This document shows, piece after piece, positions 1 to 64,000 of a DNA stretch of 64,000 nt. This stretch comes from Arcobacter aquimarinus (GTDB taxonomy: Bacteria > Campylobacterota > Campylobacteria > Campylobacterales > Arcobacteraceae): assembly GCF_013177635.1 (NCBI RefSeq), contig NZ_CP030944.1, forward strand, positions 372,001-436,000, in the 5' to 3' direction. Numbering within the stretch: position 1 is the stretch's first letter; every line of letters begins with the position of its first letter. The notes beneath the pieces were generated by a model. The model was not told the DNA's origin and searched no databases. It was given only the letters and a program-made list of their open reading frames with translations. The position numbers and the translations under genes are program-made.

Positions 1-1500
1 AACGGCCATTTGTGTTAAATTGATTATTGTATCTATGTTCATAACAGGAATAAAAAATACAATAGCTGAACCAATACCACCTAAAACTGTTAAAATTGCA
101 ACAAATGCAATAGCATAAGTTGAAACTCTTCTATCATTAAATTCTATAGAAATAGCTTCCTCTTTTGCCGAATAAAAATACATAACAGCAATCAATTTAA
201 AATAATAATATACAGAAATTATAGTAGCTACAATAGCAACTATTGTAAGAGCTGTATATCCAGCATTTATAGCTTCTGTGAATACATAAAATTTACCTAT
301 AAATCCTATCGTTGATGGAATCCCAGCAAGTGAGAATAAAAATATCGTCATCATAGCTGCTAAAAAAGGTCTCTCTTTTGCTAAACCTTTAAAATCATCA
401 TATGTAATTTTTATATTTGTATCAGAAATAATATGTGAAGCTAATCCAAATGCTCCTAAAGCTGATAATAAATAAGCTATTAAATAAAACATTATTGCGT
501 AAGCTGAATCAATATTTAACAGTTCACCATCTTTATAACTTAAAGCAATAAAAGCTAATAGTAAGTAACCTGTGTGAACTATTGATGAAGCAGCTAACAT
601 TCTTTTTACAATTTGTTGAGTAATTGCTAGCCATGTTCCAAAGATTAGAGTAAAGATTATAATTATAGAGATAATTTCATCCCAAAAATCAATTATAGGA
701 TAGATATAATCTAAAATTGCTCTTAAGAAAAATGAGAAAATAGCAATTTTAAATGTTGAAGCCATATAAGCTGTGATAATCATAGGGGAACCTCTATAAA
801 TATCAAGTACCCAAGATTGGAAAGGGAAAGCTGCAATTTTAAATAAGAATGTAAATAAAATTAGAGTTAATCCAATATATACTAAAGCCATATTTTCTTC
901 ATTTGCATTAATTATAAAAGATGAAATAGCTGCTAAATTTGTACTTCCTGTTGCTCCATAAACTAAAACAACTCCTAGAAGATAAAATGCACCAATAAAT
1001 GAACCTAAAACTAAATATTTAAAAATTGCTTCAACTCTTTTTGAATCTTCTGTATTGTATCCAACCATAATATACACAGAAAAAGATGCTATTTCTAAAG
1101 CAATATAAGCAGTTACTAACTCATTTGAATGAGCTAAAATCATCATTCCAAATAAAGCAAATAATAAAATACTAAAAAATTCACCTTTAAAATACTCTCT
1201 ATGTTGGAAGTAATGCTCACCAATTAGTAAAGTTAATAACGTTCCAGCAATTAATAAAATATTAAAAAAGTTTGAATATGTATCAAAAGTTAATACATTA
1301 TTTAAAAAATGAGGAAAAGGTTGAATAGAATATAAACTGTTTATGCTAATTAATGAAAATACTAATGCAATAATAAGAAAAATTGAAGAAACAACAATAA
1401 AGTTTTTTACATTAAATCTTTCATACATACTCATAAACATAAGTACAAGTGCTCCAATTAAAATTGATAGGGCAGGTATTAAGTAAAAAAATTGACTCAT
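1..1500 (-). CDS. nuoN: NADH-quinone oxidoreductase subunit N (partial, 3' end outside window)
   Basis: Antiporter-like membrane subunit of complex I, part of the proton-pumping arm in the inner membrane. An open frame of 500 codons runs from an ATG at 1500 to the window edge without a stop and begins [14 protein letters not shown]. It is hydrophobic throughout, with many predicted membrane helices and the conserved [16 protein letters not shown] region typical of the NuoL/M/N family. E. coli NuoN is about 485 residues, so only a few C-terminal residues should be missing. Its ATG overlaps the nuoM stop (ATGA), indicating translational coupling. It is the last nuo gene visible in the operon. 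Confidence 0.93.
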
Positions 1501-2984
1501 TTTGTTGCTCCGATTTGTAAAATATCATTTAAATAATGAGTAACTGTTGGTTCAAATTTATTTATAAAAACTTCTGGATAAAATCCCATCAAAAATACCA
1601 AGATTACCCAAGGAATAAGACCAATTATCTCTTTTATTTTTAAGTCTCTCATTACAAGTTCATTTGAACCTTCAGGTCTATCTTGTAAAATGGCTCTTTG
1701 GAACATCCATAACATATAAGTAGCTCCAATGATAACTGTTAATGCAGCAACATATCCTAAACCTTTATTAAATTCATAGATTCCAAAAATTATTAAAAGT
1801 TCCGATACAAATCCATTTGTTCCAGGAAGTCCAACATTTGCAAATAACATAATTGCGAAAATAAATGTAAAAATAGGTGCTTTTTTAGCAATACCACCTA
1901 AGTCTTTTATTGTTTTAAATCCAGTTTGTTCTTGCATTAAACCTACAAGTAAAAATAGTGCTCCTGTTGCAATTGCATGAGCAATTATTAGGTATAAAGC
2001 ACCATTTATTCCATAAGAATTTAATGAAAAAATTCCAGCAGCTATGAAACTTAGATGAGAAGCTGATGAATATGCAAACATTCTTTTTATATCATCTTGC
2101 ATAAGAGCAGCAATTCCAAAATAGATTAATCCAAATAAACCAACTGCTACAAACCAAGTTGAAAATTCAATATAAATATCTGGAAAAATAGGAATCATAA
2201 ATCTAACAATTGCATAAACTCCTAATTTTGCCATAATTGAAGATAATAAAAATACTGCACCAGTTGGAGCATTTTTATATGTTTCCATAATCCAAGTATG
2301 AAGAGGAAAAATAGGAATTTTTATAGCAAATGCTGCAAGAAAGGCTAAAAATAACCAAATTTTTGCATTATGGTCAAGAGTTGATATAGTCATTAATTTA
2401 TCATAAGCAAATGACCAATGACCAAATTCATTATTGTATGAAACCCCTAAATATAAAATAGCTATAAACATAAGAAGTGAACCAGCCATTGTATAAACAG
2501 TTACTTTAATTGTTGTAAATACTTTATTTCCAAATCCATAAAGACCAATTAGTAAAAATACAGGTAAAAGCATAACTTCCCAAAAGAAGTAAAATAAAAC
2601 TACATCTAAAGATAATAAAGTTCCCGTTACTCCTGTTTGAACTAATAGCATATTTATCCAATAACCTTTAGTTTTACCTTCCCATAATAATAAATAAGAA
2701 CTTGGAATAAGTATTGCAATCATCATTAAAATTGTTAGTGAAAAACCATCTAGCCCAATATAATAATTAATTCCATAAGTTTCAATCCATGGAATATTTG
2801 TAACAAATTGCATTCCAGAACTTGGTTCAAATTCAATATATATTTTTAGTACTAAAGCAAGAATAACAGTTGTAGTTAAAAAAGCAATATTTCTAATTGT
2901 ATTTATATCTCTTGTTGTAAGCATTAATCCAAAAGCAACAACAGCAGGTAAAAATATTATAAATGAAAGTATATCTGAGCTCAT
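1497..2984 (-). CDS. nuoM: NADH-quinone oxidoreductase subunit M
   Basis: Antiporter-like proton-pumping subunit of complex I. The 495-residue protein is almost entirely transmembrane. It carries the family signatures [20 protein letters not shown] (around residues 220-245) and [17 protein letters not shown] (around 300). A conserved membrane Glu lies in [15 protein letters not shown], as expected for the proton channel. The length is normal for NuoM. It starts 1 base after the nuoL stop and overlaps nuoN by 4 bases. Identification is secure from the motifs and from gene order between nuoL and nuoN. Confidence 0.97.
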
Positions 2985-2985
2985 A

Positions 2986-4872
2986 CTACAATCCTAATTT
3001 GATATATAAATATACAAAAATACAAGTCATTCCAACTAGCATAAATGCAGCATAAAATCTAACATTTGCATTTTGTATCATTGCAACTTTTTTACCTATA
3101 TTTACAAAAGCATTTGATGAATTCATAATCAAGGCATCAATTATTTTATTATCAAGAATTCTATCTATAAATACAGATAGTGCTTTTGTTGGTTGAACAA
3201 ATATTGAATCATAAATTTCATCAATATAAAATTTATTACCTATAAATCCAGTTTCATTTTCTGGTTTTGATAAATCAAAATTTGCATATTTTGAATAAGC
3301 TGCCATAATTCCAGTTGCTGCAACTATTATTGATAAAGCCATTAAAACATACTCTGTTGTATGGTCCATATGAATTTGTTTTGAGTTTAATTGAGAAAGC
3401 CAAGTATCAACAAAATGACTTCCTCCAAAAATTGCAGGAAGATTTAGAAATCCAGCTCCAATAGCACCAACTGCTAAAATCAATAACGGAATAGTAATAG
3501 TTTTTGATGTATATACATACTCTTCATTATGATGATTTGGTGCAACAAAAACAATAAAATACATTCTAAACATATAATAAGCTGTTAAAAATGCTGTAAA
3601 CATAGCAATTGCCCAAATTAAATATTGCTTCTCTTGAAAAGCAGCTGCTAAAATAGCATCTTTAGAGAAGAATCCAGAAAAAGGAGGAATTCCTGAAATT
3701 GCAATAACTCCAATTAAAAAAGTTGTTCCAATAATTGGTAAACTTGCACGATGTTGAGCAATTTTAAAGATATTTTGTTCATGGTGCAGGGCAATTATTA
3801 TTCCTCCAGCTCCCATAAATAACATTGCCTTAAAGAATGCATGTGTGAAAACATGAAATAAACCAGTTGAATAAAATCCAAGACCAACAGCTATAAACAT
3901 ATAACCTAATTGACTCATAGTTGAGTAAGCAAGAATTTTTTTAATATCAGTTTGACGTGTTGCAATGATTGCCGCAAGTAAAGCAGAAAATGCCCCGATA
4001 TAAGCTATAAATAATCCAATTTCTTCAATTTCACTATATAAAAAGTGAAATCTTGCAACCATATAAACCCCAGCGGTTACCATTGTAGCTGCGTGAATTA
4101 AAGCTGAAATTGGAGTAGGTCCTGCCATTGCATCAGGAAGCCAAACATAAAGAGGAATCTGTGCTGATTTTCCCATTGCTCCTACGAATAATAAAAATCC
4201 CGAAACAATAAGTAATTCATTTGAAACATTCCCTATATTTGCTTCAATTGTTCCAAAAGATAAATCAACTTGAGCTAATGCAAAAAATAGTGTTACAACT
4301 CCAAGTAAAAAACCAAAATCACCAACTCTATTTACTATAAATGCCTTATTTGCGGCAAGTACATTTTGGGCATTTCCATAATGAAATTTGATTAATAAAT
4401 ATGAACAAACTCCAACCCCTTCCCAACCAATAAATAAGATTATTGGATTATCAGCAAGTACCAGAATAAGCATTGAAGCTAAGAATAGGTTAAAATAGGC
4501 AAAGAATTTACCAAATCCATTATCTCCTTTCATATAACCAATTGCATAAATATGAATTAACCATCCAACAAAAGTTACGAACATTGACATAAAAATTGAA
4601 AGATTATCTCCTAAAAGACTCATTTCAATATTTAATTTATCAACATTTAACCATGTAAAAAGATGTTGTTTGAATATGATATTCTCTTCATTCATTCTTA
4701 AAAATAAAGAAAAAGTGATTAAAAAAGAGATAAAAGGAGTAATTGTTCCTATTAATGCAAAATATATATCATCAACTTTATGTTTTTTTATATGATAAAA
4801 ATATAATAATCCATTAAAAATAGCACCTAATAAAGGAGCTAAAATTATCCAAATTAATAGTGAACTATTCAT
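2986..4872 (-). CDS. nuoL: NADH-quinone oxidoreductase subunit L
   Basis: Largest antiporter-like subunit of complex I, distal end of the membrane arm, with the long lateral helix at its C terminus. At 628 residues it is of usual length. Recognisable motifs are FIGWEGVGVCSYLLIKFHYG (around 150), PTPISALIHAATMVTAGVYM (around 255-275) and DIKKILAYSTMSQLGYMF (around 310). Near residue 545 a soluble stretch (FIGNKFYIDEIYDSIFVQP) leads to the terminal anchoring helix. Its ATG at 4872 overlaps the nuoK stop by 4 bases, so the nuoK-L junction is translationally coupled. Confidence 0.97.
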   Translation of the reverse strand: MNSSLLIWIILAPLLGAIFNGLLYFYHIKKHKVDDIYFALIGTITPFISFLITFSLFLRMNEENIIFKQHLFTWLNVDKLNIEMSLLGDNLSIFMSMFVTFVGWLIHIYAIGYMKGDNGFGKFFAYFNLFLASMLILVLADNPIILFIGWEGVGVCSYLLIKFHYGNAQNVLAANKAFIVNRVGDFGFLLGVVTLFFALAQVDLSFGTIEANIGNVSNELLIVSGFLLFVGAMGKSAQIPLYVWLPDAMAGPTPISALIHAATMVTAGVYMVARFHFLYSEIEEIGLFIAYIGAFSALLAAIIATRQTDIKKILAYSTMSQLGYMFIAVGLGFYSTGLFHVFTHAFFKAMLFMGAGGIIIALHHEQNIFKIAQHRASLPIIGTTFLIGVIAISGIPPFSGFFSKDAILAAAFQEKQYLIWAIAMFTAFLTAYYMFRMYFIVFVAPNHHNEEYVYTSKTITIPLLILAVGAIGAGFLNLPAIFGGSHFVDTWLSQLNSKQIHMDHTTEYVLMALSIIVAATGIMAAYSKYANFDLSKPENETGFIGNKFYIDEIYDSIFVQPTKALSVFIDRILDNKIIDALIMNSSNAFVNIGKKVAMIQNANVRFYAAFMLVGMTCIFVYLYIKLGL

Positions 4873-5183
4873 GATTTTTCCCCTTGTGTAAGAGTTGTGA
4901 AAATATCAGTATTTAATGATTTTTTAGATCTATATAATAAAATTATTACGGATAAAAATATAGCAGCTTCAGCAGCAGCAATTGATATAACCATAATAGT
5001 TATAATTTGGGGGTCAAGATTAAAATGATATCTTGCAAATGTAACTAAAAATAGATTTACTCCATTTAACATAAGCTCAATTGACATATAGATTACAAAG
5101 ATATTTTTTCTTGCAATCACACCTACTACACCAATTGAAAAAAGTATCATTGATACAAAAGCATAAGAAGTAAGAGTTAACAT
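4869..5183 (-). CDS. nuoK: NADH-quinone oxidoreductase subunit K
   Basis: Small membrane subunit of complex I near the junction with the peripheral arm. The 104-residue protein has three predicted helices. It keeps the acidic residues expected in helices 2 and 3: IELMLNGVNLFLV around 35-47 and ISIAAAEAAIFLSVIILLYR around 67-87. Length matches the family (about 100). It lies 2 bases downstream of nuoJ and overlaps nuoL, so it sits in the usual J-K-L order. Confidence 0.96.
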   Translation of the reverse strand: MLTLTSYAFVSMILFSIGVVGVIARKNIFVIYMSIELMLNGVNLFLVTFARYHFNLDPQIITIMVISIAAAEAAIFLSVIILLYRSKKSLNTDIFTTLTQGEKS

Positions 5184-5185
5184 TT

Positions 5186-5710
5186 TTAGTTCTCCTTGCT
5201 ATTTAGTTTAGATTTTCTTTTTTTAGCAAGAACTACTGAGCCTATAAGTGCTATTAATAATAAAATAGAGATTAATTCAAAAGATATAATCCAATTATTA
5301 TAAAGTTCTAAACCAACAGGTTTTATATCACCAAAACCAGTATCAACGATTGATAAATCTTTATGTGGAAGATTTGATACAGCTTTCAAAACTAAAACAT
5401 TTAAAGGAATCATTATTACTGCTGTAATAGCTATAAGTTTATATTTATTAGGTTCTTTTGGTAAATCTTCTTCTTTTATATTTAAGAACATTAAAATAAA
5501 AAGAATAAGTGTCATTATTGCACCTGCATAAACAATTATTTGAACAAGGAATAAAAATATTGCATTTAAAAGTGCGAACATTCCAGCAACACTTAACATA
5601 GTAATTAAGATACCCAATGCACTATGCATTGGATTTGAAGATATTACCATTGTAATAGCTCCACCAATTGCAAAAATTGCCAAAGCAATAAAAATTAAAT
5701 CAGCCATCAT
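5186..5710 (-). CDS. nuoJ: NADH-quinone oxidoreductase subunit J
   Basis: Membrane subunit of complex I containing the helix 3 pi-bulge region that links quinone chemistry to pumping. The 174-residue protein has five predicted helices. The conserved block FLFLVQIIVYAGAIMTLILF is at about residues 51-70. The frame opens with two ATG codons; a Shine-Dalgarno AAGGA lies 5 bases before the first, so I keep the first. It overlaps the nuoI stop by 11 bases, so translation is probably coupled. Confidence 0.95.
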   Translation of the reverse strand: MMADLIFIALAIFAIGGAITMVISSNPMHSALGILITMLSVAGMFALLNAIFLFLVQIIVYAGAIMTLILFILMFLNIKEEDLPKEPNKYKLIAITAVIMIPLNVLVLKAVSNLPHKDLSIVDTGFGDIKPVGLELYNNWIISFELISILLLIALIGSVVLAKKRKSKLNSKEN

Positions 5711-6206
5711 TTAAATCCTTTGATCTTTCATTTGCCATTAAAGCTTTTTTATTCAAAACAAAATCTTCTCTTTTTGAAGCTGTAAAGGAGAAGATTCCTG
5801 TATCCATTCTAATGGCATCACAAGGACAAGCTTCTACGCAATATCCACAAAATACACACTCTAGCAAATCTATTTTAAACTCTTTTGGTCTTTTTTCGTC
5901 ATGTTCATCAAATCGTTCTTCTGCTTCAATAAAGATACATTCAGCTGGACATGCAGTTGCACACATAAAACAAGCAACACATTTTTCTGTTCCATCATCA
6001 TGTTTTGTCAGTCTGTGAACACCTCTGTATCTTTCATTTAAGTCAGTTGGTTGAACTTCTGGATATTGCATAGTTTTTAGGTTATTAACATTACTTAAAT
6101 TTTTCATAAAATGTTTAAGTGTTGTTTTCATACCACCTGCGATAGCTGGAAGATATAATTTATCTTTAAACGATTTTCCGTATCTTGGTACTACTTTTAT
6201 TCCCAT
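5700..6206 (-). CDS. nuoI: NADH-quinone oxidoreductase subunit I (2x[4Fe-4S])
   Basis: Peripheral iron-sulfur subunit carrying clusters N6a and N6b, passing electrons towards NuoB. The 168-residue protein has two ferredoxin motifs, CVACFMCATACP (around residues 77-88) and CVFCGYCVEACPCDAI (around 116-131). The second has an extra Cys after CP where an ordinary residue is usual. It is preceded by a short amphipathic N terminus. It is separated from nuoH by 1 base and overlaps nuoJ by 11 bases. Confidence 0.96.
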   Translation of the reverse strand: MGIKVVPRYGKSFKDKLYLPAIAGGMKTTLKHFMKNLSNVNNLKTMQYPEVQPTDLNERYRGVHRLTKHDDGTEKCVACFMCATACPAECIFIEAEERFDEHDEKRPKEFKIDLLECVFCGYCVEACPCDAIRMDTGIFSFTASKREDFVLNKKALMANERSKDLNDG

Positions 6207-6207
6207 T

Positions 6208-7485
6208 TTAACTTCCTTTTATTACTACAATAATTGCTGTTATTACGATATTCAAAAGAGCTAAAGGTATAAGAACTTTCCATCCTAACATTTGTAGTTG
6301 GTCGTATCTAAATCTTAATACAGTCCATCTAACCCAAATAAATACAAAAGCAACTAAAAAGAACTTAATTAGAAAAGTTGCTATTTGAATAACGGCAGTT
6401 ATAATATTTATACCATTTGTTCCAAGTCCTGTTACTAAAAACGAAATTAAAACAGCTATTAAAACCAAAGTAATTGACCAAAATGCAATAGTTAAAATTT
6501 TAGTCTCTTTCTCTCTTGATTTATTTTCTCCTATTGCTTTATTATTTTTTTTCATCCATCTTGTAAAGAATAAAATTTTTATAGGAAGCAGTATTATAAT
6601 TGCTAAAATAATATAATTTATATTACTTTGAATTTGATTTGTATCTAACCAAGGAATTTGATAACCACCAAAAAATAAAGTTACAATAATAGCACTAGAG
6701 GCACTCATAGCAGCATATTCACCAACTTGGAAAAGTCCAAATCTCATAGCACTATATTCAGTATGATAACCAGCAACTAACTCAGATTCTCCTTCTGCTA
6801 AATCAAAAGGTGCTCTATTTGTTTCTGCAAATGCACAAACAATAAAAATAATAGCAGCTAATGGTTGTACAAAAATACCCCACATAGGAATAAATCCTAA
6901 GTATGTTCCACTTTGAGCATTTACCATATCTGTTAAATGAATTGAACCATAAGAAATAATCATAGAAATAATAGCAAGTCCCATTGCTGCTTCATAAGAG
7001 ATAACTTGAGCTGAAGCTCTAATAGAACCTAATAGTCCGTATTTACTTCCAGAAGAGTAACCTCCTAAAATTATTCCATAAACACTAAGTCCTGCAAAGG
7101 CAATAAACCACATAATTCCAAGATGATTTGGAATTGCTTGCATAATATGCTCTTTTCCATCAATAACCAAAACATCAGCAAAAGGAACTACTGCAAAAGT
7201 AAGAAATGAACATAAAAATACTATTGCAGGAGCTATTGTAAAGAAAAACTTATATCTAATATGAGAAGGAGTAAAATCCTCTTTAAATACAAGTTTTAGC
7301 ATATCTGCAAAACTTTGAATTAATCCACCTAATCTAAAAGGACCAATATTACATCTATTTGGACCACTTCTATCTTGCATAAATCCAGAAACTCTTCTCT
7401 CCCACCATACAAATAAAGGAGTTAATCCAACAGCAAGTAAAGAAGCTATGGCAATATTTATAATGATAATAGTTGTACTACTCAT
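6208..7485 (-). CDS. nuoH: NADH-quinone oxidoreductase subunit H (extended)
   Basis: Membrane subunit of complex I forming much of the quinone-binding chamber. Conserved blocks are RSGPNRCNIGPFRLGGLIQS near the N terminus, CAFAETNRAPFDLAEGESEL around 222-241, and a C-terminal block containing RFRYDQLQMLGWKV. At 425 residues it is about 100 longer than E. coli NuoH (about 325). The extra segment (roughly residues 285-370) holds about two added hydrophobic helices around a charged loop (KKNNKAIGENKSREKETK). It overlaps the nuoG stop by 4 bases. Confidence 0.95.
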   Translation of the reverse strand: MSSTTIIIINIAIASLLAVGLTPLFVWWERRVSGFMQDRSGPNRCNIGPFRLGGLIQSFADMLKLVFKEDFTPSHIRYKFFFTIAPAIVFLCSFLTFAVVPFADVLVIDGKEHIMQAIPNHLGIMWFIAFAGLSVYGIILGGYSSGSKYGLLGSIRASAQVISYEAAMGLAIISMIISYGSIHLTDMVNAQSGTYLGFIPMWGIFVQPLAAIIFIVCAFAETNRAPFDLAEGESELVAGYHTEYSAMRFGLFQVGEYAAMSASSAIIVTLFFGGYQIPWLDTNQIQSNINYIILAIIILLPIKILFFTRWMKKNNKAIGENKSREKETKILTIAFWSITLVLIAVLISFLVTGLGTNGINIITAVIQIATFLIKFFLVAFVFIWVRWTVLRFRYDQLQMLGWKVLIPLALLNIVITAIIVVIKGS

Positions 7486-8918
7486 ATAGTTCCTTTTTCA
7501 ATCAGGGATTTTAAATCTTCTATAATTGTTGTTATGTTTTTTTTAGGATAGTTTTTATTCATTTTAGATACTACTTTTTGTTTAATACCATCACAATTTA
7601 TATATGTTCCTGATTTTTCATAAAAAGAAGCAAGTGCTATTGAAATATTAGAATGCTCAATTGTTGCACAATTGTGTGTAAAAAATGAGATAATTTTTTT
7701 ATTTTCTAAAAGCTTAATATTAGTATCAAAATAGTTGTTATCAATAATCAAAACTAAAGAAGAGTTATTTAGTTTTTCTTCAAAAAACTCTTTTGTATCA
7801 TCAATATTTAATTCCTTAAAAGAGGCTCTATTTGATGTTTTATCACTTTTTCTTAGATAATCATCCGCAAAATTTTCATCTATTGTATTAGGTGAATATC
7901 CTGAAATATCTAAATTTAATTTTGAGGCTAAATTTTTTAAATTTAACATCTCTTCATAAGAAAGATTTGCACTTAATAAAAGTAGAGTTTTTTTACTAGT
8001 AGTTAGTTCTTTAAAAATAGAAGCAATAGCCGTAGTTATATCTGTTTTAGATTTTTCTACTATGATATCTTCAAATCTATTTTCATTTTCGTTATGGTGT
8101 GACAATCTTCCTTCATCACACATAAACCAACCATTGATGTTTTTATTAACTCTTGGTCTAAATCTAAAAATTTGGTCATCTTTGTATTTTTCTTTTCTAT
8201 GGTCAACATATATATTACATCCTTTTGAACAACCACTACAAATTGCATCAAAAGTCTCTAAAAACCAAACTCTTTGTTTAAATCTAAAATCTTTATTAGT
8301 TAATGCTCCAACAGGACATAAATCAATAACATTCATCGCATAAGGATTATTTAAAGGTTTTCCTGGAAATGTTCCAATAACCGAATGGTCAGCTCGACTT
8401 ATAACTCCTAATTCATGTGTTTTAGTTATTGTTGAGCAAAATCTTACACATCTTGTACAAAGTACACATCTTTCTTGGTCAAGCATTACATTAGAGCCTA
8501 AATCAACTCTTTTTCTTGCATGATTTTTTGCTTCAAGATTTATTCTTGATTCATAAAATCCTGATTCCATATAATAATCTTGAAGTTTACATTCACCTGC
8601 TTGGTCACAAGTTGGACAATCAATAGGATGATTTATAAGTTCAAGTTCTAAAATATCTCGTCTAACTTTTTCAATATTTTCACCCTTAGTTCTTACAATC
8701 ATTCCATCTTTAACAGGAGTATCACAAGCAATTTGTGGTCTTTTTTGACCTTCGATTTCAACCATACACATTCTACAGTTTCCATCTTTCCCTAATGCTT
8801 GATGATAACAAAAGTGAGGGATATGAATGTTCTCATCCAATAATTTATCAATTAACAAGCTTCCTTTAGAAGCTTGCATTTGCATTCCATTTATTGTAAT
8901 ACTTACTAGTTCACCCAT
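7482..8918 (-). CDS. nuoG: NADH-quinone oxidoreductase subunit G (short form)
   Basis: Iron-sulfur subunit of the complex I NADH module. Visible ligands: a [2Fe-2S] set at C37, C48, C51 and C65; a His/Cys N5 set at H97, C101, C104 and C110; an N4 set beginning C151, C154, C157; and an N7-like CSGCSKGC motif near 227. The rest of the molybdopterin-oxidoreductase-like part is much reduced: the protein is 478 residues against roughly 800-900 in typical NuoG. A remnant of the usual fold, FYEKSGTYINCDGIKQ, is still present near the C terminus. The gene follows gltA after 32 bases and overlaps nuoH. Confidence 0.93.
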   Translation of the reverse strand: MGELVSITINGMQMQASKGSLLIDKLLDENIHIPHFCYHQALGKDGNCRMCMVEIEGQKRPQIACDTPVKDGMIVRTKGENIEKVRRDILELELINHPIDCPTCDQAGECKLQDYYMESGFYESRINLEAKNHARKRVDLGSNVMLDQERCVLCTRCVRFCSTITKTHELGVISRADHSVIGTFPGKPLNNPYAMNVIDLCPVGALTNKDFRFKQRVWFLETFDAICSGCSKGCNIYVDHRKEKYKDDQIFRFRPRVNKNINGWFMCDEGRLSHHNENENRFEDIIVEKSKTDITTAIASIFKELTTSKKTLLLLSANLSYEEMLNLKNLASKLNLDISGYSPNTIDENFADDYLRKSDKTSNRASFKELNIDDTKEFFEEKLNNSSLVLIIDNNYFDTNIKLLENKKIISFFTHNCATIEHSNISIALASFYEKSGTYINCDGIKQKVVSKMNKNYPKKNITTIIEDLKSLIEKGTI

Positions 8919-8950
8919 ATCTTATTCCCTCACCCTTAAGTTAGTTTTTC

Positions 8951-10237
8951 TTAGTTTCCTGTATATAATTGTCTTGGTCTTGCAATTTTATGTTTTGGAT
9001 CTTGTTTTAATTCAGACCATTGCGCTAACCATCCTGGAGTTCTACCAATAACAAAGATTGGAGTAAACATTTCAACAGGGATTTTTAAAGCAGTTAAAAT
9101 TACACCAGAATAGAAGTCAATATTTGGATATAAACCTCTTTGTTTGAAGTAATCATCACTTAATGCAGCTTCTTCAACAGCAGCAGCAATGTCAAGTAAT
9201 TTAGAGTCAAGTTTTAATTCTTCTCTTAATTTATCTTGTAATCCTTTTAATGTTTCAGCTCTTGGGTCTCTGTTTTTATAAACTCTGTGTCCGAATCCCA
9301 TCAATCTAAATGGATCATTTTTATCTTTTGCTTTTGCAATATAAGTAGGAACATTTTTAACATCACCAATTAATTTTAATTGATCCATAACTTTTTCATT
9401 TGCTCCACCATGTGCACTTCCCCATAATGCAGAAATACCAGATGCGATAGCAACATAAGGGTGAGCTTCTGTTGAACCAACGTTTCTAACTGTTGTTGTA
9501 GAAGCATTTTGTTCGTGGTCAGCATGTAAAGTTAAGATTGCATCTAATGCATCAATTTCAACTTGTTTGATTTCATCATTTCTTCCATCACCTAAATATT
9601 TCATTCTTCCACCTGGATATGCTCTTAACATATATAAGAAGTTTTCAGTGAAATATCTATTTACATCTGGATAAATTAGTGGAGTACCAATTGAGTTTCT
9701 ATAAGCCATAGCTGCAATAACTGGCATTTTTGCTAAGATTCTTCTTCTCATCATTTTGAATTGTTCTTCATCTTCTAAATGTAAGTGATCTTTATAAAAT
9801 GCTGATAATGCCATAGTTGCTGCTCCCATAGTTGCCATTGGGTGCGCACCATCTGGTAAAGCATCAAATAATCTAATAATTCCTTCATTTAAGAAAGATC
9901 TATGTCTAATTTCTAAATCAAAGTTTCTTGAAGCTTCAGGAGTTGGAAGTTTTCCTCTCATTAATAAATAAGAAACATCTAAGAAAGAGTGTTTACCAGC
10001 AAGTTCTGAAATATCATAACCTCTATATCTTAATTCTGAATTTTCACCATCAATGAATGTAATTTTTGATTCACAAGATGCAGTTGAAGTATAACCTGGG
10101 TCATAAGTAAACATACCTGAATCTTTGTAGAAGCTTGAAATATCTACTACACTAGGTCCTCTTGTTCCATCAACAATATTGTATTCATAAGTTTTACCAT
10201 TTCTGTTGTCAGTAAACGTCATTGTATTTTTTGCCAT
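8951..10237 (-). CDS. gltA: Citrate synthase (type II)
   Basis: Condenses acetyl-CoA and oxaloacetate to citrate, first step of the TCA cycle, in the cytoplasm. The 428-residue protein has the catalytic His regions WGSAHGGANEKV and GFGHRVYKNRDPRA and the catalytic Asp in PNIDFYSGVIL. Length and N-terminal domain fit hexameric type II enzymes. The start is supported by AGGAG 7 bases upstream. It lies on the same strand between nuoF (26-base gap) and nuoG (32-base gap), with no obvious promoter or terminator on either side. Inference: it is co-transcribed with complex I. Confidence 0.97.
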   Translation of the reverse strand: MAKNTMTFTDNRNGKTYEYNIVDGTRGPSVVDISSFYKDSGMFTYDPGYTSTASCESKITFIDGENSELRYRGYDISELAGKHSFLDVSYLLMRGKLPTPEASRNFDLEIRHRSFLNEGIIRLFDALPDGAHPMATMGAATMALSAFYKDHLHLEDEEQFKMMRRRILAKMPVIAAMAYRNSIGTPLIYPDVNRYFTENFLYMLRAYPGGRMKYLGDGRNDEIKQVEIDALDAILTLHADHEQNASTTTVRNVGSTEAHPYVAIASGISALWGSAHGGANEKVMDQLKLIGDVKNVPTYIAKAKDKNDPFRLMGFGHRVYKNRDPRAETLKGLQDKLREELKLDSKLLDIAAAVEEAALSDDYFKQRGLYPNIDFYSGVILTALKIPVEMFTPIFVIGRTPGWLAQWSELKQDPKHKIARPRQLYTGN

Positions 10238-10263
10238 TGCATTTCTCCTATAATAAATTAAAT

Positions 10264-11514
10264 TTAGTTTTTTAAATATGTTTTAAATTCTTGAGGGAAT
10301 TTTTTAACAATACTTGAAATAATATCTTTTACTGCTGGTGCAAAAACACAAACAGTTTTCCCATTCATCGTATCACATACATCAAGTATAGTTTTTAAAT
10401 CCTCGTTTGAAGCATCTCCATTTAAGACTTTTTTTAAAATCTTGTCAATCCAGCCAGTACCCTCTCTACAAGGTGTACATTGTCCGCAAGACTCATGGTG
10501 ATAAAATTCTATAATATTTTTTGCTACATCAACCATTGATGTATCTTCATCAATAACTATCATTCCTCCTGTACCTAAAGTTGAACCTATATCCCACATT
10601 GATTCATAATCCAAAACAGCTTTTTCTACTTCAGAAGCAGTTAATATTGGACAAGATGAACCTCCTGGAATAATTGCTTTTAATTTTTTACCTTCTTTCA
10701 TTCCACCACCAAGAATGTTTAGAAAATCTATCATTTTATTACCATAGGCCATTTCATAAACACCTGGATTTCTAACAGGTCCTGAAATTGCAAATAGCAT
10801 TGTTCCTGGTGATTTTTCAGTTCCATATTTAGTGTAACCTTCTGCTCCATTTTCTACAATATTTGGAACAGAAGCGATGGTTTCTACATTATTTACGGTT
10901 GCTGGATTATCAAAGAACCATTCACACTCTTTTCCATGTGGTTTAAGTCTTGGATGTCCTCGTTTTCCTTCAAGTGATTCAATAAGTGCAGATTTTTCTC
11001 CACAAATATATGCACCACCTCCTCTATGAACTGTAATATCAATTTTAAAATCATATTTGTTCATAATTTTATCACCAATAATAGCAGCTTGGTAGGCTTC
11101 TTTTATTGCTTCATTTAATCTATCAATAAAAAATTTGTATTCACCTCTTATATAAATATAAGCATGATGTGCATTTATTGCATAGCAAGTACAAATAATA
11201 CCTTCTATTAAAAGATGTGGATCGTACTGGAAAATTTGTCTATCTTTAAAAGTTCCAGGTTCACTTTCATCTCCATTTACTATTAAGTAAGCTGGTCTTG
11301 GATCATTTTTTGGCATTAGTTCCCATTTTGGTCCACAAGCAGCTCCACCACCACCTTTCCCTCTAAGTCCTGATTTTGTAACTTCAGCTGTTACTTCATC
11401 TGGAGTCATAGCAAAAAGTTTATCAATTGAAGAGTATCTTCCATTTGCTAGAGCAACTTCAAGTTTATGTGAATTTGGAATGTCAAAATTTTTGCTTACA
11501 ATTCTAGTTATCAT
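10264..11514 (-). CDS. nuoF: NADH-quinone oxidoreductase subunit F
   Basis: NADH- and FMN-binding subunit of complex I. The N3 cluster motif ESCGQCTPCREGTGW is near residue 345 and the nucleotide-binding block GEKSALIESLEGKRGHPRLK is near 172-191. The glycine-rich FMN loop reads GLRGKGGGGAACGPKW (around 49-64), where the family normally has GRGGAGF(P/S)TG. This departs from the norm at the Phe-Pro/Ser-Thr positions. Length (416) is normal. It overlaps nuoE by 11 bases. Campylobacter and Helicobacter lack NuoE/F, so their presence here marks a true NADH-oxidising complex or a modified one. Confidence 0.95.
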   Translation of the reverse strand: MITRIVSKNFDIPNSHKLEVALANGRYSSIDKLFAMTPDEVTAEVTKSGLRGKGGGGAACGPKWELMPKNDPRPAYLIVNGDESEPGTFKDRQIFQYDPHLLIEGIICTCYAINAHHAYIYIRGEYKFFIDRLNEAIKEAYQAAIIGDKIMNKYDFKIDITVHRGGGAYICGEKSALIESLEGKRGHPRLKPHGKECEWFFDNPATVNNVETIASVPNIVENGAEGYTKYGTEKSPGTMLFAISGPVRNPGVYEMAYGNKMIDFLNILGGGMKEGKKLKAIIPGGSSCPILTASEVEKAVLDYESMWDIGSTLGTGGMIVIDEDTSMVDVAKNIIEFYHHESCGQCTPCREGTGWIDKILKKVLNGDASNEDLKTILDVCDTMNGKTVCVFAPAVKDIISSIVKKFPQEFKTYLKN

Positions 11515-11989
11515 TTTTGCACTCCTTAATTAATTCATCAACTTTTTCAATAGTAAGTTTTTCATGGTAAACACCATTTAATGCAAACATAGGAGCCCCA
11601 CCACAAGCTCCCATACACTCAACTTCACTTAGAGTAAATAAACCATCTTGACTTGTTTGACCAGCTTCAATACCAATAGTCTCTTTTATATGTTTTTTTA
11701 GCTCACGGCTACCACATAACATACAAGAGAGAGTTTTACAAAGTTCAATATGATACTTTCCGATAGGTTTTAAATTAAACATTGTATAAAAAGTTGCTAC
11801 TTCATAAACTTGTATTGGAGTTTTTCCAAGTCTATCTGCCACATAAATCATAGCTTCAGGACTTACCCATCCAATTTGTTCTTGAACTAACCAAAGTGCT
11901 GGTAACATACAAGAATCTATTTTTGGATATCTTGAAACGTATTCTTGAAATTTTGCTTCATTTTCAGGACTATATTTAAATGTGCTCAT
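11504..11989 (-). CDS. nuoE: NADH-quinone oxidoreductase subunit E
   Basis: Thioredoxin-fold [2Fe-2S] subunit (cluster N1a) of the NADH dehydrogenase module. The 161-residue protein has the expected Cys pairs in CKTLSCMLCGSRELKKHI (around residues 84-101) and CMGACGGAPM (around 125-134). The N-terminal helical part contains ALWLVQEQIGWVSPEAM. The start overlaps the nuoCD stop as TAATG and the end overlaps nuoF, so E and F are translationally coupled. Length matches the family. Confidence 0.95.
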   Translation of the reverse strand: MSTFKYSPENEAKFQEYVSRYPKIDSCMLPALWLVQEQIGWVSPEAMIYVADRLGKTPIQVYEVATFYTMFNLKPIGKYHIELCKTLSCMLCGSRELKKHIKETIGIEAGQTSQDGLFTLSEVECMGACGGAPMFALNGVYHEKLTIEKVDELIKECKNDN

Positions 11990-13623
11990 TATCTGTCAAA
12001 CTCCCCTGCAATAAAGTTCATACTAGCCATTGTTACAACTGCATCAGCTAACATGCCACCTTCTACAATTTTTGAGTATGCTGCTAGTGAATAAAAGCAA
12101 GGTGGTCTACATTTAACTTTATATGGTTTTCCACTTCCATCACTTACAATAAAAAATCCTAACTCCCCATTTCCAGCTTCAGTAAAACTATAATATTCAC
12201 CCTTTGGAACTTTAATACCCTCAAAAGTTAGTTTAAACTGATTCATCAAACCTTCTATATTTCCATAAACATCTTTTTTCGAAGGAAGTAAAATTCCAGG
12301 AGCATTTACATTTATTGCACCATCAGGAAGATTTTTCATAGCTTGTTTTATAATTCTAATTGATTGTAGCATCTCTTCAAATCTACACATCATTCGGTCA
12401 TAAACATCTCCATGACTTCCAATTACTACATCAAAATCAAAGTTTTCATAACCATAATATGGTCTATCTTTTCTTAAATCGTGTGCAACTCCAGCTGCTC
12501 TTAAATTAGGTCCTGTTATCCCATTTTTTAAAGCAAAATCAGCTTTTATAACTCCTACATCTTGAGTTCTATCATGGAAGATTTTATTATGAGCTATTAG
12601 TGATAAAGCATCACTTATTGCAACTTCTACATCTTTTAAAACAGCTGCTAAGTCTTCATCAAAACCTTTATATAAATCAAACTCTAATCCGCCAATTCTT
12701 GTATAAGTATTAGTAAGTCTTGCACCTGTTAATTTTGATAATAAATCATAAGCTTTATCTCTTGGTGCAAATAAATACCAAAAGTTTGTAAGTCCACCTA
12801 AATCTACCATATTCGCAGCATTACAAACAAGGTGGTCGATAATTCTACTTAGTTCCCCAATAATAACTCTTATCATTTTAGCTCTTGGAGTTATATCAAT
12901 ATTAAGCATCTCTTCAATAGCTTTTGAGTAACCAATATTATTTAAAATTGCACTACAATAATTTAGTCTATCTGTATAAGGAATAATTTGAGAATAAGTA
13001 TGATTTTCACACGCTTTTTCAAAACCTCTATGTAAATATCCAATTTCAGTTACACAAGCTGTAATTGTTTCACCTTCCATCGCAACAAAATTTCTAATTG
13101 TTCCATGTGATGCTGGATGTGATGGTCCAACATTTAAAAGCATTAAATCATTAATTTCTTCATCTGTATAAGCTTTAGATTTTAATAAAGGTAACATTTC
13201 ATCCATTAAATCTTCAGTATTTGTACAAATTTGACCTTTTGTAGTTTCATAATCTTTTCTTAATGGATGCCCAACAAATTGATGATGATTTAAAACTCTT
13301 TTTAAATTAGGATGACCAACGAAATTGATTCCATATTGGTCAAAAGTCTCTCTTTCCGCCCAATTTGCAGATTCATATAAATCACAGATTGAATCAATTT
13401 GTAAAGTTTCATCATCTACAAAAGTTTTTATAGTTAAATGTTTCTTAAATGTTAAATCTCTTAAGATGTAAATAACAGCAAATCTTGAAGCTGTAATATC
13501 TGGAAATTTTAGATAATCAATAGCTGTTATATCCAATAAAACAGTATAGTTTTCTTCATTTTTTAATTTTGAAATAGTAGATTTTAAATCTTTTGAATCA
13601 ATTAATATATCACATTTAAGCAT
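11989..13623 (-). CDS. nuoCD: NADH-quinone oxidoreductase subunits C and D (fused)
   Basis: Fusion of NuoC (about residues 1-150) and NuoD (about 155-544), both in the peripheral arm; the NuoD part builds the quinone site with NuoB and NuoH. The NuoC part ends with the conserved run [20 protein letters not shown]. The NuoD part opens with [20 protein letters not shown] and contains [20 protein letters not shown]. No internal stop separates the two. Fused nuoCD is known in other bacteria, including E. coli. The frame overlaps nuoB by 8 bases and nuoE by 1. Confidence 0.96.
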
Positions 13624-14131
13624 CTAATATTCCTTTGTACTCTTTTATTCTGTCTTTAATAATTGATTCATCATTTGCTTTTTCTTGAATTCTCATAATT
13701 GCATCTAAAACAGCTTCAGGACGTGGAGGACAACCTGCTATATATTCATCAACTGGAATAATTTGGTCTATTCCTTGTAATGTTGTATAGTTATCATAAA
13801 ATCCACCGCTACAAGCACATGCACCCATAGAAATTACCCATTTTGGTTCACACATTTGTTCGTAGATTTTTTTTAAAATAGGAGCTTGTTTATATGAAAT
13901 TGTTCCTGCAACTATTAACAAATCAGCTTGTCTTGGAGAAAATCTTACAACTTCAGCACCAAATCGTGATAAGTCATATTTTGCACCAGCAACACTCATA
14001 AATTCTATACCACAACAAGCAGTTCCAAAAACCATTGGCCATAATGAATAAGATCTTCCCCAATTTACAGCATGGTCAAGTCTTGTAGTAACTATTGAGT
14101 CACCTAATTTTGATTCAACTCCTAATCCCAT
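13616..14131 (-). CDS. nuoB: NADH-quinone oxidoreductase subunit B
   Basis: Carries cluster N2, the last iron-sulfur centre before quinone. The 171-residue protein has the adjacent Cys pair in [20 protein letters not shown] (around residues 36-55) and the later ligands in [13 protein letters not shown] (around 102-114) and [14 protein letters not shown]. Length is typical. It overlaps nuoA by 10 bases and nuoCD by 8, so translation of the first three genes is probably coupled. Confidence 0.97.
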
Positions 14132-14484
14132 AACAATGCCTTTTTCTTGTAGATATAAATTAATCCAGCAAATAATAATCCCATAAAAATAAACATCTTA
14201 ATAAGACCATAATATCCTAATTCAGCTACATTAACAGCCCAAGGAAACATAAAAATAATTTCCACATCAAATAATAGAAAAGAAATTGCAACAAGATAAA
14301 ATTTTACTGAAAATCTGATATTTGTATTTCCAACAGGATTAGTAACACCACTCTCATAAACACTATTTTTTATTTTTGAATTTTTATTTTTTGGTCCAAC
14401 AAACCTAGATAGCATAAAAACTGCAACAAGTATGAAAGCAATTGAGACAAAAATAACAGAAGCCAATATTAATTCAGTTGACAT
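14122..14484 (-). CDS. nuoA: NADH-quinone oxidoreductase subunit A
   Basis: First gene of the complex I operon; a small membrane subunit with three helices. The 120-residue protein has the family blocks [20 protein letters not shown] (around 43-62) and [14 protein letters not shown] (around 71-84), containing the conserved acidic residues. A Shine-Dalgarno-like AGGG lies about 7 bases before the ATG. The gene ahead on the same strand ends at 14612, leaving a 127-base promoter region. Confidence 0.96.
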
Positions 14485-14500
14485 TTTTTTCCCTATTTCT

Positions 14501-14534
14501 TAGTATTATTATAAGATTGTACACTAATTTATAA
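14501..14534 (-). promoter_or_regulatory. Probable nuo operon promoter
   Basis: Reading the minus strand, two sigma-70-type -10 hexamers lie before nuoA: TACAAT at 14521-14516 and TATAAT at 14513-14508. They would start transcription about 17-25 bases before the ATG. No convincing -35 box is seen, which is common in Campylobacterota. Which hexamer is used cannot be decided from sequence alone. Confidence 0.4.
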
Positions 14535-14611
14535 TACATAATAAAGTTTTTTTCTCAAAACTAACTTATTATAGATAGAGTGAGAAAAAAGGTAATACTT
14601 TATTTGAAAAA

Positions 14612-15790
14612 TCAATCTTTTTTAAATATAATCAATTCAGAAAGTGCTATTTCTAGGGCTTTTTGGCTTAGTGCAGTATTTAATCTAAAAAATCCATTTC
14701 CATTGTCACCAAAAGAAGCACCATCATTTAAAGCTAATTTTGATTTTGTTAATAAAATATTTTTGATTTCTTTATGTGATTTATTATTTTTTGAAAAATC
14801 TAACCATATAAGATAAGTAGCCTCGGGTATAAAAAAATCTATATTAATTTTATTGTTTTTAAAATACTCTTTTGTAAATAAAATATTATTCATAATATAT
14901 TCTTTTAATTCTTTAACATATAAAGAACCTTTTTCATAAGCTGCTTTTGTTGCAACATATCCAAAAAAGTTAATAGAATGAATTTCTCTTTTAATTGCTA
15001 TTTTTTTAAATTTTTTTAGAATTTCTTCATTTTTACTTATTGCATAAGCTGTGTTTAATCCAGCAATATTAAAAGTTTTTCCAGCACTATTTAATGTAAT
15101 AGTTTGATTTGCAATCTCTTTGGAAATAGAAGCCAATGGAGTGAATTTTTTAAAAGTAATATCACTATGAATTTCATCTGAAACTATAATTATATTGTGT
15201 TTGATACAAATATTTGCAAGTTTTTCAAGCTCCTCTTTACTCCAAACACGACCAACTGGATTATGAGGAGAACAAAGTGCTAAGATTTTTGTTTTAGAAG
15301 TTATTTTTTTTTCTAAATCTTCTAAATCCATTGTGTAATAACCATTTTCATCTTTTTTTAGTTCGTTTACAACTACTTTTCTATTGTTTGCTGTTACACA
15401 TTTAAAAAGTGGTGGATAAATTGGAGTTTGAACTATTACTTCATCATCAATTTCACTAAAGGCTTCAATACAAGCGCTATAGGCTGGAACTACTCCATTT
15501 ATTAAAAAAATATCATTTTGTTCTATTTCCCAATTGTGTTCATTTTTTTGCCAGTTAATTATTGAATTATAAAGTTCAGGTGTATCTATACTATAACCAT
15601 AAATTGAGTTTTTTGCTGATTCTATAATTGCATCGTTTATAAAAGCTGGAGTTTTAAAATCCATATCAGCAACCCAAAGAGGATTTAAATCCTCATATCC
15701 AAAATATCTTTTTAGACCATCATATTTTGTACAGTTCGTGTTTTTTCTATTTATTTCTTCATCAAAATTGTATTGAATATTATCAAGCAT
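14612..15790 (-). CDS. PatB/MalY-type aminotransferase (C-S beta-lyase)
   Basis: PLP-dependent fold type I enzyme of the MalY/PatB group, which usually cleaves cystathionine or cysteine conjugates to a thiol, pyruvate and ammonia. The 392-residue protein shows PLWVADMDFKTP near residue 37, the SPHNPVGRVWSKEEL block near 175, VSDEIHSDI near 208 and the PLP lysine in SAGKTFNIAGLN near 240. Length matches the group. It stands alone on the minus strand upstream of nuoA; co-transcription with nuo is not supported. A role in methionine biosynthesis as a MetC substitute is possible but inferred. Confidence 0.85.
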   Translation of the reverse strand: MLDNIQYNFDEEINRKNTNCTKYDGLKRYFGYEDLNPLWVADMDFKTPAFINDAIIESAKNSIYGYSIDTPELYNSIINWQKNEHNWEIEQNDIFLINGVVPAYSACIEAFSEIDDEVIVQTPIYPPLFKCVTANNRKVVVNELKKDENGYYTMDLEDLEKKITSKTKILALCSPHNPVGRVWSKEELEKLANICIKHNIIIVSDEIHSDITFKKFTPLASISKEIANQTITLNSAGKTFNIAGLNTAYAISKNEEILKKFKKIAIKREIHSINFFGYVATKAAYEKGSLYVKELKEYIMNNILFTKEYFKNNKINIDFFIPEATYLIWLDFSKNNKSHKEIKNILLTKSKLALNDGASFGDNGNGFFRLNTALSQKALEIALSELIIFKKD

Positions 15791-15882
15791 ATTTAAAACC
15801 TCTATTATAAACTATTTTTTATAGATAAAATGATATAAGATTTATACTAATTACCTTATTAGAGGTATAATTTGAGGGAAAA

Positions 15883-17694
15883 ATGAAAGAAGCAATAGAT
15901 TTATTAAAAAAACATGATTTACTAAAAATTATTGATGAAGAGTTAGATATTTATTTAGAAATTCCACATGTTGCATATGTTGAAGTAAAAAAAGAGGATT
16001 CAAAAGCAATTTTATTTACAAATGTAGTTGATAGAAAAAACAATAAAAAATTTGATATTCCTGTATTGATGAATGTATTTTGTAATGAAAAAGCAGTAAA
16101 ACTTTTTATTGGTGATGGAGATAAAATAGGTGCGGAAATAGAAAGTTTATTAAAAATGAAGCCACCTACAACCTTTAGTGAAAAACTTTCAACTTTTGGA
16201 AAACTTTTTGCACTTAAAAATACAATTCCTAAAAAATTAAAAGGCAAAGGTGAGTGCCAACAAGTAATAAAACTTGGAAGTGATGCAAAACTTTCTGATT
16301 TACCAATTCTTACAACTTGGGAACAAGATGGTGGTCCTTTTATTACTATGGGACAAGTTTATACAACTTCTTTAAATGGGGAATTAAAAAACCTTGGAAT
16401 GTATAGATTACAAGTTTACCCTGATAATACTTTAGGGCTTCATTGGCAAATTCATAAAGACTCAAATCATTTCTTTCATGAGTATAAAAAAGCAGGAAAA
16501 AAAATGCCTGTAAGTATTGGTATTGGTGGTGATCCTATGTATATTTGGTGTGGTCAAGCTCCTTTACCAATAGGAATTTTTGAACTTATGCTTTATGGTT
16601 TTGTAAAAAATAAAAATGCTCAACTTGTAAAATGTATTACAAATGATTTGTATGTTCCAAAAGATAATGATTTTGTTATTGAAGGTTTTGTTGACCCTTC
16701 ACAAATAAGAATTGAAGGACCTTTTGGAGATCATACAGGTTATTACACACTTGAAGAAGAGTATCCATTTATGGAAGTAACGGCAATTACAAGTAAAAAG
16801 AATCCTACATATTTAGCAACAGTTGTTGGAAAACCACCACTTGAAGATAAATATATGGGACATGCAACGGAGAGAATATTTTTACCACTTTTAAAAACAA
16901 CTGCTCCTGATTTAATTGATTATTATATGCCTGAAAATGGTGTTTTCCATAATCTTATAATGGCAAAAATTAAAACTTTATATCCAGGTCATGCAAGCCA
17001 GATGATGCATGCATTTTGGGGAGTAGGGCAAATGAGTTTTGTTAAACACGCAATTTTTGTAAATGAAGATGCACCTGATTTAACAAATGATGAAGAGATA
17101 ACAAAATATATTTTAAATAGAATAAATGTTGAAGATATGTTAATTTCAAAAGGTGTAGTTGATGCACTTGACCATTCATCTCCAAAATTTGCAGTGGGTG
17201 GAAAACTAGGACTTGATTGTACTGGTGATGAGGTTGCTGAACTTGGAATTACACTTTTAAAAGATGAGGTATTACTTGAAAAAATGCAGAATATTTCAAG
17301 TGATGTAAAAGCTTTAAAACAATATTTCCTTGATACAAAAAATCCAATAACAGTGATAAGTGTAGAAAAAACTAGAAATCAAAAATACCTATTTGAAGAA
17401 TTAAAACCACTGTTTGAACATATCAAAATTTTGATTATTGTAGATAGTGCTAAAAATGATGTAAATAATCCTTATATGCTTGTTTGGAGAGTTTGTAATA
17501 ATATTGATTCTAATAGAGATTTATTTATAGACGGACATACAATGTGTTTAGATGCAACAAATAAAAATTCATACGATAATTTCAAACGAAGATGGCCTGA
17601 TGATGTAGATTGTACAAAAGAGGTCATAGATTCTTTAAGACAGAGAAAAATTATTGATGTAAGTGATGAATTTATACAAAAATTCTATTTATAA
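15883..17694 (+). CDS. UbiD-family menaquinone biosynthesis decarboxylase
   Basis: A prenylated-FMN-dependent decarboxylase of the UbiD family. The length of 603 residues and the sequence fit the subgroup tied to the futalosine menaquinone pathway, which Campylobacterota use. Visible family regions include LPILTTWEQDGGPFITMGQV near residue 134, the DPSQIRIEGPFGDHTGYYT block near 272, and EEEYPFMEVTAITSKKNPTY after it. The start ATG is preceded by GAGGGAAAA. It faces the yjjB-like gene tail to tail across a shared terminator. Assignment to the menaquinone route rather than another aromatic acid is family-based. Confidence 0.85.
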   Translation: MKEAIDLLKKHDLLKIIDEELDIYLEIPHVAYVEVKKEDSKAILFTNVVDRKNNKKFDIPVLMNVFCNEKAVKLFIGDGDKIGAEIESLLKMKPPTTFSEKLSTFGKLFALKNTIPKKLKGKGECQQVIKLGSDAKLSDLPILTTWEQDGGPFITMGQVYTTSLNGELKNLGMYRLQVYPDNTLGLHWQIHKDSNHFFHEYKKAGKKMPVSIGIGGDPMYIWCGQAPLPIGIFELMLYGFVKNKNAQLVKCITNDLYVPKDNDFVIEGFVDPSQIRIEGPFGDHTGYYTLEEEYPFMEVTAITSKKNPTYLATVVGKPPLEDKYMGHATERIFLPLLKTTAPDLIDYYMPENGVFHNLIMAKIKTLYPGHASQMMHAFWGVGQMSFVKHAIFVNEDAPDLTNDEEITKYILNRINVEDMLISKGVVDALDHSSPKFAVGGKLGLDCTGDEVAELGITLLKDEVLLEKMQNISSDVKALKQYFLDTKNPITVISVEKTRNQKYLFEELKPLFEHIKILIIVDSAKNDVNNPYMLVWRVCNNIDSNRDLFIDGHTMCLDATNKNSYDNFKRRWPDDVDCTKEVIDSLRQRKIIDVSDEFIQKFYL

Positions 17695-17721
17695 AAAAGA
17701 GGAGAATTTCTTCTCTTTTTT
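17693..17721. terminator. Bidirectional intrinsic terminator
   Basis: The run AAAAAAGAGGAGAA is matched by TTCTTCTCTTTTTT with one G-T pair, forming an A/T-flanked hairpin usable from both strands. It lies exactly between the convergent UbiD-family gene and the yjjB-like gene and overlaps the UbiD stop codon. Confidence 0.75.
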
Positions 17722-18190
17722 AAATAACTGGACGATTTAATCTCATAAAATAGAGTGATGGTAAAGCAAGACCAAAACTAATAGCTCCCAAAATAGACAC
17801 AGCTTTTAATCCATTTTCAATAAAAGATTCTATTAATTCAGGTGTTACTCCATGACTATTCATATCAACTAGACTTATCATAGCTGCAAAAGCATAAGTT
17901 CCTGGAATCATAGGGATAATAGATGCAACAGTATAAACAGGTCTTGGAATCAGATATTTTCTTGACCAATAAAGTGCAACAATACCTATAAATGTTGATG
18001 CTAAAAATGTTGATATTTCAATTCCTAATCCTAAATGTAAAAATATGGTTCTTACTATATAAGTTATCGCTCCACCAAACGCACAATAAATCAAAGTATG
18101 TTTTGGAACATTAAAAACCATTGCAAAACCAACTGAAGCAATACTGGCAAATAATGATTCTATAAGCATTTTTATCACTAATTCAATCAT
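17720..18190 (-). CDS. yjjB: ThrE/YjjB-type small-molecule exporter subunit
   Basis: Small half of a two-gene ThrE-superfamily transporter. The 156-residue protein has about four to five membrane helices and the conserved stretch PRPVYTVASIIPMIPGTYAF around residues 82-101. Known members (E. coli YjjB with YjjP) export succinate; ThrE relatives export threonine and serine. It starts directly after the yjjP-like stop (ATG at 18190), so the pair is co-translated. The substrate here is not determined by sequence. Confidence 0.82.
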   Translation of the reverse strand: MIELVIKMLIESLFASIASVGFAMVFNVPKHTLIYCAFGGAITYIVRTIFLHLGLGIEISTFLASTFIGIVALYWSRKYLIPRPVYTVASIIPMIPGTYAFAAMISLVDMNSHGVTPELIESFIENGLKAVSILGAISFGLALPSLYFMRLNRPVI

Positions 18191-18964
18191 TTACCAACCT
18201 TTTATATTTAAAATAGCCATAGCTATAATTATTCCAATTGATGTGGCAATTGTAAGTAAAATTCCTTCCATCCAACGTCCCCAACCCATCATCAAATAAC
18301 CTTTTAGAGCATCCAAAAATGAGTTTACAAAAGAAAATCCTGGAGCTAATAATAAAACACTTGAAGCTAAGGCAATATTTGGTGTTGAACTAATACCATT
18401 TAATTGAGAAATACTTGCAATTAATGTTGCTGTAAAAGCTGTAATTCCAAAAGTAATAATCAACACAAATCTTTTTTTGGCTAATTCTTGTCTAACAAAC
18501 ATAGCAGTTGAAGAAGCTAAAAATGTTATAAAAAATGCACTCCAATCACTTCCTTGTAAGTATGCAAAAGAGGCGCATGCAATTCCAACCATAAAAACAA
18601 CAAGCCATCTATTATAATAATTTGGATTTAAATTTTTTAGAATTTCATCTAAGTACTTTACATCATGCTCATATTTTTCTATATCAATAACTATTTTTTG
18701 AATTTCACAAACAATTGACATGTTTATTGGTTTATGATGAACTCTTCTGGTTGTTGTAACTGATTGATTATTATGTAAAGTTGTTAAAACAATTGCAGAT
18801 GGAATTAGTGAAATTTCAACTGAATCTACTCCCAAAGCTCGTCCTAGTCTTTGAGCAGTTTGTTCAATCAAAATAGATTCAGCTCCAAATTCTGACATCA
18901 AAACAGCAGCTTTTATGATACCTCTTGTGATAATAGTTTGATCTTGATAGGTTAAATTATTCAT
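18191..18964 (-). CDS. yjjP: ThrE/YjjP-type exporter subunit (DUF1212)
   Basis: Large half of the ThrE-like transporter. The 257-residue protein has a soluble N-terminal domain with the family signature AQRLGRALGVDSVEISLIPS (around 37-56), followed by TTRRVHHKPINM and about five C-terminal membrane helices. It is the first gene of the pair with the yjjB-like gene. A TATAAT -10 box in the divergent gap (18965-19076) could serve it. Likely exports an organic or amino acid; substrate unknown. Confidence 0.82.
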   Translation of the reverse strand: MNNLTYQDQTIITRGIIKAAVLMSEFGAESILIEQTAQRLGRALGVDSVEISLIPSAIVLTTLHNNQSVTTTRRVHHKPINMSIVCEIQKIVIDIEKYEHDVKYLDEILKNLNPNYYNRWLVVFMVGIACASFAYLQGSDWSAFFITFLASSTAMFVRQELAKKRFVLIITFGITAFTATLIASISQLNGISSTPNIALASSVLLLAPGFSFVNSFLDALKGYLMMGWGRWMEGILLTIATSIGIIIAMAILNIKGW

Positions 18965-19076
18965 ATTCTCTTTTTTTAATGATATATTTTGTACGAATTA
19001 TATCAAATAGATATGTCAAAATTGTGATAATTTAAAAGAGTTTATTAGATATAATTTATACAATAAAGGAAAAGAT

Positions 19077-19409
19077 TTGAAAGAACTAACCACATATTAC
19101 ACAAATAAAAATATACTTTTTAAAGAGATTAAACAGATTTTACCAAAAGAGTTGGATTCAAGAAAGAAAATAGATATTTATGCTGCAACTACTATTGATT
19201 CAAAATTTTATGCGATATTTATAGTAGATTCGAAAAGTAGATTTATAAGAAAAAATGCCGATGATTTAATGGAACTTTGTGAAAAACTTACAAGTTATTT
19301 AGACCATAATTTTAAGAAAAAAGAGTTATTAATAAGTAGTCCACTTTGCTCAAAAGCAAAAGAGTATTTAAAACAAAATGATTGGAGTGTAAGAGTTGAT
19401 TTTATGTGA
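19077..19409 (+). CDS. Conserved hypothetical protein upstream of coaX
   Basis: A 110-residue soluble protein beginning at TTG; AAAGGA 7 bases upstream supports this start, and TATACAAT further upstream looks like its -10 box. No signal peptide or membrane helix. The sequence has an alpha/beta character (KIDIYAATTIDSKFYAIFIV near 32-51). I recognise no family. Its end overlaps coaX by 14 bases, so it is translated with coaX and hisG. The context suggests a small partner or regulator of housekeeping metabolism, but no function can be assigned. Confidence 0.75.
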   Translation: MKELTTYYTNKNILFKEIKQILPKELDSRKKIDIYAATTIDSKFYAIFIVDSKSRFIRKNADDLMELCEKLTSYLDHNFKKKELLISSPLCSKAKEYLKQNDWSVRVDFM

Positions 19410-20022
19410 TATAGGAAATACAACTTATCATTTTTTGATAAAAGGAAAACATAAAAAATATTTTTTAGATGAAAAAGTCCCAAAATTTGAAGATGAGATA
19501 TATTTTATTTCAGTAAATGAAAAAGCAAGTAAAAAACTACTTAAAAAAAATCCACAATCAAAAAATATAAATAAATTTTTAAACTTTTCTACAGCATATC
19601 AAGGTTTAGGAATTGATAGAGCTGTTGCTTGTAGTTTTCAAGATAATTGTGTGATAGTTGATGCTGGAAGTGCGATAACTGTTGATATTATAGAAAATGC
19701 TCAACATCAGGGTGGATTTATACTTTTAGGATTGCAAAGATTTAAAAAAAGTTATCCAAAAATATCAAAAAAATTAAAGTTTGATTTTGAAAAAAATATA
19801 AATTTAGATAAAATACCGCTTTGCACGAAAAATGCTATACAATATGCTATGCTAAAATCTATCATTTTACCTATCAAAGAAGTAAGTTTGAATAAAAATA
19901 TAATATTTACTGGTGGTGATGGAGAGTTTTTAAGTAAATATTTTGAAAATAGTGTATATAAAAAAGATTTAATATTTGAAAATATGAAAAGGATAATTGA
20001 TGCTAACAATTGCATTGCCTAA
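19396..20022 (+). CDS. coaX: Type III pantothenate kinase
   Basis: Phosphorylates pantothenate, first step of coenzyme A synthesis; an acetate/sugar kinase fold enzyme. The 208-residue protein has the phosphate-1 motif CDIGNTTYHF at the N terminus, GLGIDRAVAC near 74 and the phosphate-2-like VDAGSAITVDII near 92. TIGGG-type C-terminal glycines appear as FTGGDGEFL. It is short, as in Campylobacterota. It starts with TTG inside the preceding gene and overlaps the next by about 23 bases. Confidence 0.88.
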   Translation: MILCDIGNTTYHFLIKGKHKKYFLDEKVPKFEDEIYFISVNEKASKKLLKKNPQSKNINKFLNFSTAYQGLGIDRAVACSFQDNCVIVDAGSAITVDIIENAQHQGGFILLGLQRFKKSYPKISKKLKFDFEKNINLDKIPLCTKNAIQYAMLKSIILPIKEVSLNKNIIFTGGDGEFLSKYFENSVYKKDLIFENMKRIIDANNCIA

Positions 20023-20608
20023 AGGAAGAATAGCAGAAGAGACACTTGATAAATTTGAAAAAGCTTTTGGTGAAAAGTTTGTTTTTGAAGATAGAAAATT
20101 AATACTACAAAAAGCTGGATTTAGATTTTTAAATGTAAGAAATCAAGATGTACCAACTTATGTAATGCACGGAGCTGCTGATTTAGGTGTTGTTGGACTT
20201 GATGTATTGGAAGAAAAAGAATACGATTTAATCAAACTTTTGGATTTAGAATTAGGACGTTGTAAAGTTGCTTTTGGTTTAAGAGCAGGTGAAAAACTAA
20301 ATTTTAATAAAAGTAAAATTACAATTGCTACAAAACATGAAAAAATAGCTAAAAAATATTTTGAAGAAAAAGCAATGGCTGTTGAAATCATCAAACTTTA
20401 TGGTTCTATTGAATTAGCACCTTTAGTTGGTCTTTGTGATTGTATTGTTGATATTGTGGAAACTGGTGAAACAATGAAACAAAATGGGCTTGAAGTGGGA
20501 CCTACAATTATGGAAAGTAGTGCACATCTAATAGCAAATAAAAACTCTTTTTATGCTAAAAAAGATTTGATATTAGATTTAAGAGAAAAAATAGAAGTAC
20601 ACTTATAA
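20000..20608 (+). CDS. hisG: ATP phosphoribosyltransferase, short form
   Basis: First enzyme of histidine biosynthesis, joining ATP and PRPP. The 202-residue protein has TIALPKGRIAEE at the start, GAADLGVVGLDVL near 55 and the PRPP loop CDCIVDIVETGETMKQNG near 145. The short form lacks the C-terminal regulatory domain and normally needs HisZ; none is in this window. I chose the ATG at 20000 (GGATAATTG just upstream) rather than the TTG one codon earlier. It overlaps coaX and shares TAATG with the following methyltransferase. Confidence 0.93.
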   Translation: MLTIALPKGRIAEETLDKFEKAFGEKFVFEDRKLILQKAGFRFLNVRNQDVPTYVMHGAADLGVVGLDVLEEKEYDLIKLLDLELGRCKVAFGLRAGEKLNFNKSKITIATKHEKIAKKYFEEKAMAVEIIKLYGSIELAPLVGLCDCIVDIVETGETMKQNGLEVGPTIMESSAHLIANKNSFYAKKDLILDLREKIEVHL

Positions 20609-21303
20609 TGGGATTAGATTTATACGCAAGAATTGAACCTTTTTTAGATTTTGAAGAAGAGGTTTATCTTTTACACAAAGAATTTTTACGATTTGTTATG
20701 ACAAATGACCTTGATAATATTATTGATATTGGATGTGGTCAAGGATATTTTTTAGAAAATTTAAGAATAAATAAGAAAAAATATTTTGGAATAGATTTGA
20801 GTATTGAGCAAATCAAAGTTTGCCAAGCAAAAGGTTTAAATGCACAAGCAATTGCTTTAAAAGATGTAAAAGAAAAATTTGATTGTGCAACAGCGATATT
20901 TGATGTTTTAAATTATATTTCAAAAGAAGAATTAAAAACATTTTTAAAAGAAACAAATGAAGTTTTAACTCAAGGTGCTTATTTTATTTTTGATGTTAAT
21001 TCATATTTTGGTTTCGAAGAAGTTGCTCAAGGAACTATAACTATTGATCTTGAAGATAAATTTATTGCAATTGATGCAAATTTTGAAGATGAAAAACTTC
21101 AAACAGATATTACACTTTTTGAAGAACAAGAAAATGGACTTTTTAGAAAAGAACAAGATTCAATAATTCAAGAATATCATTCTAAAGAGTTCTTAACAAA
21201 GATTCTGAAAGAGACAAATTTTGAAGTAGTAGATATAAAAGAGTTCAATCTTCATACGGATGAAATAGCTGATAAATTGATTTTTATTTGTAAGAAAATG
21301 TAA
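20608..21303 (+). CDS. Class I SAM-dependent methyltransferase
   Basis: A 231-residue cytoplasmic protein with the SAM-binding motif I IIDIGCGQGYFLENL (around residues 37-51), the acidic motif II YFGIDLSIEQIKVCQ and a motif IV-like FDCATAIFDVLNYIS. The substrate is unknown. It is the last gene of the hypothetical-coaX-hisG cluster, coupled to hisG by a TAATG overlap. This context does not specify a substrate; a small molecule is as likely as a macromolecule. Confidence 0.8.
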   Translation: MGLDLYARIEPFLDFEEEVYLLHKEFLRFVMTNDLDNIIDIGCGQGYFLENLRINKKKYFGIDLSIEQIKVCQAKGLNAQAIALKDVKEKFDCATAIFDVLNYISKEELKTFLKETNEVLTQGAYFIFDVNSYFGFEEVAQGTITIDLEDKFIAIDANFEDEKLQTDITLFEEQENGLFRKEQDSIIQEYHSKEFLTKILKETNFEVVDIKEFNLHTDEIADKLIFICKKM

Positions 21304-21412
21304 TAATGAGTATTTATTACATAATTCTTACATAACTTGGTCTTTTTTATTCCATAAAGTAATAACTTTTTTTCTTCTTTGGTTATAATATTCCCTATTC
21401 ACAGGGGAAAAA

Positions 21413-23332
21413 ATGAATTCTTTAAAATCAAAACTAATGTTACTTACGATAATACCTTTTATAATAGGTATTTTTATTCTTTCGGGTATAAATTATTATA
21501 AAACTCAATCTACTTTAAATGAAACATTACATACGTTTGAAGTTTCTATTGTAAAAGAGAAACAGGCTTTACTAAAACATCAGTTTGAAGTTGTTCAATC
21601 TTTAATTAAAACTATTTTAGAAAAAGAAAAAAATATTTTAGTTGCAAAAGAAAAAGTTATTGAGCTTTTAACGGGAATAAGATATTTAGATGATAAAAGT
21701 GGATATTTCTTTGCTTATGAAAAAAAAGGTGATGAATATTACTTTGGATTTCATCCAACAAAACCAAATTTAAATAATCAAAAAACAAATATTAAAGCAC
21801 CTGATATTAAGGGTTATGCTTTTAGAGAAGATTTAATTAAATTTGCAAAAGAACAAAAATATATCACTTATTATTACGAAAAACCTAAAACAAAAGAAAT
21901 AATCCCAAAAATGGCTTCTTCTATATTTATCCCAGAATTTAATTGGACATTAGTAACAGGAATTTATGTTGATGATATAGAGAATCAAGTAAAAGTTTTG
22001 AAAACACAGATTAATAAACAAAGTAATAATTTACTTTTTATTTTGGTTGTAGTTACTATTTTATTGGTAGTTATTTTAATTGTAACTATTCTTCCTTTAG
22101 TTAATAATTTGATTTTAAAACCTTTAAATCATTTTCAAAATGGTTTAAATAGCTTTTTTAGATATTTAAATAAAGAGTCAAAATCTGTTGAATTAATTGC
22201 TTTAAATTCAAAAGATGAAATAGGTCAAATGGCAAAAACTTTGGATGAAAATATAATAAAAGCTAAAAAAGATATTGAGGAAGATAGAGAACTAATCAAT
22301 GACACAATAAAAGTTTTAGGTGAGTTTCAAAAAGGAGATTTATCTCAAAGATTGAGCACTGATGTAACAAACCCTGCATTTGTAAAATTTAAATCAGTTG
22401 TAAATGATATGGCTAAAAATCTTGAAGAAAATATCGAAAATGTTCTTAAAATTATCGATGAATATAGTAAATATAACTATTTAAATAAAGTAGATACTAC
22501 AAAGTTTACTCATCATCTTTTAAAGTTAGCAAATGGAGTAAATAATTTAGCTGATTCTATAACTCATATGCTTTTAAAAGAAAAAGAAAATGGGGAAATA
22601 TTGATTAATAGTTCAACAGTTTTATTAGAAAATGTTCAAAAATTAAATGAAAGTTCAACAAATGCAGCTGCAAATCTTGAAGAAACAGCAGCTTCTATAG
22701 AAGAAATGACTTCAAATATAAGAAATAATTCTCAAAATATGGCAAAAATGACTAATCTTACAAATAATGTGACAAGTTCTGTAAATAATGGAGAAAAATT
22801 AGCTAATCAAACAGTAAATGCAATGGAAGAGATTAATTTACAAGTTAGTTCAATAAATGAGGCAATTTTAGTTATAGATCAAATAGCTTTTCAAACAAAT
22901 ATACTATCTTTAAATGCTGCTGTTGAAGCTGCAACTGCTGGAGAAGCAGGAAAAGGATTTGCAGTTGTTGCTGCAGAAGTGCGAAATTTAGCTAATAGAA
23001 GTGCTGAAGCAGCAAAAGAAATAAAATCAATAGTTGAAACTGCAACATCAAAAGCAAATGATGGAAAAAATATAGCTACAGATATGATAAAAGGTTATGA
23101 TGAATTAAATTCTAATATATTAAATACAATTGAATTGATAAAAAATATAGAAAATTCAAGTAAAGAGCAATTACAAGGTATTGAACAGATAAATAATGCA
23201 ATTTCAATTTTAGATCAACAAACACAAAAAAATGCAATTGTTGCTACACAAACTAAAGATATTGCACTTTCTACAGATAAAATTGCTAAATTAATTATAA
23301 AAGATGTAAATGAAAAAGAGTTTGAAAAATAA
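21413..23332 (+). CDS. Methyl-accepting chemotaxis protein with Cache sensor
   Basis: A membrane chemoreceptor of 639 residues. An N-terminal helix (about 9-28) is followed by a periplasmic single-Cache-like domain with the marks YFFAYEKKG and [18 protein letters not shown], then a second membrane helix (about 205-232). HAMP and a long cytoplasmic coiled coil follow; its tip reads [20 protein letters not shown]. No CheB/CheR-tethering pentapeptide is seen at the C terminus. It stands alone, with a TATAAT upstream (near 21387) and a terminator after. The same Cache type occurs in the kinase at 40397-41956. The ligand is unknown; Cache domains often bind organic acids. Confidence 0.9.
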
Positions 23333-23341
23333 CTCTTTTTT
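23313..23341 (+). terminator. Intrinsic terminator of chemoreceptor gene
   Basis: AAAAAGAGTT (23313-23322) pairs perfectly with AACTCTTTTT (23331-23340) around an 8-base loop, and the 3' arm ends in a T-run. The 5' arm and stop codon of the chemoreceptor overlap this hairpin. Confidence 0.85.
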
Positions 23342-23476
23342 GAATTTATTTTTTTAATAAATTGTTTCTCATAAAAAAGAAAAATCTTGTCTTAAATCAA
23401 TGCATTTATTTTATTTTTGATGTAAACTTCTGAAACTTTTAAGTTAGAGTAAAATGTCAGTATAAAGGTTCAAAAT

Positions 23477-24079
23477 ATGACTTATCCACTATTTTTTAAT
23501 AAAATCCCAACAATAAAACTACAAGATGATTTAGCTTCTTTTCTAGGTGCTTTTGAAGATGGAATAATAGAATTTTCATATTTAGATATAGTAAAGAGTG
23601 CGGGGCATAGCTGTCCTACAGTTCTAGGAGCTTATCTTATGACACTTAAGGGATTGGAAGCTTTATATGAAAACGAAATCCCAAAACGAGGAGAGATAAT
23701 AACTGAGTTTAAAGAAGCTCAAAATATTGGAGTTGCTGGAGTTATTGGAAATGTGATGATGAATATTACAGGTGCAGCAACAACAAATGGTTTTAAAGGA
23801 TTAAATGGAAAATTTGACAGGAACCATTTAATGAAATTTGAACAGAATATAAATGAAGCAAATGTAAGATTTACAAGAGTTGATACTTTAAAAAGTGTGG
23901 ATGTTTTTTATGATGCTTCGAGTGTAAAACCTCATGAAGATATGAATTTTTTAATGCAAAAATGTATGCAAGGAAGTGCAACAAAAGATGAAAAAATTGA
24001 GTTTGCTAAACTTTGGCAAAAAAGAGTTGAAGATATTTCTTTGAATATTGATAAAGTTATAAAAGTAAAACTTTTATAA
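23477..24079 (+). CDS. FmdE-like domain protein
   Basis: A 200-residue soluble protein. The segment SAGHSCPTVLGAYLMTLKGL (around residues 41-60) resembles the GHxCPG motif of the FmdE domain found beside formylmethanofuran dehydrogenase and in metal- or cofactor-handling proteins. A downstream glycine/asparagine-rich stretch (VAGVIGNVMMNITGAATT) also fits that fold. There is no methanofuran pathway here, so the role is unknown. It is monocistronic, converging on trpS. The domain call is from motif likeness only. Confidence 0.5.
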   Translation: MTYPLFFNKIPTIKLQDDLASFLGAFEDGIIEFSYLDIVKSAGHSCPTVLGAYLMTLKGLEALYENEIPKRGEIITEFKEAQNIGVAGVIGNVMMNITGAATTNGFKGLNGKFDRNHLMKFEQNINEANVRFTRVDTLKSVDVFYDASSVKPHEDMNFLMQKCMQGSATKDEKIEFAKLWQKRVEDISLNIDKVIKVKLL

Positions 24080-24093
24080 CTTCATAAAAATAT

Positions 24094-25059
24094 TTAGATT
24101 AAACCAACTGCATCTCTAATAATTTCCATTTTAGCAGATGCAATTTTTTTAGCTTTACTTGCTCCAAAATCTAATATTTCTCTTACTTCTTTTATATTAT
24201 TTGAATAATAAGCTCTTTTTTCTTCATAAGGTGCAAAATATTCATTTATTTTATCAAGTAGAGTCATTTTAAAATGCCCATAACCTTCACCAGGTGTTGC
24301 ATATCTTTTTTGTAAATCTTTTAACTCATCTTCATTCATAAATAGTTTAGATAAAGCATAAATATTACAATTTCCCCACTCTTTTGGTTCATCTAGCTCT
24401 TTTGAATCAGTTACTATTCCCATAACTTGTTTTTTTCTTTGTTTTGGTGTTGTAAACATATCAATTGTATTGTTATATGATTTAGACATTTTAGCTCCAT
24501 CAGTTCCAGGAACTGTTGCAACTACTTCATCAACTTTTGATTCTGGAAGTATAAAAATCTCTTTTCCATAAGCAAAATTAAATGATGTAGCAATATCTCT
24601 TGTCATTTCAACGTGTTGAATTTGGTCTTTTCCAACAGGTACAATATTTGAATCAAATAATAAAATATCAGCTGCCATTAAAACTGGATATGAAAATAGA
24701 CCGTGATTTGCTTGAATTCCACGTGCTGTTTTATCTTTATATGAGTGAGCTCTTTCTAATAATCCCATAGAAGTATGATTTGATAGTATCCAATATAGTT
24801 CAAGAACCTCTTTTACATCGTGTTGAACCCAAAATGTAGATTTCTCTGGGTTCATTCCTAGTGCTAAAAAGTTAATTGCAGCTTCATAAGTATTTTTTTC
24901 TAAAGCTTCTTTATCTTTTACAGAAGTTAGTGCATGATATGATGCTAAAAATGCAAAAAGTTCACCTTCATTTTGTGACTCTATCATCTTTTTTATCATA
25001 CCAAAGTAGTTTCCTATGTGTATTGTTCCTGATGGTTGAATACCTGATAAAATTCTCAA
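24094..25059 (-). CDS. trpS: Tryptophanyl-tRNA synthetase
   Basis: Charges tRNA-Trp. Class I motifs are clear: the HIGH-equivalent IHIGNYFG near the N terminus and KMSKS in GAKMSKSYNNTI near residue 180. I place the start at the TTG at 25059 (RILSGIQPSGT follows, the usual TrpS N terminus), with AGGA 7 bases upstream. This gives 321 residues. A longer frame from a TTG at 25107 would add 16 unrelated residues and overlaps the likely -10 box TACAAT. An out-of-frame ATG-ATT-TGA lies between ribosome site and start. Confidence 0.95.
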   Translation of the reverse strand: MRILSGIQPSGTIHIGNYFGMIKKMIESQNEGELFAFLASYHALTSVKDKEALEKNTYEAAINFLALGMNPEKSTFWVQHDVKEVLELYWILSNHTSMGLLERAHSYKDKTARGIQANHGLFSYPVLMAADILLFDSNIVPVGKDQIQHVEMTRDIATSFNFAYGKEIFILPESKVDEVVATVPGTDGAKMSKSYNNTIDMFTTPKQRKKQVMGIVTDSKELDEPKEWGNCNIYALSKLFMNEDELKDLQKRYATPGEGYGHFKMTLLDKINEYFAPYEEKRAYYSNNIKEVREILDFGASKAKKIASAKMEIIRDAVGLI

Positions 25060-25121
25060 ATCATAATCCTTATTTATTTTTTGCGAAATTGTATCTAAAC
25101 TTAGCAAAATAAATTTAGTGA

Positions 25122-27167
25122 TTAAAACTCATACTTAACACTAAATCTAAAATCTCTACCCATTTCATATCTGTAAACATTTGCTTGATTTTTTGTAGAA
25201 ATAGTTGTTGCTTTTGCATACTGTTTATCTGTTAAGTTATTAACAGCTGCAAATAAAGTCCATTGTGAATTTAGTTTATATTTCATATTAATATCATGGG
25301 TTGTGTATCCGCCTCTTACATTTTCATTGTTACTACTATCTAAAACATTTGTCCCTGCCATTGCATTTAAAGTATAAGCAGCAACTAATTTATTTGTAAG
25401 TTCAACTTCTGTATTCCAAACAAACTTTTTACTATCATAAGCACCAACTCTTCTTATGTTTTGATCTTCATTTATGTTTGAAGTATTTGTTATGTCACTT
25501 GCTTGATTATTTGTATCTATTTGTGTGTAAGCTAAAGATGTTGAAAAAATATCATAATAGTATGAAGTTTTTAGCTCAAAACCTTTTGATTTAAATTCAT
25601 CATCTCTGTTGTAAATATCTTGAAGAGTCCATCCACCCTCTCCACTTCCACATTTTCCAGAAGAACAATTTGTGTCTTTTGATACTATGAAGTCATTAAT
25701 TTTTGTTTGGAATACATTTGCATCAAAAGTTATGTAATCGTCATTTACAAAAGTATCTTTTTTATTGTATTTATAACCTATTTCATATCTGTTTGATTTT
25801 TCAGCATTTAAATCATTTGAATAACTTGAATCAATTTTTGTGTTTAAAGCCCAAGTAAAAGGAATAAGTCCACTCATTCTGCTACTTTTCCCATAATTTG
25901 CATATATCAAAGAATTATCAGTTAAAGAGTAATCAACTCCAATATTTGGAGAAAAAGTATTATCAGTTTGTTTTCCCAGTCCAGTTTCAAAACTATAATA
26001 ATCATATCTTAATCCATAATCTATACCCAAAGAGCCAATTTCAGTTCTATTTTGTATAAATAAAGCTTGATTATTTGAATCTAAATCTGAATATTTTGTT
26101 ATGTTTCTATCAGGTATTTTTAAATCATTTATATAAAAACTTCCTTTTCCATGTTCTTTTTGAAATTCTCCTCCAATAGAAACTCTATTTTTAAATGAAG
26201 ATATATCAAAATCAAAATGATTTTGTACTTTTAATCCAATATTTCTATTCTCATAAGTTCTATTTCCATTTATATTATTTGCATTTTTTCTTTCAAGAGT
26301 TATATCCGTTAAGTTTAAATTAGTATCTAAATTTATTAAGTTACTTGGATTATAGTTATGACTTAAGGCATAATTTGTAGTACTTGAAACAATTTTTTCA
26401 AGTTGTGATGCTAATGGTCTGTATTCTGTTCCTGCCCATCTTGAGTCACCACTATTTTCATTTTTATTTATTGTTAGTTTTAAATCATGATTTTTAGTAT
26501 CTAACATAGAAAGTTTAAATAAATAGTCTCTATCATGATATGCTGTAGCAATTTCTTCATTTCCATTTCCATCTTTGTAATTATTGCTATTTACACCACT
26601 TATACTTACATAAGCTCCAATATTTTCATTAAAAACTTGATAGGCTATTACATTACCATGTTTTACATTACCATTTGTGTTATACCCTGTTTTAAAAATA
26701 GCACCATAGTTTTTATCGCCTTTTACAAAATCTTGTGCATCTTTAGTAGTCATTTCTATGCTTCCTGCTAAAGCACTACCTTTTGAAGCATCAGGAGATG
26801 TTTTTATATCAACAACTTTTAATAAATCAGGATTTATACCTAATTCATTACTTCTATGTTGAAACATATTTTTACCTTGTTTTGCACCATCTAAAGAGAT
26901 GTTTAAATTTGAACTTTCAATTCCTCTTAAATATACTCTTTGTACATTTATAGCACCACCTCCAACTTCTATTGAAGAATTATTTTTTAACATATCAGTA
27001 AAAGAATTTACTTGATTTTGTTCTGCTTTTTCTAAATCAATCTCTATAGAATTTGTTTTTCTTTCAATTTTTTCTTCTATTTTAATACTATCTAAAACTG
27101 TAATTTCACCTAAAAGTAAAGCAGGTAAAAACAGAGGTATTATTTTTATAAATTTTTTATGTGTCAT
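25122..27167 (-). CDS. TonB-dependent outer-membrane receptor
   Basis: A 681-residue outer-membrane transporter for an iron chelate, haem or another scarce ligand. A short signal peptide (residues 1-19) precedes a plug domain (about 35-150; VYLRGIESSNLNISLDGA, DASKGSALAGSIEMT). A beta-barrel follows, ending RFSVKYEF with the terminal Phe needed for outer-membrane insertion. A CSSGKCGSGEGG loop near 505 could form a surface disulfide. It is a single gene downstream of a double palindromic operator. No TonB/ExbBD or ABC partners are in the window, so the ligand cannot be named. Confidence 0.92.
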   Translation of the reverse strand: MTHKKFIKIIPLFLPALLLGEITVLDSIKIEEKIERKTNSIEIDLEKAEQNQVNSFTDMLKNNSSIEVGGGAINVQRVYLRGIESSNLNISLDGAKQGKNMFQHRSNELGINPDLLKVVDIKTSPDASKGSALAGSIEMTTKDAQDFVKGDKNYGAIFKTGYNTNGNVKHGNVIAYQVFNENIGAYVSISGVNSNNYKDGNGNEEIATAYHDRDYLFKLSMLDTKNHDLKLTINKNENSGDSRWAGTEYRPLASQLEKIVSSTTNYALSHNYNPSNLINLDTNLNLTDITLERKNANNINGNRTYENRNIGLKVQNHFDFDISSFKNRVSIGGEFQKEHGKGSFYINDLKIPDRNITKYSDLDSNNQALFIQNRTEIGSLGIDYGLRYDYYSFETGLGKQTDNTFSPNIGVDYSLTDNSLIYANYGKSSRMSGLIPFTWALNTKIDSSYSNDLNAEKSNRYEIGYKYNKKDTFVNDDYITFDANVFQTKINDFIVSKDTNCSSGKCGSGEGGWTLQDIYNRDDEFKSKGFELKTSYYYDIFSTSLAYTQIDTNNQASDITNTSNINEDQNIRRVGAYDSKKFVWNTEVELTNKLVAAYTLNAMAGTNVLDSSNNENVRGGYTTHDINMKYKLNSQWTLFAAVNNLTDKQYAKATTISTKNQANVYRYEMGRDFRFSVKYEF

Positions 27168-27188
27168 AATTTTCTCTTTCTTTAATAT

Positions 27189-27232
27189 GCAACTAAGTTG
27201 CGTTGAAATTATATATAATGCAACTTAGTTGC
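27189..27232 (-). promoter_or_regulatory. Double palindromic operator and -10 box of TonB receptor gene
   Basis: GCAACTAAGTTGC (27189-27201) and GCAACTTAGTTGC (27220-27232) are each near-perfect palindromes and are inverted copies of each other, centres 31 bases apart. A minus-strand TATAAT at 27213-27208 lies between them, placing the downstream copy at about +1 to +13. This is the layout expected of a repressor operator. It does not resemble the AT-rich Campylobacter Fur box. Confidence 0.75.
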
Positions 27233-27334
27233 AGTTTAATTCTAATAACAATTATTAATATTTAGTAGATAATAGAATAATATAAATCTAATCTCTTTAT
27301 GATACAATTGCGAAAATTTTTAAAGGAGAATAAT

Positions 27335-27541
27335 ATGGCAAGCGTTATAGTTGAAAGAGCCTGTGGATGTTTTAGAAACTCTAATTTTGAACAAGAAACA
27401 CATTTTAATACAGTTGAAGAAGCATTGGAAAAGGCAAATGAAATGTGTATTATTATGAATGAAGACTTCTGTCACAAGCATAAATTTAGAAGTGAATACG
27501 TTGATGGAAATGTAATTATCAAAATGGAAATGAACGGATAA
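27335..27541 (+). CDS. Small Cys/His-rich hypothetical protein
   Basis: A 68-residue soluble protein starting at the ATG at 27335, preceded by AAAGGAGAATAAT. A longer start at 27299 is unlikely because a TACAAT -10 box (27303-27308) would lie inside it. It contains ACGCF near residue 9, a Cys in EMCIIMNEDFC and CHKHKF near 50. This Cys/His pattern could bind a metal, but no standard motif is met. It lies alone between the TonB receptor promoter and serS. I recognise no family. Confidence 0.7.
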   Translation: MASVIVERACGCFRNSNFEQETHFNTVEEALEKANEMCIIMNEDFCHKHKFRSEYVDGNVIIKMEMNG

Positions 27542-27613
27542 GTTTAAAAACTCGTCTAATCTCTTTGTAGCTTTTTTTGGTTATAATTCCAAGAAAAATT
27601 ACAAAGAGTAAAT

Positions 27614-28855
27614 ATGATAGATATAAGATTACTTCAAAAAGATTTTGAAAAAGTTGCAACAGCTTTACAAAAAAAAGGTGTTGATAACGAACTTTTAAAT
27701 AACTTAAAATCTCTTGCAAATACAACAAAACAAAAAAGACAAGAGATGGAAGATGTTACAGCTTCTCAAAACGCACTTTCAAAAGAATTTGGAAGATACA
27801 AAAAAGAAAACTTAGATGTGACAGAACTTCAAGAAAATATAAATAATCTAAAAAATAAAAAACAAGAACTAGAAGATGAGGTTAGAGTTTTAGAAGAAGA
27901 ACTAACTTCAGTTATTTTAGGTGTTCCAAATATGCCTGATGACTGTGTTCCTGTTGGTGCTGATGAAAATGAAAATGTGATTTTAGAAGTAATTGGTGAA
28001 AAACCAACTTTTAATTTTGAACCAAAAGAGCATTGGGATTTAAACAATGGTTGGTTAGATTTTGAAAGAGGTGTTAAACTAGCAAAATCTAGATTTAGTG
28101 CAATTAAAGGCGATGGAGCAAGGTTAGAGCGAGCTTTAATCAACTATATGCTTGATTTTAATAGACAAAGAGGTTTCGAAGAGTGGTATGTTCCATTTAT
28201 GGCAAATTCAAATACTCTTCAAGGAACAGGGCAACTTCCAAAATTTGCTGATGATTTATTTAAAATTGAGGGTGAAGATTTATATTTAATCCCAACAGCT
28301 GAGGTTAGTTTAACAAATCTTTATAATGATGAAATTATTGATGTATCTGAATTACCATTATTACTTACATCTTATACTCCTTGTTTTAGAAAAGAAGCTG
28401 GAAGTGCAGGTCGAGATACAAGAGGATTAATTAGACAACATCAATTTGATAAAGTTGAAATGGTTGCTATTACTTCACAAGAACAATCAGATGAAATTTT
28501 CCAAAAAATGGTAAGTTGTGCAAGTGATTTATTAACTTCACTTGGACTTGCTCACCAAAAAGTACAATTATGTACGGGAGATTTAGGATTTAGTGCAGCA
28601 GTTACAATTGACTTAGAAGTTTGGTTACCTGGACAAAATAAATATAGAGAAATTTCATCAATCTCAAATACAAGAGATTTTCAAGCAAGAAGGGCAAAAA
28701 TTAGATATAAAGAAGATAAGAAAAATATCTTAGCTCACACTTTAAATGGTTCAAGTTTAGCTGTTGGAAGAACACTTGTTGCTATTATGGAAAATTATCA
28801 AAATGAAGATGGAACAGTTAGAATTCCAGAAGTATTAAAACCATATATTAAATAG
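27614..28855 (+). CDS. serS: Seryl-tRNA synthetase
   Basis: Charges tRNA-Ser and tRNA-Sec. The 413-residue protein has the N-terminal long helical hairpin that grips the tRNA arm (about 30-105, rich in K/E/L). The class II catalytic core follows: motif 2 in [17 protein letters not shown] near 257-273 and motif 3 in [19 protein letters not shown] near 375. Length is typical. The gene has its own strong terminator. Confidence 0.97.
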
Positions 28856-28869
28856 TTAAAATAGAAGAC

Positions 28870-28906
28870 AAAAAAAAGGGGAAGTTGGTGAAACTTCCCC
28901 TTTTTT
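28870..28906. terminator. Strong intrinsic terminator after serS
   Basis: A perfect 15-base-pair stem, AAAAAAGGGGAAGTT with AACTTCCCCTTTTTT, closes a GGTGA loop. It is followed by a T-run on the plus strand and by T residues on the minus strand, so it can stop transcription from both directions. Confidence 0.9.
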
Positions 28907-29172
28907 ATTAGATTTTAATAAAAAAATATTAAAACGATGAAATTAAAATCTAATTACTTAAACAGAACGACCTTTTTGGTTAAATCCAAAATTAAAAAAA
29001 GAAGCTTTATCTTAAAAATTTCAGGATGAAAATTTTAACTAAGGAGAGATAAGTAGATAAAACCTCTTAATTTGTAAAATTATACATCTTCTAAACTTAA
29101 AGAATGCTATTTTAATGCTACGTTTATAAATTTTATTTTAATATTTATAATTAATTTTAAAAGTTAATTGAA
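28907..29172. other. Non-coding gap with inverted repeat; possible minus-strand small RNA
   Basis: No convincing reading frame. TTAGATTTTAAT (28907-28918) is exactly inverted at 28941-28952 (ATTAAAATCTAA) with a 22-base spacer. On the minus strand a TATAAT (29084-29079) could start an RNA near 29072 that would run about 200 bases into the serS terminator. No known riboswitch or RNA family is recognised. The remainder is AT-rich and featureless to my reading. Confidence 0.3.
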
Positions 29173-29556
29173 TTATTTAATAAAAACTTTTGAATCATAA
29201 AGTTTATTATCAATTTTTATTTCAAAATATCCTTTATCCACATTGTAATGAATAAAAGTAATTTCTGTTCCTATTTTGATTTTATTTTTATTATAAATTG
29301 GAATTTGATTTTGTATATATCCCAATGAATTTCCTATTTTTACCTCAATTTTTGAATTATTACTTATATTTCCAAAAATTACTATTTTAGAAAAACATAT
29401 TCCATTATAATCATCTTGAGTAATTTTTTTATGTTGAATATTTTCTCCTGTTCCATTTTCATGAAAAATTCCAATTGCATAAGAGCCTTGTATATTTGAA
29501 TCAAAAGAGAAAAGATTAGATATTATTAAAAATAAGGTTAAAATAAATTTTTTCAT
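29173..29556 (-). CDS. Hypothetical secreted protein
   Basis: A 127-residue protein with a clear signal peptide (MKKFILTLFLIISNLFSF, cleavage likely before DSNIQ) and no lipobox. The mature part, about 108 residues, is polar and beta-rich (KIEVKIGNSLGYIQNQIPIY), suggesting a small beta-sandwich in the periplasm or outside. A single Cys lies near residue 54. It is monocistronic, and I know no family for it. Confidence 0.7.
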   Translation of the reverse strand: MKKFILTLFLIISNLFSFDSNIQGSYAIGIFHENGTGENIQHKKITQDDYNGICFSKIVIFGNISNNSKIEVKIGNSLGYIQNQIPIYNKNKIKIGTEITFIHYNVDKGYFEIKIDNKLYDSKVFIK

Positions 29557-29633
29557 CTTTTATGATACTATTTTTTAGTATATTATTTGTATAAAATATA
29601 TTTATAATTTAAAAATTTAAAATAGGAAGATTT

Positions 29634-29960
29634 ATGATTATTCCAAATGATGCAAAACAAATAGAAGTAAAAAAAGCTACAGTTCCTTTTTTTGAGAAAG
29701 ATAATACTATATATTTTGATACAAGCGAAACAGCAATTCCAGAGCCTATGATAAATGCTTTAGCTGGGCTTGAGTTATTAGAAAAGTATTCAAAATTAGT
29801 AATGATAAATCATAAAATTCCTTTAGGATTGTTTCCTAAAATAGAAATATTTTTTGATTATGAAGTTGAAGAGTTTGAAGATTTTGTAAAGATAACTTTT
29901 TCAAAGAAAAAAGATATTTTAATAAATTTAACTAATATAAATAGTAACTGTCAAGGATAA
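29634..29960 (+). CDS. Hypothetical small cytoplasmic protein
   Basis: A 108-residue soluble protein with AGGAAG 5 bases before the ATG. The middle contains DTSETAIPEPMINALAGLEL (around 30-49), a helical region, and then a beta-rich acidic stretch (IEIFFDYEVEEFEDFVKITF). No signal peptide or metal motif except one Cys near the end. It converges on the PAS gene at the end of the nap operon. The family is not recognised. Confidence 0.65.
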   Translation: MIIPNDAKQIEVKKATVPFFEKDNTIYFDTSETAIPEPMINALAGLELLEKYSKLVMINHKIPLGLFPKIEIFFDYEVEEFEDFVKITFSKKKDILINLTNINSNCQG

Positions 29961-29969
29961 AATCCTTGA
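29951..29969. terminator. Short hairpin between convergent genes
   Basis: TCAAGGAT (29951-29958) and ATCCTTGA (29962-29969) pair perfectly around AAA. The hairpin overlaps the stop of the 29634-29960 gene and precedes the end of the PAS gene. It lacks a long T-run, so terminator strength is doubtful. Confidence 0.4.
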
Positions 29970-29973
29970 AGTT

Positions 29974-30417
29974 TTAGTTGTATATTATTTTTCTTATTGG
30001 TTCATTGTTCTGTTTTTTTAGTTGGTCATAATAGAGTTGATATTTTACTTTATCTTCAAAAGAAATAGGTGTTCTAATAGATTTGTATTCAATAAGTTCA
30101 TTGTTTTTATAAACTCCCGAAATCTCTGCATAAACCCAGTAAAATCCTTCATCTTTTCTTAGATTTTTTACAACTCCACTCCATGAACCTTTTGTTTTTA
30201 AATCTTCCCAAAGTTTAGAAAAAATTATTTTTGGCATATCTGGATGTCTTACCATATTGTGTGGACGACCTATTAATTCACCCATTTTATAACCTGAAAT
30301 CAAAGCAAAAGTATCATTTGCATAGGTGATATTTCCTTTTAAGTCTGTTCTTGAAACTATTAATTCTCCACTTGGAACAATAGTTTCACATAAAAAGTTT
30401 CCACTTAAAAATTCCAT
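29974..30417 (-). CDS. PAS-domain protein at end of nap operon
   Basis: A 147-residue, single-domain protein with an Aer-like PAS fold: SRTDLKGNITYANDTFALIS (around 21-40), GRPHNMVRHPDMPK (around 50-63) and a C-terminal GFYWVYAEISG strand. There is no output domain or membrane helix. Aer-type PAS domains often bind FAD and sense redox. I choose the ATG at 30417 because AGGAAAATAAA precedes it and it lies 1 base after the napD stop. A start 11 codons earlier would sit inside napD. The context suggests a redox-sensing partner of nitrate respiration (inference). Confidence 0.82.
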   Translation of the reverse strand: MEFLSGNFLCETIVPSGELIVSRTDLKGNITYANDTFALISGYKMGELIGRPHNMVRHPDMPKIIFSKLWEDLKTKGSWSGVVKNLRKDEGFYWVYAEISGVYKNNELIEYKSIRTPISFEDKVKYQLYYDQLKKQNNEPIRKIIYN

Positions 30418-30418
30418 T

Positions 30419-30805
30419 TTATTTTCCTGTATTATCAAATGTTTTAGCAAAACCTTCTAAATCTTTCTTCTTTAAATCACCATTGTAAACCATATTTGAC
30501 ACATCAATAGTTTTATCATTTAAAACTTTTGGAACGGCATCTGCATTTTTTAAAACTTCCATATGAGAACTTAGTTCTTCTTCACTATATGACATTTGCA
30601 TATCAGCAGTTATTACATAAGGAATAGATTCAATAACTTTTAGTTTTTTTAACTCTTCTTGAACACCATTTCCTTCTATTGTTATAATTATTCTTCCTTT
30701 TTCATCATGCATATGATAATCACAAACACCAGATTTTTTCAAAGATTCAACTACTTCTTCCACATGTTTTGGAAGAGTTTGTATTACGATACTTGAGATA
30801 TTCAT
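30419..30805 (-). CDS. napD: NapD, NapA maturation chaperone
   Basis: Cytoplasmic chaperone that binds the Tat signal of NapA. The 128-residue protein has the NapD start SSIVIQTLPKHVEEVVESLK and GRIIITIEGNG, a ferredoxin-like fold. The C-terminal third (after about 85) is an extension beyond short NapD proteins. It lies at the expected place, after napL, in a Campylobacterota-type nap operon. Confidence 0.85.
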   Translation of the reverse strand: MNISSIVIQTLPKHVEEVVESLKKSGVCDYHMHDEKGRIIITIEGNGVQEELKKLKVIESIPYVITADMQMSYSEEELSSHMEVLKNADAVPKVLNDKTIDVSNMVYNGDLKKKDLEGFAKTFDNTGK

Positions 30806-30820
30806 TTTTTTTCCTTTTAT

Positions 30821-31777
30821 TTAGTTAATTTTATAATAGTTTATTTGTTCATGGTCACTTGTAACAAATAATTCTTTTTCATTTATAAACAAAATATTTG
30901 TCAAAGTTGCTCTATTTTGTTTTAGTTTAAAAAGTTCTTTTTTTGTATCAACTTCAAAGATTGTTACATTATTTTCTTCATCACTTGCAACTGCTGCTAA
31001 TTTCCCACTTGGACTTAATCCTGCACTATATATTAAAAAAGGAAAAGTTTTATAATAAGATATCTTTCCATTTAAACTATAAATTGCTGCTTTTCTATCT
31101 TGTCCAGCTGTTAATATAATCTCATTTTTTATATCAACTTGAAAAACATTATCAAGATTTTGTCCTTCAAAATTTTTTATTAATTTAAAAGTTTTCGTAT
31201 CAATCATAGTTAAAATACCACTTTCATCACTTATTAAAACTTTTGTTTTATCTCTTGTAAGTTTGAAATTTGAAAATTTAGACTGAGAGATTTGAGTTTC
31301 ATTTAAAATTTTTTTATTTTTTATATCATAAAGATAGATTTGATTTGAAAGTAAGGCATAAATTATATGATTTTCATCTAAAAATTTTGCACGAGCTATA
31401 AATAATCTATTTTCATCAGAAATTACTCTTTTTAATTTTCCATCAGTATAAATATCGATATTTCTTCCTCCTTTTTCTCCTTGAGAAAGAATCAAAATAT
31501 TATTAGCTAAAACATCTACACTATAAATTTTAGAGTCAATAGTATCTTGCATAAAATCTTTTATTTGAGGAACTTTTATAGATGATGTTTTTATTTTAGT
31601 ATTAATATCAAAAATATCTACACTTGAAGCTGTTGTTGCTACATAAAGAAGGTTATTTTTTAGTACTAAATCTGTAACTCCACCACTTGCAATTAGTGAA
31701 TAGTTTGGTTCTAAATCATAAGCTTTTAGATTTAGTAAAAAAATGAAAGATAAAAATAATATTTTAAAAATTTTCAT
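30821..31777 (-). CDS. napL: NapL-type periplasmic WD40-like protein
   Basis: A 318-residue protein with a signal peptide (MKIFKILFLSFIFLLNLKAY) followed by repeated beta-propeller-like blades (VYVATTASSVDIFDI-type repeats, KLAAVASDEENNVTIFEVDT near the end). NapL is specific to Campylobacterota nap operons and has an accessory role of unclear mechanism. I choose the ATG at 31777 (AAGGGAAAAT upstream). A longer frame to 31819 would run into napF and hide the signal peptide. Confidence 0.8.
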   Translation of the reverse strand: MKIFKILFLSFIFLLNLKAYDLEPNYSLIASGGVTDLVLKNNLLYVATTASSVDIFDINTKIKTSSIKVPQIKDFMQDTIDSKIYSVDVLANNILILSQGEKGGRNIDIYTDGKLKRVISDENRLFIARAKFLDENHIIYALLSNQIYLYDIKNKKILNETQISQSKFSNFKLTRDKTKVLISDESGILTMIDTKTFKLIKNFEGQNLDNVFQVDIKNEIILTAGQDRKAAIYSLNGKISYYKTFPFLIYSAGLSPSGKLAAVASDEENNVTIFEVDTKKELFKLKQNRATLTNILFINEKELFVTSDHEQINYYKIN

Positions 31778-31785
31778 ATTTTCCC

Positions 31786-32277
31786 TTATTTTATAATTTT
31801 TATAGCATCTGTTGGACAAACTTTAATACAAAAGCCACAAGAAGTACAGTTGTTATTTATACTTGGTCTAAACATAGCTAAAAAATCTATAGCTTTATCT
31901 AAACATGGGTCTTTACACGAAAAACACATAGTTTGATTCCATGATAAACATGATAATACATCTATTTCTATTTTAATATCAATATTTTTCTTATTTTCTA
32001 TTTTTAAAACTTCTTTTGGACAAATTTCTGCACATTTATCGCAATATGTACATCCTGAAATTGAAAAATCTAATTTTGGTGTATTATCTTCTTGAATTAC
32101 TATTATATTTTCTTCACAAACAGTACTACATAAACCTTCACAATCTATACAGTTTGTCAAAAAAAGTGACTCACTATTTTCATTTTCAAAATAAGGAGGT
32201 CTAATAATTTTCTCTTGCTTCTCTTTTTTTGAAAAAGGAAAAGCAAGAGAACCAAAAAGTTCTCTTCTTTTCATCAT
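31786..32277 (-). CDS. napF: NapF ferredoxin-type protein
   Basis: Cytoplasmic iron-sulfur protein of the Nap system, thought to help NapA maturation. The 163-residue protein has an early RRELFGSLAF segment and Cys motifs CIDCEGLCSTVC (a variant spacing, near 43-54), CTYCDKCAEICP near 76, and CTSCGFCIKVCP near the C terminus. A further CFSCKDPC lies near 117. The first motif departs from the standard CxxCxxCxxxCP. It overlaps the napB stop by 4 bases. Confidence 0.88.
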   Translation of the reverse strand: MMKRRELFGSLAFPFSKKEKQEKIIRPPYFENENSESLFLTNCIDCEGLCSTVCEENIIVIQEDNTPKLDFSISGCTYCDKCAEICPKEVLKIENKKNIDIKIEIDVLSCLSWNQTMCFSCKDPCLDKAIDFLAMFRPSINNNCTSCGFCIKVCPTDAIKIIK

Positions 32278-32873
32278 TTTTTCTTTAATGTATCTAAATC
32301 TTCTGTTAGAACTTCATGCCAGTTTGATTTTACTTTTCCATCTTTATTTGTAAAATCAGCTTGGAAAGTATTTTCAACAGCTAACTCTCCAGTACTTTGA
32401 GGAGCATGACAAGCATTACAATTGAATCTTGCGTTTGAAAGAGTATCAATAGGTTTAATTGAAACTTCATTTTTCATTACATCTGAACTCTTTTCAAATT
32501 TATCTCCATCTAACTTATGTTTTGGTCTAAAATCAATATAGTGTGATTTAGGAATAGGAGTTGCTCCCATAGATTCAGCAACAGCTGTATCATGACAACC
32601 AATACACGAATTATTTTGAGGAGTAATATCCAACATTCCTTCAACATCATGGGGAATCATAGGTGGTGCATTTTGATAAGCTCTATCTATTTTATATCCA
32701 CTCATAGGTTGAGATGTTCCATATTTTGTCTCATCAGGAGCAACTTTTTCTTCAGATAATAAATCTACTTTTCTTAAACCAATTGATTCATCATCAATAA
32801 CATTTTTTGTATTAGCAGCTATTAAAATTGATGCTGCTAATGATACTGCTAAAGTTAATTTACCTAACTTCAT
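32274..32873 (-). CDS. napB: NapB, dihaem cytochrome c subunit of nitrate reductase
   Basis: Periplasmic electron-transfer subunit that feeds NapA. The 199-residue protein has a signal peptide (LGKLTLAVSLAASILIAANT) and two haem c sites, CIGCH (near 90) and CNACH (near 152). His residues in IPHDVEG and PKSHYIDFRPKHK are candidate distal ligands. It overlaps napH by 14 bases and napF by 4. Confidence 0.95.
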   Translation of the reverse strand: MKLGKLTLAVSLAASILIAANTKNVIDDESIGLRKVDLLSEEKVAPDETKYGTSQPMSGYKIDRAYQNAPPMIPHDVEGMLDITPQNNSCIGCHDTAVAESMGATPIPKSHYIDFRPKHKLDGDKFEKSSDVMKNEVSIKPIDTLSNARFNCNACHAPQSTGELAVENTFQADFTNKDGKVKSNWHEVLTEDLDTLKKK

Positions 32874-33681
32874 TTTGTCTTTCCTTAATTAAATTTTTTA
32901 TTGAAAAATTAAGAGCATCATCATCACAAACTTCCACACATCTTCCACAGTTTGTACATTCACCACTTAATACAGGCATTGAAATTTTTGTAACCATGTG
33001 TAAAACTTGATTTTCAGGACAAACTTCTTTACATTTCATACACGCTGTACAATTAGGTGCATTATGATGAACTCTAATTAAACTAAATCTTCCAACTAGT
33101 GAATAAAATCCACCTAATGGACAAATATGTCCACACCAACCATTTTTTAATACAAATAAGTCAAAAAGAAATATCACAACTATTGTTGCCCAAGTAAAAC
33201 CCATTCCAAAGATGATTCCTCTATGAACCATAGATACAGGAGAAACTAATTCAAAGGCTGCAACTCCCATGAAAAAAGAGATGATTAAACTAATAATAAT
33301 TATCCAATATCTCATATTTCTTGATGCTGGTTGTTTTTTTTGAATTTGATTAAATCCAAATTTTCTTCTTAAATAGTTTGATAAATCAGTAATAATATTT
33401 ACAGGACAAACCCAAGAACAAAAAGCTCGACCTCCTATAATCATATAAAAAATTAAGATGAAAAAAGCTCCCAACAATAAATCAAAAGAGATAATAGCCC
33501 CTGCAAAAAACATTTGTAAAACAGCATAAGGATCACTTAATGGAATTGTATTTAAAAGTAATGATGAACTTAAATTTCCCATCAAAATATGTATTCCATA
33601 TACATTTGCAATTACATATAAAACCATGATAGATATTTGTGTGATTCTTCTTGCTATTAAAAATCTATATTTTTTTATCAT
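32860..33681 (-). CDS. napH: NapH, quinol-oxidising membrane iron-sulfur protein
   Basis: Membrane protein that passes electrons from menaquinol to NapG and then NapB in strains without NapC. The 273-residue protein has about four helices and the loop motifs CSWVCPVNIITD and CGHICPLGGFYSL. C-terminal ferredoxin motifs CTACMKCKEVCP and CTNCGRCVEVCD follow. It overlaps napG by 4 bases. No napC is present in the operon, which fits this route. Confidence 0.94.
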   Translation of the reverse strand: MIKKYRFLIARRITQISIMVLYVIANVYGIHILMGNLSSSLLLNTIPLSDPYAVLQMFFAGAIISFDLLLGAFFILIFYMIIGGRAFCSWVCPVNIITDLSNYLRRKFGFNQIQKKQPASRNMRYWIIIISLIISFFMGVAAFELVSPVSMVHRGIIFGMGFTWATIVVIFLFDLFVLKNGWCGHICPLGGFYSLVGRFSLIRVHHNAPNCTACMKCKEVCPENQVLHMVTKISMPVLSGECTNCGRCVEVCDDDALNFSIKNLIKERQNEVR

Positions 33682-34490
33682 TTTAATAAATCCTCCATAT
33701 CTTTAGAGTTATTTAAAGAATCAACAGCACTATCTTTACTAATTTTTGTTTTTGTAGTTTCTCCTAGAGCATTTTCTACTCTTTTTTGGTCTTCTTTATT
33801 CCAGCCTTGAACATAATGATCACCAACTTTCCCTAAAGCTATATTTCTAGGAAGTACAAAAATAGCTGCTTTTTGAGTAACACAAGCTTTTTCACATAAT
33901 CCACAACCAGTACAAGTATCTGCATGTACAACTGGTTTTAAAAAAGCGTGTTTCCCTGTTCTTTCATTTTTTGAATACTCAATACTAATAGCTTCTCCTA
34001 AAAGTGGACAAGCTCTATAGCAAGCATCACATTGAATACCCCAAAATGCGATACAAGAGTTATCATCTATAACAGCAACTCCCATTTGAGCTTTTGAAAT
34101 ATCAAGTTTTGCATTTTCATTTTGAACTGATTTTATATTTAGTGCATCTGTTGGACAAACAGGAACACATGGAATATCAGTACACATATAACAAGGAATT
34201 TCCCTTGGTATAAAAAATGGCGTTCCAAGAGGTTTATTATCTCCTGGTCTCGCTAGTTTTAAAGTATCAAAAGGGCAGGCTTCAACACACATTCCACATT
34301 TGATACACGTTGCTAAAAAATTTTCTTCTTTTAAAGCACCTGGTGGTCTTAAAATCAATGAACTAGCTTTTACTTCATCAACATAAGCACTCCAAGTTAA
34401 ACCACCAAGAATCGCTAAGCCAGTTGCCCTTGCAATTGTTAAAAAGAATTTTCTTCTTTCATTGGTTGGTAGGTTTTGTTCTGTTTTCAT
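33678..34490 (-). CDS. napG: NapG, periplasmic iron-sulfur protein
   Basis: A four-cluster ferredoxin working with NapH. The 270-residue protein has a Tat-type signal (ERRKFFLTIARATGLAILGG near residue 11). Cys motifs are CIKCGMCVEACP, CYMCTDIPCVPVCP, CIAFWGIQCDACYRACP and CTGCGLCEKAC. It lies 28 bases after napA in the usual A-G-H-B order. Confidence 0.94.
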   Translation of the reverse strand: MKTEQNLPTNERRKFFLTIARATGLAILGGLTWSAYVDEVKASSLILRPPGALKEENFLATCIKCGMCVEACPFDTLKLARPGDNKPLGTPFFIPREIPCYMCTDIPCVPVCPTDALNIKSVQNENAKLDISKAQMGVAVIDDNSCIAFWGIQCDACYRACPLLGEAISIEYSKNERTGKHAFLKPVVHADTCTGCGLCEKACVTQKAAIFVLPRNIALGKVGDHYVQGWNKEDQKRVENALGETTKTKISKDSAVDSLNNSKDMEDLLK

Positions 34491-34518
34491 CTTTTCTTCT
34501 TTATATTCTCTTTAAAGT

Positions 34519-37329
34519 TTATGCTTGATAAATTTTTACTGCACATTTTTTAAAGTCAGTTTGACCTGATTGCGGACAAGTGTAATCTGCACAAACTTTA
34601 TTGATAAATACTTTTTCATCAAACCAAGGAACAAATACTAAACCTCGACTTGGTCTATTTCTACCTCTTGTTTCAACTCTTGCTTTTACTTTTCCTCGTC
34701 TACTTTCAACCCAGCAAAGACTACCTTGTTTAACTCCATAAGTTTTTGCATCTTCTGGGTGCATATAACAAAGTGCTTCAGGAACTGCTCGATATAATTC
34801 AGGAACTCTCATCGTCATAGTTCCACTATGCCAGTGTTCTAAAACTCTTCCTGTGCTTAACCAAACTGGATACTCATTATCTGGAATTTCCGGTGGATCC
34901 ATATATGGTCTTGCAAAGATTTTTGCTTTGTTTTTTAGTGATTTTTTAGCTTGGTCTTTAACTCCAAGTAAATCACCTTGAGCTAACTCTTTTGCTAAAT
35001 GACCATAAAATGCAAAATCACTATTTGGATTTGCTTTTTTAGCATAAGGGTCATAAATAGTATTAAATCTCCATTGTGTCTCTTTTCCATCAACAACTGG
35101 CCATTTTAAACCTCTTACTTTATGATAAGTATCAAAATCAGCTAAATCGTGTGCATGACCTCTACCAAAATCAGCATACTCTTCAAATAGATATTTTTGA
35201 ATAAAGAATCCGTATCCTTTCCATGGTTTCCCATCACTACCAAGAACATTTCTTGAATCTCCAAAACCTTCAGTATTATCATATCCAGCTTGAATAGAAT
35301 CTTTATGGTCTAATTTATAAGATTTAGCTTTTTCATTTGCAAATAAGATTTCATACATTGTTGTATTTTCATCATAGCCCATAGCCTTTGCTGCTTCAAT
35401 TACATTTGGAAGTTTAGTTTCACCTTTTGTACTTGCAAGTGTTTGCTCACCCCATAAATCTTTTACTGTAAATCTTTTAGAAAGTTCAACCCATTGCCAA
35501 GTATCACTCATTGAATCACCAACAGGAACTACTTGTTGTCTCCAAAGTTGAGTTCTTCTTTCAGCATTTCCATATCCACCCCATTTTTCATAAATCATAG
35601 CAGATGGTAAGATAAGATCTGATACTTTTGCTGAAATTCCAGGATATCCATCACTTGTAACAATAAAATTATCCATTTCCCGTGCTGCTTTTACCCAATG
35701 TGTTGCACTTGCTGTATCTTGATATGGATTACAAACATTTACCCAAGCAAATTTAATATTTCCATCTTCAATATCTCTATGAATTTTCATAATATGTTGA
35801 GTACCTTTTGGATTTATAGTTCCAGCAGGAATATTCCAAGCTTTTTCTGTAACAGCTCTATCTTTTGGGTTTGCAACCATCATATCAGCTGGAAGTCTAT
35901 GTGTAAATGTTCCAACTTCTCTTGCTGTTCCACAAGCACTAGGTTGTCCTGTAAGTGAAAATGCTCCACTTCCTGGTTTAGCTTGTTTATTTAATAAAAA
36001 GTGAACGTTATATGAAAGTGTATTTACCCAAGTTCCACGTGTGTGTTGATTCATACCCATTGTCCAGAAACTTACAACTTTTCTATTTTTTTCAATATAC
36101 AAATCTGCTAAAGTTTGAAGTTTTTTCTTAAACTCTTCAATATCTTCATCAGGATTTCCTTTTGAAATTTTTGCCACATAATCAAGAGTATAAGGCTCTA
36201 AAGATTTTTTATACTCTTCAAAAGAGATTTCCCAGTGTGCTAATCCAGTATTTTTATTTACCATTTTATCACCAGCTTTATATCCATAAGGAGCAAGTGC
36301 TGGGGCTTCTGTATCTGAAACAATTTTTTCCATTTCTTTAGAAATAGTTTGCATCTCTAAATCAGAATATTTTCCATCTTTGATAGATTTTTCATCACTT
36401 CTTCTCATTCCATAACCAATATTTACAGGACTTGCTGCAAATACAATATGTTCTTTTACGAAATCCCAGTCAATTGATTCTGGATGATTATATACGATTT
36501 CTCTTGCTATATAATTCCAAATTGCAAGGTCAGTATTTGGAGTAAAAATAATTTCAATATCAGCTAAATCAGAAGTTCTGTGAGTATATGTTGAAAGATT
36601 GATAACTTTTACTTTTTCTGGATCACTTAATTTTCTATCTGTTACTCTTGACCATAAAATAGGGTGCATTTCTGCCATATTCGAACCCCAAGTTACAACT
36701 GTATCAGTTAATTCTATATCATCATAACAACCTGATGGTTCATCGATTCCAAAAGTTTGATAGAAACCGACAACTGCAGATGCCATACAGTGTCTTGCAT
36801 TAGGGTCAATTGCATTACTTCTAAATCCTGCTTTCATCATTTTTAATGCAGCATAACCTTCCATAATTGTATATTGACCTGAAGCAAAAATTCCAATTCC
36901 TTCAGGACCTTTTTCTTTAAGTGCTATTTTTATATGTTTTTCCATTTCATCAAAAGCTCTTTGCCAAGAAACAGGTGCAAAATCACCTTTTTTGTCAAAT
37001 TCACCCTTAGAATTAACTCTTAATAAAGGTTGTTTTAATCTATCAGCTCCATACATAATCTTTGCATTGAAGTAACCTTTTATACAATTAAGTCCTCTAT
37101 TTACAGGTGCTGCTGGGTCACCTTTTACTGCAACAATTTTACCTTCTTTTGTTGCAAGCATAATTCCACAACCAGTTCCACAAAATCGGCAAGCTGCCTT
37201 ATCCCATCTCCATCCACCTTCAGCTTGATTTGCTTGTGCTTGTAAGCTTGATGGTACACTCATACCAACAGCTGCTGCTGCACTTGCTGCTGCTGAGCTT
37301 TTTAGGAAGTCTCTTCTTGAAAGCGACAT
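34519..37329 (-). CDS. napA: NapA, periplasmic nitrate reductase catalytic subunit
   Basis: Molybdenum enzyme reducing nitrate to nitrite in the periplasm. The 936-residue protein begins with a Tat signal (SRRDFLK). [4Fe-4S] ligands are C47, C50, C54 and C82, and the probable Mo ligand Cys lies in [15 protein letters not shown] near residue 180. The C-terminal molybdopterin-binding domain includes [15 protein letters not shown]. The length is at the long end, typical of Campylobacterota NapA with inserts. An AAGGAG site precedes the ATG. It is first in the operon. Confidence 0.97.
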
Positions 37330-37360
37330 AATTTCTCCTTTTATGAAATAAATTCTTTTA

Positions 37361-37409
37361 ACATCAAATTGTAGCTATAAAAAAAAGATTAATAATTGAC
37401 CTATGTCAA
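37361..37409 (-). promoter_or_regulatory. napA promoter with Crp/Fnr-type activator site
   Basis: The exact palindrome TTGAC-CTAT-GTCAA lies at 37396-37409. On the minus strand a TACAAT -10 box occupies 37373-37368, which predicts a start at about 37361. The palindrome centre (37402.5) is then at -41.5, the standard class II activator position. The half-site is TTGAC rather than the FNR TTGAT. Confidence 0.75.
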
Positions 37410-37534
37410 GTAAATTAAGGTTTAATTAAGATAAAAATTATCCTATATAGAGTCTTGAAATTTTGATTTTTTACATAATACCTACATAACTTTCAATTAT
37501 AATTTCTTAATATCGAAAAATTAAGGAGAAGATG

Positions 37535-38527
37535 ATGAAAAAAATAGTTTTAGGAACAATTGCAGCTGCAATGTTAGCAACAGCAGGATTAGCTGCTGAG
37601 TATGTAATGAAAGTTAGTCACGTTGTAAGTGCTAGTACTCCAAAAGGAAAAGCTGCTGATTTTTTTGAAAAAAGAGTTGAAGAATTAAGTGGTGGAAAAA
37701 TTGATGTTCAAGTATTCCCAAATTCACAATTATACGGTGATGGTGAAGAGATGAAAGCATTAGTTATGAATAATGTTCAATTAATTATGCCAAGTTTATC
37801 AAAGTTTACAAGTATTGCTCCACAAATGCAACTTTTTGATTTACCATTTATTTTTAGAGATAAAGCTCACTTATATAATGTAATGGATGGAGAAGTTGGA
37901 ACTATTTTAAAATCTAAAATAAATGAAAAAAAACAGATGATGGCTATGGATTATTGGGATGCTGGATTTAAACATTTTTCAAGTTCTAAACAACCTATTA
38001 TTAACCCAGAAGATGCAAAAGGTTTAAAATTTAGAATTCAATCTTCAAAAGTGCTAGAAGCACAATTCAAAGCAGTTGGTGGGAATCCACAAGTTTTACC
38101 ATTTTCAGAGGTTTATTCAGCATTACAACAAGGTGTAGTTGATGCAACTGAAAATCCTTTATCAAACTTTTATACAAAAAAATTCCATGAAGTTCAATCA
38201 AATCTTACTTTAAGTAGCCATGGATACTTAGGGTATTTAGTTGTGATGAACACAAAATTCTGGAATAGTTTACCAAAAGATTTACAAGCAAATATCTCTC
38301 AAGCTATGAAAGAAGCAACAGAACTTGAAAGAAAAGAGTCGTCAATTGAAGATGAAAAAATAATGGAAGCATTAAAAACTTATGCTAAGGATACAAATAA
38401 ACTTGAAATTATAGAGTTAACACCTGAGCAAAAACAACAATGGCAAAAAGTTATGGCTGATGTTTACCCAAAATTCTATGATGTAATAGGTGAAGATTTA
38501 ATCAAAAAAGCAATTGATACAAAATAG
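37535..38527 (+). CDS. dctP: TRAP transporter solute-binding protein DctP
   Basis: Periplasmic binding protein of a tripartite transporter, most likely for C4-dicarboxylates. The 330-residue protein has a signal peptide (about 1-20, ending GLAA) and the conserved ligand-binding region KGLKFRIQSSKVLEAQF near 165, with the substrate Arg. PQVLPFSEVYSALQQGVVDA follows, as in DctP proteins. The second of two adjacent ATGs (37535) has better spacing from AAGGAG. A plus-strand TATAAT near 37496 is the likely promoter. It is first gene of dctPQM. Confidence 0.92.
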   Translation: MKKIVLGTIAAAMLATAGLAAEYVMKVSHVVSASTPKGKAADFFEKRVEELSGGKIDVQVFPNSQLYGDGEEMKALVMNNVQLIMPSLSKFTSIAPQMQLFDLPFIFRDKAHLYNVMDGEVGTILKSKINEKKQMMAMDYWDAGFKHFSSSKQPIINPEDAKGLKFRIQSSKVLEAQFKAVGGNPQVLPFSEVYSALQQGVVDATENPLSNFYTKKFHEVQSNLTLSSHGYLGYLVVMNTKFWNSLPKDLQANISQAMKEATELERKESSIEDEKIMEALKTYAKDTNKLEIIELTPEQKQQWQKVMADVYPKFYDVIGEDLIKKAIDTK

Positions 38528-38541
38528 TAAAGTTTTAAAGT

Positions 38542-39087
38542 ATGAAAAAATTTTTTGAAATTACTGATTTAATCGTTGGTACAATAAACCAAACAATGGC
38601 AGTCTTAGGATTGTCATTGGGGGTTTTCTTAGCATTTATAAATGTAATATTAAGATATGCATTTGATATGAGTCTTACTTGGGCTGCTGAACTTACAAAC
38701 TATCTTTTTATTTGGTCTGCACTTTTTGGTGCTGCTTATGGATTTAAAAGAGGTGCTCATATTTCTGTGAGTTTACTTATTGGAAAATTCTCTTTGGCAT
38801 ATCAAAAATTCTTTTTGATTTTTGCAAATTTAATCTCAATTTTATATTTAGGGTTAATATCATATTTTGGATATCAACTAGTTCTTATGTTAGTAGATTT
38901 TGGTGAAATGAGTGTTGATTTAAATATTCCTATGTGGATTCCACATCTTGTGCTTCCTATTGCTTTTGCCCTAGCAGCATATAGAGTTTTTGAAAAGTTA
39001 CTAGAAATTTATAAAACGGACTCAAAAGATATAAAACTTTATAACGAACACGAAGATATTATAAAAGAAATAAAAGGAGAAAAATAA
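38542..39087 (+). CDS. dctQ: TRAP transporter small permease DctQ
   Basis: A 181-residue membrane protein with four helices, the small permease of the TRAP system. The marker LRYAFDMSLTWAAELTNYLF near 33-52 is typical of DctQ. A charged C-terminal tail of about 25 residues follows the last helix. It lies between dctP (14-base gap) and dctM (1-base gap). Confidence 0.92.
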   Translation: MKKFFEITDLIVGTINQTMAVLGLSLGVFLAFINVILRYAFDMSLTWAAELTNYLFIWSALFGAAYGFKRGAHISVSLLIGKFSLAYQKFFLIFANLISILYLGLISYFGYQLVLMLVDFGEMSVDLNIPMWIPHLVLPIAFALAAYRVFEKLLEIYKTDSKDIKLYNEHEDIIKEIKGEK

Positions 39088-39088
39088 T

Positions 39089-40369
39089 ATGGTTATTACT
39101 ACTTTATTTGTTTTATTATTTGCTTTCATGTTATTTGGAGTACCTGTTGCTGTCGCTTTAGGAACTACTACGTTAATCACATCATTTATCTTTACAGATT
39201 TAGACTTAATGGGAGTATCATCTAAAATATTTGATGGTTTAAATAAATATACACTTATGGCTATTCCTATGTTTATTTTAGCTGGGGCTTTATTAGCAAG
39301 GGGTTCATCAGCAGGAAGAATAATTGAATTTGCAAAAAGCTTAGTAGGACATCTTCCAGGTGGGCTTCCAATTGCTGCTATTTTAGCATCTATTATTTTT
39401 GCAGCTGTTAGTGGAAGTTCACCTGCAACAGTTGCTGCAATTGGTTCTGTTATGTATGGAGCTATTAAACAAGCTGGATATAATGAGCAGTTTGCAATAG
39501 GAACAATTGCAACTTCTGGAACATTAGGTATATTAATTCCTCCATCTATTGTATTTATTGTTTATGGGGTAACAGCTGATCAATCTATTGGTAAACTATT
39601 TATGGCAGGGGTAATTCCAGGTCTTATGATAGGTGCTATGATGATGGTTACTACTTATTTTCTAGCAAAAAGAAGTGGATTTAAAGCAGCTAAAAGAGCT
39701 AGTTTTAAAGAACAATTTAAAGCTTTTAAAGATGCATTTTGGGCATTGATGATTATTGTTATAGTTATTGGTGGAATTTATGGAGGTATTTTTACTCCAA
39801 CAGAAGCTGGTGCATTTAGTGTTATGTATGCTTTATTTATCTCTATTTTTGTTTATAAAGATACAAAAGTTAAAGATTTATATCAAATAGTTTTAGACTC
39901 AGCACAAACAAGTTCGATGATTTTCTTCATCATTGCAAATGCTATGTTATTTGCTCATTTCTTAACAGATGAACAAATTCCACAGCAAATAACACAAATG
40001 ATAATTGATGCAAATGTTAGTCCTTTAGTATTCTTATTAATTGTAAATATTGTTTTATTATTAATGGGACAATTTATGGAGCCAAGTTCAGTTGTAATGA
40101 TTACAGTTCCTCTTTTACTTCCTATTGGAGTAGCTTTAGGAATAGATCCTATTCATTTAGGTGTTATTATGGTTGTAAATATGGAAATAGGGATGATAAC
40201 CCCACCTGTTGGACTTAATCTCTTTGTAGCAAGTGGAATTACTGGACTTAGTTTAAAACAAGTTGTTGTAGCTTCACTTCCTATGACAACTGTATTACTT
40301 ATTGGATTAATGTTGGTGACTTATATTCCAGCTATTTCATTATGGCTTCCAACTTTAATGTATGGATAA
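39089..40369 (+). CDS. dctM: TRAP transporter large permease DctM
   Basis: A 426-residue, about 12-helix permease that couples sodium movement to solute uptake. Signatures include AAVSGSSPATVAAIGSVMY (around 108-126), GTLGILIPPSIVFIVYG (around 148-164) and MVVNMEIGMITPPVGLNLFV near 361. A good ribosome site (AAAGGAGAAAAATAAT) precedes the ATG. It ends at a strong terminator. Confidence 0.95.
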   Translation: MVITTLFVLLFAFMLFGVPVAVALGTTTLITSFIFTDLDLMGVSSKIFDGLNKYTLMAIPMFILAGALLARGSSAGRIIEFAKSLVGHLPGGLPIAAILASIIFAAVSGSSPATVAAIGSVMYGAIKQAGYNEQFAIGTIATSGTLGILIPPSIVFIVYGVTADQSIGKLFMAGVIPGLMIGAMMMVTTYFLAKRSGFKAAKRASFKEQFKAFKDAFWALMIIVIVIGGIYGGIFTPTEAGAFSVMYALFISIFVYKDTKVKDLYQIVLDSAQTSSMIFFIIANAMLFAHFLTDEQIPQQITQMIIDANVSPLVFLLIVNIVLLLMGQFMEPSSVVMITVPLLLPIGVALGIDPIHLGVIMVVNMEIGMITPPVGLNLFVASGITGLSLKQVVVASLPMTTVLLIGLMLVTYIPAISLWLPTLMYG

Positions 40370-40398
40370 AAAGTAAGAGAGATTTTCTCTTACTTTTT
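40368..40398. terminator. Bidirectional terminator between dctM and sensor kinase
   Basis: AAAAAGTAAGAGA (40368-40380) pairs perfectly with TCTCTTACTTTTT (40386-40398) around GATTT. The A and T ends give a usable T-run on either strand between two convergent genes. Confidence 0.88.
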
Positions 40399-41956
40399 AA
40401 TTAATCTTAGGAATACAAATATAAAATTTTGCTCCAAGATTTGTATTTTTTACTTTTAAAATACCTTGCATATTTTTTTCTACAATTATTTTAGACATAT
40501 AAAGTCCAATACCAGTTCCATCACTTTTTGATTTTGTGGTAAAGTATGGTTCAAATATTTTATTTAAAGGTTCTACAAAAACACCACCACCATTATCTTC
40601 AATAGTTAAAATAATGTGTGTTTCATCTATTTTTGCTTCCATTTTAATTAGAGGATTTTTTATATTTTTTTCTATCAATATATCTTTTGCATTTTTTAGA
40701 ATATTTAGAATTACTTGTTGATATTCATTTAAATAGGTTTTTAAAGTAATATTATCATCAATATTAATCTCTACGTTTATATTATTATTCTGCAATCCAC
40801 TAGAAACAATTGTCATAATACTATTAATAACTTTATTTAAGTAAAACTCCTCTTTGTCTTTTTTGGGCATAAAAAAGTTTCTAAAATCATCAATAGTGTG
40901 AGACATATACTCTAAAACTTGGGTGGCTTCTTTGGATTTTTTATCCATTGTTTGACTATCAAGAGCATTTAAATCAAACTTAAATTTTATAAACATTAAA
41001 ATAGATGAAAGTTCACTTAATGGTTGTCTCCATTGGTGAGCAATATTTGAAATCATTTCACCTAAGGCAATTAATTTTGATTTTTGAATTAAAAGTTGTT
41101 CTTTTTCTCTATTTTTTTCAATCTCAATTTTTACTTTTTCTTCTAATGATTGATTTAAAGACTCAAGTTCATTTGCATTTTTTCTAACTTTTTCTTCATA
41201 ATTTTTTAATATATCATCAATTTTTTGAGAAATTACTATTGAAATTAATATAGCAATAGATAAAAACATCAAGAATAAAACTACATTTTGTACAATTTGT
41301 TTTTTTATTCTTTGTTTTAAATCTTCTCTTTTTAGTTGAATTTCATTTTCCATATCATCTGTATAAATACCAACAGCGATAATCCAGTTAAATCTTTCAT
41401 AATATTTAAAATAAGATAATTTATATTGTGATTTATCAGAATTTGGTTTTTTATAGGCATATAAAGTATAAGATTCACCTTTTTGTCTAATATCTTTCAT
41501 AAAATCTTCTCTAAACTTTTTACCATCTGTATCTTTATAATTTGTTGAAATTAATCTTCCAACTAAATCAGGTCGGTTTGGATTTACAACTAAAACTGCA
41601 AAATCATCTCCTCCTTGCATATTTATTACATCATAAGCAAAAAAATAATTACTTTTGTTCTCTTCAAAATTGATATTATTAAGAAGTTTTATAGCATCTG
41701 TTTTTAATTCTTCATCTTCTAAATTTGATTTTGCAATATTATAATTTAAAATATCAATAACTGTATGAACCTCTTTTTTTAGGGTCTTTTTTTTCTCTTG
41801 ATGAAACTCTTTTACAAATTTATCCATTTCAACTTCAAAATTATCATAGGTATTAGTTACATAAAAGTAAGAGATAGCAAAAATCATTGAGGACATAATA
41901 ATAATAAATGTAAAAATGATGATTTTTGATAGATTTTTTTCTATACTATAGTTCAA
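40397..41956 (-). CDS. Cache-domain sensor histidine kinase (DctS-like)
   Basis: A membrane kinase of 519 residues: helix 1 (about 10-31), a periplasmic Cache domain (YFFAYDVIN, FNWIIAVGIYTDDMENEI), helix 2 (about 222-245), a coiled coil, then the kinase. The phospho-His lies in EMISNIAHQWRQPLSELSSI near 310. ATP-binding boxes are NILKNAKDIL, EDNGGGV and GTGIGLYMSKIIVEK. It ends at the dctM terminator and is divergent from its partner regulator. Inference: it senses dicarboxylates and controls dctPQM. Confidence 0.88.
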   Translation of the reverse strand: MNYSIEKNLSKIIIFTFIIIMSSMIFAISYFYVTNTYDNFEVEMDKFVKEFHQEKKKTLKKEVHTVIDILNYNIAKSNLEDEELKTDAIKLLNNINFEENKSNYFFAYDVINMQGGDDFAVLVVNPNRPDLVGRLISTNYKDTDGKKFREDFMKDIRQKGESYTLYAYKKPNSDKSQYKLSYFKYYERFNWIIAVGIYTDDMENEIQLKREDLKQRIKKQIVQNVVLFLMFLSIAILISIVISQKIDDILKNYEEKVRKNANELESLNQSLEEKVKIEIEKNREKEQLLIQKSKLIALGEMISNIAHQWRQPLSELSSILMFIKFKFDLNALDSQTMDKKSKEATQVLEYMSHTIDDFRNFFMPKKDKEEFYLNKVINSIMTIVSSGLQNNNINVEINIDDNITLKTYLNEYQQVILNILKNAKDILIEKNIKNPLIKMEAKIDETHIILTIEDNGGGVFVEPLNKIFEPYFTTKSKSDGTGIGLYMSKIIVEKNMQGILKVKNTNLGAKFYICIPKIN

Positions 41957-42022
41957 AATAACCCCTTAATTAGCAATGATTTGCTATGATAACATATCTT
42001 TTCTAATAGGGATTTTTATAAT

Positions 42023-42724
42023 ATGAAAAATAATTCATTAAGTAAACTTTGTGCTTTTACTGTTTTGTATGTTGAAGATGAAGATGGAATTAGAAATAAT
42101 ATTGAAGAGATTCTAAAACATTTGTTTAAAGAAGTTTATAGTGCTAAAAATTGCAGTGAAGCATCTATTAAATATTTACAGTTTAAACCTGATTTAATTA
42201 TTACTGATATTAGAATGGGAAATGAAACAGGAATAGATTTTATTAAAAAAATTAGACAAACTGATTCAAAAACAAGAGTTATTATAACTTCTGCATATAC
42301 GGATTTGGAGTATTTATTAAAAGCTACAGAGTTGCATTTAGTAAAATATATCGTAAAACCCATAACAAATGATAATTTGATGGAAGCTTTAGAACTTTTT
42401 GTTAAATCTTTTGATGATAATAAAATATATACTTTGACACAAAATTGGTTTTTTGATTACACTAAATCAACGGTTTCAAATGGAAATGAAGATTTTCTTC
42501 TTACAAAAAAAGAGGCTATGTTTTTAAAATTACTTGTTAGTAAAAATAGAATAATTACTTATGAAGAGCTTGAAAATTCAATTTGGGATGATGACTCTGT
42601 TATGACAGCAAATGCAATGAGGCTTTTTATAAAGAATTTAAGAAAAAAATTGCCAGAAAATTTTTTAAAAAATGTTCAAGGAATAGGATATTATCACGAT
42701 AGTAAGGCTATTCAAGATTTATAA
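42023..42724 (+). CDS. OmpR-family response regulator (DctR-like)
   Basis: A 233-residue regulator. The receiver domain (about 10-125) has VLYVEDEDG for the acidic pocket, the phospho-Asp in LIITDIRM and the Lys in YIVKPIT. The winged-helix output domain (about 140-228) has KNRIITYEELENSIWDDD and an ANAMRLFIKNLRKKL recognition helix. It is divergent from the Cache kinase across 66 bases, and the two are probably partners in dicarboxylate control. Confidence 0.88.
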   Translation: MKNNSLSKLCAFTVLYVEDEDGIRNNIEEILKHLFKEVYSAKNCSEASIKYLQFKPDLIITDIRMGNETGIDFIKKIRQTDSKTRVIITSAYTDLEYLLKATELHLVKYIVKPITNDNLMEALELFVKSFDDNKIYTLTQNWFFDYTKSTVSNGNEDFLLTKKEAMFLKLLVSKNRIITYEELENSIWDDDSVMTANAMRLFIKNLRKKLPENFLKNVQGIGYYHDSKAIQDL

Positions 42725-42730
42725 AATATA

Positions 42731-42760
42731 TTTAGAATACTTAAAAATAAGTATTCTAAA
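42731..42760. terminator. Bidirectional hairpin terminator
   Basis: TTTAGAATACTTA (42731-42743) and TAAGTATTCTAAA (42748-42760) form a perfect 13-base-pair stem with an AAAA loop between convergent genes. The stem is AT-rich and the flanking T-run is short. Confidence 0.65.
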
Positions 42761-42762
42761 AT

Positions 42763-43245
42763 CTAAAAAAGTTTCTCTTTAGAGATTATAACTCCATCAT
42801 TATCAGCATAAAGATAATCTCCATTACTAAAACTAATTCCTTCAAAATTTAGTTCAATATCTCTTTTTGAATCAGTTATATCAAAATTTCTAAGTGGACA
42901 AGTTCCTATTGCTAAAAGTCCAACATTTATATTTCTAGTATTATCGATATCTCTTACATATCCGTTTACAATAATTGCTCTCCAATTGTTATTTCTAGCA
43001 TAACTCATTAGTTTATCGCCTACAACACCAAAAAATTCTTGATTATTATCTACAACAACAATCTTCCCTTCACCATTTTCATTTTTTAATATATCAATTA
43101 AAAGCCAATTACTTTTGTCCAGTTTTACAGTTACAATTTGCCCATAAAAATTTTTTAATCCACCATAATTTTTGAATTTAGAAGGTAAAACATCTATTTT
43201 TTTATCTCTATTATCATCACATAAATCTGCTGTTTGAATATTCAT
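42763..43245 (-). CDS. RraA-family protein
   Basis: A 160-residue protein starting at the ATG at 43245 (AAGGA upstream; an earlier ATG at 43266 would add 7 residues). The length and the motifs GVVGDKLMSYARNNNW and IIVNGYVRDIDNTRNINVG match RraA (161 residues in E. coli). The family includes inhibitors of RNase E and oxaloacetate/HMG aldolases. Campylobacterota lack RNase E, so an aldolase or other role is more likely than mRNA control. It lies downstream of cobA on the same strand. Confidence 0.85.
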   Translation of the reverse strand: MNIQTADLCDDNRDKKIDVLPSKFKNYGGLKNFYGQIVTVKLDKSNWLLIDILKNENGEGKIVVVDNNQEFFGVVGDKLMSYARNNNWRAIIVNGYVRDIDNTRNINVGLLAIGTCPLRNFDITDSKRDIELNFEGISFSNGDYLYADNDGVIISKEKLF

Positions 43246-43339
43246 CTTTTTTTCCTTATCTTCCATAAATATAAACTTGATGATATTAAAAACTAATGTA
43301 TAAAAAGTGTATAAATTAAATAAATATTAAAAAAAAATA

Positions 43340-44071
43340 TTAATTAAACCATTTAATATTTTCTCTTAAATTTACAACTTCTCCAATTATTATCATTACT
43401 GGAGTTGGTAGATTTTTTGAATCTTCTACTATGTTTTTAAGTGTAGAAACTACTACTTCTTGGTCTTTTGTTGTCCCTTTTGAAATTACAGCACATGGAT
43501 AGTTTTCACTTTTTCCAAGTGATATTAACTTTGAAGTAATAATCTCAAGATTATGATAACCCATTAAAAATACAATTGTTTCATCATTTAAAAAAGTTTT
43601 CCATTCTATTTGAGATATTTTCTTTTTTGGATTTTCATGACCTGTTACTACTCTAAAAGAAGTTGTTATTCCTCTATGGGTTACTGGAATTCCTGCATAC
43701 GCTGGAACAGCAATAGCTGAGCTGATTCCTGGGATTATTTCAAATTTTATATCTCTTTGCTGTAAATATAAAGCTTCTTCTCCTCCACGACCAAAAACAA
43801 AAGGATCACCACCTTTTAATCTTACTACATTTTCATATTTTAATGTTGCTTGATAAATTAATTCGTTTATTTCATCTTGAGGTAAAGTATGTTTTTTATC
43901 TTCTTTTCCAACATAGATTAAATCACAATCTTTTTTTACCATCTCTAAAATCTCTGGATTTACCAATCTATCATAGATTAAAACATCAGCATTTTGAATT
44001 ACTCTTAAGGCTTTTAAAGTAAGAAGTTCAATATCACCAGGACCAGCTCCTGTTAAATAAACTTTAGACAT
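43340..44071 (-). CDS. cobA: Uroporphyrinogen-III C-methyltransferase
   Basis: Makes precorrin-2 from uroporphyrinogen III using SAM, for sirohaem or cobalamin. The 243-residue protein is a stand-alone methyltransferase (not fused to CysG). Motifs are VYLTGAGPGDIELLTLKALR at the N terminus, RLKGGDPFVFGRGGEEA near 82-98 and PVTHRGITTSF near 132. A TATAAT in 44072-44133 suggests its own promoter. It also follows the sensor-like gene on the same strand. Sirohaem supply would suit nitrite or sulfite reduction. Confidence 0.93.
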   Translation of the reverse strand: MSKVYLTGAGPGDIELLTLKALRVIQNADVLIYDRLVNPEILEMVKKDCDLIYVGKEDKKHTLPQDEINELIYQATLKYENVVRLKGGDPFVFGRGGEEALYLQQRDIKFEIIPGISSAIAVPAYAGIPVTHRGITTSFRVVTGHENPKKKISQIEWKTFLNDETIVFLMGYHNLEIITSKLISLGKSENYPCAVISKGTTKDQEVVVSTLKNIVEDSKNLPTPVMIIIGEVVNLRENIKWFN

Positions 44072-44133
44072 TGATTAATATTCCTTATATATATTATTTA
44101 ATTAAATTATATCTAAAATTTTTTATAAGAACT

Positions 44134-45141
44134 TTATGATGATTTCATAGTATTACAAGTTTGTAAAATTTTATCTAATTCATTTTTTAATTCTTGAAGT
44201 CTTTTAGTTGAATTTATTAAATATTCTTGAGATTGAATCACTATATCTTCACTTTTATTCAATTGTTTTGATAAATCATTTGAATTTGTTAATTCATTTA
44301 TAACCTTATCAAATTCATCTGTTAATTCTTCAAGTTTTAAAGAAGCATTTTTAGAATATTCAATAGCATTTGTTGAATAGCTCATTACTGAATTTATTTT
44401 ATTTATGAAATGATTTACTGTTTTAGTTGCTTCAACTATTTCATTTTCTCCATCAATTTTTATTGGAGTTAGAGGTTCATTTATATTTTGTTCAATTACT
44501 TTTTTTGACTCTTCTAAAAACTTCTTAGCTTGTTCTTCCATAGTTTTTAATTCAAAAAAACTATAAGTTATTAATAAGATTAATAATAAAGCAAAAAAGT
44601 ATTGAATATATTTTAGTTGCGTACTTTTTTCTTCACTGTGCTTAGTATACATAGATACTAAATTATCTATCTCTTCTAATAAAGTAGGGTTAGTTAGATA
44701 AATAGTATCAATTAATTTTTTTAAAGATAAATTTGTAAAAGAGTCATTTTTTTGATTTAACTCTTTAAAATATTCTATATTTTTATGAAAACTTTTCCAC
44801 AAAATTTCAACTTTCATCAATTGTTTTGCTATTTCATCCGTTGGAGCTTTCATAATACCTGATAATTGATTTCCATCTCTCAAAGAGTTAAGATTATAAA
44901 TAAATTCTGTAGTTGAATTTTCAAGTTCTGAAAATGAAGCTTCTTTATTTTGATATAAATAAAAAATATTTTTTGTAATATTTTGGCTTAACATTCTTTG
45001 TTTTCCTGCAATATTTATAATTAAGGCATCTTTTTCATTTTTGTTATTTAAATATATAGTTGTTGTTATTATACTTGTCATTAAAATAAAAAATAGTATT
45101 CCTATTGATTTTATTTTAGTACTTATCCTATTTTTTTTCAT
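44134..45141 (-). CDS. Membrane protein with PilJ/NarX-type sensor domain, no kinase
   Basis: A 335-residue protein: helix 1 (about 11-31), an extracytoplasmic helical domain of about 150 residues, helix 2 (about 180-200), then a linker and a coiled coil to the end. Residues 42-53, INIAGKQRMLSQ, match the PilJ/NarX-type ligand-binding box (INLAGxxRM in nitrate sensors). No His-kinase, cyclase or chemoreceptor output domain is present. The start overlaps the Crp/Fnr regulator's stop by 4 bases. Nitrate or nitrite sensing is inferred from the motif and from the neighbouring sirohaem gene. Confidence 0.82.
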   Translation of the reverse strand: MKKNRISTKIKSIGILFFILMTSIITTTIYLNNKNEKDALIINIAGKQRMLSQNITKNIFYLYQNKEASFSELENSTTEFIYNLNSLRDGNQLSGIMKAPTDEIAKQLMKVEILWKSFHKNIEYFKELNQKNDSFTNLSLKKLIDTIYLTNPTLLEEIDNLVSMYTKHSEEKSTQLKYIQYFFALLLILLITYSFFELKTMEEQAKKFLEESKKVIEQNINEPLTPIKIDGENEIVEATKTVNHFINKINSVMSYSTNAIEYSKNASLKLEELTDEFDKVINELTNSNDLSKQLNKSEDIVIQSQEYLINSTKRLQELKNELDKILQTCNTMKSS

Positions 45142-45803
45142 ACAGCAATTCCTTTGAAAATTGAACTTAAAGCATTTTGATTTATTATTACAATATCACC
45201 ATTTTCTATATTTATTATCTCTTCTCTTGAGAGTTTTTTTAAAACTCTTGATAATGTTTCTGGCTGAATATGTAACATAAAAGAGACCTCTTGTCTTTTT
45301 AGTTTGTTAAACATTTCCAAATCTTGATTTAACATAAAAGCAACTTTTGCAGTTGCATCAAAAACTAACTCTCTGTTTATAATACATTGTAGTTGTTGAG
45401 TTTTATTTAATAGATTTTCCATTAACTCTTTAGTTAAAATATTTTTGGATAAAAAGTATTCATAAAGTTTTTCAAAATTCACAGATAATATAGTTGATTC
45501 ATCTATAAATTCTGCATTAGAGAAACAGTAAATATCATTACTATTTAAAGATGAAAGTTCACTTATCATAGAATTTTTATAAACGTGATATAAAAAAATC
45601 TCATTTCCAAATTTATCAAATTTATATATTTTAAGTAATCCATCAACTAAAAAAAGAAGATTTTGATTAACTTCACTTTCGTAAAATAATATAGATTTAC
45701 TAGAGTATTTAGAAATAGAAGAAAATGAAGCAATTATTGATAGTTGTTCTTCATTTAAATTATTAAAAAAACTTATTTTTTTGATGGTTTCTACTAAGCT
45801 CAC
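45138..45803 (-). CDS. Crp/Fnr-family transcriptional regulator
   Basis: A 221-residue regulator: an N-terminal cyclic-nucleotide-type beta-barrel (about 15-115), a dimer helix and a winged helix. The recognition helix PETLSRVLKKL (about 180-195) keeps the E-x-x-S-R pattern that reads TTGA half-sites in FNR-type proteins. The N terminus lacks the Cys cluster of oxygen-sensing FNR, so another signal is expected. It starts with GTG (ACAAGGTAACAC upstream). It is co-translated with the sensor-like membrane protein. The napA promoter palindrome is a candidate target. Confidence 0.87.
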   Translation of the reverse strand: MSLVETIKKISFFNNLNEEQLSIIASFSSISKYSSKSILFYESEVNQNLLFLVDGLLKIYKFDKFGNEIFLYHVYKNSMISELSSLNSNDIYCFSNAEFIDESTILSVNFEKLYEYFLSKNILTKELMENLLNKTQQLQCIINRELVFDATAKVAFMLNQDLEMFNKLKRQEVSFMLHIQPETLSRVLKKLSREEIINIENGDIVIINQNALSSIFKGIAV

Positions 45804-45889
45804 GTGTTACCTTGTTAATTGTTTTGTTTAAGCTATTGTATATTATGCTTGTAAAATAAGTAATTAAGTATTAAAAAATAAGGTATATA

Positions 45890-46807
45890 ATGAATTTTAA
45901 AAAATATATAAAAGCTGTAGGTACAGGTCCAAAAGGAAATAAAGATTTAACTACAGATGAAGTATCAGATGCAATTGAACAAATTTTAACAAATAAAGCA
46001 ACTCAAGCACAAATAGGAGCATTTTTAATAGCTTGGAGAACAAAACTTGAAACAAATGATGAATTAAAAGGTGCTATTATTGCACTTAGAAAATTTATGA
46101 AATTTAAAGAAATAAAAGATTCTATTGAGCTTGGTTATTCATATGATGGAAGATGTGAAAATCCATTTTTATTTCCACTTTTTGAGAATATTTTAGAAGA
46201 GTTTTATAAAAAAAATTCAGATATAAGAAGATTAAATTTAGTTATTTCGGGTGATTTTTTACAACCTGCAAAAGTTGGAATCACAACAAAAGAGATTTTT
46301 ACAAATATTGACAAAGGTCAATATATTCATTTTTTTGATAGGGTAGAATACTTAAAGGAGTTGAGTGATATTACACAAATTCGTCATGAGTTGGGTTTAA
46401 GAACAGCTTTTAATACTGTTGAAAAACTTTTAAATCCAAGTCTTAGTGAATATGGAGTAACAACAGCATTTCACAAGCCTTATGTTCAAAAATATTTAGA
46501 TATTTTTGCTCCATATTTTAAAGAAATTGTTGTTGTAAAAGCAAGTGAAGGAAGTCCTGAAGTATTTAAAGATGGAAAGTTTTGGAAAATGCAAGATGGA
46601 AATATAATAGAAGAGAGTTTTTGTTTAAAAGATTATGGAATAACTTATGATAAAGAGTTTGAAAATATAACTTTGGAAGAGTCTTTAAATATAGTTAAAA
46701 ATCCTGATGAACAGATTTTAAAACTTGCTAGATTTAATGTTGCTTTATATCTTTTATTTTCAAAAAGAGTTGCTTCGTTAGATGAAGCATGGCAAAGACT
46801 AAACTAA
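45890..46807 (+). CDS. YbiB/TrpD2-like glycosyltransferase-fold protein
   Basis: A 305-residue protein related to anthranilate phosphoribosyltransferase (family 3 glycosyltransferase fold) of the YbiB group. The N-terminal helical part reads LTTDEVSDAIEQILTNKATQ then AQIGAFLIAWRTK. The glycine-rich PRPP loop of true TrpD is not intact (ELGYSYDGRCENP takes its place). YbiB proteins bind DNA rather than act in tryptophan synthesis. It lies 24 bases before moaA and is probably co-transcribed with it. Confidence 0.75.
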   Translation: MNFKKYIKAVGTGPKGNKDLTTDEVSDAIEQILTNKATQAQIGAFLIAWRTKLETNDELKGAIIALRKFMKFKEIKDSIELGYSYDGRCENPFLFPLFENILEEFYKKNSDIRRLNLVISGDFLQPAKVGITTKEIFTNIDKGQYIHFFDRVEYLKELSDITQIRHELGLRTAFNTVEKLLNPSLSEYGVTTAFHKPYVQKYLDIFAPYFKEIVVVKASEGSPEVFKDGKFWKMQDGNIIEESFCLKDYGITYDKEFENITLEESLNIVKNPDEQILKLARFNVALYLLFSKRVASLDEAWQRLN

Positions 46808-46831
46808 AAGTTTAGAGAAAAAAGGTAAAAA

Positions 46832-47803
46832 ATGTTAATAGACGGATTTGGAAGAAAACACGATTATCTAAGAGTTTCAGTAACTGAAAGATGTAATTTT
46901 AGATGTCAATATTGTATGCCTGAGAAACCTTTTTCGTGGGTACCAAAAGAAAATTTACTTTCTTATGAAGATTTATTTAAATTTATAAAAGCTTCAATTG
47001 ATGAAGGGATAAAAAAAGTAAGAATAACAGGAGGAGAACCACTTTTAAGAGAGGGACTTGATATTTTTATAAAAATGATATTTGATTATAAGAATGATAT
47101 AGATTTAGCTTTAACAACGAATGGATATTTATTACCAAAATCAGCACAAAAATTAAAAGATGCTGGACTAAAAAGAATAAATATCTCTCTTGATTCATTA
47201 AATCCTGCAACTGCTGCTAAAATGGCACAAAAAGACGTTTTAGATACAGTTTTAGAAGGTATTCAAAAAGCAAGCGATGTTGGACTTAAAATTAAGATAA
47301 ATTGTGTTCCTGTAAAAGGAGTAAATGATAATGATATATTGGAAGTTTTAGAATTTTGTAAAACAAAAGGATATACAGTAAGATTTATAGAATTTATGGA
47401 AAACCATCACGCGAAAGATGGAGCGAAAGGATTAAATTCTGATGAGATAAAAGCAATAATTTCTCAAAAATATCCTAATTTTAAAATGGTTCCAAGAGAT
47501 ACAAGTTCTCCTGCTCAGTATTATGAACTTGAAGATGGTTTCCAATTTGGAATAATAGAACCACATAAAGATGATTTTTGTGCTCAGTGTAATAGAATAA
47601 GATTAACAGCTGAAGGATTTTTAATACCATGCCTATATTTTGAAGATGCAATGAGTATAAAAGATGCAGTGCAAAATAATAGAATTGATGAAGCAGTAGA
47701 AATATTAAAAAAAGTATTAGCAGGAAAACCAGAAAAAAATAGATGGTCTGTAAAAGATGATAATGAAGTCTCTTCTAGAGCTTTCTATCAAACAGGTGGA
47801 TAA
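46832..47803 (+). CDS. moaA: MoaA, GTP 3',8-cyclase of molybdopterin synthesis
   Basis: Radical-SAM enzyme for the first step of molybdenum cofactor synthesis. The 323-residue protein has the N-terminal cluster [10 protein letters not shown], the motif TGGEPLLR near 67 and the C-terminal cluster beginning [10 protein letters not shown] near 251, with a later Cys in LIPCLY. The final GG matches the double glycine important for MoaA activity. The product is needed by NapA encoded on the other strand. Confidence 0.96.
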
Positions 47804-47861
47804 AAATCAAAGGAAAAAAAAGTTATAATTATGTGTATTTACTAAAAAAAATAGGATTAAA

Positions 47862-48836
47862 ATGGACATAAATTTAATAGCTCAAAATATTTTAAACCCT
47901 CCGATTTTGTTCTTTTTCTTAGGAATGTTGGCTGTATTTTTAAAGTCAGATTTGACAATACCACAACCTCTTCCTAAACTTTTTTCTTTATATTTATTAA
48001 TTGCTATTGGTCTTCATGGTGGATATGAACTATCAAAAAGTGGTTTGAATCTATATATTTTAAAAGCTCTTTCTTTAGCCGTATTCATGGCTTTTCTAGT
48101 TCCTATTTATAGTTATTTTATCTTAAGAACTAAGCTTGATACCTATAATTCTGTGGCATTAGCTGCCACTTATGGATCTATTAGTGCTGTTACTTTTATA
48201 ACAGGAATTACGTATTTACAGACAATTGGTGTGGAATATGGTGGTTATATGGTTGCTGCTATGACTTTAATGGAATCTCCAGCTATTGTAATAGGACTTG
48301 TATTTGCAGCACTTTTTGCAAAAAAAAATGAAAATTTTTCTAAAACAAACTGGAGTGAGATATTTAAAGAAGCTTTTTTAAATCCTTCAGTTTTTTTATT
48401 GATAGGGGCTTTGATTATAGGAATTTTAACAGGTGAAAAAGGTTGGACTTCAATGGAGCCACTTTTTGGAGCTTTATTTAAAGGAATTCTTGCATTTTTT
48501 CTTTTAGATATGGGGATAGTTGCTGCAAAAAGAATATATGAATCAAAAAAACTAGGCTTTTTTTTAATTGCATTTGCGATAGTGATGCCAATATTTAATG
48601 CTCTTGTAGCAATGGGATTAGGATATTATTTTGGAATCTCAAAAGGCGATGCTTTCTTATTAGCACTTTTAAGTGGAAGTGCGTCGTATATAGCAGTTCC
48701 AGCAGCTATGAGGTTATCTGTTCCTGAAGCTAATCCAGGAATTTATTTGCCTTTAAGTTTAGCAATAACTTTTCCATTTAATATCTCAATAGGAATACCT
48801 TTATACTACTTTTTAATAAATCTTTTATGGGGTTAA
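47862..48836 (+). CDS. sbtA: SbtA-family sodium-dependent bicarbonate transporter
   Basis: A 324-residue membrane protein with about ten helices in two inverted repeats. Family markers are ALAATYGSISAVTFITGITY (around 99-118), MTLMESPAIVIGLVFA (around 134-149) and LLSGSASYIAVPAAMRLSVP near 268. SbtA is best known in cyanobacteria, where it imports bicarbonate with sodium. A TATAAT near 47824 suggests a promoter. It sits 3 bases before a PII-like gene, as SbtA does with SbtB. The bicarbonate substrate is inferred from the family. Confidence 0.85.
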   Translation: MDINLIAQNILNPPILFFFLGMLAVFLKSDLTIPQPLPKLFSLYLLIAIGLHGGYELSKSGLNLYILKALSLAVFMAFLVPIYSYFILRTKLDTYNSVALAATYGSISAVTFITGITYLQTIGVEYGGYMVAAMTLMESPAIVIGLVFAALFAKKNENFSKTNWSEIFKEAFLNPSVFLLIGALIIGILTGEKGWTSMEPLFGALFKGILAFFLLDMGIVAAKRIYESKKLGFFLIAFAIVMPIFNALVAMGLGYYFGISKGDAFLLALLSGSASYIAVPAAMRLSVPEANPGIYLPLSLAITFPFNISIGIPLYYFLINLLWG

Positions 48837-48839
48837 AAT

Positions 48840-49130
48840 ATGAAAAATATGAAAAAAATTGAAGTAATAGTTGAAACAGTCTATTTAAATAGATTATTAG
48901 ATTTATTAAAACAAAAAGGAATAACAGGATATACAATTATACGAGATATTCAAGGTTGTGGAGGACATGGACTAAAGATGGCAGATGAAATAACTGATGT
49001 ATTTAGTAATAATTATATATTTACTGTTTGTGATGAAGAAAAATTTCTTTTTATGATAGAAGATATTAGAACTTTTATCAAAAAATATGGTGGTAAGTGC
49101 ATTATCACTGATGTTATGTTATTGCAATAA
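48840..49130 (+). CDS. SbtB-like PII-family regulator
   Basis: A 96-residue protein with the PII ferredoxin-like fold: VIVETVYLNRLLDLLKQKGI, then GYTIIRDIQGCGGHGLKMAD where the T-loop begins, and a C-terminal strand KCIITDVMLLQ. It lacks the C-terminal Cys-containing extension found in cyanobacterial SbtB. It follows sbtA after 3 bases, so it is very likely its nucleotide-responsive regulator. A second ATG at 48849 is also possible. Confidence 0.82.
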   Translation: MKNMKKIEVIVETVYLNRLLDLLKQKGITGYTIIRDIQGCGGHGLKMADEITDVFSNNYIFTVCDEEKFLFMIEDIRTFIKKYGGKCIITDVMLLQ

Positions 49131-49154
49131 ATAAAAATAGGAGAAAATGATTTA

Positions 49155-50306
49155 ATGGATAAAAACTTTAACTACTCAAGTTTAAAACTTGGTATTATTG
49201 GTGGTGGACAATTAGGTAAAATAATGTCACAAAAAGCAAAGAAAATGGGATTTCACGTAACTATTTTAGATCCAACAGTAAATTGTCCTGCTGCACAAGT
49301 TTCAGATAGACAAATTGTTGGTGGATTTTACGATAAAGAAAAATTAACTCAACTTGTAAAAGAGTGTGATGTTACTACTTTTGAGTTAGAACATATTGAT
49401 ACACAAGTTTTAAAAGAGTTGTATGATGCTGATTATAGAATTTTTCCATCTCCTTATGTTATGGAATTAATTCAAGATAAATATGAACAAAAAAAACTTC
49501 TTCATGAAAAAGGAATACCAGTTCCAAAATATAAAAATGTAGAGACAAAAGAAGATTTACAAAGCTTTGGTTTACCAGTTATTCAAAAAACTAAAAAAGG
49601 TGGATATGACGGTAAAGGTGTAATGCTTCTAAAAACTAAAGAAGATTTAGAAAACTGTATTAAAGTTGAATCATTTATTGAAGAACTAGTTGATATTGAT
49701 AAAGAGTTAGCAATAATAGTTGCTAGAAACATTGAAGGTGAGATAGCAGCTTATCCAGTTGTTGAAATGCTTTTTGATGAGAGAGTAAATATTTGTGATA
49801 TTGTTATGGCTCCTGCAAAAATAGATGAAACTTTAAATGAAAAAGTAAAAGAAATTGCAATTAAATCTATAGAAGTTTTAGATGGAGTAGGAATTTTTGG
49901 AGTAGAGTTGTTTTTAACAAAACAAGGTGAAGTTTTTGTAAATGAAATCGCTCCTCGTCCACATAATTCAGGTCATTATACTGTTGAGTCATGTGCTACT
50001 TCACAGTTTGAACAAATTATTCGTGCTGTTACAAATTTACCTTTAGGCTCGACAAAACTTATCTCACCATCAGTTATGGTGAATCTTTTAGGTGAAGAAG
50101 GATATGAAGGAGAACCTTTTATTGAAGGAATACACGATGCTTTAGAAATACCTGAACTATCTTTTCACTTTTATGGTAAAAAAGAGACTAAACCATTTAG
50201 AAAAATGGGACATATTACAGTTTTAGATGAGAATTTAAATGAAGCACTAAAAAAAGCTTTAAAAGCAAAAGATATATTAAAAATAAAAGGGAGCAAAAAA
50301 ATATGA
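49155..50306 (+). CDS. purK: PurK, N5-carboxyaminoimidazole ribonucleotide synthase
   Basis: ATP-grasp enzyme of purine synthesis that carboxylates AIR using bicarbonate. The 383-residue protein has [20 protein letters not shown] near the N terminus, [13 protein letters not shown] near 147-159 and [17 protein letters not shown] near 264-280. It overlaps purE by 4 bases. An out-of-frame ATG-ATT-TAA sits between the AGGAG and the true ATG. Bicarbonate use is a loose link to the sbtA gene just upstream. Confidence 0.95.
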
Positions 50307-50827
50307 AAAAACCATTAGTTGGAATTATTATGGGAAGTGATTCTGATCTTCCAGTTATGAGTGCAGCTGCACAAATGTGTGAATATTTTGGAATTGATTA
50401 TGAAGTTACGGTTGTTTCAGCGCATAGAACTCCTGAGAGATTATTTAAATATGCAAAAGAGGCTGATAAGAGAGGTTTAAAAGTAATTATTGCTGGTGCT
50501 GGTGGAGCAGCACATTTACCAGGAATGGTAGCTTCAATTACACCACTTCCAGTTATTGGTGTTCCTGTTAAAACTTCATCTTTAGAAGGAATGGACTCTT
50601 TATTATCAATAGTTCAAATGCCAGGAGGAGTTCCTGTTGCAACTGTTGCAATTAATAATTCTAAAAATGCAGGGATTTTAGCAGCTCAGATTATTGGAAT
50701 AAAACATAAAGAGATAAAATACAAAGTTAAAGATTATAAAAAACAGATGCAAGAAGAAGTTGAAAAAAAAGCAGAAAAATTAGAAGAGTTAGAATATCAA
50801 GATTATTTAAAATTTATGGGTAAATAA
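50303..50827 (+). CDS. purE: PurE, N5-CAIR mutase
   Basis: Converts N5-CAIR to CAIR in purine synthesis. The 174-residue protein has the class I signature [13 protein letters not shown] at the N terminus, [11 protein letters not shown] near 38 and [16 protein letters not shown] near 66. A highly charged C-terminal tail (about 140-174) extends beyond the core. It is coupled to purK by an ATGA overlap. Confidence 0.96.
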
Positions 50828-50854
50828 TTAAACAAAACTAAAGTAAAAATAAAC

Positions 50855-50915
50855 TATAATCCGCGTTCATTTTATTGTAAGTGAAAAATTAACATATACC
50901 TATTAGGAGGTCAAA
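50855..50915 (+). promoter_or_regulatory. rpsO promoter and leader
   Basis: TATAAT at 50855-50860 predicts a start near 50867 and a leader of about 49 bases. The leader ends in a strong AGGAGG ribosome site 5 bases before the rpsO ATG. S15 often regulates its own translation through its leader; no pseudoknot can be confirmed by eye. Confidence 0.6.
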
Positions 50916-51188
50916 ATGGCTTTAGATCAGGAACTAAAAGCATCTATAATTGCAAAATACGGAAAAAAAGATGGTGATACAGGTTCATCAGAAGTTCAAA
51001 TTGCTTTATTAACAGAGCAAATTAAAATATTAACAGAACACTTAAAAGTTTTCAAAAAAGATCACTCTTCAAGATTAGGTCTATTAAAAATGGTTGGTAA
51101 AAGAAAAAGATTATTAGCATATTTAAGAAGAACAAACTACGCTTCATTTGTTGAGTTAGTTGCATCTTTAGGAATTAGAGCTAAATAA
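50916..51188 (+). CDS. rpsO: 30S ribosomal protein S15
   Basis: Binds 16S rRNA early in small-subunit assembly. The 90-residue protein has the S15 core: [20 protein letters not shown] near 20, [20 protein letters not shown] near 42, then [10 protein letters not shown]. Length is exactly typical. It has its own promoter and a strong terminator. Confidence 0.98.
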
Positions 51189-51207
51189 TTTTAGTTTTTT
51201 TTCTACG

Positions 51208-51245
51208 AAAAAAGGGTTGAGATTTATTCTCAACCCTTTTTTTTT
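51208..51245 (+). terminator. Strong intrinsic terminator of rpsO
   Basis: AAAAAAGGGTTGAGA (51208-51222) and TCTCAACCCTTTTTT (51228-51242) form a perfect 15-base-pair stem with a TTTAT loop, followed by more T residues. Confidence 0.92.
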
Positions 51246-51331
51246 GCTATTAAATTTATTTTAATAACGAATATTAATAATACTTCTTGTAAAATATATA
51301 CAAATTTATATAAATATTGGAAAATTATAAT

Positions 51332-51730
51332 ATGTTATTAACAAAAAAGAGTGAATATGCACTATTGTCTTTGATTTCAATTGCAAAAAGCGATGAAGCA
51401 AAGAATGTGGATGTATTATCAAAAGAATTAAATATTTCAAAATCATTTTTAGCAAAAATAATGCAAAATCTAGCAAAACAAGGTTTAGTTATCTCTCACC
51501 GAGGTGTAAACGGAGGCTTTTCCTTAAATAAAGATTGGGATAAAATTACAATATTAGAAATTGTAATGGCAGCAGAAGAGAAGCTTCCTTCTGTTTTTGA
51601 ATGCTCTCCATCTGTTGAGAGTTGCCCTAATCAAGTTGCAATGCTTTGTACTATTTGGCCTTTATTAAATAATCTTCAAATGAAGATTAATGATTTCCTT
51701 AAAGAATTAACATTGAAAGATATTGCTTAA
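51332..51730 (+). CDS. Rrf2-family regulator (possible Fe-S sensor)
   Basis: A 132-residue winged-helix regulator. The ATG at 51332 gives the standard Rrf2 N terminus LLTKKSEYALLSLISIAK; an earlier in-frame TTG has no support. The wing reads SHRGVNGGFSL. Three Cys, in VFECSPSVESCP and AMLCTIWPL (about 93-110), match the cluster-binding loop of IscR-type members, so an iron-sulfur cluster is possible. Its stop overlaps the next gene as TAATG. Its targets are unknown; self-regulation is usual for the family. Confidence 0.87.
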   Translation: MLLTKKSEYALLSLISIAKSDEAKNVDVLSKELNISKSFLAKIMQNLAKQGLVISHRGVNGGFSLNKDWDKITILEIVMAAEEKLPSVFECSPSVESCPNQVAMLCTIWPLLNNLQMKINDFLKELTLKDIA

Positions 51731-52776
51731 TGAAACTATTTCATATATCACATACAGATTTAGATGGTTTTACATGTCAATTAATTACAAAAGAGTTTTT
51801 TAAAGAGGGATATTTTTATAATGCTAATTATGGTTTAGAAGTAAAATTATCTATCAAAAAAGCTTTAGAAGATATGCTTGAATTTAAAGATGAAGAGATT
51901 CTATTTTTAATTACAGATTTAAATTTAACTTTTCAAGAATCAAAGGATTTGGATTTAGACATATCTAAAATGAATGAAAATGGATATAAAATCAAATTAC
52001 AGCTATTAGATCATCATGTAAGTGGTAAAAAAAGTGCAGATAGTTTTTATTGGTACTATTTAGATGATAAACGATGTGCTACAAAAATTGTTTATGATTA
52101 TATGTTTGAAGAATATGAAGGTTTCGATTGTAATACAAGTGCTTGGCTTAAGCCTTTAGTTGATGCTGTGAATGCTGTAGATATTTGGCTTGAACATGAG
52201 AAAAAAAACTTTGAATTTGGAAAAGTTTTAATGTCAATGGTAACAAAAGTAAAAGAAATAAACAATATTTTATTTGCGGATTTAAGTAGAGAATTCAAAT
52301 TTTATTTATTAAAAGAGGCATCAAAATATTTAGATGAAGTTGATGGGCATATAAAACTTGATAACGAAGTACACTTTATAAAAAAAGAGTTTTTGAAATT
52401 AAATAATAAAGATGATACTTTAGATAACTTAAGTGCAATTTATTTGGTGAAAACTTTAGATGATATAAAAGAGCAATTAACTGTAACATATCAAGAACAC
52501 AAAGGACTTTTGACTTATTGCTTAGGTTCTATCTCTATTCCAGCAAATGCTTTTTTAAAGGCAAATCCTGATTATGATTTTTTTATTGATATAAATAAAA
52601 AAGGAAGTGCTTCTTTTAGAGCAGATGGAAAACTTGATGTTTCTATATTAGCTGCAAAATTAGCTAATGGTGGTGGACATGTAAATGCAAGTGGTGGAAA
52701 ATTTGAAGATTTTAAAGAGACAATAAATTTTTCAGATGTTAAAAACTATATACAAAATAAACTTAATAAAATTTAG
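51730..52776 (+). CDS. DHH-family phosphoesterase
   Basis: A 348-residue protein with the DHH motifs HISHTDLDGFTCQL (motif I, N terminus), LFLITDLNL (motif II) and LLDHHVSG (motif III, near 95). A C-terminal DHHA1-type substrate domain holds the NGGGHVNASGG motif near 315. Such enzymes degrade short oligonucleotides, pAp or cyclic dinucleotides using manganese. The substrate is uncertain. It is coupled to the Rrf2 gene by a TAATG overlap, implying joint control. Confidence 0.85.
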   Translation: MKLFHISHTDLDGFTCQLITKEFFKEGYFYNANYGLEVKLSIKKALEDMLEFKDEEILFLITDLNLTFQESKDLDLDISKMNENGYKIKLQLLDHHVSGKKSADSFYWYYLDDKRCATKIVYDYMFEEYEGFDCNTSAWLKPLVDAVNAVDIWLEHEKKNFEFGKVLMSMVTKVKEINNILFADLSREFKFYLLKEASKYLDEVDGHIKLDNEVHFIKKEFLKLNNKDDTLDNLSAIYLVKTLDDIKEQLTVTYQEHKGLLTYCLGSISIPANAFLKANPDYDFFIDINKKGSASFRADGKLDVSILAAKLANGGGHVNASGGKFEDFKETINFSDVKNYIQNKLNKI

Positions 52777-52830
52777 TTTATTTTTAAATATTTTACTTAT
52801 AATAGAACAATTTTTTATAAAGGATATAAA

Positions 52831-53259
52831 ATGGAGTGTGAATTTCCAACTATTAATTCAAAAAGTGAAGAGATTATAGAGATTTTTAAAAATACAAAAA
52901 CAATAGCAATTGCAGGATTATCACCTGATCCATCAAAAGCTTCTAATATGGTTGCAGCTTATTTACAAAGCGCTGGATTTAAAATAGTTCCTGTATATCC
53001 AAAAGAGGAGTTTATTTTAGGAGAAAAAGTTTATAGAACGATTTCTGAAATACCTTTTAAAATTGATATGGTGGATATTTTTAGAAAACCTGATGCAATA
53101 GCACAAATTGTAGATGAATCAATATCAAGAGGAGATGTTGATTGTGTATGGTTTCAATTAGGGCTTGCAAATAATGAAGCTGCATTAAAAGCAAAAGAAG
53201 CAGGTTTAAAAGTTGTACAAAATAAATGTACGAAAATTGAGCATAGAAATTTATTCTAA
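52831..53259 (+). CDS. CoA-binding domain protein (YccU-type)
   Basis: A 142-residue cytoplasmic protein with a Rossmann-like CoA-binding fold: IAIAGLSPDPSKASNMVAAY near 31-50 and FKIVPVYPKEEFILGEKVYR near 56-75. VDCVWFQLGLANNEAA near 112 completes the family pattern. The role of this family is not established. TATAAT at about 52799 is its likely -10 box. Its stop overlaps the convergent kinase gene by 4 bases. Confidence 0.85.
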   Translation: MECEFPTINSKSEEIIEIFKNTKTIAIAGLSPDPSKASNMVAAYLQSAGFKIVPVYPKEEFILGEKVYRTISEIPFKIDMVDIFRKPDAIAQIVDESISRGDVDCVWFQLGLANNEAALKAKEAGLKVVQNKCTKIEHRNLF

Positions 53260-54533
53260 TCTAAATTAGATGGGTTGTTAAGAACTAACTTAGCAACACA
53301 TCCAGTTTTCCCATCTGTTCTATTTGTAAGTGTTACTTTTGCTCTTAACGCATCAGCTGCATTTTTAGCTAAAAAGAGCCCAAGACCTACACCACTTTGG
53401 TTTCCTACTCTTTTAAATGGAGCAAATAAATCAACAGATTCATCTATTCCTATTCCTTCATCCGTAACTGTTATGATGATTTCATCTTTTGTTTTTCTAA
53501 GTTTTATAGCAATTGATTTTTCATTTGGAGTAAATTTGATTGCATTTTGAACAAAGTTTTGAATAATTTGATTAAATAAAGTTAATTGAATAGAAGTATT
53601 CAAATGATTTACATTTGAGAAAAATGTGATAATTATATTTTTCTGAGCACTTAACATTCTATAATCATTTGTTTTTCTTTTCATATAATCAACTAAATCA
53701 ATATCTGTTGTTTGTTCAAATTGAGCTCCTTCAGTTCTTCCTATATCTAAAATTGAAGATATCATTTTATTCATTTCGTCAATCTGTTTAACAGTTAATT
53801 TTAAAGCTTCTTCATATTGTTCAATTTCTCTTTTTTTCTTTAGTGTTACTTCATTTTTTAATTTCATAACTGCAAGAGGAGTTTTTAACTCATGAGCAGC
53901 TCCTATAAAAAGCTCTTTTTTGAATTTAACATAAGTTTCTATTCTGTTTGTAAGAGAATTTATAGAGTTTGCTAATGAGTGAAATTCTATTGGTAAATCT
54001 TTTTTATCAATTTGAGTCAATGAGTTTTCATCCATATTTGCAAGTTTTTTATTTATTTGTATAATTGGTTTTAGCAAAGATTTTGAAACAACTAAAGAGT
54101 ATAAAAGCATTAAAATGAATCCAGGGATTGCTAAAATAAAAAGATTTTTAAATATTACAGAGTATAAAAGTTCTCTCTCAAAACTAATATTTCTTACAAT
54201 TTGTAGAAATATTTTATTCTCTAAATCAAAAGGATAGAGAAGTTTTATATAATAACTACCACCCTTTTGATAATTAAAAAATTTTAATTCTTTTAATTCA
54301 ATATTTTTAATTAAATCAATAGTTTGATATTGGGATTTTACTGGAGCAAATTTTTCAAATGATATGTATCCTTTTTCTATTTGTTTGGATTGTTTAAGCA
54401 TATCATTTTGAATATCATCATAAATAGTTGCTCTTGCATATTCATAAAAAATAAATGAGAGAGTAATGATAAAAAGTGAAGTAGCTATAATCAATTTATT
54501 ATAAAATTGTCTATAAATACTTTTACTTTTCAT
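53256..54533 (-). CDS. Sensor histidine kinase paired with HsrA/CosR-like regulator
   Basis: A 425-residue membrane kinase: helix 1 (about 12-31), a short periplasmic loop of about 90 residues, helix 2 (about 130-150) and a HAMP-like linker. The HisKA box FIGAAHELKTPLAVMKLK is near 215. ATP-binding boxes are QNFVQNAIKF, VTDEGIGI and GVGLGLFLAKNAADAL. It begins 25 bases after the response regulator gene on the same strand. The ligand is unknown. HsrA/CosR regulators in Helicobacter and Campylobacter have no such partner. Confidence 0.9.
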   Translation of the reverse strand: MKSKSIYRQFYNKLIIATSLFIITLSFIFYEYARATIYDDIQNDMLKQSKQIEKGYISFEKFAPVKSQYQTIDLIKNIELKELKFFNYQKGGSYYIKLLYPFDLENKIFLQIVRNISFERELLYSVIFKNLFILAIPGFILMLLYSLVVSKSLLKPIIQINKKLANMDENSLTQIDKKDLPIEFHSLANSINSLTNRIETYVKFKKELFIGAAHELKTPLAVMKLKNEVTLKKKREIEQYEEALKLTVKQIDEMNKMISSILDIGRTEGAQFEQTTDIDLVDYMKRKTNDYRMLSAQKNIIITFFSNVNHLNTSIQLTLFNQIIQNFVQNAIKFTPNEKSIAIKLRKTKDEIIITVTDEGIGIDESVDLFAPFKRVGNQSGVGLGLFLAKNAADALRAKVTLTNRTDGKTGCVAKLVLNNPSNLD

Positions 54534-54558
54534 CTTTATAATTCCTAAAGAGAATTAA

Positions 54559-55245
54559 TTATTTTTTAGCATCTTCCGCTACATTTGGGTAACAGAATCT
54601 GTATCCTCTTCTTCTGATTGTTTCAATTGTAGAGATATTTAATGGTTTATCCATTTTTTGTCTAATTTGGTTAATCGCAACTTCAATAACATTTGGTGTT
54701 ACTAATTCAGGTTCTTCCCAAATAGCATCTAATAATTGTTCTTTAGAAACAATTTGATCTCTATGACGTGCAAGGTGAGTTAAAACTTCAAAAGGTTTAC
54801 CTTTTAATTCAATTTCTTCACCAGCATATTCAATTTTTTCTTCATCAGGGTTGATAATTAAATCATCAATTTCTATGATGTTTGTTCCACCAAATCTTAA
54901 TCTAGCTTCAATTCTAGCAAGTAAAATATCAAAATCAAATGGTTTTTTAATAAAATCATCAGCACCAGATTTAAGTGCTTCAATTTCAGATTCTTTATCA
55001 TCTCTTGCTGAGATAATAACAACTGCTGTTCTTGAACTTCTATTTTTTACAATTTTACAAAGTTCAATACCATCACCGTCTGGTAACATCCAATCTGTTA
55101 ATACTAAATCATAGTTTCTAATATCAATAAAATATTCTGCATCTTTATAGTTTTCTGCAGTATCAACTTGGTAACCAAAGTCTGTAAGACCCTCTTGTAA
55201 TGTTCTATTTAGTGTAATTTCGTCTTCAATAATCAAAATTCTCAT
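54559..55245 (-). CDS. OmpR-family response regulator, HsrA/CosR orthologue
   Basis: A 228-residue regulator. The winged-helix half (about 130-222), with KGKPFEVLTHLARHRDQIVS and IWEEPELVTPNVIEVAINQI, is nearly identical as I recall it to HsrA (HP1043) of H. pylori and CosR of C. jejuni, essential orphan regulators of redox and oxidative-stress genes. Here the receiver half is canonical: E7/D8 acidic pair, D51 in LVLTDWMLP, and Lys in DFIKKPFDFD. It precedes a kinase gene. A palindrome lies in its short leader. Confidence 0.88.
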   Translation of the reverse strand: MRILIIEDEITLNRTLQEGLTDFGYQVDTAENYKDAEYFIDIRNYDLVLTDWMLPDGDGIELCKIVKNRSSRTAVVIISARDDKESEIEALKSGADDFIKKPFDFDILLARIEARLRFGGTNIIEIDDLIINPDEEKIEYAGEEIELKGKPFEVLTHLARHRDQIVSKEQLLDAIWEEPELVTPNVIEVAINQIRQKMDKPLNISTIETIRRRGYRFCYPNVAEDAKK

Positions 55246-55256
55246 ATAATTCCTTA

Positions 55257-55290
55257 AATTTAAGTTAAGTTTAAATTTTGCGGAATTGTA
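55257..55290 (-). promoter_or_regulatory. Promoter and leader palindrome of HsrA/CosR-like gene
   Basis: Minus-strand TACAAT at 55290-55285 predicts a start near 55278, 33 bases before the ATG. AATTTAA (55257-55263) and TTAAATT (55271-55277) form an inverted repeat around GTTAAGT immediately downstream of that start. The position suits autorepression. Confidence 0.5.
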
Positions 55291-55449
55291 TCATAAAATT
55301 TGAAAAATTTAAAGCTTTTTTAAGCTAAATTTTAAAATTTTTAAATTATGAAAAAATTTCTTTTATAAAAATGCTAATTATTAATAAAAATCAACTATTT
55401 ATTAACTATGAAAAGATAAAATACGGCAAATATATATTCAAGGAATAAA

Positions 55450-56259
55450 ATGAAAAAAATAGTTTCAAGTTTCGTTGCTTCAATTGCTTTAATGACAACA
55501 TTAAATGCAACTGACTTTTATGCTACAGTTGATGGTGATAAAATCACTAAACAAGATATCTCTATGGTTTTACAAGATCCAAGAGTAGATTTTGATAAAT
55601 TACCTCAAACAGCAAAAAATCAAATTTTAGAACAAATTATTAATAGAAAATTATTAGCTAAAAAAGCTATTGAAGATGGTATTGAAAAAGATGCTCAATA
55701 TCTTGAAGCTATTAATAAAATAAAAGAAGATTTAGCATTCCAAGTATGGCAAAAAAATCAAATTGATAAAATTAAATTTACAGACGCAGAAAAAAAAGAT
55801 TTCTTTGAAAAAAATAAAGATAAGTTTGTAATGCCAGAAGCTATAGAAGCTAGCCATATTTTAGTAAAAACTGAAAAAGAAGCTTTTGATATTATCAAAC
55901 AATTAGATAAATCAACAAAAAAAGAAGAAAAATTTAAAGAGTTAGCAAAAGCTAAAACTGAAGATCCAACAGGAAAACAAAATGGTGGTTATTTAGGTAA
56001 ATTCACAGAAGATCAAATGGTTCCGGAGTTTTTTACAGGTGCAAAAAATTTAGCAAAAGGTGCTTATTCTAAAGTTCCAACTAAAAGTGAATTTGGTTAT
56101 CATGTAATTTATGTAAAAGATAAAATCCCTTCAAAAACTTTAACTTTTAATGAAGTTGAAGGAAATATTTCTCAAATTTTATTAGGAAATGCTTATAACA
56201 AAAAAGTTAAAGAATTAACAGACGAATTAAGAAAAGACGCAAAAATAGTAATTAAATAA
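55450..56259 (+). CDS. Peb4-type peptidyl-prolyl isomerase / SurA-like chaperone
   Basis: A 269-residue periplasmic protein with a signal peptide (1-20, ending LNA). A SurA-like N-terminal helical chaperone domain (about 25-125) is followed by a parvulin domain (about 130-240) with ASHILVKTEKEAFDIIKQL and NGGYLGKFTEDQMVPEF. It resembles C. jejuni PEB4 and, as there, sits directly before fba (10-base gap). Likely role: folding of outer-membrane proteins. Confidence 0.9.
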   Translation: MKKIVSSFVASIALMTTLNATDFYATVDGDKITKQDISMVLQDPRVDFDKLPQTAKNQILEQIINRKLLAKKAIEDGIEKDAQYLEAINKIKEDLAFQVWQKNQIDKIKFTDAEKKDFFEKNKDKFVMPEAIEASHILVKTEKEAFDIIKQLDKSTKKEEKFKELAKAKTEDPTGKQNGGYLGKFTEDQMVPEFFTGAKNLAKGAYSKVPTKSEFGYHVIYVKDKIPSKTLTFNEVEGNISQILLGNAYNKKVKELTDELRKDAKIVIK

Positions 56260-56269
56260 GGAGTATAAG

Positions 56270-57337
56270 TTGGGTGTATTAGATATTGTAAATGCAGGTG
56301 TTTTAACAGGTAGCGAAGCTAAAAAACTTTTTTCTTATGCTAAAGAGAATAATTTTGCAATTCCTGCTGTTAATGTTGTGGGAACTGACTCTGTTAATGC
56401 TGTTTTAGAAGCTGCAGCTAAAGTAAACTCTCCTATTATTATTCAGTTTTCAAATGGTGGAGCTGGATTTTATGCAGGAAAAGGTTTAAAAACTTCAGAT
56501 GCTGCAGTTTTAGGTGGAATAAGTGGAGCAAATCATGTTCATACTATGGCAAAAGCTTATGGAATCCCTGTAATTTTACATACAGACCATGCAGCTAAAA
56601 AACTTTTACCTTGGATTGATGGATTATTAGATGCAGGTAAAAAACATTTTGAACAAACAGGAAGACCTTTATTTACTTCTCATATGCTTGATTTAAGTGA
56701 AGAGAGTTTAGAAGAGAACATTGAAATTTGTGTTGAGTATTTCAAAAAGATGAATGAACTTGATATGATGATTGAAATAGAGCTTGGAATTACAGGTGGA
56801 GAAGAAGATGGTGTCGACAACTCTGATGTTGATAATGCTTTACTTTATACTCAACCAGAAGAGGTTTGTTATGCTTATGAAAAATTAAGTGAAGTTGGAG
56901 CTAATTTTACAATAGCAGCAAGCTTTGGAAATGTTCATGGTGTTTACAAGCCAGGAAATGTTGTATTAAGTCCAAAAATTTTAGATAACTCTCAAAAATA
57001 TATTCAAGAAAAACTAGGGACATCAACTCAACCAGTTGATTTTGTATTCCATGGTGGTTCTGGTTCTTTACTTGAAGAAATTAGAGAAGCAATCTCTTAT
57101 GGTGTTATTAAAATGAATATAGATACAGATACACAATGGGCAACTTGGGATGGTGTTAGAGCTTATGAAGCTAAATATCATGGATATTTACAAGGACAAA
57201 TCGGAAACCCTGAAGGTGAAGACAAACCTAATAAAAACTACTATGACCCAAGAAAATGGATTAGATCTGGGCAAGAAAGTATGATTGCTAGACTTGAAGT
57301 TGCATTTTCTGATCTTTGTGCTTTAAATAAAAACTAA
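56270..57337 (+). CDS. fba: Fructose-bisphosphate aldolase, class II
   Basis: Zinc-dependent aldolase of glycolysis and gluconeogenesis. The 355-residue protein has the zinc/catalytic region ILHTDHAAKKLLPWIDG near 103-119, EIELGITGGEEDGVDNSD near 174 and the phosphate site FHGGSGSLLEEIREAI near 262. Asp/Asn residues of NIDTDTQWATW follow. It starts with TTG, supported by AAGGAGTATAAG. It pairs with the isomerase gene upstream, as in Campylobacter. Confidence 0.94.
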   Translation: MGVLDIVNAGVLTGSEAKKLFSYAKENNFAIPAVNVVGTDSVNAVLEAAAKVNSPIIIQFSNGGAGFYAGKGLKTSDAAVLGGISGANHVHTMAKAYGIPVILHTDHAAKKLLPWIDGLLDAGKKHFEQTGRPLFTSHMLDLSEESLEENIEICVEYFKKMNELDMMIEIELGITGGEEDGVDNSDVDNALLYTQPEEVCYAYEKLSEVGANFTIAASFGNVHGVYKPGNVVLSPKILDNSQKYIQEKLGTSTQPVDFVFHGGSGSLLEEIREAISYGVIKMNIDTDTQWATWDGVRAYEAKYHGYLQGQIGNPEGEDKPNKNYYDPRKWIRSGQESMIARLEVAFSDLCALNKN

Positions 57338-57383
57338 TATTTTAGAGAGTTTTCTCTCTAAAATATTCATTCTTATGAATATT
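57336..57383 (+). terminator. Two overlapping hairpins after fba
   Basis: AATATTTTAGAGAG (57336-57349) pairs with CTCTCTAAAATATT (57354-57367). AATATTCAT (57362-57370) also pairs with ATGAATATT (57375-57383). The two share 57362-57367, so they cannot both form in full. A T-run is lacking, so this may be a weak terminator, an RNA-stability element or an attenuator before potA. Confidence 0.55.
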
Positions 57384-57482
57384 ATTCTCTCACATTTAAT
57401 AACAATATAATTACAAAGTAAAAAGTCAACATTAATTATATTTATGTTAATCTCGAAAAAATTATTTTAGGACTCAAATGAT

Positions 57483-58568
57483 ATGAATAATGGCTTGTTT
57501 TCTTTAAAAGGCTTATGTAAAAATTATAAAAATACTCCTATTTTGAAAAATATAGATTTAGATATATTTGAAGGAGAATTCTTAACTCTTTTAGGTCCTA
57601 GTGGTTGTGGTAAAACGACAATTATAAGACTTTTAGCTGGATTTGAAAATCCAGATTCTGGTGAAATTCTTTTAAAAAATAAAAATATTAATAATCTTCC
57701 TCCTGAACAAAGAGCTGTAAATACAGTTTTTCAAAGTTATGCTCTTTTTCCTCATATGAATATTTTTGACAATGTTGCTTTTGGTTTAAAAATGAAAAAA
57801 ATACCAAAAGAACAAATTAAAATTGAAGTAGAAAATGCCCTTTCTATGGTTAAATTATCTCAACATATATATAAAAAACCAAATGAACTAAGTGGTGGAC
57901 AACAACAACGTGTGGCAATTGCAAGAGCTGTTGTAAATAAACCTTTGATTTTGCTTCTTGATGAGTCTTTAAGTGCTTTAGATTATAAACTTAGAAAAGA
58001 GATGCAAATTGAGCTCAAAATGTTACAAAGAAAACTTGGAATTACTTTTTTATTTGTAACACATGACCAAGAAGAAGCTCTTTCTATGTCTGATAGAATT
58101 GTTGTAATGAATAAAGGGAATATTGAACAAATAGGAACACCAAAAGAGATTTATGAAGATCCAAAAAATCTTTTTGTTGCACAATTTATTGGAGAAGCTA
58201 ATTGTTTTGAAACAAAAGTGATAGAACAAAAAGATGAAGCAATAACTTTGAAATATAATGAAAAAGTATTTAATCTAAAATCAAAAAAGAGATTTAATAA
58301 AACTTGTACTATTCTTATTCGACCTGAAGATTTTAGAGTTGAAAAAAATCTTGAAGATGTAAAATCAAATAATTATTTTATAGGTGAGTTAGAAAACATA
58401 ATTTATAAAGGAACAACTATCGATCTTTTAGTAAAACTTGAAGATGGAAAAGAAGTAATTGCAAGTGAATTTTATAATGAAGATAGTGATGCTTTAGGTT
58501 ATAAGGTTGGTTCTAAACTATTTCTTTATTGGGTTGATGGTTGGGAGGTTTTATTAAATAATGAATAA
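57483..58568 (+). CDS. potA: PotA, spermidine/putrescine ABC transporter ATPase
   Basis: A 361-residue ATPase with Walker [10 protein letters not shown] near 38, the Q-loop in [12 protein letters not shown], signature LSGGQQQR near 136 and Walker [13 protein letters not shown] (Ser replaces the more usual Pro). A C-terminal TOBE-like regulatory domain follows about residue 280. The ATG at 57483 overlaps a two-codon upstream frame (ATG-ATA-TGA) that has the better-placed AGGA. It overlaps potB by 8 bases. Confidence 0.93.
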
Positions 58569-59400
58569 ACTCTCTTTATTTGCAAAAATTTCTGTATTTA
58601 CTGTGGTTTTTTGGCTTATGCTATTTGCTTTTTTGCCAAATTTACTTGTAATAATTAGTAGTTTTTTAACAAAAGGAACAGATGAATTTTTGATATTTTC
58701 AGGTTCATTGGAAAGTTATAGAAAACTTTTTAATCCTATTTATTTTTCTATATTTTTAGATTCATTATATATAGCATTAATTACAACAATTATAACACTT
58801 GTTTTAGCTTATCCTTTTGCGTATATAATTGCAACAGCACCAAAAAAATATAAATTTTTGCTTTTATTGCTTGTAATTATTCCTTTTTGGACAAGCTCTT
58901 TAGTTAGAACTTATGCCTTAATTGCTATTTTAAAGACTAAAGGTTTATTAAATGGCTTTTTACTTTGGTTGGGAATTATTGAACAACCACTTGAGATTAT
59001 GTATACCCAAACGGCTGTTTTTATAGGGATGGTTTATACTTTATTGCCTTTTATGATTTTACCTTTATATGTCTCTATTGAAAAAATAGATTTTAGATTA
59101 GTGGAAGCTGCAAGAGATTTAGGTGCTTCAAAAATCAATACTTTTAAAAGTATAATTATTCCTTTATCTTTACCTGGAATTATTGCTGGAAGTACCTTGG
59201 TATTTTTACCTGCTCTTGGAATGTTTTTTATTCCTGATATTTTAGGTGGAGCAAAAGAGTTAATAATTGGAAGTTTTATTAGAAATCAATTTTTACAATT
59301 TAGAGATTGGCCATTTGGTTCTGCTGCTAGTGTTATCTTATTGATAATTATGTTTATAATGCTTGCTTTATTAGCAAAAGTGCAAAGGAATACTAAATGA
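58561..59400 (+). CDS. potB: PotB, polyamine ABC transporter permease
   Basis: A 279-residue membrane permease with six helices. The cytoplasmic EAA loop reads [20 protein letters not shown] (around 180-199), the contact point with PotA. It overlaps potA by 8 bases and potC by 4, so the four genes are translationally linked. Confidence 0.92.
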
Positions 59401-60152
59401 GAAAGTTATACGCTAGTTTTATTTATATTCTTTTATATTTGCCAATAACTGTACTAATAGTTTATTCATTTAATAATTCTAAATATAGTATTGAATGGAA
59501 AGGATTTACTACTATTTGGTATGAAAATTTAATCTCTTTTGATTCTTTGCTTGAAGCAGCATGGCATTCTGTAAGTGTGGCTTTTGTTTCTGCATCTATT
59601 GCTACAGTTTTAGGAACTTTAGGTGCTTTAGCACTTTTTAGATACGATTTTTCAGGAAAAAAATTGATGCAATCATTGGTATATGTTTTGATTATGTCAC
59701 CTGAAATTGTAATGGGAATATCATTTTTAATGTTGTTTGTTTTTATCTCTTTACCTTTAGGATTTACTACACTTTTAATCGCTCATGTGACTTTTTGTTT
59801 ACCATTTGTGATTGTAACAGTGATGGCAAGATTAAATGGTTTTGATAAAAATATTATTGAAGCTGCTAAAGATTTGGGAGCTAGTGAATTTGTAACATTT
59901 ATTAATATAATATTACCAAATATAATTCCAGCAATTGTTGCTGGATTTTTACTTAGTTTAACTCTATCATTTGATGATGTGATAATTAGCTTTTTTGTAA
60001 CAGGTCCTGATTATGAGATTTTGCCTTTAAAAATATATTCAATGGTAAAATTAGGGGTAAAACCTGAAATAAACGCCCTATGTACAATCATGTTTATTTT
60101 CACATTGCTTATGGTATTATTTACTCAATTTTTAATTAAGGAGAAAAAATGA
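59397..60152 (+). CDS. potC: PotC, polyamine ABC transporter permease
   Basis: A 251-residue membrane permease with six helices and an EAA loop EAAKDLGASEFVTFINIILP (around 155-174). LTLSFDDVIISFFVTGP near 188 is a typical PotC block. Overlaps of 4 bases at each end with potB and potD show coupled translation. Confidence 0.92.
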   Translation: MRKLYASFIYILLYLPITVLIVYSFNNSKYSIEWKGFTTIWYENLISFDSLLEAAWHSVSVAFVSASIATVLGTLGALALFRYDFSGKKLMQSLVYVLIMSPEIVMGISFLMLFVFISLPLGFTTLLIAHVTFCLPFVIVTVMARLNGFDKNIIEAAKDLGASEFVTFINIILPNIIPAIVAGFLLSLTLSFDDVIISFFVTGPDYEILPLKIYSMVKLGVKPEINALCTIMFIFTLLMVLFTQFLIKEKK

Positions 60153-61165
60153 AATTTATTTTTGTTTTGTTTGCACTTGTTTTAAGCCTATTTGGAAATG
60201 AAAAAGTGCTTTATGTTTATAACTGGTCTGAATATATGCCTGATTCTGTATTAAAAAACTTTACAAAAGAGACAGGTATAAAAGTTAAATACTCAACTTA
60301 TGATTCAAATGAAGCAATGTACGCAAAAGTTAAAACTATAGGTACTTCAAGTTATGATATTATTGTTCCTTCAACTTATTTTGTAAATAAAATGAGTAGA
60401 GAAAAATTATTAGTAAAATTAGATAAATCAAAACTTCCAAATTATAAAAACCTTGATACAAAGCTTTTATCAAAACCTTTTGATCCAAATAATGATTATT
60501 CTATTCCTTATTTATGGGGAAGTACAGGGATTAGTTATAATGCTGATTTAGTAAAAGAACCTATTGATTCTTGGAAAAACTTATGGAATCCTGAGTATAA
60601 AAATTCTGTTTTATTAAACGATGATATGAGAGAAGTTTTTGGTGTTGCTCTTAAAGTTTTAGGATATTCTTCTAATTCTACTAATCCAAAAGAGATAGAA
60701 GAGGCTTATTTAAAATTAAAAGAACTTTTACCAAATGTAAAGATGTTTTATTCAGAATCACAAAAACAAGTATATTTAAATGAAGAAGTAAAACTTGGGA
60801 TGAACTTTAATGGTGAAGGTTTTATGGCAAATGAAGAGAATGAAGCTATAAAATATATCTATCCAAAAGAGGGAACACTTTTATGGATTGATTCTTTAGT
60901 TATTCCAAAAGGTGCAAAAAATATTGATAATGCTCATATTTTTATTAATTATTTATTAAAACCTGAAGTATCAAAAATAATTAGTGAAGAGATTGGATAT
61001 CCATCTCCAAATGCTAAAACATTAGAACTTTTAGATGAAAAAACAAGAAATAATAGAACTATTTATCCAAATGAAGATGATTTATTAAATAGTGAATTTC
61101 AAATAGATGTTGGAGAAGTTTTACCAACTTATGAGAAATATTGGGAGAAATTAAAAACTAATTAA
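60149..61165 (+). CDS. potD: PotD, polyamine-binding protein
   Basis: A 338-residue periplasmic binding protein with a signal peptide (KFIFVLFALVLSLFG). The mature start VLYVYNWSEYMPDSVLKNFT is typical of PotD/PotF. Ligand-box regions include DSNEAMYAKVKT, SYDIIVPSTYFVNKM, PYLWGSTGISYNAD and LWIDSLVIPKGAKN. Which polyamine it prefers cannot be read from sequence alone. It ends before a hairpin shared with the convergent regulator gene. Confidence 0.92.
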   Translation: MKFIFVLFALVLSLFGNEKVLYVYNWSEYMPDSVLKNFTKETGIKVKYSTYDSNEAMYAKVKTIGTSSYDIIVPSTYFVNKMSREKLLVKLDKSKLPNYKNLDTKLLSKPFDPNNDYSIPYLWGSTGISYNADLVKEPIDSWKNLWNPEYKNSVLLNDDMREVFGVALKVLGYSSNSTNPKEIEEAYLKLKELLPNVKMFYSESQKQVYLNEEVKLGMNFNGEGFMANEENEAIKYIYPKEGTLLWIDSLVIPKGAKNIDNAHIFINYLLKPEVSKIISEEIGYPSPNAKTLELLDEKTRNNRTIYPNEDDLLNSEFQIDVGEVLPTYEKYWEKLKTN

Positions 61166-61185
61166 TTTAAAAAAATATTTTTTAT

Positions 61186-61212
61186 TTGAAAGACCTCACT
61201 CAGGTCTTTCAA
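61186..61212. terminator. Hairpin overlapping the end of the response regulator gene
   Basis: TTGAAAGACCT (61186-61196) and AGGTCTTTCAA (61202-61212) form a perfect 11-base-pair stem with loop CACTC. The right arm and loop encode the last residues and stop of the minus-strand regulator. On the minus strand an AT-rich stretch with a T-run follows, so it can terminate that gene, and possibly potD from the other side. Confidence 0.7.
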
Positions 61213-61855
61213 TCATATATCCACTTCCTCTTATATTTTTAATAAAATCCTCTTTTAAAACAGTTTTTACTCTATTTACTTCTGCTCTAATAGTTGCATT
61301 ATCAATATAATCATCATTCCAAACATATTCTCTGAACATATCATACTGAACTACAAGGCTTCTATTTTGAGCTAAAAGTTCAATTATTTGTAGTTGTCTT
61401 TTTGGTAAAATATGTGGTTCATTATTAAATAAAAGAGTAGAATTTTCAGAATCAAAACTATAATTTTTTGATAATCTTTTATGTCTTTGGGGAACTATTC
61501 TTGTTTTTAAAATTTTATTGATTCGTAAAGTTAGTTCTTTTAGATGAAAAGGTTTTTTTAAATAATCAAAACATCCTAAATCAAATGCTCTTGAAATATC
61601 TTCAATATCAATAAGTGCAGAGATATAAATTGTAGGTATAACTTTTTTTTCTTTGTGCATATTCTCTAATATTGTAAATCCATCAATATCAGGAAGATTA
61701 ATATCTAAAATTAATAGATCAAATTTTTCATTTTTTAAAATTTCTAAAGATTCATTACCTGATTTCACACTTTTTATAATGTGTCCTGTTGATTGAATAT
61801 ATTCTGTTATCATTTCATTTAACATACTATCATCTTCAACTAATAAAATTTTCAT
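61196..61855 (-). CDS. OmpR-family response regulator (partner of FIST kinase)
   Basis: A 219-residue regulator starting at the ATG at 61855 (KILLVEDDSMLNE), with AAAGGAG upstream inside the kinase gene. A longer frame of 12 extra residues is not favoured. The receiver has the phospho-Asp in LLILDINLPDIDGF and Lys in YLKKPFHLKEL. The winged helix has RQLQIIELLAQNRSLVVQYD and ends GSGYMIERPE. It overlaps the kinase stop by 4 bases (ATGA). Target genes are unknown. Confidence 0.9.
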   Translation of the reverse strand: MKILLVEDDSMLNEMITEYIQSTGHIIKSVKSGNESLEILKNEKFDLLILDINLPDIDGFTILENMHKEKKVIPTIYISALIDIEDISRAFDLGCFDYLKKPFHLKELTLRINKILKTRIVPQRHKRLSKNYSFDSENSTLLFNNEPHILPKRQLQIIELLAQNRSLVVQYDMFREYVWNDDYIDNATIRAEVNRVKTVLKEDFIKNIRGSGYMIERPE

Positions 61856-63759
61856 AATACTCCTTTGAATGTATATGTAAATGAAGCCCAATTTTCCCCA
61901 GATTCTAATTTAATACCAACATTTTCTTCATTACATATTCTTTTTACTAGATTTAAACCCAATCCAAATCCATCTTTTGAAACCTCTTCTCTATAATATT
62001 CTTCAAATATTTTTTGAGGGTCTAAAATTTGGACAGAACGACTCTCTATTATAAAATCACACTCATTATTGTTTATTTCAAGTTTAACATTTATTATTTC
62101 ATTTGGAAGAGTATATTTTATAGCATTAGTTAAATTATTATCCACGATTCTTTGAAGTTTTATTTCATTAAAATTTAAAATAATTTTATTTTTTGAAGAT
62201 TTAAATATTAATTTTGATTTTGCTTTTAAAGCACTTGAAGAGAAAAAATCAATTCTACTTCTTATAAAATCAACAATATCGATATCATGTGTTGCTTGAT
62301 TTACTTGGTCTTTTTTTACTAAGTAACTTAAATCATCGTAAATACTAAAGATATTTTTCATTGCAACTTCAATATTTGAAAGATATTTATTTTTACCATA
62401 TTCCATTTCAAACATCTCAATATTTCCCATAATAATTGATAAGGGAGTATTTGTTTCATGAACTGCATGTTTTAAAAATTGTTTTTGTGATGCTATTAGA
62501 TTTTGAGCATAAATATTACCATTTTCTAACTCTTTTGATTGTTTGTTATAATCTTTTGAAGATTGTTGAATTAAATGAGTTAAAGCTTGCAAACTTTTTG
62601 CATGGTCGCTTAATTTTGTATCTTCTATATGTTCAATAGTTTTTTCTTCATAATTTACACCATCTTTTTCACTTAAAGCTAAAATAGTTAAAGTTTGATT
62701 TAAAAGTTCATTATTTCCACTATTATGATAGAACTCTCCATAGGTAAAAAATCCAGCAGTTGGTGCTATTTTTGAAAAAGGTTTTATTTCAATATCAATT
62801 AAATTAGGCATATATCTTCGTCTTGCCATACAAGCATAAATAAAAAATGTTTCAGTATCTTTTACACAACATTTTGAAAATAGTGATTTAAGAGGATTAC
62901 TCATAATAAGTTCAACATTACCAAAACCTAGTTTTACCACGTCTCCTTTATGAAGATTCCCTGCAAAACTTAAACTTCTATCTTCATGTTTAGCAATAAC
63001 TGCACGTGCTAACGGGATGTTGTTTTTTTGTACTATTAAAGGAAATTCGATACCAGTTGCTGGAAGTGATTTGGCTACGTATTCACCCAAATATTTTTCA
63101 TAAAAATCTAAAGGAGTAAGTCCTGAGATTTTATAAACACGATTTTGTTCCACTTCATCAATAGTATGTTCAATTCCAATTGGTGACCAATTGAAATTAT
63201 AAGCATTACAAACTTTTAAATTTGAAGAACTAAGTGAGACACCAACTGCACCACTTGTTAGTATTTCATTTTGGCAAGAGATAAAAGTTTGAGTAAAGTA
63301 TGCATTATCTCCCGCCATTCCACCACTTACAATAACTTTATTATTAATTGAACTGATACCATTTAAAAACTCTTCACCATTTGTTTTTGCACCATCTGTA
63401 AATGTTATAAGAAGTTTTGTATCTTCTTTACATAAAAGAGTTGCTAATTTTTTTCCATTTGAATAAGAATCATCTTCATTTACTTTTGCTATTTTTAGTT
63501 TAGTTTTTTCAAATACACTTATAGTTATAACAGTATTTAAAGTTGAAATCTTATCATTATTAATTTCTCCATCTGTAGAGGAACCAATACAAATGGCATT
63601 TGGTAATTCTTTTAAAATCGTATTTAATATATTTTCTAAAATATCTTTTGCTTCTCCACAAAATATTTGAATTAATATATTTTTTTCATTTTTAAATAAA
63701 GAAAAATCAATTAATGATTTTAAATGTTCTTTATTTATTGTGTAATTATATGTTTTCAT
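61852..63759 (-). CDS. FIST-domain cytoplasmic sensor histidine kinase
   Basis: A 635-residue protein with no membrane helix or signal peptide. A FIST N-terminal domain (about 25-215; AICIGSSTDGEI, VIVSGGMAGDNAYFTQTFIS) and FIST C-terminal domain (about 220-375; SLSFAGNLHKGDVVKLGFGN, ARRRYMPNL) are followed by a coiled coil. The His box is LKHAVHETNTPLSIIMGN near 432, and ATP-binding boxes include DNNLTNAIKYTL and DGFGLGLNLVKRICNE. FIST domains are thought to bind small molecules such as amino acids. It is coupled to the regulator by ATGA. Confidence 0.9.
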   Translation of the reverse strand: MKTYNYTINKEHLKSLIDFSLFKNEKNILIQIFCGEAKDILENILNTILKELPNAICIGSSTDGEINNDKISTLNTVITISVFEKTKLKIAKVNEDDSYSNGKKLATLLCKEDTKLLITFTDGAKTNGEEFLNGISSINNKVIVSGGMAGDNAYFTQTFISCQNEILTSGAVGVSLSSSNLKVCNAYNFNWSPIGIEHTIDEVEQNRVYKISGLTPLDFYEKYLGEYVAKSLPATGIEFPLIVQKNNIPLARAVIAKHEDRSLSFAGNLHKGDVVKLGFGNVELIMSNPLKSLFSKCCVKDTETFFIYACMARRRYMPNLIDIEIKPFSKIAPTAGFFTYGEFYHNSGNNELLNQTLTILALSEKDGVNYEEKTIEHIEDTKLSDHAKSLQALTHLIQQSSKDYNKQSKELENGNIYAQNLIASQKQFLKHAVHETNTPLSIIMGNIEMFEMEYGKNKYLSNIEVAMKNIFSIYDDLSYLVKKDQVNQATHDIDIVDFIRSRIDFFSSSALKAKSKLIFKSSKNKIILNFNEIKLQRIVDNNLTNAIKYTLPNEIINVKLEINNNECDFIIESRSVQILDPQKIFEEYYREEVSKDGFGLGLNLVKRICNEENVGIKLESGENWASFTYTFKGVL

Positions 63760-63774
63760 AAAAAAATTGTAGCA
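63757..63774 (-). promoter_or_regulatory. Extended -10 promoter, predicted leaderless start of FIST kinase
   Basis: The minus-strand sequence TGCTACAAT (63774-63766) is an extended -10 box. Only six T residues separate it from the kinase ATG at 63759-63757, so transcription should begin at or within a base or two of the start codon. No ribosome site fits between. Confidence 0.5.
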
Positions 63775-63859
63775 GATAAATAAAAAAATAAAAGAAAAAA
63801 AATCCTAAAAGGCTCGTGACTATCGTATTTTGTAACAAAAATTAGCACTGCTATATTTA

Positions 63860-63868
63860 TGCTATACT
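63860..63868 (+). promoter_or_regulatory. Extended -10 promoter upstream of the 63977 gene
   Basis: TGCTATACT (63860-63868) matches an extended -10 element. It predicts a start near 63875 and a leader of about 100 bases before the ATG at 63977. The gap 63775-63976 otherwise shows nothing I recognise. Confidence 0.45.
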
Positions 63869-63976
63869 AAGGCTAAACTCACGCTATAAATCTTATGTAG
63901 AATTTCACTAAGTGAAAAAGAAAAGTTAATAAGATGACAAATTTTTCCAATAACTTTTAATAAAAAAGGATTAAAA

Positions 63977-64000
63977 ATGATTTATACAAAACCAACATAT
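63977..64000 (+). CDS. Start of a gene running off the window
   Basis: The ATG at 63977, with AAGGA 8 bases upstream, opens a frame of eight codons (MIYTKPTY) to the window end. Some aldehyde dehydrogenases start in a loosely similar way, but eight residues are too few for any assignment. Confidence 0.5.

Follow-up and report, generated by a model that had tools for sequence, protein, structure and literature searches.

A Crp/Fnr-family regulator gene is followed directly by the gene for a transmembrane receptor on the minus strand of the window, the 64,000-nucleotide stretch of the Arcobacter aquimarinus genome that was analyzed. The pair, its parts and the neighboring genes to which it was related are as follows.

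45138..45803, minus strand: Crp/Fnr-family regulator, 221 aa, GTG start, NssA orthologue as judged by sequence comparison (exact coordinates)
44134..45141, minus strand: kinase-less transmembrane receptor, 335 aa, composed of TM1, PilJ sensor, TM2 and an output of HAMP-like segment plus N-helix
45049..45105, minus strand: TM1, residues 13-31 (hydropathy; helix 5-64 in the AlphaFold model)
44983..45018, minus strand: N-box INIAGKQRMLSQ, residues 42-53 (published pattern)
44554..44610, minus strand: TM2, residues 178-196 (hydropathy and model)
44143..44544, minus strand: cytoplasmic output region, residues 200-333 (homology to HAMP and first signalling helix; MCP tip absent)
44218..44253, minus strand: conserved output motif SEDIVIQSQEYL, residues 297-308 (family alignment)
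43340..44071, minus strand: SUMT (uroporphyrinogen-III C-methyltransferase, a sirohaem enzyme), downstream neighbor
30419..37329, minus strand: nap cluster (NapA, NapG, NapH, NapB, NapF, NapL, NapD), predicted main target
37396..37409, strand not assigned: predicted Crp/Fnr operator TTGACCTATGTCAA upstream of napA

The stop codon of the regulator overlaps the ATG of the receptor by 4 bases (ATGA, 45138-45141), in agreement with the GTG-started Crp/Fnr gene and 4-base overlap described in the initial annotation. Sirohaem synthesis had also been placed next door, and the SUMT gene adjoins the pair as described. The nap cluster lies about 7 kb from the pair. Positions 40397-42724 hold a Cache-domain histidine kinase, a divergently oriented response regulator and transporter-like genes, with no sign of a tie to the pair.

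Sensor and output regions of the receptor

Pfam placed a PilJ domain (PF13675) at residues 30-126 of the receptor (E 1.8e-21, 76.7 bits; cutoff 26.6), between the hydrophobic helices at residues 13-31 and 178-196. The sequence INIAGKQRMLSQ within this domain fits the published nitrate N-box, [IVL]-[ND]-x-A-G-x-Q-R-M-L-[ST]-Q, at every position (PMC6381276). The initial annotation had proposed a two-helix membrane protein with a ligand box of the NarX/PilJ type in its outer domain, and both points were upheld by the two helices, the exact N-box match and the above-cutoff PilJ domain. A second PF13675 protein was not found in the 2.52-Mb A. aquimarinus genome.

When the AlphaFold model of the receptor was compared with solved structures using Foldseek, the best PDB matches were McpN (6GCV) and NarQ (5jeq/5iji). 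McpN was the top match (E 2.6e-4, TM by target 0.80-0.82), with a four-helix fold like that of the predicted model, and NarQ fragments reached TM by target values of up to 0.77 over about 250 columns; the mean pLDDT of the model is 78, with low confidence at the output end. McpN binds nitrate only (PMC6381276). Among relatives of the window receptor, tandem PilJ domains with two N-boxes are found in many, and G-x-x-R is retained by nearly all nap-type pairs. At one locus (L233:7258-9336) the pair keeps tandem PilJ domains in which both N-boxes are degenerate or lost, and nap genes were not found in that stretch.

Neither the window receptor nor any of 32 aligned family members gave a HisKA/HATPase or other kinase match in Pfam; a weak MCPsignal match (E 0.0036) was seen in one member. 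Structure comparison of the receptor model likewise revealed no kinase, and a hidden kinase domain, which by the initial annotation would have refuted its proposal if shown by a profile search of the C-terminal 130 residues, was ruled out by these two kinds of search. CheZ-like, FlgN-like and other weak Pfam matches of the helical parts were judged to be coiled-coil noise.

A profile of the receptor cytoplasmic region was run against 249 genomes. Proteins of the pair ranked first, and the weaker matches examined were all chemoreceptors. The chemoreceptor alignments cover HAMP and the helix that follows it, ahead of the CheA/CheW-binding tip; the receptor itself ends ahead of the MCPsignal hairpin tip. 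Since only HAMP and the first helix align, the receptor looks like a chemoreceptor cut before the tip. As judged from these alignments, its output is homologous to HAMP plus the first signalling helix of Campylobacterota chemoreceptors. Of the earlier description of this region as only a coiled coil without a kinase, the absence of a kinase therefore stands, but the view of it as merely a coiled coil does not.

Conservation of the pair and identity of the regulator

Within the family of the window receptor, a PilJ gene lies directly behind a Crp/Fnr gene at all 30 of 30 loci. The comparison of gene neighborhoods across Campylobacterota that had been suggested in the initial annotation found the adjacency to be kept in a wider set, with 134 of 154 PilJ-type ORFs (150 loci) directly following a Crp/Fnr gene; loci are shared in part between the collections, and these pairing counts are not independent. 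Contig ends, broken reading frames or a miscalled start account for six of the 20 unpaired ORFs; the other 14 encode different PilJ proteins that lack the output motif, one of them annotated as PAS-GGDEF-EAL. The junction between the two genes is an overlap or gap of a few bases in nearly all lineages, and named members of the pair belong to Helicobacter, Sulfurospirillum, Sulfurimonas, Arcobacter and Aliarcobacter. Chance adjacency was ruled out by this conservation.

Distances between Crp proteins were correlated with those between receptors (r 0.80; partial r 0.69 after control for NapA), and the co-evolution holds after control for NapA and NosZ. Co-transcription and co-evolution fall short of proving physical contact.

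Several other arrangements of these genes were observed. A PilJ-PAS-GGDEF-EAL protein is encoded near a Crp/receptor pair at L039:6866-9196. Orphan NssA-like Crp genes lie by nap at L264:4882-5538 and L265:5117-5812, in genomes (G261 and G010) where a receptor was not detected, which shows that the Crp can be retained in the absence of a receptor and suggests that it may work alone in some species. In another family (L266:5880-7400 and L267:5904-7460), a Crp of this group adjoins SUMT, as in the window, with no receptor.

The window regulator matched HTH_Crp_2 in Pfam (4.6e-8) and, just below cutoff, cNMP_binding (6.7e-6). Its HTH is of the E-x-x-S-R type, with the recognition helix QPETLSR, and its N-terminal beta-roll is intact. 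Cysteines are confined to residues 93 and 140, so the regulator is without an FNR cluster, confirming the lack of FNR-type Cys reported in the initial annotation. Its identification as FNR, an iron-sulfur oxygen sensor, was ruled out by the absence of an N-terminal Cys cluster. The cAMP-binding R-S-A motif of the beta-roll is missing from the window regulator and was found in 0 of 152 pair-linked Crps, which ruled out cAMP-CRP. In profile comparison its nearest relative of known structure is DNR, a Crp/Fnr protein that responds to NO.

Comparison with Wolinella succinogenes placed the regulator among characterized proteins. In one genome of the set (G167), NrfA is identical at 433 of 433 residues to PDB 1FS7, the Wolinella enzyme, and this genome was therefore assigned to W. 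succinogenes. It encodes three Crp/Fnr proteins, of which only NssA adjoins a receptor gene of this type. Published identities of NssA to the nap-side Crp of Nitrosophilus-like genomes follow a pattern of 44.8/29.2/26.1% (PMC11539149), and the corresponding values for the Crp preceding the tandem-PilJ receptor in G167 were 45/29/26%. The window Crp shares 43% identity with this nap-side Crp (NssA) and 33% and 23% with the other two, and in the tree the pair-linked Crps form a group apart from NssB and NssC (support 0.96). On the strength of these sequence comparisons, Wolinella NssA is the Crp of such a Crp/receptor pair and the window Crp is its orthologue.

The nitrate response of W. succinogenes is mediated by NssA, and the signals reported for NssA and NssB differ, being nitrate and NO, respectively (PMC6682613). 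W. succinogenes responds to nitrate and not to nitrite, which fits a McpN-type box; how NssA senses nitrate is described in the same review as needing further study (PMC8139620). The genetics of nap control by NssA on nitrate has been published for W. succinogenes only. The A. aquimarinus genome gave four Crp/Fnr matches, two of them with in-frame stops in the alignment; the related species A. butzleri is reported in a review to have no Crp/Fnr protein (PMC6682613).

The nap operator and a paralogous nos-type module

In many relatives no more than about 1 kb separates napA from the pair, and sometimes the end of the nap cluster lies upstream instead. Gapped-palindrome enumeration of nap upstream regions recovered TGAC-N4-GTCA in 48 of 52 regions, against 0.1 expected. 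In nap genomes without the pair, the palindrome was present at 2 of 30 nap promoters, one of which adjoins an orphan NssA-like Crp; because these control genomes fall in few families, the result supports, but does not prove, a link between operator and pair. In 45 of 53 promoters a -10-like hexamer stands at offset 36 or 37, which puts the palindrome at -41.5 or -42.5, where class II activators of the Crp/Fnr family bind; the frequency of this arrangement disfavors chance as the origin of the spacing.

The exact sequence TTGAC-N4-GTCAA occurs at two sites only in the A. aquimarinus genome. One of these, TTGACCTATGTCAA, lies 66 bases upstream of napA, and no other exact site was found ahead of a gene start in the window. 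It is centered at -41.5 relative to the transcription start predicted from the -10 box TACAAT. The second site in the genome, at 46308-46321, falls within a gene and was discounted. The receptor gene and napA of W. succinogenes are 885 bases apart, and two TTGAC-type sites stand side by side ahead of napA. NssB and NssC could be users of the nap operator as well.

A paralogous Crp/receptor pair was found directly upstream of clade II nosZ at 20 of 21 loci in Sulfurimonas-like genomes (L041, L042, L045, L070-L073, L075 and L214-L226), and TTGAC-N4-GTCAA is present upstream of nosZ in 19 of these 20. The N-box has been lost from the sensors of all 20 intact members, in which the G-x-x-R arrangement is gone, and a search for a conserved His or Cys in these sensors found none. 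The nap-type and nos-type receptors have a common output motif, whereas their sensors differ. The split between the two types is identical in the Crp and receptor trees (support 1.0), and the two genes were thus most simply duplicated as a unit. The nos-type receptor is a candidate sensor of N2O or NO.

Proposed signalling route and alternatives

Nitrate as the ligand of the window receptor is supported by the N-box, the matches of the predicted model to McpN and NarQ, the adjacency to nap, the common operator and the correspondence of the Crp to Wolinella NssA. We consider it probable that the Crp and the receptor constitute one signalling unit for periplasmic nitrate that operates by direct contact and activates nap. 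The suggestion in the initial annotation that the membrane protein may bind nitrate or nitrite and control the Crp/Fnr protein directly thereby gains partial support. The computed part of this account comprises the genes, domains, N-box, absent kinase, pairing, co-evolution, operator with its class II spacing, and orthology to NssA. From these we infer nitrate binding, dimerization and contact with the Crp, and published NssA genetics point to activation as the sign of regulation. Under this model, a dimeric receptor of chemoreceptor origin would bind nitrate at the PilJ N-box on the dimer axis. The signal would cross TM2 and the HAMP-like segment to the short cytoplasmic helical output, which has neither a CheA/CheW tip nor a kinase. 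This output would act on the NssA-type Crp, most simply by a contact that releases or activates it, and NssA would then bind TTGAC-N4-GTCAA at -41.5 and turn on napA transcription. Weighing against this model are the orphan NssA-like Crp genes, the 7 kb or so between pair and nap in the window, the potential use of the operator by NssB and NssC, and the L233 pair with its degenerate N-boxes.

Other readings of the locus relate the two proteins differently. The receptor might sense nitrate and reach the Crp indirectly, through full-length chemoreceptors or a histidine kinase, with the Crp merely co-transcribed; the chemoreceptor ancestry of the output region would suit such a route, and mixed receptor arrays are known in principle. 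We regard this as unlikely, since the relatives examined have no CheA/CheW tip, the A. aquimarinus genome has no other PilJ protein, and assessable receptors of this type are always behind a Crp gene. Crp-receptor co-evolution that persists after NapA and NosZ control, and an output motif common to receptors with differing sensors, also argue against it. That the Crp is an ordinary one-component regulator with its own signal (NO, haem or another effector), the receptor having a separate role, is consistent with the orphan NssA-like genes, the relationship to NO-responsive DNR and the intact beta-roll. We give this little credence given the tight junction of the two genes in nearly all lineages and the fully supported nap/nos split common to both trees. 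Further, NssA and NssB differ in signal (PMC6682613), and NssA alone among the three W. succinogenes Crps adjoins a receptor.

Direct coupling of receptor and Crp could also serve a physiological ligand other than nitrate, such as nitrite, another oxyanion or the membrane or redox state. NarX/NarQ sensors bind nitrite and sulfite in addition to nitrate (PMC6381276), and the N-box is gone in some relatives (L233 and the nos-type pairs). The exact N-box of the window receptor, its nap adjacency and the response of W. succinogenes to nitrate but not nitrite (PMC8139620) make a different ligand very improbable.

Several known systems come close to the proposed one. The Nss regulators of W. succinogenes, with NssA 43% identical to the window Crp, have a similar genomic context and operator type; however, the accessible literature makes no mention of a membrane receptor that would go with them, and the sensing step is called unknown (PMC8139620). 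McpN of Pseudomonas aeruginosa has the PilJ domain and exact N-box, but has a complete MCP signalling domain and functions in chemotaxis, whereas the window receptor is without the tip. The sensor, TM and HAMP layout of NarX/NarQ aligns over about 250 columns with the window receptor, which in contrast has no HisKA/HATPase or response regulator partner and is paired instead with a Crp/Fnr protein. In transmembrane anti-sigma systems such as FecR/FecI, and in Mlc-PtsG, a transcription factor in the cytoplasm is governed through contact with a membrane protein, with no phosphotransfer. These belong to other protein families, while the window pair combines a sensory receptor with a Crp/Fnr activator.

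The initial annotation had put the locus forward as a candidate new system. This does not hold for the regulator half, because it is an orthologue of NssA, but may for the receptor half and its coupling, of which the accessible literature seems to hold no account; a search of open papers, which did not extend to the original NssA study, turned up no previous report on the Crp/receptor pair. Campylobacterota are without NarP and FNR orthologues according to a review (PMC6682613), and the pair is a concrete candidate receptor for nitrate sensing in this group. If contact is confirmed, it would constitute a kinase-free route from the membrane to Crp/Fnr. More tentatively, and at somewhat less than even odds in our estimation, chemoreceptor-derived kinase-less receptors that directly switch Crp/Fnr proteins may represent a third transmembrane route, with paralogous nap-type (nitrate box) and nos-type (box lost; N2O or NO) modules. 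The nos-linked paralogue offers a testable lead on the sensing of N2O or NO, a control point of greenhouse-gas reduction. The nos-type pair is preceded (L041:4560-4997 and equivalents) by a further conserved protein, about 141-175 aa long, whose start resembles a signal peptide and which has no significant family match.
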